From Eubacteriaceae bacterium (lineage in GTDB: Bacteria; Bacillota; Clostridia; Lachnospirales; Lachnospiraceae), in NCBI GenBank assembly GCA_910574895.1, contig CAJTDQ010000009.1:1-64000 (forward strand): a stretch of DNA of 64,000 nt, given 5' to 3'. Under the pieces are notes generated by a model. It made no database searches. It saw nothing but the letters and a program-made list of their open reading frames with translations, and was not told the DNA's origin. Every line of letters starts with the position of its first letter. Positions within the stretch are counted from its first letter, which is position 1. The position numbers were made by a program, and so were the translations under genes. Positions 1 to 64,000 of this stretch are shown piece after piece.

Positions 1-35
1 AGGAGAAAACGATGTCACTCTATCTAATAAAGGTA

Positions 36-58
36 TTATACAAGAATGACTTGTATAA
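36..58. promoter_or_regulatory. Perfect inverted repeat upstream of first surface gene
   Basis: TTATACAAG, a 5-nt spacer, then CTTGTATAA form a perfect 9-bp inverted repeat about 70 bp before the ATG at 126. The symmetry and position suggest an operator or a small hairpin. No regulator is assigned. Confidence 0.35.
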
Positions 59-125
59 ATATACAGTTAATAAAGGGTTATAGGTTACCTTTATCAACCT
101 AAATTTATTATATAAGGAGAAAGAA

Positions 126-1583
126 ATGAAACTCAGCAAAACAATGAAAAAATTTATGGCTGTTGTTTGTACATTTGCACTTGTAGTTTCATCTTTGGCA
201 GTAAATAATTTTGTCAAAGCTGATGACGGAAGTTGGGCATTTACAAGTACTTCTTATCAGACAAATGCAGAAAAGACACAGTACAATATAACAGTAAATT
301 ACAGCGCATATCAAGGCGCAGAACCTGATGGATATTATTATTCAATCTATGTGGATGAAGAAGCCGACGGAAATATCGGTATTGCATCAAATGGATGGGA
401 CTGGGGCAAGGCTCAGGGAAGACATGGTTTCGATACCGTTTATAAGACAAAAGAAGGAGAAGCTTTTAAACCGGGAGAAACTCATAAGATTATCGTAGTT
501 GCATACGAGAAGAATGAAGATGAAAGTTTTACAAGACTTGATTCTATTGAGACTGAAATCACTCTTCCGGCAGAACTCCCAACACTCTCACAAGAAGAGC
601 AGGAAAAGAAAGAAATGGAAGATGCATGTGTTTCTGATGCAAATCTTGCAAAAGGAACAACAGGTTTTGTTTCATGGAACGAAGATCCTGCACCGGCTCT
701 TGTAGACGGTAATTTAGGTTCAGGTACAGGAAACTCAAGTGTAAAAGGCGAGAATGATTTTGTAGGTGTGAATCTTGGTGAAGTAAAAACTATTGGAAGC
801 ATTATTACAAAATTTGAGAGCGCATGTCCGGCAGAATTTGTCGTTTATGTTGCAGGCGCAGATGGCGTATATGGCGATACACCGGTAGCAACAAATATAG
901 CAACAGGAGCAAATCCTATTGTAAAGACAACATTTGCAGCAGTTGAAGCACAGTATGTAAAGGTGGTACAAACAGTACCTTCAGAATTGTCAACAATGTA
1001 TGGAATGAATGCATTTGAACTTGCAGTATTTGCAGGTGAAAAGACTCCTGAAAATCCGGAAACAACACCGGCAGAAGTAGAAACAACAACACCGGCAGAA
1101 GTAGAAACAACAACACCGGCAGAAGTGGAAACAACAACACCGGCAGAAGTGGAAACAACAACACTGGCAGAAGTGGAAACAACAACACCGGCAGAAGTGG
1201 AAACAACAACACCGGCAGAGGTGGATACAACAACACCAGCAGTTGTAGAAACAACTACAGAAGCTCCAAAGACAACAACGGCAGCACCAAAGGTAACAAC
1301 AAAGAAGGCGCTTGGAAAGACAACAGTTAAGAGTGCAAGCAAGAAAAAAGCAGCAACAAAGGTTAAACTTACATTTAAGAAAGTGAAAGGTGCTAAAAAA
1401 TATCAGGTACAGATTTCAAAGACTAAGAAGTTTAAGAAAGTTCTTGTTAAAAAGACAGTAAGAAAAGTAAGTGTAACTATCAAGAGCAAGAAAATTAAGA
1501 ATCAGAAGAAACTTTATGTAAGAATTAGAGCCGTTGGAGCTAAGAAATGGTCAAAGGCTAAAAAGATTAAAATTAAAAAGTAA
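126..1583 (+). CDS. Secreted discoidin-domain protein with Lys-rich C-terminus
   Basis: This 485-aa protein is probably exported. It has a Sec signal peptide (residues 1-32, positive start, hydrophobic core, VKA cleavage region). A fibronectin-III-like segment (about 35-142) is followed by an F5/8C discoidin-like, CBM32-type domain (about 172-305) with the typical VGVNLGEVKTIG and AQYVKVV strands. Next comes a Thr/Glu/Pro linker of repeated ETTTPAEV units (310-385). The last 90 residues (396-485) hold 34 Lys and no Asp or Glu, yet follow an FN3 pattern (KVKGAKKYQVQIS, LYVRIRAV, KWSKAKK). There is no LPXTG, SLH or dockerin signal. The start is supported by AAGGAG six bases upstream. A glycan-binding surface role is inferred; no enzyme domain is visible. 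Confidence 0.85.
   Translation: MKLSKTMKKFMAVVCTFALVVSSLAVNNFVKADDGSWAFTSTSYQTNAEKTQYNITVNYSAYQGAEPDGYYYSIYVDEEADGNIGIASNGWDWGKAQGRHGFDTVYKTKEGEAFKPGETHKIIVVAYEKNEDESFTRLDSIETEITLPAELPTLSQEEQEKKEMEDACVSDANLAKGTTGFVSWNEDPAPALVDGNLGSGTGNSSVKGENDFVGVNLGEVKTIGSIITKFESACPAEFVVYVAGADGVYGDTPVATNIATGANPIVKTTFAAVEAQYVKVVQTVPSELSTMYGMNAFELAVFAGEKTPENPETTPAEVETTTPAEVETTTPAEVETTTPAEVETTTLAEVETTTPAEVETTTPAEVDTTTPAVVETTTEAPKTTTAAPKVTTKKALGKTTVKSASKKKAATKVKLTFKKVKGAKKYQVQISKTKKFKKVLVKKTVRKVSVTIKSKKIKNQKKLYVRIRAVGAKKWSKAKKIKIKK
1060..1255 (+). repeat. 24-bp in-frame tandem repeat encoding ETTTPAEV linker
   Basis: About seven to eight head-to-tail 24-bp units (core ccggcagaagtagaaacaac) encode the octapeptide ETTTPAEV with few substitutions (LAEV, PAEVD, PAVVE near the end). 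The unit keeps the frame, so slippage would change linker length without breaking the gene. Confidence 0.85.
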
Positions 1584-1605
1584 TAATTACTTATGATTAT
1601 TTTGG

Positions 1606-1632
1606 AAGAGCGGTCCATGGGTCGCTCTTTTA
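1606..1632 (+). terminator. Rho-independent terminator
   Basis: AAGAGCG, a short loop, then CGCTCTT followed by Ts, 22 bases after the stop of the first surface gene. Confidence 0.75.
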
Positions 1633-1730
1633 AATTTTTGATATATATAAATATTTGTGAAAATAGATAAAAAAAGTCTTATTATTGTATAAAATAACTA
1701 TAAACAAGTAGAAAGAAAAGTAAAACTTGG

Positions 1731-1759
1731 TTGTATTGCCTATACTGTTATGATAAAAT
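1731..1759 (+). promoter_or_regulatory. Candidate sigma-A promoter
   Basis: TTGTAT, a 17-bp spacer and TAAAAT lie 62 bp before the start at 1821. The leader then has a small ACGGA/TCCGT hairpin (1775-1787). Consensus match only. Confidence 0.4.
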
Positions 1760-1820
1760 GTATATATCATTGGTACGGACACTCCGTGATGAGTAGAAAA
1801 ATAGAAAGGAGATAAAATTA

Positions 1821-4800
1821 ATGAAACTTAGTAAAACAATGAAAAAAATATGGACATATGTGTGTGTGATTACAATGGTTGTAAGTTCACTTACATTTTA
1901 TAATGACACATATGTAAGAGCGGCAGCACCAGATTGGTCTGGAGTTGCTTACGCAGGAGATGGAGTTGGCGGTGGAAAGTATTCTAACAAGTATAAGTTC
2001 TATTGCGAGGACAGCAGAGTGAATTTAGTTAATATTCAGAAACCAGGGTTTGCAGCAGCAGACAGTTTTTATGTAACTTTTCCTGCAGGAATCGAAAGTA
2101 GTTCTTTGGGTGAGGGAAAATACGACCCACAGGGAGCAGGAATTGCAATTCATTTAGATGCGTTTACTGCACAGGAGACAGAATTTACAGTAACAGATGC
2201 TTTAGGAACATACACATGCTATGTTTATTATGAAGATGGAGAGGGAAACGAAATTGCAACACCGGCACCAACAGAACCGGTTGTAGTAACGGATGGCTCT
2301 GAGATTTTAAAAGGAACAGCATTTACAGATGCAGATACAGAAGCAGATCCGGGTCCGAACGGCTTATGGATTGAATTCGGAGGAGAATATACAAATAATG
2401 GTGATGGAAGTGTATCTGTTGCGGTTCCGGCATATGAGTCAGGAGATAATTGGGCTACACAGTTAAAGCAGAATCAGATTCAATTGAATGCAGGGAAATG
2501 GTATAAGGCTACATATACAATAACATCGGATGTTGATAAAACATTCCAGGGGATGGTTCAGAACAATTCGAATTGGGCTGTATATGCAGAAAATATTACA
2601 AAAGTTGCAGCAGGAGAAACAAAAACAGTTGAGTTTGTGTTCCAGGCAACAACAACGACGAATGCAGTATTGTTTGGAATTATGATGGGATATGTCAGTG
2701 AACCAAGTGAGGCGGCTAATGTGACAATTAGTAATGTTAGTCTGAAGGTTTATAATGAAGAACCATCTACAGGCGAAACAGAGCCGGACGAAACAGATAC
2801 AACACCGGCACCAACAGAACCTGCACCGGTAGAAAAGGGAGATGTTGCTCTCTCAGGTTATAACTGGGCAATTCAGACACCAACTTCAGAAGGATTTGCA
2901 CCTACAGAGTATAATGGATATGGATTTACAGTTCAGGGTATTGCTGCAGATGCAGACCAGTGGAGTTATGGGGCAGTGCTCGATGCAATTGCAGTAACAA
3001 ACGGAGAAACATATACATTAACACTGAATGTTAAGTCTACAGTAAATAAGGTAGTTCCAATCGAATTTACAAATGGAACGGCAATTAACAGAACAATTGC
3101 TGCAACACCGGAAGGAACAACATTTACATATAAATTTACAGCAAAAGCTGATACAGTGAAAATTTATATGCCATTAGGAATTAATACACAGGATGTTGAG
3201 ATAACAGATGCATATGATGTTACGATTTCAGATGTTCAGTTTGATGTTACAGAACCGGATGAGACAGAACCAATGACAACATTACCGGCAGATGCAGAGG
3301 TAACAATTCTTGAACCTTCATTTGCGTTTGATAATAATACCAGCACAAAATATTATGAACTTCATTGGAATGCTGTAGAAGGTGCTGCAACATATACAGC
3401 ATATGTTGATGTAGAAGATGAAGATCATATTGCAACAGCATTTCATAATAACTGGCCATTTAATAAGACTGGTCAGACATATGTTGATCATATCGCAGGA
3501 AAGCCAGGTCAGACACAGAAGTTTATTGTTGTAGCATTTGACGAAGAAGGTAAATTGCTTGCAAGAGGTATTAAGGAAGTAACAACACCAGAATTGACAG
3601 ATGCTGAGAAAGAAGCAGCGGCTGTCGCAGCAAAGTTTAATTCAGCAGATAACTATGCAAAGGGTAAAACAGCAATTGTAAGTTCAGGAAGCAATGCACA
3701 GAATATCGTGGATGGAAATATGGCATCAAGATGGCAGGCATCTACAGCAGGAGAAGATCATGCGGTAGGCAGCGAATTCTTTGGTGTGAATTTAGGTGAA
3801 GTTAAGACAATTGGACAGGTTGTTATTGCATTTGAAGCTTCTTTTGCAGCAGCATATGACGTATATGTAGCAGGAGCAGATGAAGTTTATGGTGATACAC
3901 CGGTTGCATCAGGAACAGCAGATGCAAATAACCTTATCTCTGCAGTAAACTTTGATGAAGTAGAGGCTCAGTATGTTAAGGTTGTAGTAACAGAATTCAG
4001 TGGAAATGCAAGTGCATATGGTACATCAGTATTTGAACTTGCAGTATTACCAAAGGCTGAAGAAGTAACAACACCAACGGAAACAACACCAGCGGAAACA
4101 ACACCGGCAGAGACAGATCCAGTAGGAGATAAGCCGGCAGCACCTGCAGGTTTAGCGCATGCACCAGGAGCAGATGGCACATTACCATTCCATTTTGCAT
4201 GGGGAACAGTAGAAGGTGCAACATCATACAAAGTATATTTGAATGATGAATTTGTAGCTGAGGTTACTACTCCGGATTACAATTTTGATGAAGCATTGTT
4301 TGCTACAGCTGGAGATTATACGATCGCAGTGACAGCAGTAAAAGATGGCGTTGAGTCAGATAAGGCTGCGATTACTTATACAGTACAGGGTGCGGATCCG
4401 GGAACAACACCGGGAGAAACAACACCGGGAGAAACAACACCGACAGAAATTACAATGGATATAGAATTACCTGCTCCGGAAACTGACAACAATTACACCG
4501 TAGGTGGCTATAATATTTATGTTGGACAGTGGAATGGTTCTACTGCAATAGCAGGTGTTGATGCAGGAAATAAAGATCACATTAAGGTACAGCAGAAAAC
4601 AAGTAATTGGGTTGAAGGTGGTGCCTGGGGCTTACAGATTGTAAAGAGCTTTACAGGACTTACAGCAGGAGCAGAATATACAATTGAATGGAAAATTGTA
4701 TCTGCATCCGCAGATGGTAAAGTATTAGTAACAAATAATTCTGCCGAAATTCCACTTACAGGTGGTGAGCAGACATTATCAGGAACATTTACAGCAGATA

Positions 4801-5399
4801 CAGACGGTAATGGTCAGTTTGTTGTTGGAATGGGCTGGGTAGGACTGACAAATCCAATCGAATATTTTGCACCTGTAGTAAAAGATGCAGAAGGAAATGT
4901 TGTATATCCAAAAGATGAAGAAGAGACAACAACGCCATCAGTAATGGAAACAACAACACCAGATACAGCAGAGACAACAACACCGGATGCTGGCGAGACA
5001 ACAACACCGCCAGTAGTAGAGACAACAACACCATCAGTTGTAGAAACTACTACGCAGACACCTGCAACTACGGAGGCTCCAAAGACAACGACAGCAGGTC
5101 CAAAGGTTACAACAACTAAGAAGGCTCTTGGAAAAACAAAAGTAAAGAGTGCAAGCAAGAAGAAAGCAGCAACAAAGGTTAAGATTACATTTAAGAAAGT
5201 GAAAGGTGCTAAGAAGTATCAGGTACAGATTTCAAAGACTAAGAAGTTTAAGAAAGTTCTTGTTAAGAAGACAGTGAAGAAAGTAAGAGTAACTGTTAAG
5301 AGCAAGAAACTTAAAAATAAGAAGAAGCTTTATGTAAGAGTAAAAGCTGTTGGGGCTAAGAAGTGGTCAAAGGCTAAGAAGATTAAAATTAAAAAGTAG
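1821..5399 (+). CDS. Large secreted multi-CBM protein with Lys-rich C-terminus
   Basis: This 1,192-aa protein carries a signal peptide (1-34). After an N-terminal beta-rich domain (about 35-140) come two CBM4/9-like jelly-roll segments (about 160-312 and 341-475), an FN3-like segment (493-590) and a discoidin-like domain (607-745) closely similar to that of the preceding protein. Then follow another FN3 domain (772-858) and a third CBM-like domain (877-1030) that is nearly shared with the next gene (NNYTVGGYNIYVGQWNGS). Thr/Pro linkers separate the domains. The C-terminal 90 residues (1103-1192) are the Lys-rich FN3-like module. No catalytic domain is recognisable, so a scaffold or glycan-binding surface role is inferred. 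The start fits GAAAGGAG upstream. Confidence 0.85.
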   Translation: MKLSKTMKKIWTYVCVITMVVSSLTFYNDTYVRAAAPDWSGVAYAGDGVGGGKYSNKYKFYCEDSRVNLVNIQKPGFAAADSFYVTFPAGIESSSLGEGKYDPQGAGIAIHLDAFTAQETEFTVTDALGTYTCYVYYEDGEGNEIATPAPTEPVVVTDGSEILKGTAFTDADTEADPGPNGLWIEFGGEYTNNGDGSVSVAVPAYESGDNWATQLKQNQIQLNAGKWYKATYTITSDVDKTFQGMVQNNSNWAVYAENITKVAAGETKTVEFVFQATTTTNAVLFGIMMGYVSEPSEAANVTISNVSLKVYNEEPSTGETEPDETDTTPAPTEPAPVEKGDVALSGYNWAIQTPTSEGFAPTEYNGYGFTVQGIAADADQWSYGAVLDAIAVTNGETYTLTLNVKSTVNKVVPIEFTNGTAINRTIAATPEGTTFTYKFTAKADTVKIYMPLGINTQDVEITDAYDVTISDVQFDVTEPDETEPMTTLPADAEVTILEPSFAFDNNTSTKYYELHWNAVEGAATYTAYVDVEDEDHIATAFHNNWPFNKTGQTYVDHIAGKPGQTQKFIVVAFDEEGKLLARGIKEVTTPELTDAEKEAAAVAAKFNSADNYAKGKTAIVSSGSNAQNIVDGNMASRWQASTAGEDHAVGSEFFGVNLGEVKTIGQVVIAFEASFAAAYDVYVAGADEVYGDTPVASGTADANNLISAVNFDEVEAQYVKVVVTEFSGNASAYGTSVFELAVLPKAEEVTTPTETTPAETTPAETDPVGDKPAAPAGLAHAPGADGTLPFHFAWGTVEGATSYKVYLNDEFVAEVTTPDYNFDEALFATAGDYTIAVTAVKDGVESDKAAITYTVQGADPGTTPGETTPGETTPTEITMDIELPAPETDNNYTVGGYNIYVGQWNGSTAIAGVDAGNKDHIKVQQKTSNWVEGGAWGLQIVKSFTGLTAGAEYTIEWKIVSASADGKVLVTNNSAEIPLTGGEQTLSGTFTADTDGNGQFVVGMGWVGLTNPIEYFAPVVKDAEGNVVYPKDEEETTTPSVMETTTPDTAETTTPDAGETTTPPVVETTTPSVVETTTQTPATTEAPKTTTAGPKVTTTKKALGKTKVKSASKKKAATKVKITFKKVKGAKKYQVQISKTKKFKKVLVKKTVKKVRVTVKSKKLKNKKKLYVRVKAVGAKKWSKAKKIKIKK

Positions 5400-5412
5400 T
5401 GTGATTTATTTG

Positions 5413-5440
5413 GAGGCATCCTTTGCGGATGCCTCTTTTT
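5413..5440 (+). terminator. Rho-independent terminator
   Basis: GAGGCATCC, loop TTTGC, GGATGCCTC, then five Ts, 14 bases after the preceding stop. Confidence 0.9.
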
Positions 5441-5620
5441 AATTTTTTCAGTATGTATAAAAGAATTAATAAAGTGTATAAGTAAGATACAATATAAATT
5501 TAAAATAAAAAAAGAACACCTTCTAAAAAAAGCGGACTAAAAATATTTTTAATATATGCTAAAATTGAATAGTTATTTATTAACATTATACAATAGGTAA
5601 AATTGAAAGGAGTATTGGAA

Positions 5621-7495
5621 ATGAAAAGAAGTTTCAAGAAAATGATTGCAGTTTTATGTGCAATCGCAATGGTTGTAACATCGGTTACGGTTTACAACAC
5701 ACAGACAGCAGTAGCTAGTGCAAATGCAACTGCTAATGGTAAAGTTTATACTGTTACAGATGGTACAAACGAAGGGCTTACAGGTTTTACATGTAACGGA
5801 ATGGAAATCTTTAATGAGACAGATGGACATATTGGTTTTGCATGGGGAGAAAAAGTAGATCCTGAAAGTATTAAAGTGTCAATTAATGATGCAGAAGTAA
5901 CTACATACAATGCAACTGCTAATGGGATATTTGTAAATTATTCTCAGTTTAAGGATTTTGCAGATGGAGAATATCCTATTTTAGTGACAGCAACGACATC
6001 AGGAGAGACTGCAAAAGATGTTAAGGGAAATGCAACACTTAAGATTCAGGATCAGGGAGAGACTGAACCGGCAGTTACAGATCCAAGTGCAGTTAAATGG
6101 GATGATATCAGCTGGTTGGGAAATGGAACAACAGATCAAGGAAATCTTGATAAATTTAAAGCATATGTTTCACCAGCAAATCCTAAAAAATTAGAAGTAA
6201 TCAATATTCAGACAAAGAATGATGTAAATGCACTTTACATGCCAAATAATGATTCGCCGGCAGACAAGATTGAAGTAAATGGTGCAGATGTTACAAGTGA
6301 TTGTATTACTGATGGAGCACAGACATTTGTTCCGGTATCATTGCTTACAAAAATGTATAATTCAGTTGTAATTACTACGGTGAATAGTAATGAATTGTCA
6401 GCGTTTATATTTAATAAGGCTGGAGAAGGTGGGAATACACCAGTAGATCCAGAAACAACACCGGGAAATGTAGAAACAACACCAGGTGATGAAGAGACAA
6501 CACCGGTAGATGTAGAAACAACACCAGGTGACGAAGAGACAACACCGGTAGATGTAGAAACAACACCAGGAGATGTAGAAACAACACCAACACCAGCAGA
6601 TATTGTACTGGATCAGGAATTGGCAGCACCAGCAGATGATAATAATTATCAAGTAGGTGGTTATAATGTTTATGTTGGTAAATGGAATGGTTCAACAGCA
6701 GTGGCAGGAATAGATGCAGCTGACAAGAATCATATTAAGATACAGCAGAAGACATGCCAGAACTGGGATCCATGGGGAATACAGGTAGGCAAGAAGGTTG
6801 CAGGTTTAACACCGGGAGAAACATATACATATACAGTTGAAATGAAAGCATCTCCAGTAGATGGAAATTATAAGAAGACAGGAGATGACACATTATATCC
6901 GTTACAGGCAGAGCAGACAGTTGAGATTCAGGTAACAGCAACTGAAGATGGAGCAGCAGACTTTGTAATAGGCCTTGGCGGAGTAGGACTTGCAGTAGTA
7001 GTTGATATCAACAATCCTATATTAAAAGATTCAAAAGGAAATGTTGTTGATATGGATAAAACAGGGGATGTAGAGACAACACCGGATGCAGTAGAGACAA
7101 CGACACCGGATGCAGCAGAGACAACAACACCTTCTGTTGTAGAAACAACTACACAGGCATCTGCAACTACAGAAGCTCCAAAGACAACAACAGCAGCACC
7201 AAAGGTAACAACAAAGAAGGCGCTTGGAAAGACAACAGTTAAGAGTGCAAGTAAGAAAAAAGCAGCAACAAAGGTTAAACTTACATTTAAGAAAGTGAAA
7301 GGCGCTAAAAAATATCAGGTACAGATTTCAAAGACTAAGAAGTTTAAGAAAGTCCTTGTTAAAAAGACAGTGAAGAAAGTAAAAGTAACTATTAAGAGCA
7401 AGAAAGTTAAGAATCAGAAAAAACTTTATGTAAGAGTAAGAGCTGTTGGGGCTAAGAAATGGTCAAAAGCTAAAAAGATAAAAATTAAAAAATAG
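5621..7495 (+). CDS. Secreted CBM-like protein with Lys-rich C-terminus
   Basis: The protein has 624 aa from the ATG at 5621, chosen because AAAGGAG (5606-5612) fits this ATG; an in-frame TTG at 5603 overlaps that site. A signal peptide (about 1-30) precedes two beta-rich domains (about 40-145 and 160-265) with INDAEVT and EVNGADVT strands. A VETTPGDEETTP repeat linker follows (270-320), then a CBM4/9-like domain (326-475) highly similar to residues 877-1030 of the preceding protein, and a second Thr linker. The Lys-rich module occupies 535-624. Its 3' DNA (from 7171) is almost identical to that of the gene at 126, indicating recent duplication or gene conversion. No enzymatic motif is seen. 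Confidence 0.85.
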   Translation: MKRSFKKMIAVLCAIAMVVTSVTVYNTQTAVASANATANGKVYTVTDGTNEGLTGFTCNGMEIFNETDGHIGFAWGEKVDPESIKVSINDAEVTTYNATANGIFVNYSQFKDFADGEYPILVTATTSGETAKDVKGNATLKIQDQGETEPAVTDPSAVKWDDISWLGNGTTDQGNLDKFKAYVSPANPKKLEVINIQTKNDVNALYMPNNDSPADKIEVNGADVTSDCITDGAQTFVPVSLLTKMYNSVVITTVNSNELSAFIFNKAGEGGNTPVDPETTPGNVETTPGDEETTPVDVETTPGDEETTPVDVETTPGDVETTPTPADIVLDQELAAPADDNNYQVGGYNVYVGKWNGSTAVAGIDAADKNHIKIQQKTCQNWDPWGIQVGKKVAGLTPGETYTYTVEMKASPVDGNYKKTGDDTLYPLQAEQTVEIQVTATEDGAADFVIGLGGVGLAVVVDINNPILKDSKGNVVDMDKTGDVETTPDAVETTTPDAAETTTPSVVETTTQASATTEAPKTTTAAPKVTTKKALGKTTVKSASKKKAATKVKLTFKKVKGAKKYQVQISKTKKFKKVLVKKTVKKVKVTIKSKKVKNQKKLYVRVRAVGAKKWSKAKKIKIKK

Positions 7496-7513
7496 TCTTA
7501 TTAAGGTTAAACG

Positions 7514-7538
7514 AGAGAGTGGTATATACCACTCTCTT
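7514..7538 (+). terminator. Rho-independent terminator or symmetric hairpin
   Basis: AGAGAGTGG TATATA CCACTCTCT is a perfect stem just after the stop at 7495. The following T tract is short. Confidence 0.65.
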
Positions 7539-7585
7539 TACTTATTATTACATTGGATGATGAAGAAAAAGGAAAGGATAGATAC

Positions 7586-7614
7586 TTGTTATTTTAAAAA
7601 GTAAATGATAAAAT
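7586..7614 (+). promoter_or_regulatory. Candidate sigma-A promoter
   Basis: TTGTTA, 17 bp, TAAAAT lie 42 bp before the ATG at 7657. The -10 with its TGA prefix matches the candidate promoter at 1731-1759. Confidence 0.4.
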
Positions 7615-7656
7615 GATTATTATAATAGGTTAGGTTATAGAAAAGAGGAGTAACAT

Positions 7657-8388
7657 ATGAAGAAGTTTTGGGCAATAGCATGTACGGTAATTATGCTGGC
7701 GGTTACAATGACAGTTGCAGGAGTACAGAATCCTGATGCAGGAGATATAGACGGGGACATAAATCGAAATCCTTGGGAAGATTTGTTTACGACGGCAGTC
7801 ACAACGGAGCAGGTAACGACAGCAGAGCCGGACACTACATCAGTAGAGCCGGTTACGACTCCGGAAGAGGTGAATACTACGCCGGAACAATCAGAAACCA
7901 CATCAGAAGAGAAGGATACTACAATAAATGAAGCCGATACTACGTCGGATGTATCAGAAACTACCTCAGAAATTTTGACATTAGATATAACAACAGTTTC
8001 AGATAGTACATCTATAATTACGGAACAAAAAACTACAAAACCGATTATTACAGGGGATGAGGTTACTCATAATACAACAAAGAGCATAAAAGTTGGACAA
8101 ACAAAGATAAGAAAAGCAATTAAAAAACAAAATTCAAAGAAAATTTTATTGAAACTGAAAAAAATAAAAGGGGCAAAAAAATATCAGATACAGGTTTCGA
8201 AAAATAAAAGATTTAAGAAAGTTTTAGTGAAAAAGACTGTTAAGAAGACGAATGTAAAGATAAACAGTAAAAAGGTTATTCGTAAGAAAAAATTATACGT
8301 GAGAGCCAGAGCTGTTAAAATCGTAAAAAGCCAAAAATATTATGGTAAGTGGTCAAAGGCTAAAAAGATAAAAATAAAGAAAAAATAA
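7657..8388 (+). CDS. Small secreted Thr-rich protein with GDI-NPW motif and Lys-rich C-terminus
   Basis: This 243-aa protein has a signal peptide (about 1-22). The short mature N-terminus contains GDINRNPWEDLF (residues 33-44), a motif also present in the next two genes. A long Thr/Glu/Ser linker (45-140) with TTSE- and TTPE-type repeats leads to a Lys-rich FN3-like module (about 150-243) ending KWSKAKKIKIKKK. No globular CBM or enzyme domain lies between signal and module, so this is a minimal exported motif-linker-basic-module protein. It lies close upstream of the next gene (15 bp) and is probably co-transcribed with it. Function unknown. Confidence 0.8.
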   Translation: MKKFWAIACTVIMLAVTMTVAGVQNPDAGDIDGDINRNPWEDLFTTAVTTEQVTTAEPDTTSVEPVTTPEEVNTTPEQSETTSEEKDTTINEADTTSDVSETTSEILTLDITTVSDSTSIITEQKTTKPIITGDEVTHNTTKSIKVGQTKIRKAIKKQNSKKILLKLKKIKGAKKYQIQVSKNKRFKKVLVKKTVKKTNVKINSKKVIRKKKLYVRARAVKIVKSQKYYGKWSKAKKIKIKKK

Positions 8389-8403
8389 GGAATGATTAAT
8401 ATA

Positions 8404-8922
8404 ATGAAGAATATATTGCATAAGATAGTAGTTTTTATTTTGGTTATAACTTTAGGATTGTGTGTACCAACACGCAATATAAATGCAGATGGTTTTGATG
8501 GAGATATAATGGAAAATCCTTTTGCACATTTATTTGTAGATGGAGAACCGGGAGATGCTGTAATAGGAAATCAGGTTCAGAAACCGACCGTTCAAGCAAC
8601 AAAAAAAAGATTAAAAAAATTATTAAAAACTTCTATAAAATCGGCAACAAGAAAAAATAAAGAATCTAAAAAAGCAAAGGTTGTTTTAAAGAAAATAACA
8701 AAAGTAAAAGGAGTTAGATACCAGATTAAATATGCATCAAACAAGAAATTTAAAAAAGCAAAGGTTAAAACATTTAAAAATAATAAAATTACAATAAAAA
8801 AATTAAAAGTCAGAAGAAATTATTACATAAAAGCGAGAGCGTATGCAAAAGGCAGCAATGGAGAAAAAGTTTATGGTAAATGGACAAAACGCAAGATGAT
8901 TAAGTTTCGTAAGAAAAAGTGA
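8404..8922 (+). CDS. Small secreted Lys-rich protein with GDI-NPF motif
   Basis: The protein has 172 aa from the ATG at 8404. An in-frame ATG at 8392 sits directly on the only Shine-Dalgarno-like AAGGA, so 8404 is preferred. With this start the motif GDIMENPFAHLF falls at residues 33-44, exactly as in the preceding gene. A signal peptide (about 1-28) comes first. The remainder (about 65-172) is a divergent Lys-rich FN3-like module (VKGVRYQIKYASNKKFKKA, YYIKARAYAKG, YGKWTKRK). There is no Thr linker. Function is unknown; retention on the anionic cell wall is a guess from charge. Confidence 0.75.
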   Translation: MKNILHKIVVFILVITLGLCVPTRNINADGFDGDIMENPFAHLFVDGEPGDAVIGNQVQKPTVQATKKRLKKLLKTSIKSATRKNKESKKAKVVLKKITKVKGVRYQIKYASNKKFKKAKVKTFKNNKITIKKLKVRRNYYIKARAYAKGSNGEKVYGKWTKRKMIKFRKKK

Positions 8923-9017
8923 TTATAAGCATTGCTTTCTTTGATAAAATATGCTATAAATTTGTATAGATATTAGATTCCATATAAATTTATTGCATTA
9001 TTGTGAGGAGTTATATT

Positions 9018-9167
9018 ATGAGAAAGTATGAGACGCCAGAATTGAAATCAATTTATTTTGAATTGAATAACAGAATTATGGATGGATATGAGGGTGGTGA
9101 CATTGGAGACAACCCATGGGGAGAGTTATTTACTGAGGAAGGTTCAGGGGATGACCCTTTACAGTAG
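9018..9167 (+). CDS. 49-aa acidic peptide with YxxPxL start and GDI-NPW motif
   Basis: The peptide starts MRKYETPELKSIYFE and carries GDIGDNPWGELF at residues 27-38, then an acidic tail ending DDPLQ. A good ribosome-binding site (GAGGAG, 7 bases upstream) and a strong terminator 31 bases downstream support a real gene. There is no signal peptide or membrane segment. The N-terminal Y-x-x-P-x-L spacing resembles leader peptides of some RiPP precursors (lasso type), but no cyclase, protease or RRE gene is visible nearby. The motif at 27-38 matches those in the two secreted proteins just upstream. Function unknown. Confidence 0.7.
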   Translation: MRKYETPELKSIYFELNNRIMDGYEGGDIGDNPWGELFTEEGSGDDPLQ

Positions 9168-9198
9168 AAATAGAATTAATTTAAAGAAGACTATACAG

Positions 9199-9225
9199 CC
9201 AAGTGCATTTTGCACTTGGTTTTTT
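9199..9225 (+). terminator. Rho-independent terminator
   Basis: CCAAGTGCA/TGCACTTGG stem with a run of Ts, closing the transcript of the 49-aa peptide. Confidence 0.9.
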
Positions 9226-9240
9226 GTTATATAGCATAAA

Positions 9241-9301
9241 AACGTTTCAAAGGATAAATAAAGACGTTTAAATTTTGTTAATGTTAACATCAAAGACGTT
9301 T
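9241..9301. promoter_or_regulatory. Repeated AAAGACGTTT boxes in long leader region
   Basis: AAAGACGTTT occurs at 9260-9269 and again at 9292-9301, 32 bp apart (about three helical turns). A related AACGTTTCAAA lies at 9241. GTTAATGTTAAC sits between the two boxes. The arrangement looks like an operator for the giant gene at 9532. Confidence 0.35.
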
Positions 9302-9402
9302 TTTAAACATAATAAATTTTTAATTGGAAAAAAATGTATAAATCTGGCAAATCCCTTGAAAATTAAGGGGATTAGGTGTAAAATATATTAAAATACTTTT
9401 TT

Positions 9403-9463
9403 AAATGGCTTAAAGTATGGACGGACAAGGATGACATGAGAAAATGTTGGAAGCCATTTTTTG
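9403..9463 (+). promoter_or_regulatory. Leader hairpin with U-run before giant CotH gene
   Basis: AAATGGCTT (9403-9411) can pair with AAGCCATTT (9451-9459), followed by Ts. About 39 nt between the arms include GGACGGACAAGGATGACATGAG. It could be an attenuator-like structure or the end of a short RNA. No known riboswitch class is recognised. Confidence 0.35.
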
Positions 9464-9531
9464 TGTCTAAACAAATAAGCGGGACTGAAGAAAGACAAAG
9501 GAGTATTAGAAAAAAGAAAGGAAGGAAGAAC

Positions 9532-12500
9532 ATGAAAGGAACTATGAGAAGAGCAGTGTCAATTGTTCTTGCATTGGCGATGGTCATTACTAGTTTAAGT
9601 TATACGCCAAAAACAGTTGAAGCTGCAGAAGATTATTCAGGATTGAGTTTTACTGAAGTTGTTGGTATGAATGGATCATATGCATGGAATCTGAAAGAGA
9701 ATAACATAGCAGGCTTTAGTGGAACGCCAGAGTTTTATGGTCAGAATTATATGAAGATAGTATATTCTGCCGATAATAAAACAGAAGATACCAAAATTAC
9801 GGTAGACGGTGTGCCAAAGACTCTCAGTGATGAGGAAGTTTTTGAACAGGCACTTGGCATGACGACCTTTTTGGTATCTGCCTTATCAGATAACAACTAT
9901 CACGAACTGGTAATTACAACTACCACAGGAAAGGCTGTTATTATTTTAAAGAAAGGAACTCCAAGCGGCAGTGGTGAATTGGATACTACATCTGGAACAT
10001 CAGAAACAACAACTGCCACTCAATCAGGTGGAGATTATTCAGATCTTAATTTTGAGACGATTGAAAACACAACGAATCCAAATAACGGAATTGAACATGC
10101 GGTGGCATGGATTCAGCCGGCAGAAGGAGTAAGATTTAGTCTTAAGAGATATGGAACTGTTGGAGCTGGAAACAGGGTGTTTTTAGAGTTCGATTATGCA
10201 CCGGTTTATAAAGATGTTAAAGTAAACGGAGTTGCACTTCCAACTGATAATGATCACAATGCTGGTGGTGCATGGCTGGGATTCTTTGACAGCGATTTAA
10301 CTGACAACGCATACAATGTTGTTACAGGTACAAATGGTAATGGTCAGGAATTCAGTTTTGTTATTCGAAAAGGAACTCCTAGTGAGCAGTCTACTACAGG
10401 CGGAACACTCACAGATTTAACAGCAGTTACCAATGCTTTCGTATATAATTTTACAGAAGCAGGTGAGGGCTACAAGGTATACTTTAAAGATGGTAATGTA
10501 TTACCGGAAGGCAGTACACGTAAATATATCGTAAGTATAGGAGAGCAGACAGTTGAGGTTGCTGAATCAGGAGCTTCAGTTAATGTAGATGGACTTGGAT
10601 TAACAGATGGAACAAAATATGATGTAAAAGTAAAAGCTGTTTATACAGATGGCGAGGGAACTGAAATTGTTTCACCTGATTCAGAAGTAACACAGTTTAC
10701 ATACAAGGCAAGTGCAGTAAATGCCTATGATGATGGAATTGCACAGATTTTTATTAACACATCAAGAACTACATCAGGTACTAAGATTACACAAGATGTA
10801 GATATTTATAAGGATGAGTCAAAGATTAAATTTGATGCGGCGATTACAGTAAAAGGTGCTGACGGAACAGTTGCAGCATGGGATTATGGTACAGCGAATG
10901 TACGTGGAAATTCTACAAAGTCAGCACAGAAGAAAGCATATAATATTAAGTTTAATGCTGCACATGATTTGTTTGGAATGGGTTCAGCGAAAAAGTGGAG
11001 CCTTCTTGCAAACTGTTTTGATAAAACATTAATGAGAAATCAGGTTGCTTTTGATTTTTATAATAAGTTAGAAGCACAGCATGCCAGCGGCAATGCATTT
11101 AGTAGTAAATGTAAGCCGGCAGATTTATATGTAGATGGAAACTATTTAGGTTCTTATTTATTAATTGAATCTGTAGAAGAAGGAGTTAATCGTGTAAATA
11201 TTAATGCAGGAAATGCAAATAATGATGACATTCTTCTTGAAATTGATAATTCTGGTAGAGATGAAAGTACAGACCCTCACTTAAAGGGAAGAACAAGCAA
11301 ATATGACATGTATTTTGCAGTAAACGAACCAGAAGATATTGCAACAGATCCACAGTATGATGGAAAGAGAGACAGAACCCTTGCATATTTGGAAGAGTTT
11401 GAGACTGCATTACAGGCAAAGAACTTTACACAGATATCTAATCTGATCGATTTGGAGTCATTTGTAGATTTCTATATTGTATCTGAATTATTTAAGACAA
11501 AAGATATTGGTTTTAGTTCTACAAGATATTACATTCAGTCACAGACAGATGCAGAAGGCAATGTTACAGCTAAGAAATTATATGCAGGACCACTTTGGGA
11601 TTTGGATTTATCCAGTGGTAATGCTCTTGATAATGAGAAATATGATGACCTTTATGCACAGACAGAAAATAAATGGTTTGGTGCTTTAATGGCAGTACCT
11701 GAGTTTGCAGAATTAGTAAAGACAAGATGGGAAGAATTATTACCAACTATCAAAGATCTTTATGCTGCAGAAGGTGCTGTTACCAGAACATATAATGAAC
11801 TGAAAAAGTCTGCAGATAATAACTACTCTAAGGCTTATAACGTATTCTCATTAGCAGAAAACGGATACAATAATGGATGGGTAATTAATGCTGTATATGG
11901 TGCATCACAGGTTTTAGGACAAAATGTTTATGGCTCAATGGTTACACATGACACATATGAAGAGTATGTTGATGATTTCAGAACATGGTTAAGCAATAGA
12001 ACTACATACCTTACACAGGCATTTGGTGCCAGAGATGTAGAGGAAGTATTAGAGAATTTAGAAGAACAGGCAAAGAGTCCTGTATATAATCTGGCTTATC
12101 AGAAAACAGTAACAATAACAGGCGGATTTAATGAAGGAGTTGTTGAATCTTTAACAGATGGTGATTTTAATACAAAAGTTAATGTTACAGATGGAACTGG
12201 TGGTAATGGAAGTCAGGGAGCGGCAAGCTTTATTGTTGATTTAGGAACATATTATCCGGCAAACTCTATTGACAAAATTATTATCAGATATCAGGATGAG
12301 AGAGATGTTGTCAGTGTTGCAGGACATAGTTACAGCATCCAGTATTCAGTACATGGAAACTTCTTCCGTGATGCTGTACCGGAAAAGAAGGTTGCATCTT
12401 TGAGTGCTGAAACACCACAGACAGTTGATGATGTTTCATATATGGAAGGTAACGTTAGATACATCCGTGTGAATTATCCGACAACAGCTGTTTATGGTAT

Positions 12501-15500
12501 GCAGATCCGAGAGATTGTTGTATTGGATTCAGACAAGAATGCTGTAGAAGTAGAACCAATTATGTTGGAAAGTCCAAAGTTTACTGCAACAGCAGACGGA
12601 TTTAATAAGATTCAGGTGACAATCGATAGTGTTGAAACACAGAGTGATTATGAATATTATGTTATAATTGATGGTAAAACGGTTGATAAAGTTTTCGCAG
12701 GAACACATGTGTTTGAAAATATCGATGGCGGAACACATAAAGTTGACGTTGTTTCTTATAGAAAGGGCTCAACATCAAATCAGAATGAAACACAGGAAAT
12801 TGAAGTAGATGTAAAATCTTTCATGGAATATACAGCCGGAACAAGAGATATAGCATTTGAAGCACAGAAAGAAATTAATGGTGCATTGAATTATGATTAT
12901 ACAGATTACGATGGTGTAACAGCCAGTGCATCAAGTAATGAGGGAGCAGTTAACAGTGCATTTGACAATAATGTGGGAACTGGCTGGCAGGCTGATCAGA
13001 ATGATAAAGATAATCAGTTTATTATAGTCAATTTAGGTGCTATACGTAGCATTAATCAGATTGAAGCAATCTGGGAAAATGCAAGTGCAAAAGATTATAC
13101 AATTGAAATATCTGAAGATGGAACAAATTATAAAGAGGTTGCTGCAATCAAGAATGCGGCAGCTGGAAATAACAGACATGATACAATTTCTTTTGCAGAA
13201 TCTATTACAGGACAGTATGTAAAGGTTCGTGCTACTGCACGTACAATGGAAGAGTGGGGAGTAAACCTCAAAGAAATTGCAGTTTATGGACCAAATACAG
13301 AAGATGAAGAGGTTACTACTTCTTCAACGATTAAACCGGTAGCTGATCCGGCAGATGCTGTATGGAAAGAGATACCAAATTCTAATGGGGAGTACTGGTA
13401 TTATATTCCGGCAGAATATACAAGTAACTATGGTGTGGTACAGATAGAAACAGACGGAAAAGGTAAGAATATCTATATTGCAGTGGATGGTGTTGCAGCT
13501 CCATATAGTGCAGTTAAGATTAATGGTATAGACATGCCGATTCCAGAAGGTGCTTTTGCAAGAATTTATTTAAGTGATTTACCTGAAAATGGTGCATACA
13601 ACTTATATATAAAAGGCCAGTTAGGCAGAGAGACAAATATGTGGGTTAAAAAAATGACAAAAATGAATTATAAACCTACAGGTCTTGCTGTAACACAAAG
13701 TGGAACAAATGCTGTTATTAACTGGAATGCACCGGCAGACGCAGGTAATGAGGGGTATGAAGGTGTTGGTTATTCCGTAAAAGTTGGTGACACAACGATT
13801 ACAGGACCACTGGTAGATACAACATATACTTTTGATATGGGAGAATTGCCATATGGAAGTTATGAAGTAACTGTAAATACAGTAGATAAGGATGGAAAGG
13901 TTCTTGATTCAGCAAATACAACATTGCAGTATAAAGATCCGGAGGCTGTCAGCAGTACACTTCAGATAAAATATCAGTGGGAAGGTCTTAGAAGAGAAGT
14001 TTTATCTTGGGATAAAGTAGAAAATGCCACAGGATATGCTGTTTATGCTGACGGAAAACTTTTTGAGACAACAACTGATTTAAGTATAAATGTCAGAGCA
14101 TTTGCTTATGCAAGTAACGAAAATGAGAATGCACAGTTGACAACTGTTGGACAGCATACAACAAAGGTTGTAGCATTATTTAATAATGCTGAGGCTCCGG
14201 CATTTGATGAAATTAATCCGAAACATGTAATTGGAGAGGATAGTTTTAATTTAGATGTAAACTATATATTCGGACGATTTACAGATACATGGAATAAGAA
14301 TAAAGAATTAAGTTTGTGGGCATTTACTATTTGTGAAAATGTATGTGAACCTGTAAACGGCACTGGTGGTATCGATAAAGGTGCAAGTGCAAAAGCAGCT
14401 TTCCACCCGGATGGTTCTGCAAGCCTTGTTATTAATGATGTAGGTAAACATAGAACATTCCAGAGTATGGATAACCCTGGAGATCAGGCATGGACAATTA
14501 AGGTAGGTTCTTATAATGCGCCTGCAAAAGTAGGACAGTTAACGCATTTGTCATACGATATTAGTGGACCTGCTTCATTAATCGGTAAGACAATCCGAAT
14601 TAAGTTATGCCCTGATGAATGTGATCAGGATGGAACTTATTTAGAGGCTGAATATCTGAATAATTATTATACATTTGAGGATGACGGAAACGGCGGGGCT
14701 GTTATTCATTTCTCAGAAAGTTTCGAATCCACGAATGATACTTATGACATGTTCTTTGGCTTGGGGTTATTACAGAATCCGGATGATGAGAACAAGGAAC
14801 CGATTGAACTTGATTTCTCAGAAGCTGATACTACAGATATTTATGGTGTTAAGAGTGTAACAGCTTCATCTGTATACCCTACACCGGATGAAGACGGAAA
14901 TGTAGACCATAATAAACATGGTATTATGGTAAGCTGGGAAACAGATGTACCATATCGTTTGCGTAAGCAGTATAAATATGAAGTTTATATTGATGGAGTA
15001 AAAGTATCAGAAGAGGATGCTGTAACAGGTACAACATGGTATGGTCCAAGCGACGGATACGCTCATGGTGATTATCATGTAGAGGTTCGAAGTATCTATA
15101 AAGGAACTGTAACAGGTACAGCACAAGATGATGTTACTGTTTTTGATAGAACAAAGCCGGATGTGGTAATTTCCAGCATGGTAGTTCAGAACAATGATAG
15201 TAAAGAATATTATACAGGTGACACGGTACCGGTTGATGTAACAATTAAAAATATCAGTACTATAGATATAGAAGTGGCAGAAAATCAGGAAATTTCAGTA
15301 CATCTTTATTTGAGAAAAGCTGATGGAACACTGACAGCCCAGAAAGCTTACTTTATTGTTGATCCAAATGAGGAAGGCAAGAAAGTATTAAAGGCTGGTC
15401 AGGAAGTTACAAAGACTATGAATTATATTGTTGATCCTGCTGATGCCGGAGATGCTTGGAGATATACATTTGTAGCAACAGCAGATGCCGACCAGGTTAT

Positions 15501-18500
15501 TGACGAAAGTGATGAAGAGAACAATACTTATGTAAGAACTTTCGTATTCTCTGAGAAACCCGATGCAGTTGAATTCCATAATGATGGTAAAGACATCAGC
15601 ATTACATGGCCGGGTTCTGATTATGCAGACCATTATGTGATTAATTACACTTCTAATGGAGAAGCAAAGAGTATAGAAACAAGAAATACAGATACAACTT
15701 ATGTTTTGACAGATATTTTAGATAATAATACAACTGTTGATGTATATACTGTTCGTGCAAATGGTGCTCAGGTTATTCGAGCTACAGGAACAGCACTTGC
15801 AGATTTGGAATTAGTTAATGTTAAGGCAACAGAAGCAGACGGAGTTATTTATGCTGACAAAGATAACGAAGTTGCTTTCACAGTTAAAAATGTTGGTTTT
15901 GCAAAGGCTTCAGGGAACTTCCCGGCGAAAGTGGAAGACGGTAATGGATGGGGATTCACACCGGATGGTGATGATTCCGTAGTAAATCCAAACGAAGAGG
16001 TTGTTATCAAATCAGTCAATGGTGTTGCAGCAGGAAAATATGCTGATAAAGTAGGACAGTTAATTACTGTTTGGGCAAATGCCGATGATGCTTCAGAAAA
16101 TGAAGGTAACGGATATATTGCCGAAGTTGATGATAAGGGCACAATAGACCGTACAAGAAACAACTTTAAAGAATTTACTTTTGCAATTCTTAATGGAGGT
16201 AAGTTAACATTAAATGCTCCTACAGCAGAAAATGATAAAGTTACAGCTACTTGGACAGATGAAAATGTAGGCGAAGGCAAATTAATTGCAGAAGGTTATC
16301 AGCTTGTGTATATTTCAAATGGCGAAACAAAGACAGTAGATGTGACAGGAAATGAATATACTTTTAATGAGCCGATTGACAATAATACAGAAGTAAAAAT
16401 CATGGCAAAATATGAGGGACTGGAAGATTACTATAGAATAGCAGGAGAGAAGGCTTTAGCAGACCTTGTTATTGAAAAAGTAACAATACCGGAAAAAACA
16501 TATTTAGAAATTGCATTTGATGCAGTAGTTCAGATTAAGAATCAGGGTACAGCACAGGTTCCAGCAGCTTCTGAAGAGTTTGAAGAAGGTTATGGCGGAT
16601 GGATTATTGTTGCTATTAACAATGACAATTTCATCAATGAAGGTGGAAATCCAAATAACCACTATATTTCAGCTCATACAGCAAAAGGATTGATGGCCGG
16701 TGTGAGCACAGAAATTACACTTTCAGGTATTACTGCTACCGCAGTTAATGCAGAGCCTGGATATGATGTTCAGTTTAAGGTAGATGCTCCTGGATTTGCA
16801 GAGGCAGAGGCAAATGGATTTATTACCGAAAGTAATGAAGATAATAATACACAAAATGTAAATATTAAAGTAGATGAAAAACCATATGTTCAGAATAAAG
16901 AAATGGATTGGACTCCACTTTATGATGAAACAGATAAGACGAAACCTTATGAATTCAAAGTTGCCAATGTAACACAGCCGGCACACATTGAATACAAGGT
17001 ACTTGATACTTCGTATACAGATGTAGATTATGCGGATATCTTTAAACAGTATAACGGATACAATACAGAATGGTTCTCAATGGGCATGGGTGCTTTAGAC
17101 GAAGAGCATCTGATGTTCAAAGAAACAGAAAAAGGATTTTTAACATTAACAGAGTTTGCACAGGTTAAGGCTGAACTTTGTGAAAATTATTCAGAGTACA
17201 AAGGCACAGAGAATGATGCAAATTATGTAATGTTATCAACAACAAAAGATATTGTAGATTTGGAAGGAAATGTGCTTGTAGCAGCAAACAGTGGTGGTGC
17301 AGCAGGATCCCGAATGATTTACAATGGACAGGGATTCAATTTCTATGCAAACAGTTATGCTACTGGTAAGTACTACATTTATAAGATTAAGAATCAGGAA
17401 AATGGACAGTTTGTAACAGTAGCGTTAAGAGTTGTAGGTGAAAATGGTCAGTGGACAAAGGTATTGCCGACAGATGATACAAATCCGGATGCTTTATCAT
17501 TCTGGTATCATGGAGAACATTGTGATTTGATGGAAGAAGGATTAAAAACATCTGAAGATGTGAAACCTTATTTAACAACAGGTGCAATGTATTATGACGG
17601 AAGTGACTTAGGTCTTGCAACAATTACATGTTATAACGGTGGTTATCTGACATTAGTACCGGATACAACAGAACCTCTTGGAGCACAAGGTGAGTGGAAG
17701 ATTCAAATTGTACGTGCAGGCGTTGATGCTGAGGGCAACTTTGTGAAACCAACAGAGGAAATTACAGATGAAAACTCAAAAGTAATTACAAGAGTTCCGG
17801 GACAGTTTAATATTCAGGGAGACAGACTCCTTCTGAAATTACCGGAATTAATGCAGGATTTACCAATTCATAGCGCAAATGGCGGACAGAAAGACGAAAA
17901 TTATTTCTTTATGAAGTTGTATTCCGATACAACAAAGAGACCAAATGAGTATATTGAGATTCCTATTATGATTAGGGCTGATATTCCTCAGATTGAGGCA
18001 CCACAGGGTGTTATTGCAAAGATACGTAAAAATACTGCAGATGAATCTGTTTTAACAGTGTCATGGGATCAGACAGCTAATCAGACAGGATATGATTATC
18101 ATTATGATGTTCAGGTATTTGATAAGGAAGATGGTACTCTCATTGGAGAAGTAAAAGATGCGACTCCAAAGCAGGCTCATGTATTTGATGTAAGTAAGTA
18201 TGCAATAGATGACACTTCTACAGTTTTTGTAAAAATTACTGCAAACTGGTGTGGTCAGTCTATAGCTTATACAGAAGTTGTTGAGAATACATATGAGAAA
18301 GGCTGGAGACCAATCGGTGGTGATGATGAAATTGATGTACATGCAGGAAGGACAGCAGATACAAAAGTTACTGTATTAGGCAAATTCTCTTTCTATGATG
18401 ATGTACAGAACAACCATACATATACTATTGTAGGATATAATGGAATGTACATGAGTCTGACAGGTAACCCATTATATATCGGTGGTGATCCTGAAGATGA

Positions 18501-19692
18501 AACAACACAGGCAGAAGTACACATTTCAAAGGGTGTTACCAGTGAAGCAGAACTGGATACAATGACAGATGATGATTATACTGATGAAACAAATGATGTT
18601 TACTTATATGCAGAAGGTATGATGCAGATTAATACACAGAATCAGTTCCAGGTAACTTATCAGACAACTTACTATAATGTTAAAGTTATCAAGGGCGAAA
18701 ATGTATCTGTTATTAAGATGAAGGTTGAAGTAAAACCAGGTGATGTGGAAGTCAAAGCATTCCAGATGAATACAGATACATCAGAAGGTGCAGTTTCCGA
18801 GTTTAATCCTTCATTCAGAGCTGTATCAAGAGCAAGTAAGGTTGTTGCAGTAGGAGATCCTATTGTAGTAGAAGACGAAAATGGTGTAACAATTAATAAC
18901 TATCCAATTGCTTCTGTTCAATCTTATGGTACTATGTATACAGTAAATGAAGGTGCAACGACAGATACGATGAAGTTTGGTGATACATATGTTTCAAATG
19001 CTGAGATTGCTGATGGTGTTTATTCATATGAAGCAACTAAGGAAAATGGAACATTAAACAACTGGCCACAGGCAGATGATGCAAATTCATTCTATTATGC
19101 ATTAACATTTAAGGGTAAATCATATTTACTTGATATGTTAGATAAGGATTATACAGTACGTGCTTATGCGGTAACTGAAGATGGTGATATTGTATATGGT
19201 AATAAAGTTGAAACTACAAGTATTTACAAGATTGCAAAAGTATTGTATAATGGCAACTTGATGAGCAGAAAGTCAGCACATGATTTCTTGTATGATAATG
19301 TATTAAACATTGTAGATATTAAGAATAATAGGGCAGGTATTGCAAATGCAATGTTCAAAGCATTGAATGTCACAAAGACTACAGATGAAGCGTATGCATT
19401 AATTAATAATATGTACAAAGATTTGTATCGATATATTACATTGACAGGTGTTTATAAGGTTGACAGATATTATAAACGTGGAGCATTTGTATGTAAGACA
19501 ATGACAATGGGCAAGGATACAGAGAAAGCATTGCTTGAACTTTTAAATACAGTTACAACAGATGGTAAAGAGTACACTACTGTTGCTGATTGGATTGAAA
19601 ATGAAACAGAGAACTATGATAAATGTAAAGGATTCTATAAGAGAGTTGAGTTTTTTAATAAAACTACTGTTATAGGTGGAGAGGATATCTAG
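9532..19692 (+). CDS. Giant secreted CotH-kinase-fold surface protein (3,386 aa)
   Basis: The ATG at 9532 is chosen because it has GGAAGGAAG upstream and opens a signal peptide (1-34, cleavage near VEAAEDYS). An upstream in-frame ATG would put 32 non-signal residues in front. Two related beta domains (about 36-145, 165-285) with Thr linkers and an FN3 segment come first. A CotH kinase-type domain (about 400-835) follows, with NVRGNSTKS, AKKWSLLANCFDKTLMRNQ and the probable metal-binding GPLWDLDLSSGN. After it lie two discoidin-like domains (852-1000, 1106-1253), FN3 segments, a CBM-like domain (about 1575-1755), three CARDB-like domains (about 1872-2008, 2089-2219, 2309-2446), more beta modules and a helical C-terminus. 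CotH family members phosphorylate coat proteins in Bacillus; many clostridial versions sit in surface or cellulosomal proteins. It lacks the Lys-rich module of its neighbours. Confidence 0.85.
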   Translation: MKGTMRRAVSIVLALAMVITSLSYTPKTVEAAEDYSGLSFTEVVGMNGSYAWNLKENNIAGFSGTPEFYGQNYMKIVYSADNKTEDTKITVDGVPKTLSDEEVFEQALGMTTFLVSALSDNNYHELVITTTTGKAVIILKKGTPSGSGELDTTSGTSETTTATQSGGDYSDLNFETIENTTNPNNGIEHAVAWIQPAEGVRFSLKRYGTVGAGNRVFLEFDYAPVYKDVKVNGVALPTDNDHNAGGAWLGFFDSDLTDNAYNVVTGTNGNGQEFSFVIRKGTPSEQSTTGGTLTDLTAVTNAFVYNFTEAGEGYKVYFKDGNVLPEGSTRKYIVSIGEQTVEVAESGASVNVDGLGLTDGTKYDVKVKAVYTDGEGTEIVSPDSEVTQFTYKASAVNAYDDGIAQIFINTSRTTSGTKITQDVDIYKDESKIKFDAAITVKGADGTVAAWDYGTANVRGNSTKSAQKKAYNIKFNAAHDLFGMGSAKKWSLLANCFDKTLMRNQVAFDFYNKLEAQHASGNAFSSKCKPADLYVDGNYLGSYLLIESVEEGVNRVNINAGNANNDDILLEIDNSGRDESTDPHLKGRTSKYDMYFAVNEPEDIATDPQYDGKRDRTLAYLEEFETALQAKNFTQISNLIDLESFVDFYIVSELFKTKDIGFSSTRYYIQSQTDAEGNVTAKKLYAGPLWDLDLSSGNALDNEKYDDLYAQTENKWFGALMAVPEFAELVKTRWEELLPTIKDLYAAEGAVTRTYNELKKSADNNYSKAYNVFSLAENGYNNGWVINAVYGASQVLGQNVYGSMVTHDTYEEYVDDFRTWLSNRTTYLTQAFGARDVEEVLENLEEQAKSPVYNLAYQKTVTITGGFNEGVVESLTDGDFNTKVNVTDGTGGNGSQGAASFIVDLGTYYPANSIDKIIIRYQDERDVVSVAGHSYSIQYSVHGNFFRDAVPEKKVASLSAETPQTVDDVSYMEGNVRYIRVNYPTTAVYGMQIREIVVLDSDKNAVEVEPIMLESPKFTATADGFNKIQVTIDSVETQSDYEYYVIIDGKTVDKVFAGTHVFENIDGGTHKVDVVSYRKGSTSNQNETQEIEVDVKSFMEYTAGTRDIAFEAQKEINGALNYDYTDYDGVTASASSNEGAVNSAFDNNVGTGWQADQNDKDNQFIIVNLGAIRSINQIEAIWENASAKDYTIEISEDGTNYKEVAAIKNAAAGNNRHDTISFAESITGQYVKVRATARTMEEWGVNLKEIAVYGPNTEDEEVTTSSTIKPVADPADAVWKEIPNSNGEYWYYIPAEYTSNYGVVQIETDGKGKNIYIAVDGVAAPYSAVKINGIDMPIPEGAFARIYLSDLPENGAYNLYIKGQLGRETNMWVKKMTKMNYKPTGLAVTQSGTNAVINWNAPADAGNEGYEGVGYSVKVGDTTITGPLVDTTYTFDMGELPYGSYEVTVNTVDKDGKVLDSANTTLQYKDPEAVSSTLQIKYQWEGLRREVLSWDKVENATGYAVYADGKLFETTTDLSINVRAFAYASNENENAQLTTVGQHTTKVVALFNNAEAPAFDEINPKHVIGEDSFNLDVNYIFGRFTDTWNKNKELSLWAFTICENVCEPVNGTGGIDKGASAKAAFHPDGSASLVINDVGKHRTFQSMDNPGDQAWTIKVGSYNAPAKVGQLTHLSYDISGPASLIGKTIRIKLCPDECDQDGTYLEAEYLNNYYTFEDDGNGGAVIHFSESFESTNDTYDMFFGLGLLQNPDDENKEPIELDFSEADTTDIYGVKSVTASSVYPTPDEDGNVDHNKHGIMVSWETDVPYRLRKQYKYEVYIDGVKVSEEDAVTGTTWYGPSDGYAHGDYHVEVRSIYKGTVTGTAQDDVTVFDRTKPDVVISSMVVQNNDSKEYYTGDTVPVDVTIKNISTIDIEVAENQEISVHLYLRKADGTLTAQKAYFIVDPNEEGKKVLKAGQEVTKTMNYIVDPADAGDAWRYTFVATADADQVIDESDEENNTYVRTFVFSEKPDAVEFHNDGKDISITWPGSDYADHYVINYTSNGEAKSIETRNTDTTYVLTDILDNNTTVDVYTVRANGAQVIRATGTALADLELVNVKATEADGVIYADKDNEVAFTVKNVGFAKASGNFPAKVEDGNGWGFTPDGDDSVVNPNEEVVIKSVNGVAAGKYADKVGQLITVWANADDASENEGNGYIAEVDDKGTIDRTRNNFKEFTFAILNGGKLTLNAPTAENDKVTATWTDENVGEGKLIAEGYQLVYISNGETKTVDVTGNEYTFNEPIDNNTEVKIMAKYEGLEDYYRIAGEKALADLVIEKVTIPEKTYLEIAFDAVVQIKNQGTAQVPAASEEFEEGYGGWIIVAINNDNFINEGGNPNNHYISAHTAKGLMAGVSTEITLSGITATAVNAEPGYDVQFKVDAPGFAEAEANGFITESNEDNNTQNVNIKVDEKPYVQNKEMDWTPLYDETDKTKPYEFKVANVTQPAHIEYKVLDTSYTDVDYADIFKQYNGYNTEWFSMGMGALDEEHLMFKETEKGFLTLTEFAQVKAELCENYSEYKGTENDANYVMLSTTKDIVDLEGNVLVAANSGGAAGSRMIYNGQGFNFYANSYATGKYYIYKIKNQENGQFVTVALRVVGENGQWTKVLPTDDTNPDALSFWYHGEHCDLMEEGLKTSEDVKPYLTTGAMYYDGSDLGLATITCYNGGYLTLVPDTTEPLGAQGEWKIQIVRAGVDAEGNFVKPTEEITDENSKVITRVPGQFNIQGDRLLLKLPELMQDLPIHSANGGQKDENYFFMKLYSDTTKRPNEYIEIPIMIRADIPQIEAPQGVIAKIRKNTADESVLTVSWDQTANQTGYDYHYDVQVFDKEDGTLIGEVKDATPKQAHVFDVSKYAIDDTSTVFVKITANWCGQSIAYTEVVENTYEKGWRPIGGDDEIDVHAGRTADTKVTVLGKFSFYDDVQNNHTYTIVGYNGMYMSLTGNPLYIGGDPEDETTQAEVHISKGVTSEAELDTMTDDDYTDETNDVYLYAEGMMQINTQNQFQVTYQTTYYNVKVIKGENVSVIKMKVEVKPGDVEVKAFQMNTDTSEGAVSEFNPSFRAVSRASKVVAVGDPIVVEDENGVTINNYPIASVQSYGTMYTVNEGATTDTMKFGDTYVSNAEIADGVYSYEATKENGTLNNWPQADDANSFYYALTFKGKSYLLDMLDKDYTVRAYAVTEDGDIVYGNKVETTSIYKIAKVLYNGNLMSRKSAHDFLYDNVLNIVDIKNNRAGIANAMFKALNVTKTTDEAYALINNMYKDLYRYITLTGVYKVDRYYKRGAFVCKTMTMGKDTEKALLELLNTVTTDGKEYTTVADWIENETENYDKCKGFYKRVEFFNKTTVIGGEDI

Positions 19693-19737
19693 GAATCTGG
19701 GTAAAATGCAGCAAGTATATCTTAGGAGGAATGTAAA

Positions 19738-19920
19738 ATGAGAAAGATAGGGAAATACGAGTCTCCCGAAATTGAAATTACTAAATTTGAAATGGCGAGA
19801 GGTATTATGGCTGGTGTAGGTGAAGGTGGAACCGGCGGTGACGGTGATATCGTCGAAACAAGTGGAGATATGGAATCAGATCCAGATGCTGGTGGAGATG
19901 CACCAATCTGGCCAGAATAA
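19738..19920 (+). CDS. 60-aa acidic peptide with YxxPxI start
   Basis: The peptide begins MRKIGKYESPEIEITKFEMA, clearly related to the N-terminus of the 49-aa peptide at 9018. Its C-terminal half is Gly/Asp/Glu-rich, contains GDGDIVETSGD and ends DAPIWPE. TAGGAGGAATG gives a good ribosome-binding site. It lies 45 bases after the giant CotH gene and 50 bases before the next secreted protein, so co-transcription is likely. No signal peptide. Function unknown; a modified-peptide precursor or a secreted signalling peptide are alternatives without supporting neighbours. Confidence 0.7.
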   Translation: MRKIGKYESPEIEITKFEMARGIMAGVGEGGTGGDGDIVETSGDMESDPDAGGDAPIWPE

Positions 19921-19970
19921 AAAAAGTAATATTCAGGGATTTTGAAAGGTTTACAGAAAGGGGCGGTTCA

Positions 19971-20735
19971 ATGAACAATGTGTTTCGTAAAGTCAGTACA
20001 GTGTTGCTTGTTATTGTATTAATTACAGGAGACATTATAGGATTGAATTCAAATAGTGTTAAGGCAGACACTGTATTGACTAGCCCCTTGATTTCTATTG
20101 TAGGATATCAGATTAAGACAAATGTTACCACAGACGAAAAAGTTTCTTTTCGTACTGTTTGTAAGGCTCCGGATAAAGGAAGTGTAATTACAGTTAATGA
20201 AAAGAATTATATTGTCGAAAATCTGGGAACAATCTATGTGAAGGATCCAAATAGAAGTGGAAATCATAGTAATATTGTTCTTAGCAAATCTTATACATTA
20301 TTAGATTCTGTTCCATGTGTAGAATATGGCATAGAAGATCAGGCATTCAAGTATATAGGAAAGAGTATGTATAGAGGTACATATCTGACATTTGGATATA
20401 TTGCTACTGAAAATGGTATTATTGAAAAAAAGAATGGTTATACATCTTATATCAGGACATTGACGAATATGGATTCGTTTGTTTTGAACTCTTTATTAGT
20501 GAGAGCTTTTGTTGAGGCTGTAGATGAAGATGGAAATAATGTTATCATTTATGGAGAATCTGCATCAAAGACATCTGTAGCACATATTGCTGGGGAGACT
20601 TATAAAAAGGGTGCAGCACCTAACAAAGAAGGACATGAATACTTGTATGATAGTATTTTGCATACATTGCCTACCAGTCATCCATATTATATGAATGAAC
20701 CACTAGAGTATGGCTGGGCAGGAGTTATTTCATAA
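19971..20735 (+). CDS. Secreted protein related to the C-terminal region of the giant CotH protein
   Basis: This 254-aa protein has a signal peptide (about 1-33, SNSVKADT). The body is beta-rich. Its later half, with LLVRAFVEAVDEDGN, IIYGES, HIAG and EYLYDSIL, aligns by eye with the segment TVRAYAVTEDGDIVYGN through HDFLYDNVL near the end of the 3,386-aa protein (about residues 3100-3260). NYIVENLGTIYV resembles INNYPIASVQSYGTMYT there. A shared, unnamed surface-protein domain is inferred. RBS AGAAAGGGG precedes the ATG. Confidence 0.75.
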   Translation: MNNVFRKVSTVLLVIVLITGDIIGLNSNSVKADTVLTSPLISIVGYQIKTNVTTDEKVSFRTVCKAPDKGSVITVNEKNYIVENLGTIYVKDPNRSGNHSNIVLSKSYTLLDSVPCVEYGIEDQAFKYIGKSMYRGTYLTFGYIATENGIIEKKNGYTSYIRTLTNMDSFVLNSLLVRAFVEAVDEDGNNVIIYGESASKTSVAHIAGETYKKGAAPNKEGHEYLYDSILHTLPTSHPYYMNEPLEYGWAGVIS

Positions 20736-20774
20736 AAGATGATATGAAATATTTACTAAAATTAACTTTAGTTT

Positions 20775-21056
20775 AAATTATATAAAAAAACGTTGATAGA
20801 GACAGTAGTTTATTTGCAAACGTTACAGAGAGTCTGGTGTTGGTGGAAGTCAGATATTAGTAGCAGATAAATGAAAATCACTCTGGAGTTGCAGCCCGAA
20901 ATATTGAAAGTCAGATTTTGATATGACATTTAAGTAGGCGCTGACGGTTTCTCCCGTTATAGAGAACACATATAAAGGGATTTCCCGAGTATGCTGTTAA
21001 AGGTGGTATAACGTAAGTATTTTTCAGGCTTTCGTCCTTAACAGGACGGAAGCCTT
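20775..21056 (+). promoter_or_regulatory. T-box leader of ileS (isoleucine)
   Basis: This is a classical T-box leader. Stem I ends in GAAAATCACTCTGGAG with ATC (20877-20879) placed as the isoleucine specifier codon. A conserved T-box-like AAGGTGGTATAACG lies at 21000-21013, and a terminator stem AGGCTTTCGTCC/GGACGGAAGCCT followed by Ts spans 21027-21055. Uncharged tRNA-Ile would stabilise the antiterminator and switch on ileS. Confidence 0.92.
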
Positions 21057-21082
21057 TAATCATTTAAAGAAAGGAGTACACT

Positions 21083-24000
21083 ATGTACAAGAAGGTATCA
21101 ACAAACTTAAACTTTGTAGAGCGTGAAAAAGCTACAGAGAAATTCTGGAAAGAAAATGATATTTTTGAAAAGAGTATGGACAGCCGAAAAGAGGGAGAGA
21201 CATATACATTTTATGATGGACCTCCTACTGCTAACGGAAAACCACATATCGGACATGTGCTTACCCGTGTAATCAAGGATATGATTCCACGTTACCAGAC
21301 GATGAAGGGATGCATGGTTCCTAGAAAGGCAGGATGGGATACCCATGGTCTTCCGGTAGAGTTAGAAGTAGAAAAATTATTGGGATTAGATGGTAAAGAT
21401 CAGATTGAAGAGTATGGTCTTGAACCGTTTATTGATAAATGTAAAGAGAGTGTTTGGAAATACAAAGGAATGTGGGAAGATTTCTCAGGGACTGTTGGTT
21501 TTTGGGCAGATATGGACAATCCTTACGTAACTTATGATGATAACTATATCGAGTCTGAGTGGTGGGCGTTAAAAACTATCTGGGATAAAGATTTACTGTA
21601 TAAAGGATTTAAGATTGTACCTTACTGTCCACGTTGTGGTACTCCACTTTCTTCACAGGAAGTTGCACAGGGATATAAGGATGTAAAGGAACGTTCTGCG
21701 ATTGTACGCTTTAAGGCAGTAGGAGAAGAAGCTTACATCTTAGCATGGACAACAACACCTTGGACATTGCCATCTAACGTAGGTCTTTGTGTGAATCCGG
21801 TAGAAGATTATGCAAAGGTAAAAGCAGCTGATGGAAATGTATATTATATGGCATCAGCACTTCTTGATACAGTACTTGGCAGTCTCGGAAATGAAGAAGA
21901 AGGTGTTAAGGCATATGAGGTTTTGGAAACATATAAGGGAAAAGACCTTGAATATAAAGAATATGAGCCATTGTATGAATGTGCTCATGAAAAAGCAGAA
22001 AAGCAGCATAAGAAGGGATTCTTTGTTACCTGTGATTCTTACGTAACATTGACAGATGGTACAGGTGTTGTTCATATCGCACCGGCATTTGGTGAGGATG
22101 ATGCCAATGTAGGCAGAAACTATGACCTTCCATTTGTACAGTTAGTTACAGAGAAGGGCGAAATGTCAGAAGAGACTCCATTTGCAGGGTTATTTGTAAA
22201 GAAAGCAGACCCGGAAGTGTTGAAGGACTTAGATGCCAGAGGATTACTGTTTGATGCACCAAAGTTTGAACATAGTTATCCACATTGCTGGAGATGTGAT
22301 ACTCCATTAATTTACTATGCACGTGAGTCATGGTTTATCAAAATGACTGCTGTAAAAGATGATTTGATTCGAAATAATAATACAATTAACTGGGTACCGG
22401 AAAGTATCGGTAAGGGACGTTTTGGCAACTGGCTGGAAAATGTTCAGGATTGGGGTGTCAGCCGTAATCGTTACTGGGGTACACCTTTGAATATCTGGCA
22501 GTGTGACTGTGGATGTATGCAGTCGATTGGCAGTCGTCAGGAACTTTTTGAAAAGTCCGGTGATGAAAAGGCAAAGACAGTTGAATTTCACAGACCTTAT
22601 ATTGACGAGATTACAATGCCTTGTCCGGAATGTGGCGGCACAATGAAGAGAGTTCCGGAAGTGATTGACTGCTGGTTTGACAGTGGAGCAATGCCATTTG
22701 CACAGCATCATTATCCGTTTGAAAATAAGGACTTATTTGAACAGCAGTTTCCTGCTGACTTTATCTCAGAGGCAGTTGACCAGACGAGAGGATGGTTCTA
22801 TACATTGCTTGCAGAGTCTACATTGTTATTTAATAAGGCTCCATACAAGAACGTTATCGTTTTAGGACACGTTCAGGATGAAAATGGACAGAAGATGAGT
22901 AAGTCAAAGGGCAATGCAGTGGATCCGTTTGATGCTTTAGAAAAGTATGGTGCAGATGCCATCAGATGGTATTTCTATATTAACTCAGCACCATGGCTTC
23001 CAAACAGATTCCATGGAAAAGCTGTGGAAGAAGGACAGCGTAAATTTATGGGTACTCTTTGGAATACTTATGCCTTTTATGTTCTCTATGCAGAAATTGA
23101 TCAATTTGACCCGACAAAGTATGAACTTGAATATGATAAATTATCAGTAATGGATAAATGGTTATTATCAAAGATGAATTCTATGGTGAAGACAGTAGAC
23201 GAGAATCTTGGAAATTACCGCATTCCGGAGGCTGCAAGAGCATTGGATGAGTTTGTAGATGAAATGTCTAACTGGTATGTAAGACGCTCCCGTGAACGTT
23301 TCTGGGCGAAAGAGATGCCGCAGGATAAGATTAATGCGTACATGACGCTTTATACAGCACTTGTTACAGTAGCAAAAGCAGCAGCTCCAATGATTCCGTT
23401 TATGACAGAAGATATCTATCAGAACCTTGTTCGCAGCGTAGATAGTACTGCAATAGAGTCAATTCACCTTTGTGACTTCCCGGAAGTAAATGAGGCGCAT
23501 ATTGATAAAGAATTGGAAGATAATATGGAGAGAGTTCTGAAGGTAGTTGTTCTTGGCCGTGCTTGTAGAAATAAGTCAAATATTAAGAACAGACAGCCAA
23601 TCGGAAAGATGTTTGTAAAGGCTGATTTTGAACTTTCTGAGTTTTATAAGGAAATTATTGCAGATGAGCTGAATATAAAAGAAGTAGAGTTTACGGATGA
23701 TGTAAGAGCATTTACTTCATATTCATTTAAACCGCAGCTTAGAACAGTTGGACCAAAATACGGTAAGTTCTTAGGAAAGATTAAAGAAGCATTGGCAGCA
23801 TTGGATGGAAATGCGGCAATGGATACTTTAAATGCCGGAGAACCTTTAACGTTTGATTTCGACGGAGAGAAAGTAGTTCTTGAAATGGAAGATCTGTTGA
23901 TTGATATGGCACAGGTTGAAGGTTATGTATCAGAGGGCGAAGGCGAACTTACTGTGGTACTTGATACGAATTTAAGTGATGAATTAATCGAGGAAGGATT

Positions 24001-24244
24001 TGTCCGTGAGGTAATCAGTAAAATTCAGACCATGAGAAAAGAAGCAGGGTTTGAAGTTATGGATAAAATTATAGTAAATGTAGCTAACAACAATAAGGTT
24101 CAGAGTGTAATTGAGGGCAATCTTAACGAAATTAAGTCTGAGGTGTTGGCAGATAAAATCGAATTTGATAAAATAAACGGGTATGAGAAAGAATGGAACA
24201 TTAATGGTGAGAAAGTTACATTTAGTGTTGCAAAAATCTCATAA
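21083..24244 (+). CDS. ileS: Isoleucyl-tRNA synthetase
   Basis: The 1,053-aa cytoplasmic class I synthetase charges tRNA-Ile. Visible signatures are the HIGH-type motif (PHIGHVLTRVIKD, about residue 57), the CP1 editing domain with TTPWTLPSNVG, the GWFYTLLAEST region, the KMSKS loop (KMSKSKGNAVDPF, about 603) and the anticodon-binding domain (MSNWYVRRSRERFW). Length and the late C-terminal part match the IleS type common in clostridia, which lacks the E. coli C-terminal zinc finger. AAAGGAG lies seven bases upstream. The T-box leader controls it. Confidence 0.98.
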   Translation: MYKKVSTNLNFVEREKATEKFWKENDIFEKSMDSRKEGETYTFYDGPPTANGKPHIGHVLTRVIKDMIPRYQTMKGCMVPRKAGWDTHGLPVELEVEKLLGLDGKDQIEEYGLEPFIDKCKESVWKYKGMWEDFSGTVGFWADMDNPYVTYDDNYIESEWWALKTIWDKDLLYKGFKIVPYCPRCGTPLSSQEVAQGYKDVKERSAIVRFKAVGEEAYILAWTTTPWTLPSNVGLCVNPVEDYAKVKAADGNVYYMASALLDTVLGSLGNEEEGVKAYEVLETYKGKDLEYKEYEPLYECAHEKAEKQHKKGFFVTCDSYVTLTDGTGVVHIAPAFGEDDANVGRNYDLPFVQLVTEKGEMSEETPFAGLFVKKADPEVLKDLDARGLLFDAPKFEHSYPHCWRCDTPLIYYARESWFIKMTAVKDDLIRNNNTINWVPESIGKGRFGNWLENVQDWGVSRNRYWGTPLNIWQCDCGCMQSIGSRQELFEKSGDEKAKTVEFHRPYIDEITMPCPECGGTMKRVPEVIDCWFDSGAMPFAQHHYPFENKDLFEQQFPADFISEAVDQTRGWFYTLLAESTLLFNKAPYKNVIVLGHVQDENGQKMSKSKGNAVDPFDALEKYGADAIRWYFYINSAPWLPNRFHGKAVEEGQRKFMGTLWNTYAFYVLYAEIDQFDPTKYELEYDKLSVMDKWLLSKMNSMVKTVDENLGNYRIPEAARALDEFVDEMSNWYVRRSRERFWAKEMPQDKINAYMTLYTALVTVAKAAAPMIPFMTEDIYQNLVRSVDSTAIESIHLCDFPEVNEAHIDKELEDNMERVLKVVVLGRACRNKSNIKNRQPIGKMFVKADFELSEFYKEIIADELNIKEVEFTDDVRAFTSYSFKPQLRTVGPKYGKFLGKIKEALAALDGNAAMDTLNAGEPLTFDFDGEKVVLEMEDLLIDMAQVEGYVSEGEGELTVVLDTNLSDELIEEGFVREVISKIQTMRKEAGFEVMDKIIVNVANNNKVQSVIEGNLNEIKSEVLADKIEFDKINGYEKEWNINGEKVTFSVAKIS

Positions 24245-24277
24245 TCAGCTAGTTATATGAACAGGAAATATTATATA

Positions 24278-24303
24278 AAGGAACGGTTTATATCGTTCCT
24301 TTA
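24278..24303 (+). terminator. Rho-independent terminator
   Basis: AAAGGAACG GTTTATAT CGTTCCTTT stem directly after ileS. Confidence 0.85.
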
Positions 24304-24326
24304 TCTATAGAAATAGGAGAGGGACA

Positions 24327-26801
24327 ATGAATAAAAAAATGACAATCAATCAAAAAGAAGCGTTTAAGACAGAATTCAAAAAACGTGTGAACGATCAGGC
24401 AAAAATGCTTTATCGTAAAACTCTTGATGAAGTCAGCGACCGACACAAGTTTGTATGTGTGGCTTATGCGGTAAAGGATATTGTAATTGATCAGTGGATT
24501 GCCACTCAGAAAGCATACGACAAGGCTGATAGCAGAACAGTTTATTATCTGTCTATGGAATTTTTGATGGGCAGGGCATTAGGAAATATGATTATTAATT
24601 TATCCAGCAGGGATGAAATTAAAGAAGCGATTGAAGAGTTAGGTCTTGATTTGAATGTAATAGAGGATCAGGAGCCGGATGCTGCTCTTGGCAATGGAGG
24701 TCTTGGCCGTTTAGCAGCTTGTTTCCTTGACAGTCTTGCTACATTAAACTATCCGGCATATGGATGTGGTATCAGATATAAATATGGTATGTTCCAGCAG
24801 AAGATTGAAAATGGTTTTCAGAAAGAGATTCCGGAAGACTGGTTAAGACATATTAATCCGTTAGAAATTAAGCGTGAAGAATATGCCTGTGAAGTCAGAT
24901 TTGGTGGAACAGTAAGAATTGACCACAGAGATGGACGTAATTATTTTGAGCAGGAAGGCTATCAGGCTGTTATGGCAATTCCATACGATATGCCGATTGT
25001 TGGTTATGGTAACAATGTGGTAAATACACTTAGAATCTGGGATGCAGAGCCGGTAGTACATTTCAACCTTGATGAGTTTGACAAGGGTTCTTATATGGCT
25101 GCTGTAGAACAGGAAAATCTTGCAAAGACGATTACGGAAGTCCTTTATCCAAATGATAATCATTATGCAGGTAAGGAACTTAGATTAAAGCAGCAGTATT
25201 TCTTTGTTTCTGCTTCACTTCAGACAGCAATAAAGAAATATTTAAAGAATCATGATGATATTAAGAAATTACACGAAAAAGTAGTATTCCAGATGAATGA
25301 TACGCATCCTACACTTACTGTAGCAGAACTTATGAGATTATTGATGGACGTATATCTCTTAGAGTGGGATGAAGCATGGGAAGTTACAACAAAATGTGTT
25401 GCATACACAAACCATACCATTATGGCAGAGGCTTTGGAGAAATGGCCAATTGAGTTATTCTCAAGACTGCTTCCAAGATGTTATCAGATTATTGAAGAGA
25501 TTAACAGAAGATTCTGTATCGAGATTGAGCAGAAATATCCGGGCAATCATGATAAGGTAGCCAGGATGGCAATTATTTATGATGGTCAGGTAAAAATGGC
25601 ACATCTTGCGATTTGTGCAGGTTATTCTGTCAACGGTGTTGCAAGACTTCATACAGAGATTCTTAAAAAACAGGAATTGAGAGATTTCTATGAGATGATG
25701 CCGGAGAAGTTCAACAATAAAACGAACGGTATTACACAGCGTAGATTTTTACTTCACGGAAATCCACTTCTTGCTGACTGGGTTACAAACAAGGTTGGAG
25801 ATGAATGGATTACTGACCTTTCAAAGATTAAAGGGATTGAAGTATATGCAGATGACAAGAAGGCTCAGGCTGAATTTATGAATATTAAGTATCAGAACAA
25901 GGTACGTCTTGCGAAGTATATCAAAGAGCACAATGATATTGATGTTGACCCACGTTCTATTTTTGATGTACAGGTTAAGAGACTTCATGAATATAAGCGT
26001 CAGTTACTAAATATCTTACATGTGATGTATTTATATAATCAGATAAAAGAACATCCTGATATGGAATTTACACCAAGAACATTTATCTTTGGTGCGAAGG
26101 CAGCAGCAGGTTATAAGATTGCAAAACTTACAATCAAGTTAATTAACGCTGTAGCTGATGTGGTAAATAATGATGCATCTATTAACGGAAAGTTAAAGGT
26201 CGTATTTATTGAAAACTATCGTGTATCGAACGCAGAAATCATTTTTGCAGCATCTGATGTTTCAGAACAGATTTCTACAGCATCAAAAGAAGCATCTGGT
26301 ACAGGTAATATGAAGTTCATGTTAAATGGTGCTTTAACACTTGGTACAATGGATGGTGCGAATGTGGAAATTGTGGAAGAGGTAGGAGAAGAAAATGCAT
26401 TTATCTTTGGACTTTCTTCTGACGAGGTAATTAACTATGAGCAGAATGGTGGATATGATCCGATGGAAATTTTTAATTCTGACATGGATATCAGAAAGGT
26501 TCTGATGCAGTTAATTAATGGCTTCTATTCACCGGAAAATCCAGAGTTGTTCAGACCGATTTATAATTCTCTTCTTACGAAGGAAGAGACCGGCTGTGCA
26601 GACAGATACTTTATCTTAAAAGACTTCCGGTCTTATGCAGAAGCTCAGAGACGTGTAGAGGAAGCATATAAGGATGAAGCAGGCTGGGCAAAATCAGCCA
26701 TTCTGAATGTAGCAAATGTTGGTAAGTTTACTTCTGATAGAACAATCGAGGAGTATGTTGAGGATATTTGGCATTTGGAAAAGGTTCAAGTAGAGCTGTA
26801 A
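24327..26801 (+). CDS. glgP: Glycogen/alpha-glucan phosphorylase
   Basis: The 824-aa enzyme releases glucose-1-phosphate from glycogen or maltodextrin using pyridoxal phosphate. It shows the family landmarks YYLSMEFLMGRAL (about 73), ALGNGGLGRLAACFLDSLA (about 120), VFQMNDTHPTL, ASDVSEQISTASKEASGTGN with the PLP-binding Lys in the SGTGNMKFMLNG block (about 660), and GTMDGANVEI. Length is standard. It follows ileS after a terminator, so it is probably its own transcription unit with GGAGAGG as RBS. Links to glpK downstream are only positional. Confidence 0.97.
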   Translation: MNKKMTINQKEAFKTEFKKRVNDQAKMLYRKTLDEVSDRHKFVCVAYAVKDIVIDQWIATQKAYDKADSRTVYYLSMEFLMGRALGNMIINLSSRDEIKEAIEELGLDLNVIEDQEPDAALGNGGLGRLAACFLDSLATLNYPAYGCGIRYKYGMFQQKIENGFQKEIPEDWLRHINPLEIKREEYACEVRFGGTVRIDHRDGRNYFEQEGYQAVMAIPYDMPIVGYGNNVVNTLRIWDAEPVVHFNLDEFDKGSYMAAVEQENLAKTITEVLYPNDNHYAGKELRLKQQYFFVSASLQTAIKKYLKNHDDIKKLHEKVVFQMNDTHPTLTVAELMRLLMDVYLLEWDEAWEVTTKCVAYTNHTIMAEALEKWPIELFSRLLPRCYQIIEEINRRFCIEIEQKYPGNHDKVARMAIIYDGQVKMAHLAICAGYSVNGVARLHTEILKKQELRDFYEMMPEKFNNKTNGITQRRFLLHGNPLLADWVTNKVGDEWITDLSKIKGIEVYADDKKAQAEFMNIKYQNKVRLAKYIKEHNDIDVDPRSIFDVQVKRLHEYKRQLLNILHVMYLYNQIKEHPDMEFTPRTFIFGAKAAAGYKIAKLTIKLINAVADVVNNDASINGKLKVVFIENYRVSNAEIIFAASDVSEQISTASKEASGTGNMKFMLNGALTLGTMDGANVEIVEEVGEENAFIFGLSSDEVINYEQNGGYDPMEIFNSDMDIRKVLMQLINGFYSPENPELFRPIYNSLLTKEETGCADRYFILKDFRSYAEAQRRVEEAYKDEAGWAKSAILNVANVGKFTSDRTIEEYVEDIWHLEKVQVEL

Positions 26802-27175
26802 ATTTCGGTTTGTCGAGGTGGTTCGAGTATAAAAGGATACACTTGGAAACTGAATTTCATAAACATTTGTAAATATAAAAAGAGTCTGAAAATTAAAGTA
26901 CCGACTTCATCTTCACCGAATTTCTGAAGAAATTCGCTTCAGGTAAGTCTTAAAAACTGATTTTGAAAATCAGTTTTTAACTTTAATTCATCAGGATTTT
27001 TTCGAAGATGAAGTCGGTGCTTAAAATATTCAATATTATTTTTATTTTCTATAAATGTTCAAGAATCGAGGTGAAGATATTCTCTGTCTGTATTTCTTCA
27101 GCAGAAAAGTCACTTCCCTACAAACCGGAATTTATAAATAATTGAATTTGTAGACTAGCCAGACTCTTTTTTACG
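26801..27175. repeat. Palindromic intergenic region after glgP
   Basis: No gene is visible in this ~450-bp gap. It holds several inverted repeats: ACCGACTTCATCTTC (26900-26914) with GAAGATGAAGTCGGT (27004-27018); AAAAACTGATTTT/AAAATCAGTTTTT inside them; AAAAAGAGTCTG (near 26878) with CAGACTCTTTTT (near 27160); and AATTTCGGTTTGT (near 26802) with the imperfect ACAAACCGGAATT (near 27119). The last two pairs cross, so they cannot all form together in a nested fold. Confidence 0.65.
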
Positions 27176-27254
27176 ATGGGTCAAAGTTTTAAATGCTGAA
27201 TGTTTTATCTACTCTATTCATATATTATAGATAAGAAAGTACGAAAGATTTACT

Positions 27255-28280
27255 ATGTTGAAAAGAGTTGGGATTGTTATTGCTGTAGGCATTATATTTT
27301 CGGCATTAATTACATTCATGACTAATGGAATAAATGGTGAAAAAGAAAATTTCTATAAGACCGGAAGACAGGTTATTATAGAAAATGATAAATATAAAGT
27401 CATGATGGACGTAGAGCAGTTTGTTCCATGTGTACTTATGGCACAATTGGATGTTAATAGTCCTTTGGAATTGCTGAAAGCACAGGCGGTCGTTATTCGG
27501 ACATATATTTTATATTGTATGGGAAATAATGATAAAATCAGCTCTAAAGAATTGGGTCTGCCATACTATAGTTATTCAAAAATGCAGGAAATGTGGTTTG
27601 AAGAGTTTCGGAGAGAAAATGCTGCCACAGGCTGGGGAATGTTTTATAATTTTACCGGTTTAGGAAAGACCAAGGTATTTGATGAAAAAATGCAGTGTAT
27701 TCATAAGGTGATGGAAAAGACAAAAGGAAAGGTAATGAAATACAATGGTAAAATTGTTCTGCCTTTATTTCATCAGATTAGCAATGGTGAAACCAGAGAT
27801 GGTGAAAAGTTAATAGGTAGTGAATATAAGTATTTAAAAAGTATAAAGTGTAAAAATGATACACAGGTAGATGATTATATAGGAATAAAGTTTTATACAA
27901 TAGAAGAGTTTATAGATATTCTTAGTAAAAATGGAATTGTAATATACAAAGATAAAAAAGAAAAGTTTGAGTACAATGAAAGTGATGTGCATGAGTTAAT
28001 TAGTATCATGGACTTTTCTAATATTGATGAAAAGGGATATCAGTTGTGGATAAAAATAGGAGATACAAAAATAAACGGGGATATTTTTCAGAAGGCATTA
28101 AATCTTCGTTCCACTACATTCAAAATAGAAGAGTATGAACAAGGTATTCGAATTACAACAAGAGGATATGGACATGGATTTGGTATGAGTATATCTTATG
28201 CAGAGGCTTTAGCAAGAGAAGGAGCAGGCTGGAAGGATATTTTGCGAAAATTTTATGACTGTGTCATTGTAGATTTTTAA
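27255..28280 (+). CDS. SpoIID/LytB-type protein, catalytic Glu replaced by Gln
   Basis: This 341-aa protein has one N-terminal membrane anchor (about 5-25). SpoIID family blocks are LLKAQAVVIRTYIL (about 76-89), the GYGHGFGMSISYAEALA block near residue 305, and the closing GWKDILRKFYD. SpoIID is a lytic transglycosylase acting on septal peptidoglycan during engulfment. In the family the residue two before the conserved Pro of the EMP motif is the catalytic Glu; here the sequence reads MAQLD, with Gln64 in that place. The next gene is a SpoIIQ-like protein, its usual partner. Whether it is active or has another role is open. Confidence 0.8.
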   Translation: MLKRVGIVIAVGIIFSALITFMTNGINGEKENFYKTGRQVIIENDKYKVMMDVEQFVPCVLMAQLDVNSPLELLKAQAVVIRTYILYCMGNNDKISSKELGLPYYSYSKMQEMWFEEFRRENAATGWGMFYNFTGLGKTKVFDEKMQCIHKVMEKTKGKVMKYNGKIVLPLFHQISNGETRDGEKLIGSEYKYLKSIKCKNDTQVDDYIGIKFYTIEEFIDILSKNGIVIYKDKKEKFEYNESDVHELISIMDFSNIDEKGYQLWIKIGDTKINGDIFQKALNLRSTTFKIEEYEQGIRITTRGYGHGFGMSISYAEALAREGAGWKDILRKFYDCVIVDF

Positions 28281-28290
28281 TTATTGTACG

Positions 28291-28315
28291 AGAGTTCACC
28301 AGTGAACTCTTTTTA
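28291..28315 (+). terminator. Rho-independent terminator
   Basis: AGAGTTCA CCAG TGAACTCT followed by Ts between the spoIID-like and spoIIQ-like genes; it may allow partial read-through. Confidence 0.8.
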
Positions 28316-28370
28316 AATAAAGTGTATAAATCTGTAAAACGTGGGTCATACTATCATTGAGGTGATGAGT

Positions 28371-29153
28371 ATGGATAAAAAATTTATAGCAGCAGTGATT
28401 GTTTGTGTCGTGGCATTAACTGCCGTAGCAACGGGGACATATTTTATAGGACAGAAAGGCAATGATGTTAATTTAAAAGAGGCACAAAATACTGCAACAA
28501 CTGCAAATGAAAAGAATGTTGAAGCAGCACAAAAGGTAATAGAAGAGACAACAACAGAGGGTGACAGAGTAGCAGATGACAAAGAATATCAGGGAAGTAC
28601 ACCTGGAGAGACAGAAGTAGTTGGAGCAAACAACGATGTGGTAGAAGCTAACACAGAGTCAAATGCGAAGGAAGATGAATATATGTATGGCTTATCTTCT
28701 GAGGCAGCGGCACAGATTAAAGCATTGGAGTTTAACAAAAAAAGTGAATTATTATGGCCGGTTCAGGGAAATATCATTATGCCATATGATATGGATAATA
28801 CAGTATATTACTCTACTTTAGATGAATATCGATGCAATCCGGGACTTGTAATTCAAAGCGCACAGGGTACAGCAATCAAGGCAGCAGCAGATGGTGTTAT
28901 TACAACATTGAGTGAGGATGATGAATTGGGTGTCTGTATAAATCAGGCGATTGGAAACGGTTATATTGCAACATATGGACAGGTAATTAATCCTGAGGTT
29001 GCAGCAGGAGATTTCGTTGAAGCCGGACAGACAATAGCATATGTGAACAAACCAACTAGATACTATTCTAAGGAAGGTGATAATATTTATTTTGCAATAG
29101 CAAAAGATGGAAAGCCTATTGATCCATTATCATTTATTGATTATGAAGATTAG
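28371..29153 (+). CDS. SpoIIQ-like LytM/M23 domain protein, metal ligands lost
   Basis: The 260-aa start at 28371 (MDKKFIAAVIVC) has GAGGTG at proper distance; a GTG at 28341 would add ten residues. An N-terminal membrane helix (about 5-25) is followed by a Glu/Thr-rich spacer and an M23 fold (about 125-258) with GTAIKAAADGVITTLSEDDELG and GNGYIATYGQV. In active M23 enzymes these blocks contain HxxxD and HxH zinc ligands; here they read NPGLVIQS and YATYGQ, so metal binding is probably lost, as in several SpoIIQ proteins. Adjacency to the SpoIID-like gene supports the SpoIIQ role at the forespore membrane. Confidence 0.8.
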   Translation: MDKKFIAAVIVCVVALTAVATGTYFIGQKGNDVNLKEAQNTATTANEKNVEAAQKVIEETTTEGDRVADDKEYQGSTPGETEVVGANNDVVEANTESNAKEDEYMYGLSSEAAAQIKALEFNKKSELLWPVQGNIIMPYDMDNTVYYSTLDEYRCNPGLVIQSAQGTAIKAAADGVITTLSEDDELGVCINQAIGNGYIATYGQVINPEVAAGDFVEAGQTIAYVNKPTRYYSKEGDNIYFAIAKDGKPIDPLSFIDYED

Positions 29154-29168
29154 TTAAAATTTTGATAA

Positions 29169-29214
29169 AACCTGATAAGATTTAAAGTTTTTGCTTTAAC
29201 TTATCAGGTTTTTT
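29169..29214 (+). terminator. Rho-independent terminator
   Basis: AACCTGATAAG ... CTTATCAGGTT then Ts, following the SpoIIQ-like gene. Confidence 0.88.
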
Positions 29215-29312
29215 ATTTCATATGAAATTGTTTTGCAATTTGTGTGAAATAAAAATGCTCCGCAGAATCGCAGAGGCGTGGAAATGTATTGGTACTTACG
29301 AGCCCACGCCTC
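29212..29312. repeat. Two further hairpins between spoIIQ-like gene and glpK
   Basis: TTTATTTCA (29212-29220) pairs with TGAAATAAA (29245-29253), and GAGGCGTGG (29273-29281) pairs with CCACGCCTC (29304-29312). They resemble parts of the palindromic intergenic modules seen elsewhere in the window. Confidence 0.5.
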
Positions 29313-29414
29313 GAGAGAGAGTTCGCAAGTGAAATCTTAGTTATAAAAAAAAATTGCCAAAGTACGTAAAACAAACTAAAATAGATATTAGTTTGAATGT
29401 ACGGAGGATAAGAA

Positions 29415-30902
29415 ATGGGAAAATATATTATGGCACTGGATCAGGGAACTACCAGTTCGAGAACCATTTTGTTCGATAAAGGTGGAAATATAATATGTCA
29501 GGCGAATCAGGAGTTTGAGCAGATATTTCCAAAGCCGGGCTGGGTGGAACATGATCCGGAGGAAATCTGGAATACACAGGTTATGACGATGAAAGCGGTT
29601 TTAGAGGAAGCTGGAATTACGGGTGGGGATATTGAAACGATTGGTATTACAAATCAGAGAGAGACTACCGTGGTATGGGATAAGAATACCGGTAAAGCGG
29701 TTTGTAATGCGATTGTCTGGCAGTGCAGAAGAACTGCAGATATTGTTGATGATTTGATTAGAGATGGATTAAGTCAGATGATACAGCATAAGACGGGATT
29801 GGTTCCTGATGCGTATTTTTCAGGAACAAAAATTCAATGGATATTGGACAATGTAGAAGGTGCAAGAGAAAAGGCAGAGAATGGACAGCTGTTGTTTGGA
29901 ACCATAGATTCATGGTTGATGTGGAAACTTAGTGGAGGCATAATTCATGCGACAGATTATACAAATGCAAGCAGAACGATGATTTATAATATTCATGAAT
30001 TAAAGTGGGATGAAGAGTTGTTGGAATTATTGGATATACCGGCGTCTATGCTACCAAAAGTCACATCATCAAGTGGTGTTTTTGGTTACACAAATATGGA
30101 GGTTTTAGGAGCTGAAATTCCAATCAGTGGTGTGGCAGGAGACCAGCAGGCAGCGTTGTTTGGGCAATGCTGTTTTGATAAGGGGGATGTAAAAAATACA
30201 TATGGAACAGGCTGTTTTCTTTTAGTAAATACGGGGAATCAGCCAGTGGCATCCAATCATGGCTTAATTACAACAATTGCTGCATCTACAGATGAGGTGG
30301 AATATGCCTTAGAAGGAAGTGTTTTTGTTGCCGGTGCTGCGATTCAATGGCTTCGCGACCAAATGGGATTGGTGGAGAATGCATCGGAAAGTGAAAAGAT
30401 TGCAGGAAAGGTTGAAGATAGTAATGGAGTTTATATCGTACCGGCATTTACAGGTATGGGAGCTCCGTATTGGAAGCAGAATGCCAGAGGTATGGTAGTA
30501 GGGATAACAAGGGGGACAAGCAGTGAACATTTTGTAAGAGGGACGTTGGAGTCTTTGGCATATCAGACTTATGATGTAGTGAAAGCGATGGAACAGGATT
30601 TGGGAGAAGAGATCCATACAATCAAGGTGGATGGCGGTGCATGTGCGAACAATCTTCTCATGCAGTTTCAATCAGATATTTCAGGTAAAAAGGTTGTGCG
30701 GCCTAAGGTCATTGAAACGACAGGGCTTGGAGCAGCATATTTAGCGGGACTTGCAACAGGATATTGGCGGGATAAAGAAGATATTAGAAATAACATGCAG
30801 ATAGATAAAACATTTATTGCACAAATGAGTGATAGGGAAGTGAGAGAAAAACTGGAAGGTTGGGAGAGAGCCATCAAATGTGCCATTCTTTACAGTGAAT
30901 AA
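29415..30902 (+). CDS. glpK: Glycerol kinase
   Basis: The 495-aa FGGY-family kinase makes glycerol-3-phosphate from glycerol and ATP. It starts [17 protein letters not shown] (phosphate-binding motif), has [17 protein letters not shown], the substrate region [34 protein letters not shown], and the C-terminal [19 protein letters not shown] signature. Length is standard. The RBS is CGGAGG. No glpF or glpD is adjacent, so it appears to be a single-gene unit; no visible terminator follows. Confidence 0.97.
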
Positions 30903-31035
30903 TGTGATGCTATTTGTTTTTACATAGTTTACAGTGTGTATAAACAAACTGGTATTACAAGATTAGTGCAAATTGAATATATTAATAATACCATATACTG
31001 ATATAATCATAACAGTTTGAGATGGAGGTATTATT

Positions 31036-31566
31036 ATGAAGACGAATCAAGTGACAAAAATTGTATTAACTGCACTTTTTGCAGCAATGGCTTTTGTGGC
31101 AACATATATTATCAGAGTTCCTACAGTCGGAACAAATGGATATGTGAACATCGGCGATACGATAGTTTTACTAAGTGCATGGATGATTGGTGGTATATAT
31201 GGTGGTCTGGCAGCAGGAATCGGTTCTGCATTATCAGATTTTAGTGCAGGATATGGAATGTATGTACCCGGGACTTTTGTGATTAAGTTTCTGATGGCAG
31301 TTGCAGCATACGTTGTTTTTAATTTACTCAGGAAAGCAAATGTTCATAAGATAATCGGCTATGCTATTAGTGGTGTTTTAGCAGAAGTGATTATGGTGTT
31401 TGGATATTTTTTATACGAGAGTACATTATTAGGTTATGGGCTTGGTGCAGTTCCCTCTGTTGTGAGCAATTTGATTCAGGCAGGAACATGTCTGGTATTA
31501 GGATATATTTTAATTGGCATATTCGAAGGGGCAAGAGTGACAGTACTTATAAGAAAGTATATTTAA
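31036..31566 (+). CDS. ECF transporter S component (substrate unknown)
   Basis: This 176-aa integral membrane protein has about six hydrophobic segments and an alanine-rich helix 1 (LTALFAAMAFVATYI), as in S components that dock on the shared EcfAA'T module. GYVNIGDTIVLLSAWMIGG and GIGSALSDFSAGY fit the conserved substrate-side loops of this family. A vitamin or precursor is the expected cargo, but I see no riboswitch in the 130-bp leader and no biosynthetic neighbour, so the substrate stays open. GGAGG precedes the ATG. Confidence 0.85.
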   Translation: MKTNQVTKIVLTALFAAMAFVATYIIRVPTVGTNGYVNIGDTIVLLSAWMIGGIYGGLAAGIGSALSDFSAGYGMYVPGTFVIKFLMAVAAYVVFNLLRKANVHKIIGYAISGVLAEVIMVFGYFLYESTLLGYGLGAVPSVVSNLIQAGTCLVLGYILIGIFEGARVTVLIRKYI

Positions 31567-31625
31567 GGACAAACTATTAGTATTGGAATGAATCAGAATA
31601 AAAAATGTAGATAGAGGTGAATATT

Positions 31626-32171
31626 GTGTATTCAGAATTGACGAAACAGGCAGAGAATGTAACAAAGGAAATTATAGAAAAAGCAGGACTTAACCGGGGG
31701 CAGATTTTAGTTGTAGGTTGTTCTTCCAGTGAAATTTGTGGTGATAAAATCGGAAGTAATTCCAATCTTGAAGCGGCGCAGGCAGTATTTCAAGGAATAT
31801 ATAAAGTGTTGCATGAGAAAGGAATCTATTTGGCAGCACAATGTTGTGAACATTTAAACCGAGCGATTATTGTCGAAAGAGAGGCGGTACCATTTTCTGA
31901 TATTGTAAATGTAGTGCCGCAGCCAAAGGCAGGTGGTTCTTTTGCAACAACAGCATATAAAACATTTAGTAATCCGGTTTCTATTGAAGAAATCAAGGCC
32001 GATGCAGGGATTGATATTGGTGGAACATTGATTGGAATGCATATGAAAAAGGTTGCTGTACCTGTGAAGTTAGAAAACAATAAAATTGGTGAGGCAAATG
32101 TATTAGCTGCGAGAGTGAGACCAAAGTTTATTGGTGGAGAAAGAGCTGTCTATAGTGAAAAATTAATGTAA
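31626..32171 (+). CDS. UPF0340 / TIGR01440 family protein (YwlG-like)
   Basis: The 181-aa start is a GTG at 31626 with AGAGGTG seven bases upstream; an in-frame GTG at 31617 overlaps that site. Conserved blocks are LVVGCSSSEI(C)GDKIGS, GIYLAAQCCEHLNRA, and DAGIDIGGTLIGMH. The family is widespread in Firmicutes and structurally thiamine-phosphate-synthase-like in places, but its function is not established. Cysteines in AAQCCEHL are conserved. Confidence 0.88.
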   Translation: MYSELTKQAENVTKEIIEKAGLNRGQILVVGCSSSEICGDKIGSNSNLEAAQAVFQGIYKVLHEKGIYLAAQCCEHLNRAIIVEREAVPFSDIVNVVPQPKAGGSFATTAYKTFSNPVSIEEIKADAGIDIGGTLIGMHMKKVAVPVKLENNKIGEANVLAARVRPKFIGGERAVYSEKLM

Positions 32172-32184
32172 TAAAAAGTATATT

Positions 32185-32237
32185 AAACCACTTTAGAAAA
32201 AGTTAAATTGAGACTTATTTTAAAGTGGTTTCTTTTT
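32185..32237 (+). terminator. Rho-independent terminator
   Basis: AAACCACTTTA ... TAAAGTGGTTT then CTTTTT, just after the UPF0340 gene. Confidence 0.8.
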
Positions 32238-32286
32238 GCTATTTGGGAGTTGCATATGAAAGTCATAAATTTAGACAATAAAAAAT

Positions 32287-32359
32287 CGGTGCGACAGGAT
32301 TCGAACCTGCGACCTCTGCGTCCCGAACGCAGCGCTCTACCAAACTGAGCCACGCACCG
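32287..32359 (-). tRNA. tRNA-Pro (anticodon CGG)
   Basis: On the minus strand CGGTGCG pairs with CGCACCG (acceptor). The D arm is GCTC..GAGC, the anticodon stem CTGCG/CGCAG encloses TTCGGGA with anticodon CGG, and the T arm holds GGTTCGAATCC. The 3' CCA is not encoded. Confidence 0.97.
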
Positions 32360-32497
32360 TATAACCATATGTACTATACCACTTTTTATGTAAAAAGTCA
32401 TCATCTAAATACAAAATATTATCGTCTCATAAACGGAATACACCCTATTGACACAATTTTAAAATATGTTATACTGAAAATAAGTTGGAGGTATGAT

Positions 32498-33352
32498 ATG
32501 GATTTTTCAAGATATCCTCTTAGTGGAAAGTATTATGGTGGAACAGAGAGAAAGATTGGAATAGAGATAAAAGGCGTACCATATATGTTGAAATTTCAAA
32601 AGAAAACAGCCTTTGGAAATAGAAATAACCATATATCAGAATATCTGGGATGCCATATATTTGAATATTTAGGTTTTGAGGTACAGGAAACATATCTGGG
32701 GACTTATAAGGGAGAGCATGTGGTGGCCTGTAAAGATTTTATTTCTGAAAATGTTCAATTTGTTCCATTTAATGATGTAGGAGAGAGTAGTCTGGATCAG
32801 GATAAAGAGACGTATCAGTATGATTATGAGGATATCGTACAGATGTTAGAAGACAATGCAAAATTAACAGATGTGGAGTATAGTATTGAATTTTTTTGGA
32901 AAATGTATATTGTAGATGCGTTATTAGGAAATTTTGACAGACATGGTGGCAACTGGGGGTTTGTAAAGGAGAATAATCAGTATCGCATGGCTCCGGTGTT
33001 TGATAACGGTTCATGTCTTTTTCCAAATTTAACGAATGAGAAAGACATGCTGGATATTATTGAATCAGAAGAAGAAACCAAAAGACGAGTGTATCAATTT
33101 CCTACTTCTCAGATTAAATTACATGGAAAGAAAAGTTCATATTATGAAGTTATCAGTAGTCTTGAGTTTGAGGAATGTTGTGAAGCGCTAGTAGATATTT
33201 ATGAAAAAGTTAATATTGAAAAGATATATGATATCGTAGATGGTGTTGATTTACTGTCAAATGTACAAAGAAATTTTTATAAGCACATGATTAAAAATAG
33301 ATATGAAATGATTATAAAAGATTCATATACAACGTGGAAAGGAGGCAGATGA
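32498..33352 (+). CDS. HipA-like Ser/Thr kinase
   Basis: The 284-aa start at 32498 follows GGAGG by six bases. The kinase-type blocks are VPYMLKFQKKTAFG (nucleotide-binding Lys region, about 25-40), DALLGNFDRHGGNWGF (catalytic loop, Asp about 147) and APVFDNGSCLF (metal-binding Asp about 168), the order seen in HipA and CtkA-type kinases. It lacks the HipA N-terminal subdomain and no HipB-type gene precedes it. The next gene starts one base after its stop and probably supplies regulation. HipA toxins phosphorylate translation components such as glutamyl-tRNA synthetase; the target here is unknown. Confidence 0.82.
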   Translation: MDFSRYPLSGKYYGGTERKIGIEIKGVPYMLKFQKKTAFGNRNNHISEYLGCHIFEYLGFEVQETYLGTYKGEHVVACKDFISENVQFVPFNDVGESSLDQDKETYQYDYEDIVQMLEDNAKLTDVEYSIEFFWKMYIVDALLGNFDRHGGNWGFVKENNQYRMAPVFDNGSCLFPNLTNEKDMLDIIESEEETKRRVYQFPTSQIKLHGKKSSYYEVISSLEFEECCEALVDIYEKVNIEKIYDIVDGVDLLSNVQRNFYKHMIKNRYEMIIKDSYTTWKGGR

Positions 33353-33353
33353 T

Positions 33354-34148
33354 ATGAGAGAAGTAAGAACAGAAGGAATTATCTGTGTAAAGGATAAGTT
33401 GGGTTTTGAATACGAACTTTCGAGAATACAATATATTGAGCGCGAAGACGAAACATATGAATATATTTTCATACCTAATTACAATGTTATGGATTTGCTT
33501 CCAAAGAATATATTTCAGGGAATACCAGGATTGAATTTAGATTTGAGAAAAGAAAGATATGTGCGTGAGAACATGACGCCGGTATTTATTAGTGAGAGAA
33601 CACCAAGCGCGCATCGGGAAGATGTTTGGGAATTATTGGCTATGTATGATATGGATTATTTGAACCGTTTGGAGTGGCTGATTAGAACGGATATGAGATA
33701 TTCCGGGGATCCAATGTATGTGAAGCGATATATACCGGAAGAATATCGGGTAGAGATTGATTTATCAAATAGAGTCGATAAAGAGAAAAATTATACAAAG
33801 GTTATGGATTCTGTGTTAGTGGAAATATGCAAGGGAAATGATTTAATTATTGATGATATAAGAATTACAGATGCTAATAGGAAGCAGATGCACAGAATGT
33901 TGATGACTATATATGAAAAAGCAAAAACAGATATTAAGGAAAGGCAGAAAGCAGGTATCGAACGGGCAAAGCAAAAACAGAAATATAAAGGACGTACACC
34001 GATTGAAATTGACATTGTTAAGATGGATGAAGTATTTTCAAAATTTAGCAAGCGAATGATTGGTGAGGCAGAGGCAATTAAGCAATTAGGTGTCAGTAAA
34101 TCAACATTTTATAGAAGGCTGAAAAAATATAATAGTATAAATGATTAG
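33354..34148 (+). CDS. HipA partner with resolvase-type helix-turn-helix
   Basis: This 264-aa protein's start overlaps nothing but lies one base from the kinase stop, with GGAGGCAG as RBS, so the two genes form one operon. The C-terminal part (about 200-260) reads IERAKQKQKYKGRTPIEID ... EAIKQLGVSKSTFYRRLKK, which is the linker plus helix-turn-helix of serine recombinases, but the catalytic resolvase domain is absent. The N-terminal 190 residues are of unrecognised fold; LNLDLRKERYVRENMTPVF may correspond to the HipA N-subdomain (HipS-like), which I cannot prove. It is probably the antitoxin or autoregulator of the kinase. Confidence 0.7.
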   Translation: MREVRTEGIICVKDKLGFEYELSRIQYIEREDETYEYIFIPNYNVMDLLPKNIFQGIPGLNLDLRKERYVRENMTPVFISERTPSAHREDVWELLAMYDMDYLNRLEWLIRTDMRYSGDPMYVKRYIPEEYRVEIDLSNRVDKEKNYTKVMDSVLVEICKGNDLIIDDIRITDANRKQMHRMLMTIYEKAKTDIKERQKAGIERAKQKQKYKGRTPIEIDIVKMDEVFSKFSKRMIGEAEAIKQLGVSKSTFYRRLKKYNSIND

Positions 34149-34157
34149 GAGGAAGAT

Positions 34158-34694
34158 ATGACACATTTATATTTTACAAGACATGGACAAACTATATGGA
34201 ATGTAGAAAATAAAATATGCGGTGCGACAGATGTGGAGTTAACAAAGTTAGGACACCAACAGGCGATGGAACTGGGAGAATATATTAAAGAGCAGGGATT
34301 GTGTATAGATGAAATATTGTATTCTCCGTTGATACGTGCAGCTGAGACTGCAAAACATATTTCAGCAGTAACAGGAATACCAATGAAAGAAGAGATGAGA
34401 CTAAAAGAACAAAATTTTGGAAAATATGAATCTACACCAAGAGATGGTCTTGAGTTTAAAAAGGCAAAAGAGAATTTTATCAATTCTTTTGAAGGGGGAG
34501 AAACAATGATGCATCTGGCAGCACGTGTTTATCATTTGTTAGATGAAATAAGATTGAAGAAAGAGAAAACATATTTGCTGGTGGCACATAATGGAATTTC
34601 AAGAATTGTAGAGTCGTATTTTAGGGACATGACAAATGAGGAATTTGCAGATTTTGGAATTAAAAATTGTGAGATAAGAGAATATAAGTGGTAG
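34158..34694 (+). CDS. Histidine phosphatase family protein
   Basis: This 178-aa protein has the RHG motif TRHGQTIWN near the N-terminus, the conserved Arg in SPLIRAAETA (about 60), Glu in FGKYES and the second catalytic His in VAHNGISRIV (about 143). These define the phosphoglycerate-mutase-like phosphatase superfamily. Substrate cannot be read from sequence. It begins ten bases after the HipA-partner gene with AGGAGGA as RBS and may be co-transcribed. Confidence 0.9.
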   Translation: MTHLYFTRHGQTIWNVENKICGATDVELTKLGHQQAMELGEYIKEQGLCIDEILYSPLIRAAETAKHISAVTGIPMKEEMRLKEQNFGKYESTPRDGLEFKKAKENFINSFEGGETMMHLAARVYHLLDEIRLKKEKTYLLVAHNGISRIVESYFRDMTNEEFADFGIKNCEIREYKW

Positions 34695-34699
34695 TATTA

Positions 34700-34910
34700 C
34701 GAGCAATCTCCGGCTCGAATTCGCTTCGCTACTTCTTGCTGGAGATTGTCACCACATTAAAACAATAAAGAAGTCATGTACCAGTTCGATTACGCTACGC
34801 TTCATCTCACTGGACGGCTGTCGCCTTATAAAGATAAAATAAAAAACAACCGGTCAAGTATGCAAGCATCCTCTTCCGATTGTTTTTATTTTATCTTTGC
34901 ATGACTTCTA
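34700..34910. repeat. Palindromic intergenic module
   Basis: Gene-free. CAATCTCC (34704-34711)/GGAGATTG (34741-34748) flank a GGCTCGAATTCGCTTCGCT element. AGAAGTCATG (34769-34778) pairs with CATGACTTCT (34900-34909), enclosing a second CAGTTCGATTACGCTACGC copy and a ~19-bp stem (34830-34849 with 34880-34898). The inner stem probably also terminates both flanking genes. Confidence 0.75.
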
Positions 34911-34912
34911 GC

Positions 34913-35458
34913 TTAGCCAAAGTATCTCTTTAACAGTCCTTCGAATGCCTTGCCGTGTCTAGCTTCATCTCTAGCCATTTCATGTACTGTGTCATGAATT
35001 GCATCAAGGTTTGCAGCTTTAGCACGTTTTGCAAGGTCAAATTTACCTGCTGTTGCACCATTTTCAGCTTCAACTCTCATTTCAAGGTTTTTCTTTGTGC
35101 TGTCTGTAACAACTTCACCAAGTAATTCTGCAAATTTAGCAGCGTGTTCTGCTTCTTCATAAGCAGCTTTTTCCCAGTAAAGACCAATTTCAGGATAACC
35201 TTCTCTGTGGGCAACTCTTGCCATTGCAAGATACATACCAACTTCTGAACATTCTCCTTCAAAGTTTGCTCTTAAATCTTTAATAATATCTTCGCTTACA
35301 CCCTGTGCTACACCTACAACATGTTCTGCAGCCCAAGTTTTTTCACCTTCTTCTACTTTATTGAATTTGTCTGCCGGAACACCACAAACTGGGCATTTCT
35401 CCGGTGCTGAATCTCCTTCATGAACATATCCACATACTGAACATACAAATTTTGCCAT
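34913..35458 (-). CDS. rbr: Reverse rubrerythrin
   Basis: This 181-aa non-haem di-iron peroxidase is probably cytoplasmic. A rubredoxin domain comes first ([19 protein letters not shown]; about 4-40), then a ferritin-like four-helix domain with [21 protein letters not shown] and [14 protein letters not shown] supplying Glu/His ligands. This rubredoxin-first order defines reverse rubrerythrin, used by clostridia for hydrogen peroxide and oxygen defence. The perR-type gene lies upstream on the same strand with a short gap, so both are probably one peroxide-responsive unit. Confidence 0.95.
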
Positions 35459-35509
35459 TTTAAATTCCTCCTGATAATAAAAATAAATATAATAAAAATG
35501 GGTTTACCA

Positions 35510-35890
35510 TTAGTGTCTAGATTTACAATTTGCGCATAAACCATAGAAGTAAGTAATATGACCCTGTATTTCTCCGGAACAATGTTTAGCAGCCTCAGAA
35601 GAAATGGAAGGTTCTTTCATAAAAATGTCTTCAATTTCACCACACTTACTACAAATAAAATGATAGTGGGGCTGTACATGTCCATCAAAATGTTCACGAC
35701 CATCACCTAATTTTAATGAAAGTGCATCTCCTTGTTCTACAAGGAAACGTAAATTTCGGTAAACAGTACCTAAACTAATATTAGGTAATTCCTGCCGAAT
35801 GCTGTGATAAACCATATCAGCAGTTGGATGATCGTACCGAGATATTAAATTTTCTTTAATTAAATCTCTTTGCAAACTACGTTTTGTCAT
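35510..35890 (-). CDS. perR: PerR/Fur-family metalloregulator
   Basis: This 126-aa Fur-fold protein has a winged-helix N-terminus (HPTADMVYHSIRQELPNISLGTVYRNLRFL), His-rich metal site (HFDGHVQPHYHFIC), and two CxxC pairs (CSKCG, CANC) for structural zinc. The LGTVYRNL recognition helix and co-location with rubrerythrin favour PerR over Fur. The protein is somewhat shorter than B. subtilis PerR. A symmetric box lies just upstream. Confidence 0.9.
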   Translation of the reverse strand: MTKRSLQRDLIKENLISRYDHPTADMVYHSIRQELPNISLGTVYRNLRFLVEQGDALSLKLGDGREHFDGHVQPHYHFICSKCGEIEDIFMKEPSISSEAAKHCSGEIQGHITYFYGLCANCKSRH

Positions 35891-35909
35891 ATATCCTCCA
35901 AAACAATAA

Positions 35910-35924
35910 TAGTAACTGTTACTA
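35910..35924. promoter_or_regulatory. Candidate PerR box
   Basis: TAGTAACTGTTACTA is a perfect 7-1-7 palindrome 20 bp upstream of the perR start, matching the symmetry and size of PerR/Fur boxes though not the exact B. subtilis consensus. Confidence 0.6.
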
Positions 35925-36117
35925 GTTTAACACATATTATATTTTTGTCAATATCTTTTTATAAAAAAATTATCGTTATATGTTTACAATAATTCATTGA
36001 TAAAAATATACAAAAGTTCACTTATAATTTTATAGAAATTGCAGATTGTTATAAAAACATTTTTTTATTATAACTAAAGTAGGAAGAATTAAAGGGATAA
36101 AATTTAGATTATTATGG

Positions 36118-36144
36118 AAGGTTGGATAATTTTCAGCCTTTTTG
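36118..36144 (+). promoter_or_regulatory. Leader hairpin before GH128-like gene
   Basis: AAGGTTG (36118-36124) pairs with CAGCCTT (36134-36140), then Ts, within the 305-bp gap between perR and the secreted glucanase. The rest of the gap shows only AT-rich sequence. Confidence 0.35.
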
Positions 36145-36194
36145 TTCGTGTTACCAATTTATATGAAAAAAAATAAAAATATTAGGAGGAAGAA

Positions 36195-38717
36195 ATGAAA
36201 CAGGTTAAAAAATTAGTGGCGTTAATTTTATCTTTTGCAATTGTTATTGCATTGATTCCGGGGATGAATGTAAAAACACAAACAAAGGCTGCTGAGGGAT
36301 TTGCAATTATAACTCCAGTACAAAATGCACTGGTAGCAGCAGGGCATTTTGATATTAAATGGAGTGCAGCAACAAATGGCACGGTAAAAAATTATACTGT
36401 TTATTTGGATGGTAAGAAGGAAGGAACTACTACAAGTACTTCTTTAGATTGCTATACTACAAAAGTACAAATGCATGAAGCGTATGTTGTAGTAGAATAT
36501 GAGGGAGGAAATAAAGAAAATACAGCAACAGTAAAGTTTGGTATATCTAAAAAAGGTCTTGGGCTAGCTACTGATATGGGAAGAAATATCAGCCTGAAAA
36601 ATATGGGATGCAGCTGGTATTATAACTGGGGTACAGGACCTAGTGCAGGGCAGCAGTATAAAGGTATTGAATATGTACCTATGGTCTGGAAATCAACATA
36701 TGCAAATGATTTTAAAAATAAAATCAATAGTTTTAAAAATCAGGGATATAAATATGCTCTTACTTTTAATGAACCGGATTTAAAAGGACAGTGTGATATG
36801 CCTGTTAATGATGTTTATAACGTATGGCAGGGGATTGATGATGTAACAGGTATTAATGTAAGTTCACCGGTTACAGCACAATGGCCGAAAGCTTCTCCAA
36901 ATTGGTTCCAGGCATTTATGAAAAAATTAGATTTAAATAATGACCATGACGTTGATTTTATATCTATTCACTGCTATCCGGATAATTATGGTGGAGCAGG
37001 TATGGCAGATTGGTTTTTAGAGGAAGTCGTAGATTGGACATGGAATACATATCATAAACCTATTTGGATTACTGAATTTTCGACAACAGGAGCAAGCATT
37101 ACTGCTACAGGCGGCAATGGAACAAAAGAATTCTGGGAAAGAGTTATGCCAGGATTAGATTCCAGAGAATATGTAGAAAGGTATGCGGCATTTGATTTTA
37201 ATAGTCCGTCAACAGGACTTTGGTTGTATGGTACAGGGGAATTAACACCGGCAGGAGAGGTTTACAGAGATCAGGGAAATCCGGAAGGATATGCAATCGC
37301 TCCCGAGGTTGAACCGGACTTCACATACAGTTTCTCAAAAAGGAATACATTATTACAGGATTCAGTGACAGTAAATTCCGTTACATGTGAAGACTATGTT
37401 AATGCAGACGGTGTAACAGCAACAGCAACATCAGCTAATAATGCAAATAGTGATGGTGATAAAGCTATTGATGGAGATATTACAAGCAGATGGGAATCTA
37501 AACATGGTAATGAACCACAGTCATTAACAATAGATTTAGGTCAGATAAGAAACATTAAGCAGATTGGGATTATTTGGGAGGCTGCAAGTGCAAAAGACTA
37601 TAAGATAGAAGTTTCTAGTGATGGTGTTAATTTTACACAAGCAGCACTTGTAGAAGATGGAAATGGAGATCAGAATCGTTTTGATACAATTAAGTTAAAA
37701 GAAATGGTTGAAGCAAGATATGTAAGAATTAATTGTATTAACAGAACTACAAATTATGGATATTCTATCTTTGATGTTGCGATTTATGGTACGGATAATA
37801 AAAAAGTGGATGAGACTACAACTAAGGCACCAACTACGACAAAGGCACCAGTAGTTACAACAGCTGGTCAGAGTAGTGATACAGGTCATAAACTTTCAGT
37901 TTTAAATGGTGCTACATTTGTAGGATATGTTGGTGAATGGGCAAATTGCAGTGGAAATGTTACAGCACAAGATAATGGCGATGCAACAATTCAGATCACA
38001 AACTCAGGTGGTGGCTGGAATGATGCAAAATGGGGAATTCAGGCACAGTATCAGAAAATTGCGGTTGTACCAGGTAATACATATAAATATGCAGCTACAA
38101 TCATATCGGATAAAAATAAGAGTGTAACTGTTAAGACTACCCCAACTGGTGTAGATGAAGCATTGGTGCAGGAAATAATTACATTGAAAGCAGGAGTGCC
38201 ATATACATATGAGGCTGAATTTGTAGCTACAAGTAATACAGTTGATATTGTGTATGCGTTTGGTAGCCCGGCAGGTGAAACAAGTGTTACAAATGCAAAT
38301 ATAAAGATTACAGGAAACAATTTGGTTGTAACAAAAGAGGCGCCGACAAAACCGGCAGTAGAAACTACGACAGTATGTACGACTGAGGAAACAGTCTCAA
38401 CAATGAATAAGAATAATGTTAAACTGGCAAAGGCAAAGGTTAAGTCTGCGACAAAGAAGAAGGCAGATAAAAAAGTTAAAATTATTCTTAAGAAGATTAA
38501 AGGTGCACAGAAGTATCAGATACAGATTTCTAAATCAAAGAATTTTAAAAAGAAACTGGTTAAGAAAACTGTAAAGAAAGTAAAATTTACATTAAAGAGT
38601 AAGAAGATTAAAAATAAGAAGAAACTTTATGTTCGTGCCAGAGCAATGTGTGTGGTAAATAAGAAGAAATACTATGGCAAGTGGAGTAAGGCAAAGAAAA
38701 TAAAGATAAAGAAATAA
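36195..38717 (+). CDS. Secreted GH128-like beta-glucanase with CBMs and Lys-rich C-terminus
   Basis: This 840-aa protein has a signal peptide (1-33, TKAAEG). FN3-like residues 35-118 precede a GH128/Asl1-type TIM barrel (about 120-375) with SWYYNWG, YVPMVW, LTFNEPDLKGQ (acid/base Glu near 194) and PIWITEFSTTG (nucleophile Glu near 295). Such enzymes act on beta-1,3-glucans. Then come a discoidin-like domain (395-540), a Thr linker, a CBM-like domain (565-715) with YVGEWANCSGN and the Lys-rich FN3-like module (about 745-840). It is the only protein with this C-terminus in the window whose enzyme activity can be guessed. Substrate specificity is inferred from family only. Confidence 0.85.
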   Translation: MKQVKKLVALILSFAIVIALIPGMNVKTQTKAAEGFAIITPVQNALVAAGHFDIKWSAATNGTVKNYTVYLDGKKEGTTTSTSLDCYTTKVQMHEAYVVVEYEGGNKENTATVKFGISKKGLGLATDMGRNISLKNMGCSWYYNWGTGPSAGQQYKGIEYVPMVWKSTYANDFKNKINSFKNQGYKYALTFNEPDLKGQCDMPVNDVYNVWQGIDDVTGINVSSPVTAQWPKASPNWFQAFMKKLDLNNDHDVDFISIHCYPDNYGGAGMADWFLEEVVDWTWNTYHKPIWITEFSTTGASITATGGNGTKEFWERVMPGLDSREYVERYAAFDFNSPSTGLWLYGTGELTPAGEVYRDQGNPEGYAIAPEVEPDFTYSFSKRNTLLQDSVTVNSVTCEDYVNADGVTATATSANNANSDGDKAIDGDITSRWESKHGNEPQSLTIDLGQIRNIKQIGIIWEAASAKDYKIEVSSDGVNFTQAALVEDGNGDQNRFDTIKLKEMVEARYVRINCINRTTNYGYSIFDVAIYGTDNKKVDETTTKAPTTTKAPVVTTAGQSSDTGHKLSVLNGATFVGYVGEWANCSGNVTAQDNGDATIQITNSGGGWNDAKWGIQAQYQKIAVVPGNTYKYAATIISDKNKSVTVKTTPTGVDEALVQEIITLKAGVPYTYEAEFVATSNTVDIVYAFGSPAGETSVTNANIKITGNNLVVTKEAPTKPAVETTTVCTTEETVSTMNKNNVKLAKAKVKSATKKKADKKVKIILKKIKGAQKYQIQISKSKNFKKKLVKKTVKKVKFTLKSKKIKNKKKLYVRARAMCVVNKKKYYGKWSKAKKIKIKK

Positions 38718-38725
38718 GCAGTGTG

Positions 38726-38757
38726 CAGGGAGTTTTGTATTACAAAACTCCCTGTCG
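38726..38757 (+). terminator. Terminator of the GH128-like gene
   Basis: CAGGGAGTTTTGTA TTACAAAACTCCCTG is a 13-14 bp near-perfect stem just after the stop at 38717. Confidence 0.7.
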
Positions 38758-38777
38758 TGCTAAATGGCCTATAATGA

Positions 38778-38915
38778 AATAAGCAATGCACAGAAAGATT
38801 CACTTCGTAAATCTTTTTGTCGTGCTAAACGCACTATATAATAAAAGAAATACAGACGTAAAATTAAGTGAACTCAACTTTACGTCTGTATTTCTTTTAT
38901 TATGCATTGCTTATT
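38778..38915. repeat. Palindromic intergenic module
   Basis: Outer arms AATAAGCAATGCA (38778-38790) and TGCATTGCTTATT (38903-38915) enclose a hairpin CAGAAAGATT/AAATCTTTTTG and a perfect 25-bp inverted repeat (38838-38862 with 38879-38903). The preceding 64 bp (from AAATAAGCAGTGTG at 38712) look like a degenerate tandem copy of the left part. The outer arm overlaps the nfnB stop codon. Confidence 0.8.
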
Positions 38916-40300
38916 TATTTGCTCAGTCTTTCATGGATGCTTGCAGCAGCCTGCTTTCCGGCACCCATTGCAAGAATAACTGTAGCAGCACCAGTTACGG
39001 CATCACCACCAGCATAAACATTTTCTCTTGTTGTTTCCAGTGTATCTTCGTTAACAACTAAGCATCCCCACTTGTTTGCTTCCAAACCTTCGGTAGTTGT
39101 TCTAAGAAGTGGATTTGGAGATGTTCCGATAGACATGATAACTGTATCTACGTCTAATTCAAAATTGCTGTCAGGAATTGCTACAGGACGACGACGACCC
39201 GAAGCATCCGGTTCTCCAAGTTCCATCTTAACACATTCCATCTTACATACACGACCTTCTTCGTCTCCGATAAGTCTTACAGGATTATGTAATGTCTTGA
39301 AGATAATTCCTTCTTCTTCAGCATGTTCAATCTCTTCGTTACGGGCAGGAAGTTCTTCCATACCACGACGATATACAATATATACATTCTCAGCACCAAG
39401 TCTGAGAGCAGTTCTTGCTGCATCCATAGCCACGTTTCCACCGCCGACAACAGCAACATTCTTGCTTTTAATTACAGGTGTGTCATATTCATCCAAGTAA
39501 GCTTTCATTAAGTTTGCTCTTGTTAAGTATTCATTTGCTGAGTATACACTGATTAACGCTTCGCCTTCAATACCCATAAATGATGGAAGACCGGCTCCAG
39601 AACCGATAAATACAGCCTCGAATCCCATTTCCATAATCTCGTCAACAGAAATAACACGACCAATAACCATGTTTGTTTCAATCTTAACACCAAGTTTTGT
39701 TAAGTTATCAACTTCTTTCTGAACAATAGTCTTTGGCAATCTGAATTCTGGAATACCATAAACTAAAACACCACCGGCTTTATGGAAAGCTTCGAAAATT
39801 GTAACTTCGTATCCAAGTTTTGCAAGATCGCCAGCACATGTAAGACCGGCAGGACCGGCACCGATTACAGCCACCTTGATTCCATTTGATTCAGGTTTTA
39901 CAGCATCATCATTGCTGTGAGCCATATGATAATCAGCAACAAATCTTTCCAGACGTCCAATAGCAACAGGCTCTCCCTTAATACCACGGATACATTTTCC
40001 TTCACACTGGCTTTCCTGTGGGCATACACGTCCACAAACAGCAGGAAGTCCGTTTGTACTTGTGATAATCTTATATGCTTCTTCAAATTCACCGGCAGCT
40101 ACTTTTTCAATAAATTCCGGAATACGAACACATACAGGGCAACCACTCATACATGGTTTGTTTTTACAATTAATACATCTGGTTGCTTCTTCCATAGCCA
40201 TCTCTTCTGTATAGCCAAGGGCAACTTCGTCAAAGTTTTTATTTCTTACATTTGGTTCCTGTGCTGGCATAGGTACCTTTGTTAAAGTCATATTAGGCAT
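38915..40300 (-). CDS. nfnB: NADPH-binding NfnB/GltA-type subunit
   Basis: This 461-aa iron-sulphur flavoprotein is homologous to the glutamate synthase small subunit. N-terminal CINCKNKPCMSGCPV and CGRVCPQESQCEGKC hold the two 4Fe-4S cluster ligands. Rossmann motifs VAVIGAGPAGLTCAGDLA and VAVVGGGNVAMDAARTA bind FAD and NAD(P)H. The C-terminus has GDAVTGAATVILAMGAGK. The gene overlaps the partner's stop by one base and uses its GGAGGTG, so the pair is translated together. With the neighbour it fits NfnAB, which couples NADH, ferredoxin and NADPH; a glutamate synthase role is less likely without gltB. Confidence 0.9.
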   Translation of the reverse strand: MPNMTLTKVPMPAQEPNVRNKNFDEVALGYTEEMAMEEATRCINCKNKPCMSGCPVCVRIPEFIEKVAAGEFEEAYKIITSTNGLPAVCGRVCPQESQCEGKCIRGIKGEPVAIGRLERFVADYHMAHSNDDAVKPESNGIKVAVIGAGPAGLTCAGDLAKLGYEVTIFEAFHKAGGVLVYGIPEFRLPKTIVQKEVDNLTKLGVKIETNMVIGRVISVDEIMEMGFEAVFIGSGAGLPSFMGIEGEALISVYSANEYLTRANLMKAYLDEYDTPVIKSKNVAVVGGGNVAMDAARTALRLGAENVYIVYRRGMEELPARNEEIEHAEEEGIIFKTLHNPVRLIGDEEGRVCKMECVKMELGEPDASGRRRPVAIPDSNFELDVDTVIMSIGTSPNPLLRTTTEGLEANKWGCLVVNEDTLETTRENVYAGGDAVTGAATVILAMGAGKQAAASIHERLSK

Positions 40301-41151
40301 TATTCTGCACCTCCCATATCAGCTGCCTTAAACATACGGCAGTTTTCTCTGTCATGTGCTTCGAAGTCTCTATAAGTAGAGTTACGTTTCATTAATTCAT
40401 CATAGTCAACTTTGTGGCCGTCGAAATCAGGACCATCAACACAGGCGAACTTAATCTCGCCACCGACAGTAACACGGCAGCCACCGCACATACCTGTTCC
40501 GTCAATCATAATAGGATTTAATGAAACTAAAGTTTTAATATTATATGGTTCAGTAACTTTTGAAACGAACTTCATCATAGGAATTGGTCCGATAGCGATT
40601 ACTAAGTCATATTTATTTCCTTCATCAATCAGCTGCTGTAATTTTTCAGTTACTAAGCCTTTATCTCCATAACTGCCATCATCTGTTGTAATGAAAAGTC
40701 TGTTACAGATAGATTTATATTCATCTTCTAAAATGACAATACTTTTATCTCTGAATCCGGCAATAACATCTACATCTACTCCGGCATTAAATAAAGCTTT
40801 TGCTGAAGGATATGCGATTGCATTACCAACGCCACCGCCGATAACACAAACTTTTTTTGCATCACCAAATTCAGTAGCAGCACCGAGTGGTCCGACAAAG
40901 TCGAGTATATAATCGCCTTCTTTCATTTGAGAAAGAAGCATTGTAGACTGTCCAACAATCTGAAAAATGATTGTAACAGTACCTTTTTCAGGATCAGTAT
41001 CAGCAATTGTAAGCGGCACGCGTTCGCCCTGCTCGTCAATACGGAAAATAATGAACTGACCAGCTTTTGCCTTTTTGGCAATAAAAGGCGCATCTACATC
41101 TAAGCGTACAACTGTATCGTTTAACTGCTGTCTTTTAACAATTTTGTACAT
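40300..41151 (-). CDS. nfnA: NfnA/SudB-type ferredoxin-NAD reductase subunit
   Basis: The 283-aa start at 41151 (MYKIVKRQQLND) follows GGGAGGAC; five extra upstream codons are possible but lack a site. It is a PyrK/dihydroorotate-dehydrogenase-electron-transfer type protein: FAD domain (RLDVDAPFIAKKAKAGQFIIFR), NAD domain (VCVIGGGVGNAIAYPSAKAL), and a C-terminal 2Fe-2S motif (MCGGCRVTVGGEIKFACVDG). It sits directly upstream of nfnB in one operon. Confidence 0.9.
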   Translation of the reverse strand: MYKIVKRQQLNDTVVRLDVDAPFIAKKAKAGQFIIFRIDEQGERVPLTIADTDPEKGTVTIIFQIVGQSTMLLSQMKEGDYILDFVGPLGAATEFGDAKKVCVIGGGVGNAIAYPSAKALFNAGVDVDVIAGFRDKSIVILEDEYKSICNRLFITTDDGSYGDKGLVTEKLQQLIDEGNKYDLVIAIGPIPMMKFVSKVTEPYNIKTLVSLNPIMIDGTGMCGGCRVTVGGEIKFACVDGPDFDGHKVDYDELMKRNSTYRDFEAHDRENCRMFKAADMGGAE

Positions 41152-41332
41152 TTGTAGTCCTCCCAAAATATATTTCTCAATTTACTAAATCTTACGTGTT
41201 AATTTATAGAAATTTGCATATAAAAACACGATTAAATGTAATTATAGCATATAAATAGGAAAAAAGGGAAGAAAATTGTTAAAAAAATAACAGGAATAAT
41301 ATGTATATTAATAAATATTTTTTAGAAAGTCA

Positions 41333-41361
41333 TTGACAGAAAAGAAAAGATAACATATAGT
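41333..41361 (+). promoter_or_regulatory. Promoter of type III antitoxin RNA
   Basis: TTGACA (41333-41338), 17 bp, TATAGT (41356-41361): a near-consensus sigma-A promoter, followed by an AAAGACAAA/TTTGTCTTT hairpin and the antitoxin-like repeat. Confidence 0.75.
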
Positions 41362-41421
41362 ATATGTAAAGACAAATACTTTTGTTTGTCTTTTATGGAA
41401 ATATTTTTATTTCTGTAAAAA

Positions 41422-41455
41422 GCGGTGAGTCCTACCGATAAGTGGAACCTATAAT
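41422..41455 (+). ncRNA. Type III (ToxI/CptI-like) antitoxin RNA, single repeat
   Basis: The stretch GCGGTGAGTCCTACCGATAA, then GTGGAACCTATA, has the layout of ToxI-type pseudoknot repeats as I remember them: a GGTGA-n-CTACC hairpin, then TAAGTG and an A/C-CTA segment. It lies between a strong promoter and a terminator, directly before a toxin-like start, the fixed order in type III toxin-antitoxin loci. Only one repeat is visible. Recognition is from memory, not alignment. Confidence 0.6.
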
Positions 41456-41487
41456 AATAAGACTGTGTTTTCACACAGTCTTATTTT
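41456..41487 (+). terminator. Terminator between antitoxin RNA and toxin remnant
   Basis: AATAAGACTGTG TTTTCA CACAGTCTTATT then Ts; a perfect 12-bp stem. In type III systems this terminator limits toxin mRNA relative to antitoxin RNA. Confidence 0.9.
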
Positions 41488-41505
41488 GTCCAAGGAGAAT
41501 GCAGT

Positions 41506-41613
41506 ATGAAACAGGAACGATTGAATTTATATATTGTAGATATGAAATATGTTAGAGATTTGGCAAAAAAAGATGATAATGTAATGTCAGTATTACCTCA
41601 GAAGATTTTTTAA
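41506..41613 (+). pseudogene. Truncated CptN/ToxN-type endoribonuclease toxin
   Basis: A 35-codon frame with a good ribosome-binding site (AAGGAG) starts MKQERLNLYIVDMKYVRDLA and continues KKDDNVMSVLPQ before a stop. The opening, with LYIVDxKYxRxL, DD and SVxPQ, matches the N-terminal strand and helix of ToxN/CptN-family RNases, which are normally about 150-180 aa. Everything after residue ~32, including the RNase active site, is missing, and the next gene begins 18 bases later. A toxin remnant left by deletion is the best reading; an independent small peptide is possible. Confidence 0.6.
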
Positions 41614-41631
41614 AGTGTTAAAGGAAATTAT

Positions 41632-42237
41632 ATGAAGAAATATATTTTTTTAGGGTCATCGGTAACTTATGGTTCAGCAGCAGGTGGATATTCATTTGTT
41701 GACATGTTGGCAGAAAAAAATCAAATAGACTGTATCAAGGAGGCAGTTTCCGGAACAACATTGGTTGATAATGGGCCAGATTCCTATGTGCAGCGGATGA
41801 TACATAATCTGGACAAAGAGATGGAATGTGAACAGTTTGTCTGCCAGTTATCAACGAATGATGCAACACAGGGCATGCCACTAGGAAAGGTTAGTGTTTC
41901 GATAAAGTTAGAGGCTTTTGATACATCTACAATTATTGGGGCGATTGAGTATATTATCTGCTATGCAAGAACTACATGGCAATGTCCTGTAACTTTTTAT
42001 ACGAATACATATTACGATAACAAAAATTATCAAAAAATGGTTGCAATAATGTATCAATTAAAAGAGAAATGGAATATTGGATTAATTGACCTTTGGAATA
42101 GCAGAGAAATGAGAGAGATTGAAAAAAGTAAATATGATATGTATATGGCAGATGTGATTCACCCTACAGAGTTGGGATATAGAGAGTGGTGGCTGCCAGT
42201 ATTTGAAAAATATTTTAAATTAAAAGAATTTAAATAG
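41632..42237 (+). CDS. SGNH/GDSL-family hydrolase
   Basis: This 201-aa protein starts MKKYIFLGSSVTYGSAAGG (block I Ser in GSSVT). STNDAT corresponds to block III and DVIHPTELGY near residue 186 supplies the catalytic Asp and His. No signal peptide is present, so it probably acts in the cytoplasm on an ester substrate such as an acetylated sugar; the substrate is unknown. It follows the toxin remnant by 18 bases with AAAGGAA upstream. The close spacing suggests that the deletion removing most of the toxin brought this gene under the toxin-antitoxin promoter. Confidence 0.8.
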   Translation: MKKYIFLGSSVTYGSAAGGYSFVDMLAEKNQIDCIKEAVSGTTLVDNGPDSYVQRMIHNLDKEMECEQFVCQLSTNDATQGMPLGKVSVSIKLEAFDTSTIIGAIEYIICYARTTWQCPVTFYTNTYYDNKNYQKMVAIMYQLKEKWNIGLIDLWNSREMREIEKSKYDMYMADVIHPTELGYREWWLPVFEKYFKLKEFK

Positions 42238-42252
42238 AAAAAATAAATTTAT

Positions 42253-42297
42253 AGCATTTTTGTGTTTTTTCTCTTGTAAAAGAAACACAGAAATGCT
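42253..42297. terminator. Bidirectional terminator-like hairpin
   Basis: AGCATTTTTGTGTTT and AAACACAGAAATGCT form a 15-bp stem with one mismatch, after the SGNH hydrolase gene. Confidence 0.75.
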
Positions 42298-42347
42298 AAT
42301 ATTATGATATAAAATGTAAGGGCTTACATTATGAAAGGAGAAAGTAT

Positions 42348-45300
42348 ATGAAACAAAGAAAATTGTTATCAAAAATCACATCTGTTGTTTGTGCGTTGGC
42401 GTTAGTCGTTACGTCTGTCACAGCATGGGATGTAACCAGTGTCAGTGCGGATACAACGACAACGGTGTATCAGGCAAATGACGACGGAAGAGCTGAGTTG
42501 CTTAGTGAAGTTCGGGACGGAGAAATTAACTTTGCTTTAAACAAAGAGGCTTCTGTATCAAAACAAACGACACAGGAAGGTGGAACAGATTTGGGAATTA
42601 TCACCAATGGAAAGTTTGATAATGGAAATTCCAAATCTACAATTATTGAAGTTGGAAGGGGAGTAAAAGAAGACCGTTGGGTGCAGGTAGATTTAGGGGC
42701 AGCATATGACTCTTCTAAAATTGACAGAGTTGTGGCAATGTATAAAACGTTAAATTCCGGTCCGACAACTGCAACAGTAGGAACATATATGATTCAATAT
42801 TCTTTGAATGGACTGAATTATGTAGATATTGCAGAAGTATCAGGAATAGCAGGTGCCACAAATGCCATTTACATGGACAAAGTCACAATGACGGATGAAC
42901 AAAAGGCAGCAATCCCTTATACACGTTTTGTGAGAATATATGCTACAAGAGATTTGAGTGCATATGGTATGCAGATTAAAGGTATGGCAGTTTTAACGGA
43001 TGGAGCAACTAAGGTAAGTGAAGTTGAGTTTAAGGAAGTAGAAACTTTGGATGATCCGGTTTCACTAACAGTTACAACCAGTGATTATGAACAGTTGGAA
43101 TTTACTTTTGAGGCATCAGAAGGGGACAAAGGAGATTATGTATATTATGCGTATATTGATGGTACACAAAAGGAAGAGGCTGTAATCCCGGGAACAACTT
43201 ATGTAGAGACAGGAATTACAGGTGGTAATCATATTGTAAGAATTGTTGCAGTGAAAGATGGCGTTAAATCAAAAGGTATCACTCAGGCAGTTGATGTTGT
43301 TGATACGAAGAGCCTGTTGACAAGTGAGAGAAATTTTGCAATTGGAAAAACAGCATCAGCATCATCTATCAGAGAAAATGATAATGTAGCAAACATAACA
43401 GATGGAAGTCTTACAACGTTATTCAGAACAGCAGTAACTGATACAGAGTCAACCATTGTTATTGATTTAGGTCAGAATTATAAGTTGGATGTTATTGAAA
43501 GAACTGTTGGACTATATGCGGCAGGAAGATATCCAAAGAGTTATACAATAGACTATTCATCTAATGGAGTGGATTTCGAGACGGTGGCAGAAGCAGAAGG
43601 AAAGGCTGAGGTGCAGTCTGTGGTAATTGACCCGGCACAGTGTACTCTTGCATCAGTAAGATATGTAAGATTCAGCCTTAGTGATCCGGTTGGAGCAGGA
43701 TATGGTTTCCAGATGAATGAACTGGGGGTTATCATCAAAGAAGATGCAGATATGACACCGGTAGAAGTTGAAAAGTTAGATGATCCGGTATCGCTTACAG
43801 TGACATCCAGTGATTATGAGCAGTTAGAGTATTCTTTCGAGGCATCAGAAGGAGATACAGGTGATTATACATATTATGTATATATTGATGGAAAGAAGAA
43901 AGAAGAACCGGTGTTACCTGGTACAGTTTATGTAGAGACCGGGCTTGCAGGAGGTACTCATTCTGTAAGAATTATGGCATTCAGGCAGGGGATTGCTTCA
44001 GAGGGAATTATCGAGGAGATACAGGTTGCAGATCCGAAAGGACTTATTGAAACAGACAGAAATATCGCATTGGGACGAACTGCAGTTGCATCATCTACCA
44101 GAGTAGAGATTGTAAATGGAGAAGAGGTGCCGGATAATATTGCTAACTTAACGGATGGTAAGTTAAATACACAGTTTAGAACATTGCAGACAGAACCAGA
44201 GGCAAATATTGTTATTGACTTAGGGGCAAATTATAAATTAAATATTATTGAATTGGTGGCAATGTCATATATTAATGACAGATATGCTAAGGAATATTCT
44301 ATTGATTATTCAGAAGATGGAGAGACCTTTGAGACAGTCTGTACAGCTACAGGAAATGGCACATTCCAATATAGTAAAATCAATCCGTCGGAATGTACTT
44401 TATCATCTGTTAGATATGTGAGAGTGAATGTCAGTCAGCCTTTTGCGGAAGGGTTTGGATTCCAGTTCTATGAAATAGCGGTGATAACGAAAGATAAGAG
44501 TCTGGATGATACTGATATTACATTAAATCAGTCAGAATATACTTATACAGGTGAAGAGATTTTACCGGATGTAACAATTACATTTGGTGACAGGGAACTT
44601 GAAATAGATAAAGATTTTACAATCAAAGGTACAGATAATATAAATGTTGGAACTGCAACAGCTGTAATAGAAGGTGCCGGCTCTTATGCAGGAAGTAAAA
44701 CATTACAATATACGATTACACCGGCAGATATGAAAGATGCAGTTGTAACTACCTCTTTTGAGGAGGACGGCAATATACAGGTAAGTGTTTCATATAATGA
44801 CAAGGAATTATCAGATCAAAAGGATTATACATACACTACTGAGAAAAATGCAGATGGAGATATGCTTATTAAAGTAAGTGCTGCAGGAAATAACTTTGTT
44901 GGACAGGCAGAGAAAATTGTACCGATTACTGACTTCCCGGTAAGTGAAGCAGCAAATGTATCTGTAACTTCAACGGAAATAAATAAAATTGATGTATCTT
45001 TTGAAAATCCAGATACGTTTGCAGGTGACAGACAGGTTTATGATGTATTTGTAGATGATACATTAGCAGATGAAAATGTAACTGCAGGTTCCTATACATA
45101 TGAAAAGCAAAATGCCGGTGAGCATAATATTAAGGTTGTTGCAAAAATCAATGGTCAGACATCAGAAGGTATAGAGAAGAGTGTTGTTGTTCAAGGTATT
45201 GATATCAGTGCTTTTAAGATCGCCGTGGCAGTTCCTGAAACGGAAGAGGGATATGTTTATACCGGTGATGTGATTGCTCCGGATTGCACAGTAGGCAATG

Positions 45301-45995
45301 AAGATGGAACAATAATTTTACAGGAAAATGTAGATTATACAATTGTATTTGAAGATAATACCAATGCAGGAACAGCAAAGATTCTTGTAACAGGTATCGG
45401 TTTATATGAAGGTACATTAGAAGGTTCGTTTGACATTCAGCAAAAAGATATTAATAAGATAAATGTTGATTTTGCAAAAGTAAATGCATCATATAATTAT
45501 AGTGGAAAACCGATTGAACCAGTTGTATCTGTTGAAGGATTACAAAAGGATACAGATTATACGATTACGATAAGCGATAATGTAAATCCGGGAACAGCAA
45601 AGATTGTTGTAAATGGAATAGGAAATTATAAGGGTGAAGTTGTAAAAACATTCACTATTATAAAGAAAGAGGAACCAAAAACACAGACAACTAAGAAAAT
45701 TTCTGTAGGAAAAGCAAAAGTTGTTTCTGCGAATAAAAAGAAAACAGCAAAGAAAATCAGTCTGAAGTTAAAGAAAATAAAAGGTGCAAAAAAATATCAG
45801 GTCGTAATTGCTAAAGATAAAAAATGCAGAAAGGTTCTTGTTAAGAAAACTATTAAGAAGATTAAAGTAACTATAAAGAATAAGAAGCTGGCAAACAAGA
45901 AGAAATTGTACGTGAAGGCAAGAGCAGTGAAAGTAGTAAGTGGAAAGACTTATTACGGAAAATGGTCAACCGTTAAACGTGTTAAAATAAAATAG
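42348..45995 (+). CDS. Secreted triple-discoidin/MBG protein with Lys-rich C-terminus
   Basis: This 1,215-aa protein has a signal peptide (1-34, SVSADT). Three discoidin-like domains (about 60-220, 320-465, 570-730), each starting from an N-[FI]A-[LI]-[GN]K strand, alternate with two near-identical FN3-like segments that open LDDPVSLTVT (about 230-315 and 475-565). Then come MBG-type repeats (about 735-1105) with YTYTGEEILPDVTI, YVYTGDVIAPDCTV and YNYSGKPIEPVVSV, each ending NPGTAK or NVGTAT-like. The Lys-rich FN3-like module occupies about 1120-1215. No enzyme is visible. AAAGGAG precedes the ATG. Domain content suggests a glycan-binding surface adhesin. Confidence 0.85.
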   Translation: MKQRKLLSKITSVVCALALVVTSVTAWDVTSVSADTTTTVYQANDDGRAELLSEVRDGEINFALNKEASVSKQTTQEGGTDLGIITNGKFDNGNSKSTIIEVGRGVKEDRWVQVDLGAAYDSSKIDRVVAMYKTLNSGPTTATVGTYMIQYSLNGLNYVDIAEVSGIAGATNAIYMDKVTMTDEQKAAIPYTRFVRIYATRDLSAYGMQIKGMAVLTDGATKVSEVEFKEVETLDDPVSLTVTTSDYEQLEFTFEASEGDKGDYVYYAYIDGTQKEEAVIPGTTYVETGITGGNHIVRIVAVKDGVKSKGITQAVDVVDTKSLLTSERNFAIGKTASASSIRENDNVANITDGSLTTLFRTAVTDTESTIVIDLGQNYKLDVIERTVGLYAAGRYPKSYTIDYSSNGVDFETVAEAEGKAEVQSVVIDPAQCTLASVRYVRFSLSDPVGAGYGFQMNELGVIIKEDADMTPVEVEKLDDPVSLTVTSSDYEQLEYSFEASEGDTGDYTYYVYIDGKKKEEPVLPGTVYVETGLAGGTHSVRIMAFRQGIASEGIIEEIQVADPKGLIETDRNIALGRTAVASSTRVEIVNGEEVPDNIANLTDGKLNTQFRTLQTEPEANIVIDLGANYKLNIIELVAMSYINDRYAKEYSIDYSEDGETFETVCTATGNGTFQYSKINPSECTLSSVRYVRVNVSQPFAEGFGFQFYEIAVITKDKSLDDTDITLNQSEYTYTGEEILPDVTITFGDRELEIDKDFTIKGTDNINVGTATAVIEGAGSYAGSKTLQYTITPADMKDAVVTTSFEEDGNIQVSVSYNDKELSDQKDYTYTTEKNADGDMLIKVSAAGNNFVGQAEKIVPITDFPVSEAANVSVTSTEINKIDVSFENPDTFAGDRQVYDVFVDDTLADENVTAGSYTYEKQNAGEHNIKVVAKINGQTSEGIEKSVVVQGIDISAFKIAVAVPETEEGYVYTGDVIAPDCTVGNEDGTIILQENVDYTIVFEDNTNAGTAKILVTGIGLYEGTLEGSFDIQQKDINKINVDFAKVNASYNYSGKPIEPVVSVEGLQKDTDYTITISDNVNPGTAKIVVNGIGNYKGEVVKTFTIIKKEEPKTQTTKKISVGKAKVVSANKKKTAKKISLKLKKIKGAKKYQVVIAKDKKCRKVLVKKTIKKIKVTIKNKKLANKKKLYVKARAVKVVSGKTYYGKWSTVKRVKIK

Positions 45996-46017
45996 GTATA
46001 AAAGTTTGTGAAGATAA

Positions 46018-46075
46018 GCAATAAACCACTAGCATTTTTCTATTGATAATAGTATAATGTTTAGTGGTTTATTGC
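46018..46075. terminator. Hairpin terminator
   Basis: GCAATAAACCACTA and TAGTGGTTTATTGC are perfect 14-bp arms around a 30-nt AT-rich loop, between the surface gene and purA. The T run is weak. Confidence 0.65.
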
Positions 46076-46127
46076 GATTTAGCGGAGACCAAAGGAAAAA
46101 TCATTAAAATATTTAGGAGGAAACCAC

Positions 46128-47402
46128 ATGGTTAGAGCAATAGTAGGTGCCAACTGGGGTGACGAAGGAAAAGGTAAGATTACAGATATGCTTGGTGAAA
46201 AGTCAGACATTATCGTTAGATTCCAAGGTGGTAGTAACGCAGGACATACCATAATTAATGAATATGGAAAGTTTGCATTACATTTACTTCCATCAGGAGT
46301 ATTTTATCAGCATACAACATGTGTTATTGGCAATGGTGTAGCACTGAATATTCCATATCTTCAGAAGGAAATTGACGATATTGTATCACAGGGTGTACCA
46401 AAGCCAAACATTTTGGTGTCAGACAGAGCACAGATATTGATGCCGTACCATATTGATTTTGATGCATATGAAGAGGAAAGGCTTGGAGGAAAGGCTTTTG
46501 GTTCAACAAAATCAGGTATTGCTCCTTTTTATTCAGATAAATATGCAAAGATTGGCTTCCAGGTATCAGAGTTGTTTGATGAAGATACATTAAAGGAAAA
46601 GGTGGCACGTGTTACAGAACAGAAAAATATTATGTTAGAGCATATGTACCATAAACCGCTGATTAACCCGGATGAGTTGTTAGAAACATTACATGAATAC
46701 AGAGATATTGTAAAACCTTATGTTTGTGATGTTTCATTATATTTAAATAATGCAATTAAAGAAGGAAAGACAATTCTTTTAGAAGGACAGCTTGGAACTT
46801 TAAAAGACCCTGATTTTGGTATTTATCCGATGGTTACATCATCATCAACATTAGCATCTTATGGTGCCATTGGAGCAGGTATTCCATGCTACGAAATAAA
46901 AGATATTATCACAGTAGTAAAGGCTTACTCCTCAGCAGTAGGTGCGGGAGAGTTTGTAAGTGAAATCTTTGGTGACGAAGCGGATGAATTAAGAAAACGC
47001 GGCGGTGATGGTGGCGAATTTGGTGCTACTACAGGCCGTCCACGTAGAATGGGATGGTTTGACTGCGTTGCATCACGCTATGGAGTAAGAATGCAGGGAG
47101 CAACAGAGGTTGCATTGACTGTACTTGATGTATTGGGTTATCTTGATGAAATTCCGGTATGTGTAGGATATGAAATAGATGGTGAAGTAACAAAAGACTT
47201 CCCGGTAACAGCACAGCTGAAAAAAGCAAAACCGGTATACGAAACATTACCAGGCTGGAAAGAAGATATCAGAGGAATTACCGAATACGATAAACTTCCG
47301 GAAAACTGCCGCAAGTATATCGAATTTATTGAAAAAGAATTAGGCGTACCAGTAACTATGGTAAGCAACGGTCCAAAGAGAGAAGAAATCATATACAGAT
47401 AG
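46128..47402 (+). CDS. purA: Adenylosuccinate synthetase
   Basis: This 424-aa enzyme joins IMP and aspartate with GTP in AMP synthesis. It has the N-terminal GANWGDEGKGKITDML phosphate loop, GGSNAGHTI, LLPSGVF, EGQLGTLKDPDFGIYP, the GTP-site TTGRPRRMGWFD and NGPKREEII at the end. AGGAGG precedes the ATG. It stands alone between a terminator-like hairpin and a repeat-rich gap. Confidence 0.97.
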   Translation: MVRAIVGANWGDEGKGKITDMLGEKSDIIVRFQGGSNAGHTIINEYGKFALHLLPSGVFYQHTTCVIGNGVALNIPYLQKEIDDIVSQGVPKPNILVSDRAQILMPYHIDFDAYEEERLGGKAFGSTKSGIAPFYSDKYAKIGFQVSELFDEDTLKEKVARVTEQKNIMLEHMYHKPLINPDELLETLHEYRDIVKPYVCDVSLYLNNAIKEGKTILLEGQLGTLKDPDFGIYPMVTSSSTLASYGAIGAGIPCYEIKDIITVVKAYSSAVGAGEFVSEIFGDEADELRKRGGDGGEFGATTGRPRRMGWFDCVASRYGVRMQGATEVALTVLDVLGYLDEIPVCVGYEIDGEVTKDFPVTAQLKKAKPVYETLPGWKEDIRGITEYDKLPENCRKYIEFIEKELGVPVTMVSNGPKREEIIYR

Positions 47403-47406
47403 CATT

Positions 47407-47492
47407 GAGCATCTGCAAAAATAGAAAAAGAAACAGAATCAAATGAAAAGTGCCTGCACCTTTCATTTGATTCTGTTTCTTTTTCTATTTTT
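47407..47492. repeat. Perfect 32-bp inverted repeat after purA
   Basis: Arms 47417-47448 and 47461-47492 are perfectly complementary over 32 bp with a 12-nt loop. The left flank GAGCATCTGCA (47407-47417) is complementary to TGCAGATGCTC at 47702-47712 in the following tandem array. The T/A-rich stem would also terminate purA transcription. Confidence 0.85.
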
Positions 47493-47497
47493 ATAGG

Positions 47498-47760
47498 GCG
47501 AAAGCCCTGACAGCCTGAAAATTTCAAAGAAATTTTTAGGCTGTACAGATGCTCAAGAAAAGTAGTGAAAGTCAAAGGTGAAAGCCCTGACACCTCGAAA
47601 ATCCGAGAGGATTTTTGAGGTGTACAGATGCTCAAGAAGAGTAGTGAAAGTCAAAGGTGAAAGCACTGATAGCTCGAAAATCCGAAAGGATTTTTGAGAT
47701 GTGCAGATGCTCAAGAAAAGTAGTGATAGTCAGTGTGCGAAAACTCTGCTCCTTCGAAAA
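47498..47760. repeat. ~80-bp tandem repeat array, three copies plus a partial
   Basis: Units begin at about 47498, 47578 and 47657, with a degenerate fourth at about 47735. Each has GAAAGCNCTGA, then a hairpin (CCTGAAAATTTC/AAATTTTTAGG or CTCGAAAATCC/GGATTTTTGAG), then TACAGATGCTCAAGA, AGTAGTGAAAGTCAAAGG. Substitutions within the stems are partly compensated. No frame runs through all units, so it appears non-coding. Confidence 0.8.
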
Positions 47761-47763
47761 TTC

Positions 47764-47955
47764 CTATCCTCTATTCTCTAACAACTTTGCCAGCCACATC
47801 ATAATATAAATCATGATTGGAATGATAACCATACAATACGCACTGGCCTTCCATGCGGCTTCATTTCCCATAAATGCGAAAATTAACGTAAGTAAAGCAC
47901 AAACAATTAAAACGACAACAGCCAGTAAAGCGGCAATTCTTTTAAACTTCTCCAT
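47764..47955 (-). CDS. Small two-helix membrane protein
   Basis: The 63-aa start at 47955 (MEKFKRIAALLAVV) is chosen because AAGGAG lies just upstream; a longer frame begins twelve codons earlier without a site. Two hydrophobic segments (about 7-27 and 34-54) are separated by a short loop GNEAAWK, with a charged end ENRG. No family recognised. Confidence 0.65.
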   Translation of the reverse strand: MEKFKRIAALLAVVVLIVCALLTLIFAFMGNEAAWKASAYCMVIIPIMIYIMMWLAKLLENRG

Positions 47956-47984
47956 AGTATACTCCTTAAAAATGTATGTAATAA

Positions 47985-48200
47985 CAGCCAACAGCTCGAA
48001 TCTGCATGCGCGCCTTCTCGCTTTTATGGCCCACCATATAATTAAAAAATTAAAGGTGCAACAGTTCAGCCAACAGCTCGAATCCGCTATGCGCCTTCTC
48101 GCTTTTATGGCTCACCATATACAAAAAAGAACAGGGATTCAAAGTCCTGCGAGCAGTCCTTGTGAATCTCTGCTCTTTTTTGTGCATGGCTGAACTGTTA
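47985..48200. repeat. Direct and inverted repeats in a gene-free gap
   Basis: CAGCCAACAGCTCGAAT...TTCTCGCTTTTATGG occurs twice (from 47985 and 48067, 82 bp apart). AACAGTTCAGCCA (48060-48072) is complementary to TGGCTGAACTGTT (48187-48199). An imperfect ACAAAAAAGA...CTTTTTTGT stem lies inside. The AGCTCGAATCCGCT element is also in the module at 34700-34910. Confidence 0.75.
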
Positions 48201-48318
48201 TAAAATATTATACCAAAACAATAACATATTGCAATTATTGTTTGAAATCAGTATAATCTAAGAAGTTCAGTATTCTGTACGAGAATATATTTTAGCGAAA
48301 ATACTTTTGGAGGATAAT

Positions 48319-48828
48319 ATGGCAAAGAAATATTTATTAGAAACATGGAGAGAGATTGCATATAATCAGGAACAGACACAGAAACAATATAATGATTTCT
48401 GGGGAGCATATTTTGCACAGGAAAAGGAAGTTTATAAAGATATCCTTTCAAATCATGGTACTGTTGTTTCAGGTACAGTAGAAGAATTAGCTGAAAAATA
48501 TAATATGGAAGTTCTTACTATGGTAGGCTTTTTAGATGGTATTAATGAGAGTCTGAAAAAAGAGAATCCTATTGATAAGTTGACAGAGACAACAGAGGTT
48601 CACCTTGATTATGATGATGAAAAGTTATATAAAAACATGGTTGCGGCAAAAGCTGAATGGTTGTATGAATTAGAAGAATGGAATGATATTCTTTCAGAAG
48701 ACAGAAGAAAAGAATTGTATAAAGAAGAAAAACTTTCCGGCACCGTTGTTAAAGACAAAAAGGTAGGAAGAAATGATCCATGTCCTTGTGGTAGTGGTAA
48801 AAAATATAAACATTGTTGTGGAAAGTAG
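48319..48828 (+). CDS. SEC-C motif protein
   Basis: The 169-aa start at 48319 ([14 protein letters not shown]) follows TGGAGGA. The first ~140 residues are mostly helical and charged with no family I can name. The C-terminus [19 protein letters not shown] is the SEC-C zinc motif known from SecA and many small proteins, where it may contact SecB-like partners or ribosomes. Cytoplasmic. Function unknown beyond the zinc motif. Confidence 0.85.
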
Positions 48829-48837
48829 CGATAAATA

Positions 48838-48862
48838 AAGGGACTGTAAAAAGTCCCTTTTA
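48838..48862 (+). terminator. Rho-independent terminator
   Basis: AAAGGGACT GTAAAA AGTCCCTTT followed by T, eight bases after the SEC-C gene. Confidence 0.85.
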
Positions 48863-48939
48863 TGTTAGGGAAGTTTTTTATCAAATTGACTAATATACAT
48901 GAAAAGCGTTTGAAATCTTTGACATGATTTAAATTGAAT

Positions 48940-49935
48940 TTATCTGATACTTTTCTGCATTTCATATTCCTTATAATCAGCCACAATACGTTTGGCTTCT
49001 TTTCGTTTTGACTCAGAATGCCCGATAATAATTTCATATCCGGTAGCACGAATGGCGTTAATCAGTTCTAAAGCTTCATCACTTGATTTATGTTTCGCAG
49101 TAATCACAGAACCAGTTAGAATCATAAAGCATATGGAAAATTCAGGTGCAGTGTCTTTAGGGTTTAAGGAAATTTCACCCATGCGATAACACCATACAAT
49201 TTCATCTAATGGAATAATGGAAACTTTTGTCTTTCCTAAATCAATAAAATAGTTTTCTGTAATATACATATCATTAATCTGAATATAGTTTTCACTGTCC
49301 AGTTCGTATTGGGCATCATCAATTAAGGCTTTCTGTTCCTTTTTTCCTATAAAAGAACAAACCGGATAAATATATGGATTAGCAATGGCAATTAGACGAC
49401 TGATAGATTTTTTCATGGAAATAAGAAAAATCACTAGAACAATCCATAAAAGTACCATATAAAATGATGGATAGTAGTCTGCATTACTTAATATAAAATG
49501 GGCATTTACTTTTGAGAATGAATCTACATTCCAATTTAAATCATTCATATATGATTCCAGCATTTTTTTGAAAGCACGGTTGGGTTTTGTGATCTTTGCT
49601 TTAAATTCATAATTCTTTATAACCTTTTGGGGAGCTCCTTCGATGGGAATAATTGCGAACACACTTTTTCCATCTTTTATAGAATAATAATAACCATAAA
49701 GGGAGCCTCCTGACTTTTCTAAATTATATCCTGTATAATATAGTTTTTTTGCTTTTATCTTTACATAGCCATCTTGAGAAGTAACTTTATGTATATCATT
49801 TACAGTGTCAGGATGAAATACAGAGATAAAAGGACAAAGAATAAAAATAATCATCATAATGGCACACAGAAATAGAGGAACTCCAAGTTTATTTCCACAA
49901 GCTGTTCTAATTTTATTTGTAATACTAATCTTCAT
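48940..49935 (-). CDS. Membrane protein of unknown function
   Basis: In this 331-aa protein, two membrane segments (about 18-40 and 158-178) flank an extracytoplasmic part with YYYSIKDGKSVFAIIPIE. The C-terminal third (about 205-310), with YIQINDMYITENYFIDLG, IIPLDEIVWCYRMGE and DEALELINAIRATG, has the rhythm of a PH-like membrane-associated domain; this is a weak guess. A basic tail SKRKEAKRI follows. No family assigned; it is divergent from the methyltransferase gene at 50070. Confidence 0.7.
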   Translation of the reverse strand: MKISITNKIRTACGNKLGVPLFLCAIMMIIFILCPFISVFHPDTVNDIHKVTSQDGYVKIKAKKLYYTGYNLEKSGGSLYGYYYSIKDGKSVFAIIPIEGAPQKVIKNYEFKAKITKPNRAFKKMLESYMNDLNWNVDSFSKVNAHFILSNADYYPSFYMVLLWIVLVIFLISMKKSISRLIAIANPYIYPVCSFIGKKEQKALIDDAQYELDSENYIQINDMYITENYFIDLGKTKVSIIPLDEIVWCYRMGEISLNPKDTAPEFSICFMILTGSVITAKHKSSDEALELINAIRATGYEIIIGHSESKRKEAKRIVADYKEYEMQKSIR

Positions 49936-50069
49936 GTTTTTAGCCTCTTAAATTTAAAATACTTTATTTAGTATAAATGACGATTCTATTTTAATCAAGG
50001 TTGCGTTTCAAGGTGTTTGTTGGTAAAATCACATAAGGGAAAGTATTATTAAATAATGGAGAAAATAAA

Positions 50070-50819
50070 ATGGAAGCGTACGGTGGATTTGCACAGGTTT
50101 ATGATGAATTTATGGACAATGTTGACTATCATCAGTGGTGTGGTTATGCAGTAAAGTTATTAAAGAAATATGGTGTATCCGATGGACAGCTGGTGGAAAT
50201 CGGCTGTGGTACAGGTACAGGCACAATGTTGTTCGCAAAAGAAGGCTATCAGATGATAGGAATTGATATTTCTCAGGAAATGTTAGAGATTGCTGAAAGC
50301 AAAAAAGAAGAGGAGAATATTTTATATGTTCTTCAGGATGCCACGGAACTGGAGCTGCCATATACTGTGCCTGCAATGGTCAGCATCGGAGATTCTATGA
50401 ATTATATTACAGACTATGGTGATTTTACTATGGTATTAAAAAGGGTAAATGAGTTTTTAGATCAAGATGGAATTTTCGTATTTGATTTAAAAACAAGAAA
50501 ATATTTTTCTGAAATTGGAGAGACTACTATCGCAGAAGACAGGGAAGAATGCAGTTTTATATGGGAAAACTATTTTGATGAAGAGACAAATATTAATGAG
50601 TATTATTTATCTGTTTTTGTCCGTGGAGATGATGGCAGATATGATAAATATGAGGAAGAACATTTTCAGCGGGGATATACATTACAAGAAGTAAGGCAGG
50701 CTGTGGAGATGTCAGGACTAAAAATAGAAAATATTTATGAAGCATTTTCCGATAATGAGGGGAATGAAGAAAATGACAGAGTGTATGTCGTTGCCAGAAA
50801 GACTAGCGAAACTAAGTAG
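50070..50819 (+). CDS. Class I SAM-dependent methyltransferase
   Basis: This 249-aa protein has motif I (VEIGCGTGTGTMLFAKEGY, about 43), motif II region MIGIDISQEMLEIA, and VLQDATELELP followed by VSIGDSMNY. The opening YGGFAQVYDEFMDNVDYHQWC is typical of a small clostridial methyltransferase family often found near hslO. The substrate is unknown. It lies 38 bases before hslO with no terminator, so one operon is likely. Confidence 0.9.
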   Translation: MEAYGGFAQVYDEFMDNVDYHQWCGYAVKLLKKYGVSDGQLVEIGCGTGTGTMLFAKEGYQMIGIDISQEMLEIAESKKEEENILYVLQDATELELPYTVPAMVSIGDSMNYITDYGDFTMVLKRVNEFLDQDGIFVFDLKTRKYFSEIGETTIAEDREECSFIWENYFDEETNINEYYLSVFVRGDDGRYDKYEEEHFQRGYTLQEVRQAVEMSGLKIENIYEAFSDNEGNEENDRVYVVARKTSETK

Positions 50820-50857
50820 ACAGAAAATTAATAATAAAAGGACGTAAGGAGAACAGA

Positions 50858-51733
50858 ATGGATTATATTGTTAGAGCAACAGCAGCAAATGCACAGATTA
50901 GAGCCTTTGCCATTACATCAAAGGAAATGGTTGAGACAGCAAGAGAACATCATAACACAAGTCCTGTTGCAACAGCTGCACTTGGAAGACTGCTGACAGG
51001 AGGGGCTATGATGGGAGTGATGATGAAGGGGGAGAAGGACATGCTGACCCTGATGATGAAGGGTGACGGCCCTATTAATGGAGTGACTGTGACAGCAGAT
51101 TCAAAAGGAAATGTAAAAGGATATGTAGGAAATCCGAATGTTCTGATTCCGGCAAATTATGCAGGAAAGTTAGATGTAGGTGCTGCGATTGGTTATGGTA
51201 CACTGACAGTGATTAAAGATATGGGATTAAAAGAGCCATACTGTAGTCAGGTACCTCTTGGAACAAGTGAGGTAGCAGAAGATTTGACATATTATTTTGC
51301 ATCATCAGAGCAGGTTCCGTCAGCAGTAGGTCTTGGTGTGTTAATGTCAAAAGATAATACAGTGAAACAGTCAGGTGGATTTATCGTACAGTTAATGCCG
51401 TTTGCAGATGAAGAAGTTATCAGCAAGTTAGAGGAGCGTATAAATAGTATCAGTTCGGTTACAGATATGTTAGAAAAAGGTATGACACCGGAGGACATCC
51501 TGAAAGAAGTTATGGGAGATATGGATGTACAATTTACTGATAAAATAACTACTGCGTTTGTATGTAACTGTAGTAAAGAAAGAATTGTCAAGGCATTGGC
51601 CGGAATCAGTAAAAAGGATATGGATGATATTATTAATGACGGAAAAGAAATTGAGGTAAAGTGTGATTTTTGCAATACGAATTACAAATTTAGTGTGGAA
51701 GAACTAAAAACATTGAGGAAACAGTTTGGTTGA
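50858..51733 (+). CDS. hslO: Redox-regulated chaperone Hsp33
   Basis: This 291-aa protein has the conserved start YIVRATAANAQIRAFAITS, LGRLLTGGAMMGVMMKG, GDGPINGVTVTADSKGNVKGY and the C-terminal zinc-thiol switch CNCSKERI (CxC) plus CDFCNTNY (CxxC). Oxidation releases zinc and activates holdase function. Length standard; RBS AAGGAG. Confidence 0.97.
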   Translation: MDYIVRATAANAQIRAFAITSKEMVETAREHHNTSPVATAALGRLLTGGAMMGVMMKGEKDMLTLMMKGDGPINGVTVTADSKGNVKGYVGNPNVLIPANYAGKLDVGAAIGYGTLTVIKDMGLKEPYCSQVPLGTSEVAEDLTYYFASSEQVPSAVGLGVLMSKDNTVKQSGGFIVQLMPFADEEVISKLEERINSISSVTDMLEKGMTPEDILKEVMGDMDVQFTDKITTAFVCNCSKERIVKALAGISKKDMDDIINDGKEIEVKCDFCNTNYKFSVEELKTLRKQFG

Positions 51734-51775
51734 TAATACATTATTACAGAAGAAATTTAGATATGGAGGAATATC

Positions 51776-53080
51776 GTGAAAAAAGTAAGTTTTATACTAC
51801 TCAGCATTCTTATAATGTGCTGTATGGGAAATATTGTGTCGGCAGGTGAATTAAATGCGAATGAAAAATCTATTATTGAGACGATTTCAAAAGATGAGTT
51901 TCCAAAAAAAATAGAGCAGCGTTATTTGAATCAGCTCGAAAATTATTTCTGTACAGATGATGTACAGATATCAAAGTCAGATGCAGATGATTTTATTATG
52001 TATTTAAAGGAAGCATTCCGCGCAAAAGATAATGCGGCAAAGGAAAAAAACTTTAAGAATACATCAGATACTTATATATATTTTCAAAAAGCAGGAACAG
52101 CAATTGATTTATTATTAGAGTATGATAGTTCTGTTAACAATTTCTATTTTATTGATGGTTCCGGATATATTGTGCTGGATTTCGAAGATGTGATTAAGAA
52201 TACAGATCAGTCTGAGAAAGACCGCTGGAATATCTCAGTAGAGATATTATTTGCAGGTGTTATAGTATTGTGTATATTAGGTATGTTAGTCAATCTCCGC
52301 AGATGGAATAAAAAAATAAAGAGGCATAATAAGGAACGCTATGATGACGAGGACGAAGATGAGGATGAGCTGGAAGTAGCTAACAGAAAGACAAGAAAAG
52401 CAAGAATGCAGACATTCTCTTATCGAAATATAAAGCAGATATTAAAGTACTGTTATATACCGATTATTATGGGGATTATGGTTGTAATTATTGGAGTATT
52501 GTTTCTGGGGCATTTTGGTGATTTGTTGAACAGTATGCGAACGAACTTTGTTAATACCCAGCCGCTTTATCACAGTAAAGAGAATTTATATCGTTCTACT
52601 GCAGTGAAAGCGGCCATGCAGTCAAAAAGTATTCTTCTATCAAAAATATCTTATCCAAGATATAGTGAGCAATATGGTGAATTAAGGTGCACAGAATTAA
52701 AAATATATGCACCGGTATATTTTGGTGACAGAGGTGCATATCTGGAATCAGGAGCAGGCACATATTCAGGAAGTGCTATCCCGGGACAGGGAAAGACAAT
52801 ATTAATTGGTGCACATGATACAACATTTTTTAAGGGGTTGGAAAAGGTTAAAAAAGGACAAAAGTTTACTTTTACTACAACTTATGGGATATATGAGTAT
52901 CAGGTAAGAGAAACAAAAATATATCATGCAGGGGATTATGAAAAAGGTTATGATTTGAATGCAGGTAAAGAACAACTGGTGCTTTATACATGTTATCCTT
53001 TTGGGAAATTGAATGGAGAAAAGACAGACAGAATGTTTGTATATCTGGATAAGACAGCAGGACCAGTGATTGAATATTAG
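51776..53080 (+). CDS. Membrane sortase with extra N-terminal extracytoplasmic domain
   Basis: This 434-aa protein starts with GTG and GGAGGAA upstream. An N-terminal signal-like helix (1-24), a ~130-residue outside domain and two more hydrophobic segments (about 155-178, 222-248) flank a charged Asp/Glu stretch. The sortase core follows (about 290-430): ELKIYAPVYFGD, LIGAHDTTFF (catalytic His about 347), LVLYTCYPFG (Cys about 406), TDRMFVY (Arg about 419). Sortases join surface proteins to wall or pilus. None of the complete secreted proteins in this window carries LPXTG, so its substrates lie elsewhere. Class cannot be fixed by eye; C/D-like is most likely. Confidence 0.88.
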   Translation: MKKVSFILLSILIMCCMGNIVSAGELNANEKSIIETISKDEFPKKIEQRYLNQLENYFCTDDVQISKSDADDFIMYLKEAFRAKDNAAKEKNFKNTSDTYIYFQKAGTAIDLLLEYDSSVNNFYFIDGSGYIVLDFEDVIKNTDQSEKDRWNISVEILFAGVIVLCILGMLVNLRRWNKKIKRHNKERYDDEDEDEDELEVANRKTRKARMQTFSYRNIKQILKYCYIPIIMGIMVVIIGVLFLGHFGDLLNSMRTNFVNTQPLYHSKENLYRSTAVKAAMQSKSILLSKISYPRYSEQYGELRCTELKIYAPVYFGDRGAYLESGAGTYSGSAIPGQGKTILIGAHDTTFFKGLEKVKKGQKFTFTTTYGIYEYQVRETKIYHAGDYEKGYDLNAGKEQLVLYTCYPFGKLNGEKTDRMFVYLDKTAGPVIEY

Positions 53081-53091
53081 GAGGTAATAAT

Positions 53092-53922
53092 ATGTCGAGA
53101 AAAAGTAAACAAAGCACAAGAGCAGTAATCAGATACATTATTACCTTTGTGTTGATGGTAAGTCTGGTAGGGATATCGTTAATGTCATATGGAAAATACA
53201 GTATGCTCAGTGTTCATGGTGTAATAAACAGTTGTGAAAGAGTCAAGTATTTTAAAGATATATGCAATGAGATGGAGACAGAAGCATATTATCTGGGGAT
53301 ACCTTTTGGAATTACAAAAAAAGAAATTAAAGGTGTTTTTGAGGAGAAAGAGGTAAGACAGGATGTTACAAATATCATCGTGTCTATGAAAAATGGTAAT
53401 AAACCAAGAATTGATACATATGAACTTAGAAAAAGAATGGAAGAGAAAATTACTGCAAAAGAAGGTTCATTAAATACAAAGAAAAAAGAATCTTTGAGTG
53501 TGTATATTTCTCAGGTAGAGAATATGTATCAGAAAAAAGTTTATATTCCGGGTACAGATTCTATTGTAAAAATGATAAACATTGCAGACAGGGTTGTATT
53601 AATTGGTATTCCATTACTTTTGTTTATAATAATAATTAGTATATTTTATTTAATATCCTCAAGAAGATATGTACATCATGGGCTTAGAAGTGTTGCCTAC
53701 AGTTTTATCGGAGCAGGGATTACATTGGTGACGGTTTTTGCAGGAATGATTTCTGACAGATCTATTTATCGTTTTAATATTTCAGATGTTTATATGAGAA
53801 AATTTTTTACATTCTGGATAGGACATGAAATGCTAATGCAGGTATTTGCAGGAGTCATGCTGTTAATGGCTGGGGCGTTGTTAATTTATCTGGTCATAAG
53901 ACAAAAATCACGTGTCAGATAA
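53092..53922 (+). CDS. Membrane protein partner of the sortase
   Basis: This 276-aa protein starts eleven bases after the sortase stop with AGGAGG overlapping it, so the genes are one operon. A single N-terminal helix (about 15-38), a ~120-residue extracytoplasmic region rich in Lys/Glu, then about three membrane helices (about 162-186, 200-222, 240-268). No catalytic motif is recognisable. Possibly an accessory to sortase function; this rests only on operon position. Confidence 0.72.
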   Translation: MSRKSKQSTRAVIRYIITFVLMVSLVGISLMSYGKYSMLSVHGVINSCERVKYFKDICNEMETEAYYLGIPFGITKKEIKGVFEEKEVRQDVTNIIVSMKNGNKPRIDTYELRKRMEEKITAKEGSLNTKKKESLSVYISQVENMYQKKVYIPGTDSIVKMINIADRVVLIGIPLLLFIIIISIFYLISSRRYVHHGLRSVAYSFIGAGITLVTVFAGMISDRSIYRFNISDVYMRKFFTFWIGHEMLMQVFAGVMLLMAGALLIYLVIRQKSRVR

Positions 53923-53996
53923 TTTTTTGCTGGACTTTCAGACTTTAGAGTGTTAAAATTTGAAAGTAGAAGAACCCATGAAGTGAGAGGTACAAA

Positions 53997-54296
53997 ATGA
54001 GTAAAAAAATTAGAACAACGGAAGTAGATCATTTGTTTGATGCTATTTTAACGTTAAAAGATAAAGAAGAATGTTACACATTTTTTGAAGATGTGTGTAC
54101 TGTAAATGAGTTGTTGTCAATATCTCAGAGATATGAGGTAGCAAAAATGCTTCGTGAGGGGCAGACATATCTGGATATTTCAAATGCAACCGGAGCATCT
54201 ACTGCAACTATCAGCAGAGTAAACCGTTCATTGAATTATGGCAATGACGGATATGATATGGTTTTGGAAAGAGTAAAAGAAAAAGAGGATAATTAA
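53997..54296 (+). CDS. YerC/YecD-type TrpR-like regulator
   Basis: The 99-aa TrpR-superfamily protein has LFDAILTLKDKEECYTFFEDVCT, the helix-turn-helix QRYEVAKMLREGQTYLDISN and ATGASTATISRVNRSLNYG, which is characteristic of the YerC family. In Firmicutes yerC often lies near pcrA, as here. It probably regulates transcription; targets unknown. Confidence 0.92.
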   Translation: MSKKIRTTEVDHLFDAILTLKDKEECYTFFEDVCTVNELLSISQRYEVAKMLREGQTYLDISNATGASTATISRVNRSLNYGNDGYDMVLERVKEKEDN

Positions 54297-54298
54297 AA

Positions 54299-54350
54299 AA
54301 ATTCTTCTCTGTGGCAATATATATTTGCAGCAGGGAAGAATTTTTTTATT
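54299..54350. terminator. Bidirectional terminator
   Basis: AAAATTCTTC ... GAAGAATTTT arms with internal GGCAA/TTTGC pairing and flanking A and T tracts between convergent genes. Confidence 0.75.
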
Positions 54351-54934
54351 TATTCCGAATCATGTTTGTCAAGGTCCGGTAGTGAGTCGATTAATTTTTC
54401 AATTAAAATTTTTCTGACAAATGTGTCATAGCTTAACATTGTTATAAGTCCAACTGTTTGTAAATAATCTTTATCTTGCACATCTGTCTTATCAAAAATT
54501 TTTGCAGAGTCATTAACTTCTTTTAAAATGGATTCAGACAAATCACATTTTTTGGCATAATTCAGAAAGTCGTTTATGATGTTTTCCAAAGGAATTTCTT
54601 CATTATGAAAATATGTTTTTAGCATTGGTGTAAGAAGTTTGGTTACATCATTAATCGAGAGAACATTTTTAAAGAAAAATATCATAATCAATACCATAAT
54701 GTGGTCTTTGGTATATTTCTTTTTTTCCGGAGAAGGCAGCAGACGGCTTTTGGCATAGTTGTTAATCATGGTTTTTGTCATAAGTTTGTCATCATCTCTG
54801 CGTTTGGTAGCTGCAAATTTATCATTGAGATAAGTTGTAACCTGATCCATATACAAATCAATATTTGGAATGTCATCAATATTAAATGCATTTATTTCTT
54901 CTAATATATTTTTTACAAAATCTTCAGAATACAT
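54350..54934 (-). CDS. DUF1836 family protein
   Basis: The 194-aa start at 54934 (MYSEDFVKNILEEI) has AAAGAGG upstream; the reading frame opens earlier but without a site. MTKTMINNYAKSRLLPSPEKKKYTKDHI and the all-helical makeup match the DUF1836 family of Firmicutes, whose N-terminal part resembles a MerR-like helix-turn-helix. Function not established; regulatory role inferred. Confidence 0.82.
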   Translation of the reverse strand: MYSEDFVKNILEEINAFNIDDIPNIDLYMDQVTTYLNDKFAATKRRDDDKLMTKTMINNYAKSRLLPSPEKKKYTKDHIMVLIMIFFFKNVLSINDVTKLLTPMLKTYFHNEEIPLENIINDFLNYAKKCDLSESILKEVNDSAKIFDKTDVQDKDYLQTVGLITMLSYDTFVRKILIEKLIDSLPDLDKHDSE

Positions 54935-55157
54935 AATGAAACCTCTTTCAATTAGATTTGAGAGTAAAATTCTCATATGATAATATTGTTTTCCATATAT
55001 CATCATATGATAAGTATAATATGTAGTAATGAAAACTACAAGATTTTTTATAATAACAAATATCTTTTTAACGTATATTGTGGTAAAATGAAGAAAGTAT
55101 ATAAAGTGTCTAGGGCACTTTTTTCTTTGGAGAAAAAAAATAAAAGGACGGAATCAT

Positions 55158-57494
55158 ATGAATAATATTTATGAAACACTAAATGATATGCAGCAGATAG
55201 CGACTTTTCATACAGAAGGACCACTTTTAATATTAGCGGGTGCAGGAAGTGGGAAAACCCGTGTGCTGACACACCGTATTGCTTATCTGATTGAAGAAAA
55301 ACAGGTAAATCCATACAATATTATGGCAATTACCTTTACAAATAAAGCGGCAGCAGAGATGCGCAGCCGTGTGAATAAGATTGTAGGATTTGGCGCTGAA
55401 CAGGTGTGGGTCAGCACATTTCATTCAGCATGCGTAAGAATTTTGCGAAGATTTATTGACAGAATCGGTTATAACACAGATTTTACAATCTATGATACAG
55501 ATGATCAGAAGCGTCTTATGAAAGGGATTATAAAAGACTTAAATCTCGATCCTAAGATGTACAAAGAAAGTGCTGTGTTAAATAAAATTTCTGATTTTAA
55601 AAATAGGCTTCTTACAACAGGTGATGTGTCTGCTATGGCACAAAGTGATTTCAAGATGGTTAATGTCTCTAAGATTTATAATGAGTATCAGGAAGCGTTG
55701 AAGAAAAATAATGCACTGGATTTTGATGATTTAATTATGAAAACAGTGGAACTGTTTAAGAAGTGTCCGGAAGTGCTGGAAAGTTATCAGGACAGACTGC
55801 AATATATTATGGTAGATGAGTATCAGGATACCAATGCTGCACAGTTTGCTTTTATTAAAATGTTGGCAGAAAAGCATCAGAACCTTTGTGTCGTTGGTGA
55901 TGATGACCAGTCTATTTATAAATTCAGAGGCGCTGATATTAGAAATATTCTTCAGTTTGAAAAGTATTTTCCTACTGCAAGGGTGGTAAAACTCGAGCAG
56001 AATTATCGCTCTACAAAGAACATATTAGATGCTGCAAATGCGGTAATACATAATAATGCAGGAAGAAAAGATAAGACACTTTGGAGTGATAATGAACAGG
56101 GAGAGAAAATAGACCTTTATCAGGCGGAAGATGGCTATGCCGAGGCTGAAATGGTGGCAGGAGAAATTAAAGAAGCTGTAGACTGGGGAAAAGCAGATTA
56201 TAATGACTACGCAATTTTGTATCGTACCAATGCCCAGTCTCGTGCATTGGAAGAAAAACTCATGATGAAGAATATTCCATATAAAATTATTGGCGGGCAG
56301 AATTTCTATCAGAGAAAGGAAATTAAAGACATTATTGCATATCTGCGTGTTATTAGTAATCCGACAGATGATATTGCAGTGGAGCGTATTATTAATGTAC
56401 CAAAACGTGGTATTGGTGCGACAACAGTGGAGAAAGTAAAAGATTTTGCGAGAGCCTATGGAATGGATTTGTATGACGCATTACTCGAAATTGAGGAGAT
56501 TCCGGGATTATCCAGAGCAGTGTCTAAAATTAAAGGGTTTACAGATTTAATTGAAAGTTATAAGAGTGATGAATATAAAGGTGAAATCGAAAAAATGACA
56601 AATGCGATATTAAATGATACCGGATATGTCAGTGAACTGGCAGCGGAAAATACGGATGAGGCAAATGGGCGTATTGAAAATATTGAAGAATTGATTAATA
56701 AAATCGTAGAATATGAAGATAATACTGATGAGCCTGATTTATCGGAATTTCTGGAAGAGGTGGCATTAGTAGCGGAGATTGACAATTTGGATGAGAACAG
56801 CAGTTATGTTGTTCTTATGACGGTTCACAGCGCAAAAGGATTGGAATTCCCAAATGTGTTCCTTTGTGGAATGGAAGACGGACTCTTTCCGGGATATATG
56901 AGCATTATGGCAGATGACAGTGAGGAATTGGAAGAGGAGCGACGTCTGTGTTATGTTGCCATTACCCGTGCGATGAAGAATTTGACAATCAGTTATGCAA
57001 AAAAGAGAATGGTACGTGGGGAGATGCAGTATAACATTGTATCCAGATTTGTAAAGGAAATCCCACCACTCATTGTGAACAGTAAAAATGTGACAGACAG
57101 AGTGGCAGCGGGCTATGAAAAGAAACCTTCCTTTAGTGGTTTTGGAGGCTATGAGGGTTCTCTTAGCCACGGTGGTTCAGGTTACATGGGAAGTGACGGT
57201 TATGGTGGCACAAGGTCTTATGCAGCCAGCAATAGAAAGAATGCCTATAAAGCGATGGCAAAGAAACCGGCATATGGCAGTCCTAGCAGTAAACCGGGAT
57301 TTGGAAAAGAGTTTACAGTAACGAAAGCTTCTATTGATTATAAGGTAGGGGACAGAGTCAAGCATATGAAGTTTGGCGAGGGAACTGTGCTGGGAATTGA
57401 GGACGGTCCGAGAGACTATCAGGTAACTGTCAATTTCGATACGGCGGGTCAGAAAGTCATGATGGCTTCTTTTGCAAAATTGAAAAAAGTGTAG
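55158..57494 (+). CDS. pcrA: ATP-dependent DNA helicase PcrA/UvrD
   Basis: This 778-aa SF1A 3'-5' helicase is used in repair and replication restart. Motif Q MQQIATFHTEGPLLILAGAGSGK shifts into Walker A (GAGSGKT, about 33). Ia TFTNKAAAEM, II VDEYQDTN, III VGDDDQSIYKFRGAD, IV LEQNYRST, V VMTVHSAKGLEFPNVFLCG and VI VAITRAMKNL are all present. The tail (about 640-720) is Gly/Ser/Tyr-rich, then the KVGDRVKHMKFGEGTV tudor-like end that contacts RNA polymerase in PcrA. RBS AAGGACGG. Confidence 0.97.
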   Translation: MNNIYETLNDMQQIATFHTEGPLLILAGAGSGKTRVLTHRIAYLIEEKQVNPYNIMAITFTNKAAAEMRSRVNKIVGFGAEQVWVSTFHSACVRILRRFIDRIGYNTDFTIYDTDDQKRLMKGIIKDLNLDPKMYKESAVLNKISDFKNRLLTTGDVSAMAQSDFKMVNVSKIYNEYQEALKKNNALDFDDLIMKTVELFKKCPEVLESYQDRLQYIMVDEYQDTNAAQFAFIKMLAEKHQNLCVVGDDDQSIYKFRGADIRNILQFEKYFPTARVVKLEQNYRSTKNILDAANAVIHNNAGRKDKTLWSDNEQGEKIDLYQAEDGYAEAEMVAGEIKEAVDWGKADYNDYAILYRTNAQSRALEEKLMMKNIPYKIIGGQNFYQRKEIKDIIAYLRVISNPTDDIAVERIINVPKRGIGATTVEKVKDFARAYGMDLYDALLEIEEIPGLSRAVSKIKGFTDLIESYKSDEYKGEIEKMTNAILNDTGYVSELAAENTDEANGRIENIEELINKIVEYEDNTDEPDLSEFLEEVALVAEIDNLDENSSYVVLMTVHSAKGLEFPNVFLCGMEDGLFPGYMSIMADDSEELEEERRLCYVAITRAMKNLTISYAKKRMVRGEMQYNIVSRFVKEIPPLIVNSKNVTDRVAAGYEKKPSFSGFGGYEGSLSHGGSGYMGSDGYGGTRSYAASNRKNAYKAMAKKPAYGSPSSKPGFGKEFTVTKASIDYKVGDRVKHMKFGEGTVLGIEDGPRDYQVTVNFDTAGQKVMMASFAKLKKV

Positions 57495-57623
57495 TAAAAC
57501 ACAGGTAATGATGATATACTAATAATAATCATAAAACGTATGTATTAATATAAGAGAAACAGTTGACTGAGTTTTATTGTGGTCAGTTATACAAAATCTT
57601 ATGAAAATATTAGGAGGCAGAAT

Positions 57624-57860
57624 ATGGATGAATTAATGAAGGGTGTAAAAATCGGAAAGATTCTTGGAAAAGACGACAAGAAAGAAACTTATAAGATCGT
57701 TGCTGTTGTGTGTGGTGTTATTGCAGTGATTGCAGCAATTGCGGGAGCAGCATATGGTATCTACAGATTAGTGAACAGAGATTATTATGATGATTTTGAA
57801 GATGATTTCGATGATTTATTTGACGAGGAAGATGATGACGAAAGCGACTTCGAAGATTAA
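57624..57860 (+). CDS. Small single-pass membrane protein with acidic tail
   Basis: The 78-aa start at 57624 follows AGGAGG; upstream codons lack a site. Basic N-terminus (MKGVKIGKILGKDDKKE), one membrane helix (about 25-47), then a tail almost wholly Asp/Glu (about 54-78). It follows pcrA by 130 bp and precedes a terminator. Function unknown. Confidence 0.75.
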   Translation: MDELMKGVKIGKILGKDDKKETYKIVAVVCGVIAVIAAIAGAAYGIYRLVNRDYYDDFEDDFDDLFDEEDDDESDFED

Positions 57861-57931
57861 TCTGTAATATTTGTAATGAATTTTAAAATGGCAACAGGAC
57901 TTTTTTATATGAGCAGAAAAGTACTGTGATG

Positions 57932-57977
57932 AAATATCTCTGGAGTAAATGATATATTTACTTTGGGGATATTTTTT
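57932..57977 (+). terminator. Terminator
   Basis: AAATATCTC..AGTAAAT/ATTTACT..GGGATATTT with a T run, after the acidic membrane-protein gene. Confidence 0.7.
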
Positions 57978-58072
57978 CTCATCTTGCAAAAATTTGTTTG
58001 TATTGTAATAATTTAAAAATTTTAATACAATGATTGGGTAGAAGATGTAAATTTTGATGAAAGGTAAGTACA

Positions 58073-59761
58073 ATGAAAAAAGGTGTTGAATATACAGGTA
58101 AGGTAGTGGGACTTAGTTTTCCAAACAAAGGGAAAGTAGATTGTGGTGAAGATGGGATGGCTGCTGTGAAAGGAACAATACCGGGACAGACTGTTCGGTT
58201 TGTTGTATCAAAAAAACGTTCCGGTAATCCTATTGGAAGATTGAAAGAGATTGTGGAAAAGTCAGAGTTGGAAGATGTGGAGCCACAGTGCCCGCATTTT
58301 GAATTTTGTGGCGGATGTTCTTATCAGACGATGAGTTATGAGAATCAGGTTCAATTAAAAGAACAGATGATAAAGGATATTCTGGATAAAGCAGTTGTGG
58401 GAGATTATGAATTCGAAGGAATTTTGGAAAGTCCGGCACAGTGGGGATATCGGAATAAGATGGAGTTTTCTTTTGGTGATGAAGTAAAGGATGGTCCTTT
58501 GGCTCTTGGCATGCATAAAAGAAACAGTTTTCATGATATTGTTACTGTAAATCAGTGCCAGATAGTGGATGAGGATTATAGAAAGGTATTAGATTGCGTA
58601 TTGGATTATTGTAAGGAAAGGCAGCTTCCTTTTTATAAGAAGTTAAGGCATGAAGGATACCTCAGACATATGCTTGTCCGTCGGACAACTGTAACAAAAC
58701 AGATGCTGGTAGCAATTGTTACGACTTCGGATAAAGAGTGCGAGGAAAAAACGCAGTGGCAGCAGTTGTCAGAAAAGCTACAGCAGCTGGACTTAGAGGC
58801 ACAGTTATGTGGTGTATTACATATTATTAATGACGGACTGGCAGATGTGGTACAAAGTGATGAAACGAGAGTGTTGTATGGTGATGAATATATTTATGAA
58901 GAATTGCTGGGGCTTCGATTTAAAATATCTGTATTTTCATTTTTCCAGACAAACTCATTAGGAGCAGAAGTATTGTATTCGAAGGCACGTGAATATATCG
59001 GTGATACAAAGAATATGATAGTGTTTGATTTATATAGTGGGACAGGAACCATTGCACAGATCATTGCACCTGTGGCAAAGAAAGTAGTAGGTGTGGAAAT
59101 CGTAGAGGAAGCAGTAGAAGCAGCAAAGGTGAATGCAGAATTGAATGGTTTACATAATTGTGAGTTTATTGCTGGGGATGTACTAAAGGTAATTGATGAA
59201 ATTGAAGATAAGCCGGATATGATTATATTAGACCCACCGAGAGATGGAATTAATCCGAAGGCTTTGCAGAAGATTATTGATTTTGGGGTGGATAAATTAG
59301 TTTACATAAGTTGCAAGCCGACCAGTCTGGCAAGAGATTTGGAGATGCTGCAGGAGAATGGGTACCGGGTAGTGAAAGGCTGCTGTGTCGATTTGTTTGC
59401 AAACACAGTGCATGTAGAGACGGTTGTAATGCTTTCCCACAAAAAACCTGACAGCGTAATCAACGTAAAAGTCGAGTTTGGCGAGGGTGAGGGCAAAGTA
59501 CCGCTTGATAATATCGCCAAGAGAGCCGAAGCGTACAAGCCGAAAGAGCGGGTTACATACAAGATGATTAAGGAGTACATAGAAGCGAAATACGGCCTCA
59601 AAGTACATACCGCATATATCGCAGAGGTAAAGAGGGAGTTAGGATTGCCGATGTATGATGCCCCCAATGCAGTAGAGGAATTGAAACAGCCGAGGAAACA
59701 TCCGACGGCGGAGAAAGCGGAAGCGATAAAGGATGCTTTGAAACACTTTGAGGTTATTTAA
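58073..59761 (+). CDS. rlmD: 23S rRNA (uracil-C5)-methyltransferase, C-terminus replaced by ICE
   Basis: This 562-aa RumA/RlmD/RlmCD-type enzyme has an N-terminal TRAM domain, the 4Fe-4S motif CPHFEFCGGC (about 73-82), the SAM site FDLYSGTGTIAQIIAP, LDPPRDGI and catalytic ISCKPTSLARDL. The native protein should end soon after HVETVVML(about 451). Instead the frame continues about 105 residues (SVINVKVEFGEGEGKVPLDN and onward, with TYKMIKEYIEAKYGLKVHTA) in DNA of different composition. That tail belongs to the inserted ICE and restores an intact but extended enzyme. Whether U1939, U747 or both are modified cannot be told. Confidence 0.93.
   Translation: MKKGVEYTGKVVGLSFPNKGKVDCGEDGMAAVKGTIPGQTVRFVVSKKRSGNPIGRLKEIVEKSELEDVEPQCPHFEFCGGCSYQTMSYENQVQLKEQMIKDILDKAVVGDYEFEGILESPAQWGYRNKMEFSFGDEVKDGPLALGMHKRNSFHDIVTVNQCQIVDEDYRKVLDCVLDYCKERQLPFYKKLRHEGYLRHMLVRRTTVTKQMLVAIVTTSDKECEEKTQWQQLSEKLQQLDLEAQLCGVLHIINDGLADVVQSDETRVLYGDEYIYEELLGLRFKISVFSFFQTNSLGAEVLYSKAREYIGDTKNMIVFDLYSGTGTIAQIIAPVAKKVVGVEIVEEAVEAAKVNAELNGLHNCEFIAGDVLKVIDEIEDKPDMIILDPPRDGINPKALQKIIDFGVDKLVYISCKPTSLARDLEMLQENGYRVVKGCCVDLFANTVHVETVVMLSHKKPDSVINVKVEFGEGEGKVPLDNIAKRAEAYKPKERVTYKMIKEYIEAKYGLKVHTAYIAEVKRELGLPMYDAPNAVEELKQPRKHPTAEKAEAIKDALKHFEVI
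59412..59460 (+). other. Probable left attachment region (attL) of the ICE
   Basis: The stretch around CATGTAGAGACGGTTGTAAT in the 3' end of rlmD is where chromosomal composition and family similarity end and element sequence begins. ICEs targeting this codon region of rumA/rlmD are known. The exact core and the other end are outside what I can see. Confidence 0.6.
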
Positions 59762-59766
59762 AACCG

Positions 59767-59803
59767 TGAGCGTATCATTAGAAATAGTGGTACGCTTATT
59801 TTT
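59767..59803 (+). terminator. Terminator after chimeric rlmD
   Basis: GAGCGTATCAT ... GTGGTACGCTT then a T run: imperfect stem with G-T pairs directly after the stop codon. Confidence 0.7.
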
Positions 59804-59874
59804 TGTCCGAATCGTACCTTTGATTGGCTTGTTAGTTCTCTATATAATGAAATCAAAAAAGGTTGGTGTTGATT

Positions 59875-60072
59875 ATGAGAGAAAAGAAAAATCATTTATA
59901 TGTGGACAGTGGGGAACGGAGCATTTTATTACATAGCCTTGTGGAACTGAAAAATCAGCTCATACAGCAGGGCAGATATACAGACTGCGTTGACGAACTT
60001 ATTTTTAAGGTTATCCATGCACCTATAAAAAAATTAAGGGTAGAACTGGCAGGGGGAAGTGATGTACGATAA
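59875..60072 (+). CDS. Small ICE protein, unknown
   Basis: The 65-aa start at 59875 (MREKKNHLYVDSGERSILLH) is chosen over an ATG four codons upstream that lacks a site. It is helical and charged, without a membrane segment. Its end overlaps the next gene by eleven bases, which indicates coupled translation. It is of a type found at ICE left ends but has no known role. Confidence 0.7.
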   Translation: MREKKNHLYVDSGERSILLHSLVELKNQLIQQGRYTDCVDELIFKVIHAPIKKLRVELAGGSDVR

Positions 60073-60397
60073 GGAATTTAAAGAACTGGTGAAAATAGCA
60101 GTAGAAAAATTAAAAGATGAATCAGTATTGAAACTGTTACAGGCTGATGCCAGTTATCAAAAAGACAGTAAGGATGAGGGATATGCGGAGGATGCCTTTA
60201 ACCAGCTTGATTTGACCCAAAAGCAAAGGGAAGTTTGCCAACATCTTATAGATTGCAGGGAAAAGCAGGATTTTGAATACGGCACTCATGCGTATATTGC
60301 AGGACTGATGGATGCGTTTCATATTATGGCGGTATTGTTCCCAGAAAAATGGGATACAGAGAGAATAAGGGAAGCCATATCATGTAAGGGCAGATAA
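60062..60397 (+). CDS. Small ICE protein, unknown
   Basis: The 111-aa start is the ATG at 60062 with AGGGGGAAG upstream; a GTG one codon earlier is possible. The acidic, helical protein has EYGTHAYIAGLMDAFHI near residue 78. No function known. It overlaps the preceding small gene and ends just before a terminator. Confidence 0.75.
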   Translation: MYDKEFKELVKIAVEKLKDESVLKLLQADASYQKDSKDEGYAEDAFNQLDLTQKQREVCQHLIDCREKQDFEYGTHAYIAGLMDAFHIMAVLFPEKWDTERIREAISCKGR

Positions 60398-60430
60398 GGC
60401 AGAGAATAAAACAGAATAGATTTTTACATA

Positions 60431-60473
60431 GCCGATTGGTGTAGTTTTACGAAACAGCCAGTCGGCTTTTTTT
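60431..60473 (+). terminator. Rho-independent terminator
   Basis: GCCGATTGGT ... GCCAGTCGGC then seven Ts, between the small ICE genes and parA. A TAGCCAC/GTGGCTA hairpin follows at about 60495-60517 in the parA leader. Confidence 0.8.
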
Positions 60474-60542
60474 ATTTCCATGAATCCTTTACATAGCCAC
60501 CTTGACAAAGTGGCTAAATCTATGCGAAAGGAGGACGCACCT

Positions 60543-61370
60543 ATGTCAAATTGCAAAGTAATCGCTTTAACTAACCAGAAAGGCGGTGTCGGCAAGACCA
60601 CTACGGCGGTCAATCTGGGCGTAGCTCTGGCACAGCAGGGTGAGAAAGTCCTGCTCATTGATGCCGATGCACAGGCAAATTTAACCATGTCGCTCGGTTA
60701 CAGCCGACCAGACGACTTGCCCGATACGCTCTCTACTATTATGCAGGACATCATTGATGATAAACCTGTCGATGTTTCCAGAAGCATCCTGCACCATGAC
60801 GAGGGCGTTGACCTGCTCCCATCCAACATTGAACTGTCGGGGCTGGAAGTAAGGCTCATTAACGCTATAAGCCGTGAAAGCGTACTGAAAACCTGCATCA
60901 ATGAGGTAAAAAAGAATTATGATACTGTCCTTGTTGATTGTATGCCGAGTTTGGGTATGTTGACAATCAATGCGCTTGCGGCTGCTGACAGCGTGGTTAT
61001 CCCGACACAGCCCCATTATCTTTCCGCCAAAGGCTTAGAGCTGTTGCTTCGCTCCGTGTCTAAAGTGAAACGGCAAATCAACCCGCACCTGCGGATTGAC
61101 GGTATCCTTATGACGATGGTAATGCCACGCACGAACATCTCTAAGGAAATCACGGCAACGGTTAAAAGTGCCTACGGGCAGAGGATTAAAGTATTCGACA
61201 CACAGATACCCCACTCCATCCGAGCCGTGGAAGCCACCGCAGAGGGAAAGAGCATTTTTGCCTACGACAAAGGCGGCAAGGTAGCCGCAGCTTACGAGCA
61301 GTTCGGAAAGGAGGTGGCAGAGCTTGGCGAGAAGCAGAGAAAGCAAAATCGAGCTGACCGCATACGATGA
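60543..61370 (+). CDS. parA: ParA-family partition ATPase
   Basis: The 275-aa start at 60543 (MSNCKVIALTNQKGG) has AAAGGAGG upstream; an earlier in-frame ATG would add residues before a normal ParA start. Deviant Walker A KGGVGKTTTAVN, A' LIDADAQANLT, and VDCMPSLGMLTINAL are present. With parB it stabilises the element by active segregation or copy control in its excised, replicating state. It overlaps parB by 47 bases. Confidence 0.95.
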   Translation: MSNCKVIALTNQKGGVGKTTTAVNLGVALAQQGEKVLLIDADAQANLTMSLGYSRPDDLPDTLSTIMQDIIDDKPVDVSRSILHHDEGVDLLPSNIELSGLEVRLINAISRESVLKTCINEVKKNYDTVLVDCMPSLGMLTINALAAADSVVIPTQPHYLSAKGLELLLRSVSKVKRQINPHLRIDGILMTMVMPRTNISKEITATVKSAYGQRIKVFDTQIPHSIRAVEATAEGKSIFAYDKGGKVAAAYEQFGKEVAELGEKQRKQNRADRIR

Positions 61371-62259
61371 CCTTTTTGAAACGGACGAGAGCCGTGCGGA
61401 AGCGAATCTAAGCAAAATTAGGGAAATCCCGATTGCGGAGATTGATGAGTTCCCAGACCACCCGTTCAAGGTCTTAATGGACGAGGACATGGAGCAGCTT
61501 GTGGACAGCGTAAGGCGGAGCGGCGTGATGACCCCTGCCACAGTCCGCCAGAAAGAGGACGGGCGGTATGAGCTTATCAGCGGTCACAGGAGGAAAAAGG
61601 CTTGCGAGCTTGCAGGGCTTGAAACGCTCAAATGCGAGGTCAAGGAGCTGACCCGTGACGAAGCGATTATTGTCATGGTTGAGAGTAATCTCCAAAGGAC
61701 TACTATCTTGCCGAGTGAGAAAGCCTTTGCGTATAAGATGCGGCTTGAAGCCATGAAGCGGCAAGGTGAGCGAAGTGATTTAACTTCGTCCCCAGTGGGG
61801 ACAAAGTTACGGAGTGATGCTGAACTTGCCGAAAAGGTCGGGGAAAGCCGCAATCAAATCCAACGCTATATCCGTCTGACCGAGCTTGTACCCGAAATCC
61901 TGCAAATGGTTGATGAACGCCAGATTGCTTTCCGCCCTGCGGTGGAAATCTCCTATCTTTCCGAGGAACATCAGTACACGCTTTTAGAAGCGATGGGCTA
62001 CAACGATGCCACGCCCTCTCTTGCACAGGCTATCAAGATGAAGAAGTTTATGCAGGAGGGAAAGCTAACGGACGGGGTTATCCAGAGCATCATGCAGGAG
62101 GAAAAACCAAACCAGAAAGAGAAGCCCGCCTTTAAGGACGAGCGGATAACCAAGCTCATACCGAAATCCATCCCCAGAGGGCAGGAAACGGATTTTGTCA
62201 TAAAGGCGTTGGAGTTCTACAACCGCCACTTACAGCGGAGCAAGGCTCACGAGAGGTAA
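61324..62259 (+). CDS. parB: ParB-family partition protein
   Basis: The 311-aa start is a TTG at 61324 with AAAGGAGG at good distance inside parA. The N-terminal nuclease/CTP-binding fold carries PFKVLMDEDMEQLVDSVRRSG, YELISGHRRKKACELAG and VESNLQRTTILPSEKAFAYK. A short insertion ERSDLTSSPVGTKLRSD precedes the helix-turn-helix LAEKVGESRNQIQRYIRLTEL. The C-terminal region is shortened compared with chromosomal ParB, as usual for ICE ParB proteins. Parts of the DNA in the insertion (GTCCCCAGTGGGGAC) are palindromic. Confidence 0.95.
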   Translation: MARSRESKIELTAYDDLFETDESRAEANLSKIREIPIAEIDEFPDHPFKVLMDEDMEQLVDSVRRSGVMTPATVRQKEDGRYELISGHRRKKACELAGLETLKCEVKELTRDEAIIVMVESNLQRTTILPSEKAFAYKMRLEAMKRQGERSDLTSSPVGTKLRSDAELAEKVGESRNQIQRYIRLTELVPEILQMVDERQIAFRPAVEISYLSEEHQYTLLEAMGYNDATPSLAQAIKMKKFMQEGKLTDGVIQSIMQEEKPNQKEKPAFKDERITKLIPKSIPRGQETDFVIKALEFYNRHLQRSKAHER

Positions 62260-62282
62260 GGCAGGAAACATGGGAATTTTTG

Positions 62283-62428
62283 AAGTGGACACCGAGGGGG
62301 AAGTCTGCCCTTTGGGGAACAGAAAAAATTTTTAACTTCCCCCTCTCCACACCTCTCCCCCTAGATACTGCCAGTAACTATCCGAGAAAAGAACAATTAA
62401 AGCTGTCCACATGGGCGGCTTTTTTTCT
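62283..62428 (+). terminator. Inverted repeat and terminator between parB and adhesin
   Basis: GAGGGGGAAGT (about 62294) is complementary to ACTTCCCCCTC (about 62335). Then AGCTGTCC ACAT GGGCGGCT with a T run (62401-62427) forms a terminator. The rest of the 214-bp gap holds only the RBS GGAGG of the next gene. Confidence 0.7.
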
Positions 62429-62473
62429 GCCAGAAAGTCAACTATCAACATGAGAACGAACAGGAGGTAATGA

Positions 62474-64000
62474 ATGAAGATTCGTAAATTATTTCAAAGG
62501 GCTGCGGCGTTTGCCCTTGCTGCGGTCACGGCATTATCCGCCGTCCCTGCCACGACAGCGTTTGCGGCGGGCGACATCGGCACGATTAGCTTTACCCACA
62601 CCTACGACGGCGCAGGGAACGCAATCAGATATAATTCCAGTGCCAACATTGGAGGTCATACCGCAGGAGGTATGGGCGAATACAAATACCGTATGTATGT
62701 GGACGGGGAAACGGCGTTCTGCCTTCAGCCGGGCGTACCCTTAAAAACAGGGAACACGCTTGCAAAGGCGTCTTCCAACACATGGAACGCCCTCTCCGCA
62801 GACCAGAAAAAGGCGGTGGGGCTTGCACTGCTCTACGGCTATCAGGGGAACAGCGGGAGTTTATCTGGAAGCGACGATGAGAAATGGCTTGCCACCCAGA
62901 CCCTTGTATGGGAGTTTGTTACGGGATGCCGCAACGCCACAAGCCCGTACAGCCAGACAAGCACGACCGTTTACAGCCTGCACTTTGGCTCTAACTATGC
63001 CAACAGCGGGGCGAGGGCGGCTTACGACCAGATTGTGTCGCTGATGACAAGGCACAGCACGATTCCAAGCTTCATGTCGGCGGGCAAGAAAGACATCACA
63101 AAGGAGCTTGCCTATAAGGACGGGAAGTACAGTCTGACATTGACGGATAAGAATAATGCTCTTTCCGAGTATTCCTTTACCAGTTCCGACAGCAATGTGA
63201 AAGTTTCCAAATCTGGGAACAAGCTCACCATCACGTCAAAAAAGGCGATTGACGGCAAGGCGAGGATTACGGCAACGAGGAACAACACGCCAACGGTCAG
63301 CAGCGGGGCGATGATGATTGCTTACGGCGACCCCAACTTGCAGGACGTCATTACGGGCGTGGAAAACGTAGATACCATGATGGCATATATCAACGTGGAA
63401 ACCCCGACAGGAACAGTAGCTTTAAAGAAAACTTCTGAGGACGGCGTTGTTGCGGGGATTTCCTTTACCATCAAAGGTGACGGCTTCAATAAGACTGTAA
63501 AAACCGACAAGAATGGAAATATCACAGTGGAGGGCTTATTCCCTGGCACTTATACCGTTACCGAGCAGTCCATTGACCGCTATGAGCCGCAGAAAACCCA
63601 GACCGTGACGATTATCGGAGGGAAAACCTCTACGGTCACATTCAGCAATACTTTAAAACGTGGCAGTCTGGAAGTTGTAAAAACATCCGAGGATAATCTT
63701 GTGGAGGGCGTGAAGTTCCACCTTTACGGAACATCATTGAGCGGCTTGGCTATTGATGAATATGCCATAACCGATAAGAACGGATTGGCAAAGTTTGAGA
63801 ACGTCCTTATCAGCGGCAGCACGCCTTATACTCTTGAGGAAGTGGACACGGCTATCCGCTACGTTGTGCCTGCATCCCAGACAGCCCCGATTGAGTGGAA
63901 AAAGGTCACAAACCGCAGCTTCCACAACATTTTGAAGAAGTTCAATGTCACGGTATTAAAGACCGACGTGGAAACAGGAAAGAAGCCGCAGGGCGACGCT
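62474..64000 (+). CDS. ICE-encoded thioester/SpaA-domain surface adhesin (partial)
   Basis: The gene is open at the window end; 509 codons are visible. A signal peptide (1-33, TTAFAAGD) comes first. A TQXA-type thioester domain (about 40-200) has FCLQPGVPL (thioester Cys) and TQTLVWEFVTG (Gln). Then a beta region and at least two SpaA/Cna-B-like domains follow, with VALKKTSEDG, GTYTVTEQ, LEVVKTSEDN and YTLEEVDTAIRY, which usually carry isopeptide bonds. Such adhesins occur in Tn1549-like ICEs and probably help mating contact or host attachment. An LPXTG end would be expected beyond the window. RBS GGAGG. Confidence 0.88.
   Translation, partial: MKIRKLFQRAAAFALAAVTALSAVPATTAFAAGDIGTISFTHTYDGAGNAIRYNSSANIGGHTAGGMGEYKYRMYVDGETAFCLQPGVPLKTGNTLAKASSNTWNALSADQKKAVGLALLYGYQGNSGSLSGSDDEKWLATQTLVWEFVTGCRNATSPYSQTSTTVYSLHFGSNYANSGARAAYDQIVSLMTRHSTIPSFMSAGKKDITKELAYKDGKYSLTLTDKNNALSEYSFTSSDSNVKVSKSGNKLTITSKKAIDGKARITATRNNTPTVSSGAMMIAYGDPNLQDVITGVENVDTMMAYINVETPTGTVALKKTSEDGVVAGISFTIKGDGFNKTVKTDKNGNITVEGLFPGTYTVTEQSIDRYEPQKTQTVTIIGGKTSTVTFSNTLKRGSLEVVKTSEDNLVEGVKFHLYGTSLSGLAIDEYAITDKNGLAKFENVLISGSTPYTLEEVDTAIRYVVPASQTAPIEWKKVTNRSFHNILKKFNVTVLKTDVETGKKPQGDA

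Follow-up and report, generated by a model that had tools for sequence, protein, structure and literature searches.

A 12-residue motif, GDIxxNP[WF]xxLF, is carried by two secreted proteins and by a short peptide encoded directly after them in one transcriptional neighbourhood of a Lachnospiraceae genome. In the window, the whole 64 kb stretch of DNA that was analysed, the three copies have identical spacing and are the sole matches to the pattern in six frames. About 1e-5 chance matches are expected in the window from amino-acid composition; the observation, which goes back to a sequence-only reading of this DNA, is confirmed and is not due to chance. A profile of the motif run on the window genome (E<=1) also gives three matches, namely the copies in the two secreted proteins, P1 and P2, and in the peptide, peptide 9018. 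Tentatively, and on sequence patterns for the most part, GDIxxNP[WF]xxLF is taken here to be a surface docking motif that is tethered on proteins and may also be released as the core of a peptide of the linear polyphosphorylated peptide (LPP) type. The unit and its downstream neighbours comprise the following features, all on the forward strand:

7513..7538, +, intrinsic terminator ahead of the unit (11-pair stem, 4-base loop, T-rich tail)
7657..8388, +, ORF of secreted protein P1, 243 aa
7753..7788, +, motif copy 1, GDINRNPWEDLF, P1 residues 33-44 (pattern match)
8404..8922, +, ORF of secreted protein P2, 172 aa
8500..8535, +, motif copy 2, GDIMENPFAHLF, P2 residues 33-44 (pattern match)
9018..9167, +, ORF of the 49-aa YxxP peptide, candidate LPP-type precursor (ATG at 9018, AGGAG ribosome site)
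9018..9080, +, putative leader of peptide 9018, MRKYETPELKSIYFELNNRIM (leader end predicted)
9096..9131, +, motif copy 3, GDIGDNPWGELF, peptide residues 27-38 (pattern match)
9197..9221, +, intrinsic terminator 3′ of peptide 9018 (11-pair stem, 3-base loop, T tail)
9532..19692, +, next gene, a 3386-aa CotH-domain surface protein (Pfam CotH E 1.2e-40, F5/8 type C, fn3)
19738..19920, +, second YxxP peptide, 60 aa, whose core is without the NPW part and has GDGDIV only
19971..20735, +, secreted protein adjoining the second peptide, with the C-terminal end EPLEYGWAGVIS (from the translation)

P1, P2 and peptide 9018 follow one another in this order and are flanked by the terminator-like hairpins at 7513-7538 and 9197-9221, forming one terminator-bounded unit. 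P1 is laid out as a signal peptide, the motif, a Thr-rich linker and a Lys-rich module, and P2 as a signal peptide, the motif and a Lys-rich FN3-like module, with the signal peptides recognized in the sequence and by our own script. The motif starts at residue 33 in both secreted proteins and at residue 27 in peptide 9018, which has no signal peptide, all in agreement with the sequence-only reading. Relatives of the peptide are found in 6 sister genomes. Farther downstream, the second YxxP peptide (19738-19920) lies 3′ of the CotH gene and 5′ of the secreted protein at 19971-20735. At seven other loci (L032, L037, L038, L043, L044, L049 and L221), the large neighbours of YxxP peptides end in a Y.W tail like EPLEYGWAGVIS and not in a Lys-rich module. 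A T-box leader (Rfam RF00230) at 20784-21042 precedes gene 21083, which resembles isoleucyl-tRNA synthetase.

P1 and P2 share 39% identity over 93 aa of the Lys-rich C-terminal module (E 2e-8) and are therefore homologous, so that the motif common to these two is a matter of ordinary descent and it is the copy in peptide 9018 that calls for explanation. The contexts had initially been described as otherwise unrelated and the conservation as independent; neither description holds for the secreted pair. The module is strongly basic, with a net charge over the last 100 aa of +43 in P1 and +38 to +43 in P2, and it ends 7 genes of the window. Identical codons at shared motif residues are few (4/7, 3/8 and 2/7 in the three copy pairs), which indicates that the three motif copies did not arise by recent duplication.

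AlphaFold2 folds the module of P2 confidently into a beta-sandwich (mean pLDDT 82), and the best solved matches returned by Foldseek for it include FN3 domains; a search for PDB sequence relatives of P2 found none. In the same model the motif of P2 has a pLDDT of 55-57 and residues 41-44 form a short helix; low confidence of this kind is to be expected for a linear motif. Docking of the motif on its own Lys-rich module was considered, given the attraction between an acidic peptide core (-9) and the strongly positive P2 module, and was set aside: in the AlphaFold2 model of P2 the motif is not confidently docked on that module, a result still compatible with intermolecular binding.

Across genomes, the motif profile (E<1e-3) finds matches in 17/23 genomes of the genus, one of gut bacteria, vs 0/171 others, where the best match is at 0.011; as its rows, from 23 segments, were drawn from 11 of the 17 positive genomes, matches in those 11 arise partly by construction, and the other 6 contributed no rows. 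Absence from orthologous loci and frequent occurrence in unrelated proteins had been named at the outset as findings against the motif. It is present in the orthologous loci, and at E<1e-3 it was not found outside the genus in the 171 other genomes. Its position is nearly fixed: by a relaxed pattern, and with genes and signal peptides called by our own simple scripts, the first copy falls at residues 28-41 in 35/36 secreted motif proteins, the exception being that of L114, at residue 165. Proteins of L045, L048, L119 and L124 have two copies each, those in L048, L119 and L124 being without GDI. The parts that follow the motif may be unrelated to one another, such as the Lys-rich module of P1 and P2 and the Ig repeats of the L124 protein. 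At a locus with genes resembling polysaccharide genes, L113, a 548-aa secreted protein (3328-4974) has eight motif-like copies, several of them 17-21 residues apart.

The peptide itself, used as a query, has a match at E<=1 in 25/98 genomes. The same gene order, with a motif-bearing YxxP peptide placed after one secreted motif protein or two, recurs in sister species (G000, G002, G003, G005, G009, G013 and G017), and a motif-bearing YxxP peptide beside motif proteins is seen at 7 loci in 7 genomes, referred to as class A. M1, Y4, P7, F14, M21, N32, P33, W34 and F38 are invariant in the seven class A peptides. The reverse does not hold, since at least 9 loci (L042, L046, L045, L116, L117, L122, L115, L125 and L113) have motif proteins with no adjoining motif-bearing peptide, as judged from gene lists or a tested gap; the gap in L042 has one ORF with FxxP and without the motif. 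Several of the genomes compared are incomplete metagenome-assembled genomes (MAGs), which makes such absences weak. An obligatory link between motif and peptide is thus not seen, and of the proposed co-occurrence the Lys-rich secreted proteins stand, whereas YxxP peptides accompany the motif in only part of the loci.

Placement behind the signal peptide or in a linker, the repeats, an N-P followed by an amphipathic WxxLF end and the varied C-terminal parts together fit a linear motif with a single binding partner. The earlier proposal of a recognition or docking motif is borne out in this behaviour (17/23 vs 0/171 genomes, a fixed position, repeats), but not in its argument from independent occurrence in unrelated contexts. 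Amphipathic linear motifs of the WxxLF/FxxLF type have hydrophobic residues at i, i+3 and i+4. The motif described here shares this spacing and has a short helix in the P2 model; it differs in being bacterial and predicted to be extracellular, with a GDIxxNP part in front. A docking motif appears to be the most economical reading of these patterns. A search for a candidate partner domain found none. Of five neighbouring proteins scanned in relatives' loci, four have GH94, GH17, GH16 or CotH domains, and on this basis the partner could be part of a surface assembly that handles glycans. A repeated docking-like element, on surface proteins encoded in the vicinity of CotH and glycoside hydrolase genes, is reminiscent of the dockerin-cohesin pairs of cellulosomes; here, in contrast, the motif has 12 residues, and neither dockerin nor cohesin is matched in P1, P2 or peptide 9018 by Pfam. 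A dockerin-like element, being without Pfam support, was rejected.

The leader of peptide 9018 (KYETPELKSIYFE...) is of the YxxP kind, and leaders of this kind are bound by lasso-type RiPP recognition elements (RREs), as reported in PMC12710340. Tyr and Pro are invariant across 20 leaders of the genus. A leader profile (E<=0.1) has matches in 23/23 genomes of the genus and in 11/171 others, some of the 11 being weak, and since it was built from loci of the genus, peptide 9018 included, the matches there are partly by construction. PF05402, an RRE family, is over its cut-off in 23/23 genomes of the genus vs 12/37 others, with some of the matches in longer proteins. The window genome (G000) has three such matches, and G013, which has the motif peptide and is 65% complete, shows only a weaker match to the RRE family, and one of a different kind.

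Two gene cassettes of the window genome are built around such RREs. One (C3) consists of a nucleotidyltransferase gene (PF14907, NTP_transf_5), an HprK-like gene, an RRE, an S26-like gene and an ABC exporter, and the other (C4) of an HprK-like gene, an RRE and an S26-like gene, with no NTP transferase or exporter seen beside it. For the RREs of the two cassettes, the best NCBIfam matches are lasso RRE models, below cut-off; matches of the S26-like gene to SPase I and of the HprK-like gene to ScmC/HprK-related models are below cut-off as well. In the loci examined there are 22 distinct cassette-type RRE genes, whose neighbours were chosen by position only. Directly downstream, 18 of them have a gene of 120-175 aa, with SMxP, HR and GDN in 16/18, as in signal peptidases. 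Directly upstream, 18 have a gene of 200-300 aa, with SGxGKS in 16 and SGxGKT in 2. Read from translations, RRE cassettes adjoin YxxP peptides in L064, L074, L159, L161, L162, L168, L207 and L209. No RRE cassette is found in the 64 kb window, so that any link between peptide 9018 and this machinery would be in trans.

LPPs were described in 2026 (Popov et al., Nat Commun; PMC13381572). For a Paenibacillus LPP cluster, that study reports that a SipW-like peptidase cleaves in an RRE-dependent manner and that core Ser3 is polyphosphorylated. Judged by their sequences, the cassette genes are the LPP gene set: in common with the clusters of PMC13381572 there are a YxxP leader, a discrete RRE, an HprK-like kinase, an S26/SipW-like peptidase with Ser, His and Asp motifs, an NTP transferase and an MsbA-like exporter, without the lasso peptidase B2. 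The likeness extends to position, as the window-genome cassette with PF14907 lies, from the translations read, 3′ of genes resembling a capsule phosphatase, a chain-length regulator and a tyrosine kinase. Peptide 9018 is placed, on predicted features, beside this described class. It differs from the LPPs of PMC13381572 in leader spacing, which departs from YxxPxVLxHQxIxFETxxS, and in adjoining secreted surface proteins rather than a cassette, with a core common to those proteins. It further has IMDG where others have ITTSG and is thus without the phosphorylated core Ser of LPPs, which makes it LPP-like in its leader and perhaps not phosphorylated at that place; a peptide of L158, also from the window genome, has the core Ser. 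In the main text of PMC13381572, the terms 'secreted protein', 'surface protein', 'lipoprotein' and 'Clostridia' have zero occurrences. In another family of the order, a YxxP peptide (L168, 7256-7447) lies beside an HprK-like/RRE/S26-like cassette and has ENPWGS in its core.

Lasso peptides of rumen Lachnospiraceae, as listed in PMC7533575, resemble the present system in a [W/Y]xxP leader and in HprK, PqqD and nucleotidyltransferase partners. The listed lasso cores start with Gly, whereas most peptides here have a residue other than Gly after IM. Lasso B2 (PF13471) is over its cut-off in 0/23 genomes of the genus, with one sub-threshold match in G014. A lasso peptide identity was rejected on the absence of B2 over cut-off and the mostly non-Gly residue after IM.

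Sharing between a peptide core and a neighbouring protein was scored as z against shuffled cores for 58 peptides, after 3 with identical cores had been dropped. A z>4 is reached by 17/126 neighbours with a signal or anchor sequence vs 0/107 other neighbours, in counts that include one spurious ORF (L215:5008) and from which the gene caller missed the peptides of L039 and L049. The 17 sharing neighbours go with 14 peptides, which fall into 5 types; seven of these peptides are class A, where sharing is partly by construction because these loci (L031-L036) were fetched with the motif-bearing window peptide as the query, and L064 and L074 came in through RRE matches. Four peptide types besides class A thus share a motif with an adjoining secreted or membrane protein. 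A single lipoprotein in L064, and likewise in L074, is matched by both of the YxxP peptides that adjoin the RRE cassette (z 4.0 to 8.3), by the first through a C-terminal GFGPLIDG or GFGPLI and by the second through an internal stretch. L162 is organized in the same way, and its two peptides score z 7.4 and z 2.7. In a genome of another genus (G029), a peptide and an anchored protein share the tail DEDGWTxIIVKP at one locus (L223) and EYELPFIP at a separate one (L172).

Sharing is far from universal. Peptides selected by leader, 38 from L158-L224 and 20 script-picked from 40 further loci (17/20 of family f11), share a motif at z>4 in 3/57 cases. In the second set of 20 peptides, 17 of them from this other family, there is no sharing (0/25 signal/anchor neighbours, 0/37 others), and with 0/20 in that set, sharing by every YxxP peptide is ruled out. 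Co-variation within class A was rejected too, as only 1/7 peptides (L036) matches the proteins of its own genome better than those of every other genome. In the 58-peptide set, z>4 is reached neither by the second window peptide nor by its relatives in class B. Three class B peptides (L127 8118, L171 4390 and L175 6028) carry PGNIITNP[WF], and that of L127 also DETMTDIPW; these stretches resemble the longer start of the L034 secreted protein (GDIIENPW...DVTDIPW).

YxxP peptides usually lie 3′ of a large secreted protein, and core similarity tracks the similarity of that protein's C-terminus (Mantel r 0.775 over 63 pairs, reached by 0/2000 permutations and inflated by related and duplicated loci). 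This link through position and core/tail correlation appears to be general but is weaker than motif sharing. In L158 (7449, 11378), L159, L163, L169 and L174, a YxxP peptide and a large secreted protein form a unit that is present in tandem; the peptides are identical or nearly so and the last 70 residues of the proteins are likewise identical or nearly so, which suggests that peptide and protein tail duplicate together.

Three other accounts of the shared motif have to be weighed against docking. The motif could be a substrate mark: proteins and peptide alike would be acted on there by one surface- or export-linked enzyme (a protease, for instance, or a glycosyl- or nucleotidyl-transferase), with no binding of a structural partner. 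An NTP transferase is part of LPP clusters, although no activity of it was detected in the heterologous host used in PMC13381572, cassette C3 of the window genome has NTP_transf_5, and the motif recurs in linkers, all of which would suit such an enzyme. Modification of this kind is nonetheless unlikely: the motif is without an invariant Ser, Thr, Tyr, Lys or Cys, and the secreted proteins are without a YxxP leader and would therefore not attract RRE-guided enzymes of the cytosol.

The likeness may also stem from descent only, the peptide core having been gained by recombination with the mature start of a neighbour and kept without a common function. The genes are adjacent, and the likeness reaches D-G-[YF] before the motif and GSGD/GEPGD after it, as a captured segment would. 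The seven class A peptides, however, hold N-P-W and F invariant while other core positions vary, identical codons are few, and similar sharing with different sequences is found at other loci, which together render shared ancestry on its own improbable. Equally improbable is that an unmodified copy of the core on secreted or membrane proteins blocks the producer's own receptor, for immunity or as a signalling inhibitor. The lipoprotein of L064 and L074, with stretches like the cores of both adjoining peptides, the corresponding layout of L162, and the anchored proteins of L172 and L223, which end with nearly their own peptide's tail, are what such a self-protection would produce. Against it, the motif proteins of the window genus include surface proteins with Lys-rich modules and Ig repeats, often without a motif-bearing peptide, one motif protein has eight motif-like copies, and the receptor remains hypothetical.

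In the docking reading, GDIxxNP[WF]xxLF would be a genus-specific short linear motif that docks to a partner at the cell surface. The secreted proteins would display a tethered copy where their mature part begins, and gene 9018 would encode it as the core of a YxxP-leader peptide handled by LPP-type machinery in trans. The leader of peptide 9018 would be bound by an RRE and cut off by an S26-like peptidase, and an ABC exporter would secrete the core. The free core may then take the same partner as the tethered copies, and thereby cap, compete with or signal about surface assembly. In the open-access literature, surveyed mostly as listings, no prior account of a motif common to such a peptide and its neighbour was found.

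More speculatively, the LPP-type peptides of Lachnospirales may be companions of particular surface proteins, a subset of them being exported soluble copies of a tethered docking motif. In the loci analysed, LPP-type precursors are connected with particular secreted surface proteins through their position, through the correlation between core and partner tail and, for five types of peptide, through a motif that both carry. The Discussion of PMC13381572 calls the roles of LPPs and paeninodins unknown; the role of LPPs, left open there, becomes testable at the bench with defined partners, with the common motif as a concrete starting point for asking what LPP-type peptides do. If the reading is true, the product of a RiPP-type pathway would be a competitor or signal for surface assembly that can be released, and an orphan class of peptides would gain a function.
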